A stretch of DNA of 6,847 nucleotides, from the NCBI GenBank assembly GCA_030753015.1, contig JASMDC010000074.1, positions 1-6,847 of the forward strand, in the 5' to 3' direction. Every line of letters begins with the position of its first letter. Positions within the stretch are counted from its first letter, which is position 1. This DNA comes from Candidatus Undinarchaeales archaeon. Lineage in GTDB: Archaea > SpSt-1190 > JASMDC01. A program made the translations under genes and the position numbers. The notes below the pieces were generated by a model. It was not told the DNA's origin. It worked only from the letters and a program-made list of their open reading frames with translations, and made no database searches. Of this stretch, positions 1-6,847 are shown in pieces.

Positions 1-8
1 TCCCCGGC

Positions 9-668
9 ATGGACGAGGTCCCCGCAGAAGCGGCCGCACCAGCCCACGAGGCGATGGCGGTCAGCACCGGTGTCGTCATCGGTGAAGGCGGTGCGCTCAT
101 CACGGCCGGACCGCTCGCCGTTAGCGATGTCTTAGCCCAGGGAGCCCCGGCTGGCGTCGCCATGGCCGCAGAGGCCGAACAGCGGGCCGTAGGCTTCACA
201 CTGGCACCCGAGGAACAGGACCTCCCGCCGGGTTTCGTCAATATCCTCGAGCTCAAGGCCGAGGCGATCGAGGAGGCACTGCACAACCACAGAGCGGACG
301 AGCTCGATCTCCAGGAGAACGTGGCGTGGTGCCTGGCCTTCTTCGAGACCTACCAGCATGTCGAGCGGCGTTGGGTGCTCAACCTGTTGCGGTTATCAGG
401 GCTCGATGAGCGCGTGATCGAGACCGCGGAGCGGGAGTGGATAACGGGCGAGGCCGATGACACCATTAGAGAGCAGGAAGATGCCAGGGCGGCCTTCGAG
501 GGGAACGTAGAGCAGATTGCGGCCTTCCTTGAGGCACATCCCTCGGCGGAAAGGGCCCTGCTGCTCGAAATGCTCAGGAACGCCGGTTACTCGGACGCCG
601 AGATCAACGAGGGCACCAGAAGGCTCATCGTACGCCAGGGCGCCGACAGCGGCGGCGTGATCCTCTAA
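9..668 (+). CDS. Hypothetical protein with duplicated helical motif (possibly 5'-partial)
   Basis: I do not recognise this 219-residue protein. Residues 1-70 are rich in Ala, Gly and Val with no clear hydrophobic anchor, and look like a flexible or low-complexity leader. Residues 75-210 are acidic, Leu/Glu-rich and predicted by eye to be mostly helical. Residues 103-142 and 165-204 align without gaps (offset 62), sharing N-V, A-F-x-E, E-R, L-x-x-L-R and G-x(5)-I positions, so this half is an internal duplication of a helical hairpin-like unit. There is one Cys (108) and no signal peptide. The stop is TAA. Codon use (G/C at third positions) supports coding. No ribosome binding site can be judged because only eight bases precede the ATG, and the frame is open to the window edge, so the true start may lie upstream. 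It is co-directional with the giant repeat gene, but the 108-base gap makes co-transcription uncertain. Function unknown. Confidence 0.75.
   Translation: MDEVPAEAAAPAHEAMAVSTGVVIGEGGALITAGPLAVSDVLAQGAPAGVAMAAEAEQRAVGFTLAPEEQDLPPGFVNILELKAEAIEEALHNHRADELDLQENVAWCLAFFETYQHVERRWVLNLLRLSGLDERVIETAEREWITGEADDTIREQEDARAAFEGNVEQIAAFLEAHPSAERALLLEMLRNAGYSDAEINEGTRRLIVRQGADSGGVIL
315..620 (+). other. Internal duplication within the first gene (two ~40-residue helical motifs)
   Basis: Bases 315-434 (residues 103-142) and 501-620 (residues 165-204) encode two copies of one motif separated by 22 residues. Shared positions include Asn-Val at the start, Ala-Phe-x-Glu, Glu-Arg, Leu-x-x-Leu-Arg, Gly and a late Ile. 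About one third of positions are identical. The copies are too diverged at DNA level to be a recent duplication. The second copy has the helix-turn look of small three-helix domains (R-N-A-G-Y-S-D-A-E-I), but I cannot name the family. Confidence 0.55.
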
Positions 669-720
669 CACTCTTTCTTCACGGAAAATGATGGCAGCAA
701 CCCCTGCCAATATCGGCACC

Positions 721-749
721 TAAATAAACCATCAGAACCTGTGTAATAT
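721..749 (+). promoter_or_regulatory. Candidate promoter of the giant gene (weak)
   Basis: This is the most A/T-rich patch of the gap between the two genes. TAAATAAA at 721-728 could serve as an archaeal-type TATA box about 27 bases before a start near 750. Alternatively TAATAT at 744-749 matches a bacterial -10 hexamer at four of six positions, but no good -35 sequence stands at the right distance (721-726 is poor). The taxon is not known, so neither reading can be chosen. The main support is position and base composition. Confidence 0.3.
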
Positions 750-754
750 CTAGC

Positions 755-767
755 AGGTAGAGGAAGG
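755..767 (+). promoter_or_regulatory. Ribosome binding site for the ATG at 777
   Basis: The purine-rich stretch AGGTAGAGGAAGG lies 9 bases before ATG 777 and contains GAGG and AGG cores complementary to the 16S rRNA tail. It decides for 777 as a usable start. It is partly buried in the inverted repeat 762-787. A second, weaker candidate (GAAGGA, 795-800) stands 9 bases before the in-frame ATG at 810, so both starts remain possible. Confidence 0.5.
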
Positions 768-787
768 TTCGTCCCGATGAACCTTCC
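762..787 (+). promoter_or_regulatory. Perfect 9-bp inverted repeat over the start codon of the giant gene
   Basis: GGAAGGTTC (762-770) is the exact reverse complement of GAACCTTCC (779-787), with an 8-base loop (771-778). In RNA, the left arm takes in the end of the Shine-Dalgarno stretch, and the loop plus the first base of the right arm hold the ATG at 777-779. Such a hairpin could hide the ribosome site. In DNA the same palindrome could be an operator for a dimeric regulator. If the real start is ATG 810, the hairpin would lie in the leader. No T-run follows, so it is not a typical terminator. Confidence 0.6.
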
Positions 788-3700
788 CGTACCCGAAGGA
801 CGCGATACCATGTCGGGCGACAGGAGCTCAGTTGGACTGATGGCTGTCCTAGCCACCGCGCTCCTTCTCGTCCTTGCTGTGGCGACCAACGGGGACATCA
901 AGGTAACAGTGACCGATGAACTGGGGAGCGCCCTACAGGGAGCGACGGTCGAGGTCAAGTGCAACGTCATTGGGGCCACCTACAACGAGCTCTCCGGAAG
1001 CCCGAAGACAGGCGCGTCGGGTTTCGTCGATGGCACTGCCGTCGCCGCGTCGAAGTGCACGAGCGGCGACGATGCCGAAGGAGGCCGTATCCATGTCAGG
1101 ATCACGAAGGACGGTCATAAAAGGAAGACGATCGAGGACGGGGACACGCGATGGTACCCCGACGTGAACCCCAACTCCGTCACGGTCAGTGGGCTCGAGT
1201 ATGCCTACACCATCACGGCTGTCTCGAGCGAGGGGCCTGGGAACGTCCTCACCACCACCCTCTCCGGCCTCTCGGTCGGCGATTCAACGGGCGTGGACGC
1301 GTGCACTCTGAACAGCGGGACCTGGTACTGTCCTGTGACGCTCGCCAACAGTGACGGGACTCTGGTCGCTAGTCCGGCGAAGGACGGGTACGTGCAGGAG
1401 AACTACAACCTGAACACGCAGACGAACCGCGCCGACCACGATTCGGCACAGGCCACATCCACTGTGACCGGTGTCAAGTTCGCCTACAAGATCACGAGCG
1501 TCACTACCGAGACGCTCGCCACGGACCTCACTACGTCCGTCTCGCCGCTCACCGTTGGTGACGCGTCCGGGCAGGATGCCTGCACACTGAGCGGATCGAC
1601 CTGGTATTGCCCGGTGCAGGTCGTGAACAGCAACGTCGCGTCCATCGTGGCGACACCGACACTAGACGGGTACGTCCAGAAGAGCTACAACATCGCAACG
1701 CAGACGACACGGACCACGAACATAGCAAGCCAGGTAACATCAGTCCTTCAGAACGTGCAGTACGCCTTCAAGATAGACACCATCAGCACCGAGACCCTAG
1801 CGACCAATATCGCTGGATCGGTGATCGCCCTCACCGTAGGCGACGACACTGGACAGGACTCCTGCACAAAGAGCGGATCAACGTGGTACTGTCGCGTCCT
1901 CACCGCGAACAGCAACAGCGACGTCAACATGCGGGCGACACCGACGCTCGACGGGTACGTACAGAAGAGCTACTCGCTAGAGACCGGGAACACACGCTCC
2001 TCCAACACGATCGCACAGAGGACTCCGGCCGTATCGAGCATCCTCTATGCTTACAAGATCACCAGCATATCCACCGAGACACTATCCACAAACATCGCGG
2101 GCTCGGTCTCCACGCTCACCGTGGGTGACGCGACAGGTCAGGACTCATGTACAAAGAGCGTGTCTACCTGGTTCTGCCCGGTGCAGGTCGTCAACAGCAA
2201 CGCTGGGTCCATCATCGCAACACCGACGCTCGACGGGTACGTGCAGAAGAGCTACAACATCGGCACACAGACGACACGCACCGCGAACACGGCAAATCAG
2301 GTATCGTCGACCATCGTGAGCATCCAGTACGCCTTCAAGATAGACACAATCACAACAGAGACAATTGGTACCAACATCGCCGATTCGGCGACTGCGCTCA
2401 CCGTAGGTGATGACACTGGACAGGACTCCTGCACAAAGAGCGGGTCCACATGGTTCTGCCCCGTACAGACGGCGAACAGCAACAGCGACGCAAACATGAG
2501 AGCATCCCCCACCCTGGACGGATACGTGCAGAAGAGCTACTCGCTAGCGACCGAGAACACACGCTCGACCCATACCGTCGTACAGAGGGCGCCGGCAGTG
2601 TCGAACGTACAGTACGCCTACAAGATCACGGGCGTCACTACCGAGACGCTCGCCACGGACATCACCACCTCCGTCTCGCCGCTCACCGTCGGCGACGCGA
2701 CAGGACAGGACGCCTGCACACTGAACGGAGCGACCTGGTTCTGTCCGGTGCAGGTCGCGAACAGCAACGCGGGGTCAATCGTGGCGACACCCACACTGGA
2801 CGGGTACGTCCAGAAGAGCTACAACATCGCAACGCAGACGACACGGACCGCGAACACGGCAAATCAGGTCTCATCGACCCTATTGAACGTACAGTACGCC
2901 TTCAAGATAGACACTATCAGCACTGAGACCCTAGCCACCAACATCGCTGGTTCTGTCACTGCCCTCACCGTGGGGGACGCTTCCGGACAGGATTCATGCA
3001 CAAAGAGCGGGTCGACGTGGTACTGTCGCGTCCTCACGGACAACAGCAACAGCGATGCCAACATGCGGGCAACGCCCACTCTCGATGGATACGTGCAGAA
3101 GAGCTATTCGCTACCGGGCGGGAACTCCCGCGGCTCCAATACGATCGCACAGAGGACGCCGGCCGTTTCGAGCGTAGAGTACGCGTTCAAGATAGACACC
3201 ATCACCACTGAGACCTTAGCCACTAACATCGCCGGTTCGTTGACAGCGTTCACAGTGGGGGACGACACGGGGCAGGACTCGTGCACAAAGAGCGGATCAA
3301 CGTGGTTCTGCCCCATACAGACGGCGAACAGCGACTCCGACGCCAACATGCGCGCCACGCCCACCCTCGACGGATACGTACAGAAGAGCTACACACTGCC
3401 GGGCGGGAACACACGCTCATCCGACACGGTCGTACAGAGGACACCTGCTGTATCGAACGTATTGTACGCATACAAGATCACCGGCATCTCCACCGAGACG
3501 CTCGTCGCGGACATCACCACCACCATCTCATCGCTCATCGTTGGCGACGCCACCGGTCAGGACACTTGCACGCGGAGCGGTTCGACCTGGTTCTGCCCTG
3601 TACAGACGGCGAACAGCAACGCCGGATCCATCGTCGCGACGCCGACGCTGGACGGGTATGTACAGAAGAGCTACGACATCGGTACCCAGACGACACGGAC

Positions 3701-6700
3701 CGCGAACACAACCAATCAGGTATCATCGACCCTGTTGAACGTGCAGTACGCGTTCAAGATAGACACCGTCACCACCGAGACCTTGGTCACCAACATCGCC
3801 GGTTCAGCGACAACGCTCACCGTGGGGGACGACACAGCACAGGACTCGTGCACAAAGAGCGGATCTACCTGGTTCTGCCCTGTACAGACGGCGAACAGCA
3901 ACAGCGACGCCAACATGCGGGCAACGCCCACCTTGGATGGATACGTGCAGAAGAGCTACTCGATAGCCACCGGCAATACCCGCGGGTCCAACACAGTGGC
4001 GCAGAAGACCCCGACCGTACCGGACGTCCTATACGCCTACAAGATCACCGGTATCTCAACCGAGACGCTCGCCACGGACATCACCACCGCCGTCTCACCG
4101 CTCACCGTGGGCGATGCGACCGCGCAGGACACGTGCACCAGGAGCGGGTCGAACTGGTACTGCCGCGTCCTCACCGCGAACAGCAACGTCGCACCCATCA
4201 TCGCCACACCCACCCTCGACGGTTACGTACAGAAGAGCTACAACATCGGCACACAGACGACACGCACCGCGGACACCGCCGAACAGGTCACATCTGTCCT
4301 CCAGAACGTACAGTACGCGTTCAAGATAGACACCATTTCGACAGAGACCATCGGTATGAACATCGCCGGCACCCTCACCACGCTCACCGTTGGGGATGAC
4401 ACGGGGCAGGACTCGTGCACAAAGAGCGGATCAACATGGTACTGTCGCGTCCTCACAACGAACAGCGACTCGGACGCCAACATGCGGGCGACGCCCACCC
4501 TCGATGGCTACGTCCAGAAGAGCTACTCGTTGTCAACAGGCAACACTCGCTCATCCAACACGATCGTGCAGAGAACGCCTGCTGTGTCGAGCGTCCTCTA
4601 CGCCTACAAGGTGACCTCCATCACCACCGAGGGTCCTGCCAACGCAATAACGTCTGCCACGACCGCTCTCACCGTTGGCGACGACACTGGACAGGACTCC
4701 TGCACCCGGAGCGGCACGACGTGGTACTGCCCCATCACCATAGCCAACACCAACGGCGCACTTGTGGCCACGCCCACGCTCGAAGGGTACGTCCAGAAAT
4801 CATACGGCCTCACCACTGCCAGCACCCGTGGCTCAAATGATGCCTTGCAGGTGAGCGACACCGTCGCGGGCGTACAGTTCGCTTACAAGATCACCGGAGT
4901 GTCCAGCGAGGGGCCGACCAATGACCTCACAGAATCGCTCGAGGCCCTGGCGGTCGGGGACGTGTCCGGTACGAACGCGTGCACCCTCAACGGCGGTGCC
5001 TGGTACTGCGTCGTGGTCCTGGCCAACAGCGACCAGACGCTCATCGCCAGACCCACCAAGGACGGCTACGTCCTCGCCAGCTATAATATAGGTACGCCGA
5101 CCACCCGCGGCGCCAACACCGCCGCGCAGGTGACCTCCACGGTGGCGGGGATCAAGTTCGCCTACAAGATCACCGACGTCACCGCAGAGGGCCCCACCAC
5201 CGACCTCACCAGCACCCTCGCATCCCTTTCCCTCGGCGACACCACCGGGCAGTCCACATGCCAGCTCAACGGTGGTGCATGGTACTGTCCCGCCATCCTC
5301 GCCAACAGCGACCAGACTCTTGTTGCATCGCCCGCCCTGGACGGGTACGTGCAGAAGTCCTACGACCTCACCACAGGCAACACTCGCGCCGGTCACTCCA
5401 CCGCCCAGGTCGTCGACACAGTCGCTGGTGTCCAGTACGCCTTCAAGATAGACACCGTCACCACTGAGACGATCGGCACCAACATCGCGGGCTCGCTCAC
5501 CGGGCTCGCCGTGGGGGACGACAGCGCTCAGGACTCGTGCACTAAGAGCGGATCGACCTGGTACTGCCGTGTCCTCACAACGAACAGCAACTCGGACTCT
5601 AACATGCGAACCATCCCCACGCTGGACGGGTACGTGCAGAAGAGCCACCCGTTACCTACGGGGAACGCGCGCTCGACGAACACGATCGCACAGAGGACGC
5701 CTACGGTCGACGACGTCCTCTACACCTACAAGATCACCGGTATCTCCACCGAGACGATCGCCGCGGACATCACGACCTCGGTCTCGCCGCTCACCGTGGG
5801 CGACGCGTCCGGCCAGAACACATGCACGAGGAGCGGTTCGACCTGGTACTGCCCCGTACAGACCACGAACAGCAACGCCGGGTCCATCATCGCCACACCG
5901 ACGCTCGACGGCTACGTCCAGAAGAGCTACAACATCGGCACACAGACGACACGCACCGCGAACACTGCCAACCAGATCACGTCGGCCCTCCAGAACGTCC
6001 AGTACGCCTACAAGATCACCAGCGTCACTGCCGAGGGACCCGGCACCGGTCTCACGAGCTCGCTCACCTCTCTCGTCATCGGCGACGGATCGGGACAGGA
6101 CGCGTGTATGCTCAGTAGCGGTGATTGGTACTGCTCCGTCCGGACCGCCTACTCCGACCAGACACCCCTGTTCGCCCGCCCGACCAAGGACGGGTACGTC
6201 CTCGCTAACTATAATATCGGTGCCCAGACCACCCGCTCGGTGAACACGGCGGCACAGGTGGCCACCACGGTGAGCGATGTCAGGTTCACTTTCACGGTCA
6301 CCAGCGTCACGACCGAGGGGCCTGGCACAGCACTTACCTCATCGATCACCACGATGACCGTGGGCGATGAAACGGGAAAGGACGCCTGCCTGCTGAACGG
6401 TGGCGCATGGTACTGCCCGGTGCTGCTCGCCAACAGCGACGGGACGCTCAAGGTCAGGCCCGTAAAGGACGGGTACGTGGAGGAGGACCACACGTACACA
6501 GGGGCAGGGACAAGGACGGCGTACGACGCTGCCCAGTCCACCGGTACCGTCGCCGGCTTCCGCTTCTCCTACACCGTCCAAGTCGAGGATCAGCGCACTA
6601 CTGCGGGCCCCGTGACGGTCGCTGCCGTTACCGCCGGGGCCAGCGACGTGGGCTGCACGTTCAACGTGGACCGGTACTACTGTCCGATCGTGCTGGCCGA

Positions 6701-6847
6701 TGATACGGGGGCCGATGCGGACGTGGATGCAGCGAAGGCAGGCTACGTCACAACTCACTGGGACACCGCACTCGCCGCCGGCCGCACACAGCACACCGAC
6801 TCACCTCTTGCGGTCACCGTTACCGACATGCCCTTCGCGCAGAAGCT
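777..6847 (+). CDS. Giant secreted tandem beta-domain repeat protein (3'-partial)
   Basis: One frame runs from ATG 777 to the window edge with no stop: 2023 complete codons, C-terminus not seen. ATG 777 has a good ribosome site. ATG 810 is an in-frame alternative that gives a more compact signal peptide (M-S-G-D-R, then a hydrophobic run, then A-V-A). Layout, numbered from 777: hydrophobic export signal 18-36; carboxypeptidase-regulatory-like/CnaB-like domain about 37-141; 20 full tandem units of 90-95 residues at 142-2019; a 21st begins at 2020. Each unit has an aromatic-Ala-aromatic-Lys-like start, a central V-G-D (lost in unit 20), a Cys-x8-Cys pair ending W-Y/F-C or Y-Y-C, and a GYV turn. 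Together with the two cysteines of the first domain, 42 cysteines are present, all pairable, which fits an oxidising extracellular location. It is Thr/Ser/Asn-rich, with no catalytic motif and no S-layer-homology, dockerin or sorting signal in the visible part. Likely an adhesin, fibre or stalk protein (inference). Confidence 0.93.
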   Translation, partial: MNLPVPEGRDTMSGDRSSVGLMAVLATALLLVLAVATNGDIKVTVTDELGSALQGATVEVKCNVIGATYNELSGSPKTGASGFVDGTAVAASKCTSGDDAEGGRIHVRITKDGHKRKTIEDGDTRWYPDVNPNSVTVSGLEYAYTITAVSSEGPGNVLTTTLSGLSVGDSTGVDACTLNSGTWYCPVTLANSDGTLVASPAKDGYVQENYNLNTQTNRADHDSAQATSTVTGVKFAYKITSVTTETLATDLTTSVSPLTVGDASGQDACTLSGSTWYCPVQVVNSNVASIVATPTLDGYVQKSYNIATQTTRTTNIASQVTSVLQNVQYAFKIDTISTETLATNIAGSVIALTVGDDTGQDSCTKSGSTWYCRVLTANSNSDVNMRATPTLDGYVQKSYSLETGNTRSSNTIAQRTPAVSSILYAYKITSISTETLSTNIAGSVSTLTVGDATGQDSCTKSVSTWFCPVQVVNSNAGSIIATPTLDGYVQKSYNIGTQTTRTANTANQVSSTIVSIQYAFKIDTITTETIGTNIADSATALTVGDDTGQDSCTKSGSTWFCPVQTANSNSDANMRASPTLDGYVQKSYSLATENTRSTHTVVQRAPAVSNVQYAYKITGVTTETLATDITTSVSPLTVGDATGQDACTLNGATWFCPVQVANSNAGSIVATPTLDGYVQKSYNIATQTTRTANTANQVSSTLLNVQYAFKIDTISTETLATNIAGSVTALTVGDASGQDSCTKSGSTWYCRVLTDNSNSDANMRATPTLDGYVQKSYSLPGGNSRGSNTIAQRTPAVSSVEYAFKIDTITTETLATNIAGSLTAFTVGDDTGQDSCTKSGSTWFCPIQTANSDSDANMRATPTLDGYVQKSYTLPGGNTRSSDTVVQRTPAVSNVLYAYKITGISTETLVADITTTISSLIVGDATGQDTCTRSGSTWFCPVQTANSNAGSIVATPTLDGYVQKSYDIGTQTTRTANTTNQVSSTLLNVQYAFKIDTVTTETLVTNIAGSATTLTVGDDTAQDSCTKSGSTWFCPVQTANSNSDANMRATPTLDGYVQKSYSIATGNTRGSNTVAQKTPTVPDVLYAYKITGISTETLATDITTAVSPLTVGDATAQDTCTRSGSNWYCRVLTANSNVAPIIATPTLDGYVQKSYNIGTQTTRTADTAEQVTSVLQNVQYAFKIDTISTETIGMNIAGTLTTLTVGDDTGQDSCTKSGSTWYCRVLTTNSDSDANMRATPTLDGYVQKSYSLSTGNTRSSNTIVQRTPAVSSVLYAYKVTSITTEGPANAITSATTALTVGDDTGQDSCTRSGTTWYCPITIANTNGALVATPTLEGYVQKSYGLTTASTRGSNDALQVSDTVAGVQFAYKITGVSSEGPTNDLTESLEALAVGDVSGTNACTLNGGAWYCVVVLANSDQTLIARPTKDGYVLASYNIGTPTTRGANTAAQVTSTVAGIKFAYKITDVTAEGPTTDLTSTLASLSLGDTTGQSTCQLNGGAWYCPAILANSDQTLVASPALDGYVQKSYDLTTGNTRAGHSTAQVVDTVAGVQYAFKIDTVTTETIGTNIAGSLTGLAVGDDSAQDSCTKSGSTWYCRVLTTNSNSDSNMRTIPTLDGYVQKSHPLPTGNARSTNTIAQRTPTVDDVLYTYKITGISTETIAADITTSVSPLTVGDASGQNTCTRSGSTWYCPVQTTNSNAGSIIATPTLDGYVQKSYNIGTQTTRTANTANQITSALQNVQYAYKITSVTAEGPGTGLTSSLTSLVIGDGSGQDACMLSSGDWYCSVRTAYSDQTPLFARPTKDGYVLANYNIGAQTTRSVNTAAQVATTVSDVRFTFTVTSVTTEGPGTALTSSITTMTVGDETGKDACLLNGGAWYCPVLLANSDGTLKVRPVKDGYVEEDHTYTGAGTRTAYDAAQSTGTVAGFRFSYTVQVEDQRTTAGPVTVAAVTAGASDVGCTFNVDRYYCPIVLADDTGADADVDAAKAGYVTTHWDTALAAGRTQHTDSPLAVTVTDMPFAQK
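810..884 (+). other. N-terminal export signal of the giant protein
   Basis: Residues 12-36 (from ATG 777) contain a short polar n-region with one arginine, then an uninterrupted hydrophobic core (L-M-A-V-L-A-T-A-L-L-L-V-L-A-V-A). A-V-A followed by T-N fits a signal peptidase I cleavage site (Ala at -3 and -1). The weak positive charge before the core means an uncleaved membrane anchor or a pilin-like leader cannot be excluded. No prepilin Gly-Phe-Thr motif is present. Confidence 0.75.
885..1199 (+). other. Carboxypeptidase-regulatory-like / CnaB-like domain ('unit 0')
   Basis: Residues 37-141 begin I-K-V-T-V-T-D-E-L-G, then A-L-Q-G-A-T-V-E-V and a T-G-A-S-G-F turn. This is the usual strand order of the carboxypeptidase regulatory-like beta-sandwich (G-x-x-L-x-G-A-x-V-x-V, then T-x-x-x-G). 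It ends with H-V-R-I-T-K-D-G-H and a closing strand S-V-T-V-S-G-L-E. The distance from Cys94 to the K-D-G motif (17 residues) equals that from the second cysteine to K-D-G in unit 1, and the closing strand resembles unit ends (T-S-T-V-T-G-V-K). It is therefore probably a divergent relative of the repeats. Its first cysteine (62) is much farther from the second than in the repeats. Confidence 0.6.
1200..1478 (+). repeat. Unit 1, class C (array entry)
   Basis: This 93-residue unit (142-234) has the class C signature S-S-E-G-P near the start, C-T-L-N-S-G-T-W-Y-C, then L-A-N-S-D-G-T-L and A-K-D-G-Y-V. It resembles units 14, 15 and 19 more than its immediate neighbour, as expected for an edge unit left outside later core duplications. 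Confidence 0.85.
1479..4598 (+). repeat. Units 2-12, alternating A/B core
   Basis: Eleven units alternate between class A (94 residues; Y-A-Y-K-I-T start, T-Q-T-T-R-T middle, N-V-Q end; units 2, 4, 6, 9, 11) and class B (95 residues; Y-A-F-K-I-D start, N-S-D-A-N-M-R-A loop, Q-R-T-P-A-V end; units 3, 5, 7, 8, 10, 12). Successive A starts (1479, 2046, 2613, then 3465, 4032) and B starts (1761, 2328, 2895, then 3180, 3747, 4314) are exactly 567 bases apart within each run. Units 7 and 8 are both B, which breaks the alternation. All units share D-G-Y-V-Q-K-S-Y with Lys-Ser always encoded AAG AGC. Confidence 0.9.
4599..4877 (+). repeat. Unit 13, mixed A/B-C transition unit
   Basis: This 93-residue unit joins class C traits (T-T-E-G-P at the start, A-N-T-N-G-A-L loop of class C length, V-A-G-V-Q end) to core traits (L-T-V-G-D-D-T-G-Q-D-S-C, V-Q-K-S-Y). 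It has E-G-Y-V instead of D-G-Y-V, and its Lys-Ser codons are AAA TCA rather than the AAG AGC of the core. It marks the right edge of the A/B core. Confidence 0.8.
4878..5435 (+). repeat. Units 14-15, class C pair
   Basis: Two 93-residue units (start codons at 4878 and 5157) with F-A-Y-K-I-T, E-G-P-T, L-N-G-G-A-W-Y-C and L-A-N-S-D-Q-T-L. Unit 14 keeps T-K-D-G-Y-V-L-A. Unit 15 ends core-like (A-L-D-G-Y-V-Q-K-S-Y), so its second half may derive from an A/B unit. Confidence 0.85.
5436..6002 (+). repeat. Units 16-17, displaced B-A dimer
   Basis: A 95-residue B unit followed by a 94-residue A unit, together exactly 567 bases, sits between class C units 15 and 18. Unit 16 has Y-A-F-K-I-D with the ATA Ile codon of all B units and C-R-V-L-T. 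Unit 17 has T-Q-T-T-R-T-A-N and Y-T-Y-K in place of Y-A-Y-K. The pair looks like a copy of the core dimer placed within class C sequence. Confidence 0.85.
6003..6563 (+). repeat. Units 18-19, class C-like
   Basis: Unit 18 (94 residues) has T-A-E-G-P-G-T and T-K-D-G-Y-V-L-A-N-Y-N-I-G, close to unit 14. Its post-cysteine loop is one residue longer than other C units. Unit 19 (93 residues) starts F-T-F-T-V-T, losing the Lys, and has L-N-G-G-A-W-Y-C-P-V-L-L-A-N-S-D-G-T-L like unit 1, then V-K-D-G-Y-V-E-E-D-H. Divergence grows toward the end of the array. Confidence 0.85.
6564..6847 (+). repeat. Unit 20 (divergent) and start of unit 21
   Basis: Unit 20 (90 residues) keeps Cys-x8-Cys (C-T-F-N-V-D-R-Y-Y-C), P-I-V-L-A and a G-Y-V turn, but it lacks V-G-D, has Y-Y-C for W-Y-C, A-G-Y-V for D-G-Y-V, and an Asp/Ala-rich loop. 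The window ends five residues into the next unit (F-A-Q-K-L), so the array or a related domain continues to the right. Confidence 0.75.

Follow-up and report, generated by a model that had tools for sequence, protein, structure and literature searches.

The window, a stretch of 6,847 nucleotides, is the entire contig C89 of a MAG (G000) of 3.85 Mb and 117 contigs. On the forward strand a stop-free frame of 2023 codons runs from 777 to 6845 and is ended by the 3′ contig edge, so that its length is a lower bound. The encoded giant protein comprises a hydrophobic signal segment at about residues 20-36, a single N-terminal domain (residues 37-141) and a tandem array; apart from the signal segment, hydropathy revealed no second TM-like stretch in the visible 2023 residues. 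A re-check of ORF, signal and units found the coordinates and motifs of the initial annotation correct, and its single-gene reading is right in that there is one stop-free frame, which is incomplete at the 3′ end. The features of the window are listed below.

3..668, +, C-terminal part of an upstream surface protein whose frame is already open where the contig begins; homologue of the cytoplasmic tail of a protein on contig C76
720..729, +, A/T-rich, TATA-like (archaeal) stretch ctaaataaac upstream of the giant gene; weak, by eye
760..767, +, SD-like purine-rich gaggaagg preceding ATG 777 (alternative start, ATG 810)
777..6845, +, gene of the giant repeat protein; 2023 codons or more, running off the contig
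810..884, +, signal sequence (MSGDRSSVGLMAVLATALLLVLAVA), by hydropathy
885..1199, +, single N-terminal domain (GDIKVTVTDELGSALQGATVEVKC...)
1200..1478, +, unit 1
1479..1760, +, unit 2 (type A)
1761..2045, +, unit 3 (type B)
2046..2327, +, unit 4 (type A)
2328..2612, +, unit 5 (type B)
2613..2894, +, unit 6 (type A)
2895..3179, +, unit 7 (type B)
3180..3464, +, unit 8 (type B)
3465..3746, +, unit 9 (type A)
3747..4031, +, unit 10 (type B)
4032..4313, +, unit 11 (type A)
4314..4598, +, unit 12 (type B)
4599..4877, +, unit 13
4878..5156, +, unit 14
5157..5435, +, unit 15
5436..5720, +, unit 16 (type B)
5721..6002, +, unit 17 (type A)
6003..6284, +, unit 18
6285..6563, +, unit 19
6564..6845, +, unit 20, diverged; FAQK at its end resembles the start of one more unit
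6771..6847, +, last 77 bases, the same as those that end contig C94, apparently a common assembly k-mer where both contigs break

The repeat array and its genomic setting

The array consists of 20 tandem units of 93-95 residues each, 19 canonical and one diverged (unit 20), with starts running from residue 142 to residue 1930. Units 1-19 have in common a V/I/L-G-D box, a Cys-x8-Cys pair ending W-Y/F-C and, mostly, a D-G-Y-V signature, while the VGD box is missing from unit 20, which reads YYC/AGYV. Any two of units 1-19 are 34-88% identical, and unit 20 is 17-33% identical to the others. The giant protein has exactly 20 Cys-x8-Cys motifs and 42 cysteines in all, the two outside the motifs lying in the N-terminal domain. 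Of 65 aligned copies 61 retain the pair, and three of the other four have lost both cysteines. In AlphaFold2 models the strand register of a predicted hairpin sets the two cysteines of a unit opposite each other, and one Cys-x8-Cys disulfide probably staples each unit across this β-hairpin. The signal segment, the 20 units and their 20 cysteine pairs thus support the earlier description of an exported giant repeat protein with paired cysteines.

At the DNA level the array is seen by TRF only at period 285 with a match of 67%, which indicates an old, diverged protein repeat rather than a recent DNA duplication. NG86 estimates on 14 unit pairs gave dN/dS values of 0.09-0.37 at dS of 0.3-1.5; the units are therefore old and kept by purifying selection, and these values are not those of a chance frame. 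Beneath the array, ORFs of 80-370 aa in antisense or other frames were set aside as probable by-products of repeated GC-rich codons.

A second array fills contig C94 (5022 bp; L014 2-5020), where one stop-free frame carries 17 complete units and one partial unit homologous to the window array. The 77 bases common to both contigs look like an assembly k-mer, at which C89 and C94 would enter one common continuation. In the unit tree, cross-contig pairs follow position at the end of the arrays (u19 with c16, u20 with c17), other pairs being u18 with c7 and u15 with c13, and the alternating A/B units 2-12 and 16-17 represent an expansion found only in the window copy. The two arrays are either alleles of two strains or two paralogues. 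That the array is instead an artefact of metagenome assembly or binning is highly improbable: the same 77-mer at the end of both contigs, a MAG contamination of 5% and the atypical tetranucleotide profile of the array would fit such an origin, but the frame stays open across diverged units with the dN/dS values given above, positional homologues link units of C89 and C94, homologues of the upstream ORF and of single units lie on further contigs of the MAG, and branching between strains or paralogues accounts for the common 77-base end.

The MAG is archaeal, with a TFIIB-type zinc-ribbon protein encoded on contig C40 (read from its sequence); a 16S search of the MAG found none. Its size contrasts with the 0.6-1.1 Mb of nine class-mates, meaning that either the genome has truly expanded or several strains were merged, and it contains many ORFs above 1000 aa for surface proteins. 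The C76 protein with the tail homologous to window 3-668 is a TM-anchored, CGDGTC-rich surface protein; the window tail itself displays two helical-looking repeats and a weak RecX-like match, and no family could be assigned to it. A related CGDGTC-rich protein on contig C47 breaks off at the contig end just past its TM segment and carries one unit. Adjacency of C47 and C89, which have no common overlap, was a guess only and was dropped. C47 also encodes a Cys-rich, apparently secreted protein of 1501 aa (L061 2922-7424) with a WD40 β-propeller (E 3e-23). In the surface proteins at L061 8972-12622 and L015 12000-15638 a long poly-Ser tract is followed by many CGDGTC repeats and a TM segment near the C-terminus.

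Homologues of the unit in other genomes

An initial profile search covering 60 related genomes matched the MAG itself alone; viral contigs, phages and plasmids yielded no relatives, and the literature search turned up no description of the unit. A degenerate-pattern scan of 84,980 genomes revealed one relative, encoded on contig MFUQ01000020.1 of Ca. Nomurabacteria. This signal-bearing protein of 1670 aa contains 12 homologous copies (i-E down to 7e-34) adjoining Big_5 domains, the copies being of two kinds, long (window-like) and short (86-90 residues). Similar to the window protein, it presents a signal sequence, the Cys pair and a related N-terminal domain (32% identity), and its long units are ~52% identical to those of C94. 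It differs in being bacterial and in mixing long and short units ahead of Big_5 Ig domains. The contig also encodes bacterial-type LepA, valyl-tRNA synthetase-like and Hsp20-like genes, as read from their translations, and because of these neighbours it is unlikely to be a mis-binned archaeal contig. In a midpoint-rooted tree the long units from the two organisms fall into a single clade (100/100), those of Nomurabacteria being basal.

With a mixed profile, single copies were detected in giant surface proteins of a class-mate of the MAG (G002), on the MAG's own C47 and, among 382 further genomes from the class of Nomurabacteria (Patescibacteria), in 10. Several Patescibacteria genomes encode a surface protein of ~540 aa (L049-L058) with one short unit and a Pro/Thr linker; in some of these proteins the C-terminal repeats look SH3-type. 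The unit, for which the initial annotation had proposed a profile search, is thus no orphan, having homologues in G002, on C47 and in a bacterial epibiont lineage (Nomurabacteria and further Patescibacteria), although no curated domain family matches it.

Family and predicted fold

No family in the curated libraries (Pfam, NCBIfam, PDB sequences) covers the unit, and to that extent it is unassigned, as initially described; shorter homologues elsewhere nevertheless lead to the carboxypeptidase-regulatory, or transthyretin-like, β-sandwich. Weak Pfam, NCBIfam and PHROGs rows obtained with the entire repeat protein (MOV-10_N, DUF2115, phrog_6462 and others) were rejected as summed sub-threshold repeat hits with no passing stretch. 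Neither Big_5 nor any other named bacterial Ig-like Pfam family matches within the units, Big_5 lying only outside them in the Nomurabacteria protein. Profile-profile alignment (hhalign) of long with short units gave a probability of 98.4 and an E of 1e-14 over 83 columns, and by this sequence comparison their relatedness is beyond reasonable doubt. Short units aligned in register with 27 archaeal PF13620 domains (score 28.2, probability 67, columns 8-68 on 3-64), against a control in which 99 of 100 column shuffles scored at most 14.2, the remaining one being a 3-column artefact. The signal arises independently in the Nomurabacteria and G002 copies; the window long units alone reached a probability below 1, and the Patescibacteria singles alone gave no signal. 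At the Pfam cut-off of PF13620 (32.3 bits) the window protein has no match, single short copies score 14-19 bits, and the best natural copies, with E of 0.0016-0.05, stay below threshold. A hand-shaped consensus scored better (E 1.7e-4, 22.3 bits) but was discounted, as objective majority consensuses gave no match and a reversed control hit a different family at E 0.0027.

PF13620 (CarboxypepD_reg) and the short copies have the same strand layout and motif order, V-x-DE-L-G...GATV...T-x-G-x-Y...GY. In contrast, the units add the hairpin disulfide, the window has 20 copies in tandem, and the long units contain a 7-8 residue insertion, an invariant GD and a conserved Trp.

The structure prediction of adjacent units envisaged at the outset was carried out with AlphaFold2 and returned a β-rich tandem for two window units (mean pLDDT 74), which several β-sandwich families match about equally (best Z 5.9). 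For the model of two short units (mean pLDDT 66), carboxypeptidase transthyretin-like domains take the top four places among the PDB matches with Z of 7.5-7.7, including 5aq0 (Z 7.7, rmsd of 2.5 over 80 residues); confidence in both models is moderate and every fold-match Z lies below 8. A transthyretin-like β-sandwich is the probable fold of the unit, an assignment with good if indirect support. Since homologous short copies lead there by both profile-profile and fold comparison, the unit is better called a divergent branch of the known carboxypeptidase-regulatory/transthyretin-like superfamily.

The top PDB matches of the window-unit model are CBM20 of glucoamylase and CGTase (Z 5.0-5.9), as would be expected if the units were starch-binding or CBM-like β-sandwiches that capture ligands or polysaccharides rather than forming a passive stalk. 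We regard such a role as quite unlikely: Z values of 5-6 can be expected between unrelated proteins, the short-unit model favours the carboxypeptidase domains, no CBM family is matched in sequence, and the frame contains no enzyme.

Sequon depletion and candidate role at the cell surface

The 37 units of both arrays (window 1200-6845 and C94) contain one N-x-S/T sequon against 33.8 expected from shuffling residues column by column (lowest of 500 shuffles, 23); as the units are kin, these counts overstate how many events are effectively independent. In both arrays the reversed motif and N-[ST] with a spacing of 1, 3 or 4 are at or near their expected counts; within type A or type B alone the lack of sequons is not significant. 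The Nomurabacteria units display no sequon deficit, in contrast with the archaeal arrays. The same genome encodes STT3/AglB (match over cut-off), and several of its other surface ORFs are sequon-enriched (e.g. 14 vs 6.2, 11 vs 5.2).

Archaeal S-layer proteins usually have repeated β-sandwich domains and are usually glycosylated. The giant protein would resemble them in the former respect, and the S. acidocaldarius SlaA/SlaB assembly (8qox_B, Z 7.3) is among the matches of the short-unit model. A laterally polymerising S-layer or sheath component is nonetheless unlikely, as long tandem arrays that differ in unit make-up between C89 and C94 are ill-suited to a lattice of fixed spacing, and the near absence of sequons runs against the usual glycosylation.

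In keeping with the adhesin, stalk or fibre role suggested in the initial annotation, which is plausible, we consider it probable that the protein is an exported cell-surface stalk or adhesin built of head-to-tail, disulfide-stapled transthyretin-like β-sandwiches. The product would be exported to the archaeal cell surface through its signal sequence, each 93-95 residue unit folding as a small carboxypeptidase-regulatory-like β-sandwich with a hairpin disulfide. With units head to tail, the length of the array would determine how far the protein reaches, and duplication events involving blocks of one or two units would lengthen or shorten it. The anchor would sit in a distal or C-terminal part beyond C89, and the unglycosylated chain would reach out from the cell and mediate contact. 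By analogy, this mechanism may be likened to that of giant archaeal surface proteins such as SPEARE of Nanohaloarchaeota, which combine protease, laminin-G, toxin-like and restriction-endonuclease domains with a C-terminal TM anchor (PMC6642349). Both would be very long, extracytoplasmic proteins of small archaea with adhesion-type β domains. The visible part of the window protein differs in containing none of SPEARE's enzyme, toxin or laminin-G domains and no TM anchor, and a Pfam search of its 2023 residues, the C-terminus lying beyond the contig, found no SPEARE-type domain.

More tentatively, the long unit could be a distinct surface module of an archaeal lineage and Patescibacteria, spread by cross-domain transfer between surface neighbours, whose archaeal copies are kept free of N-glycans by anti-sequon selection so that bare β-sandwiches can stack or bind along the stalk; we hold this extended proposal to be possible but doubtful.

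An almost sequon-free exported archaeal protein beside sequon-enriched neighbours offers a simple, testable clue to the role of its surface. Small archaea and Patescibacteria may attach to partners by means of giant surface proteins, and such proteins become findable once their unit has a name, a fold, a profile and a cross-domain distribution.
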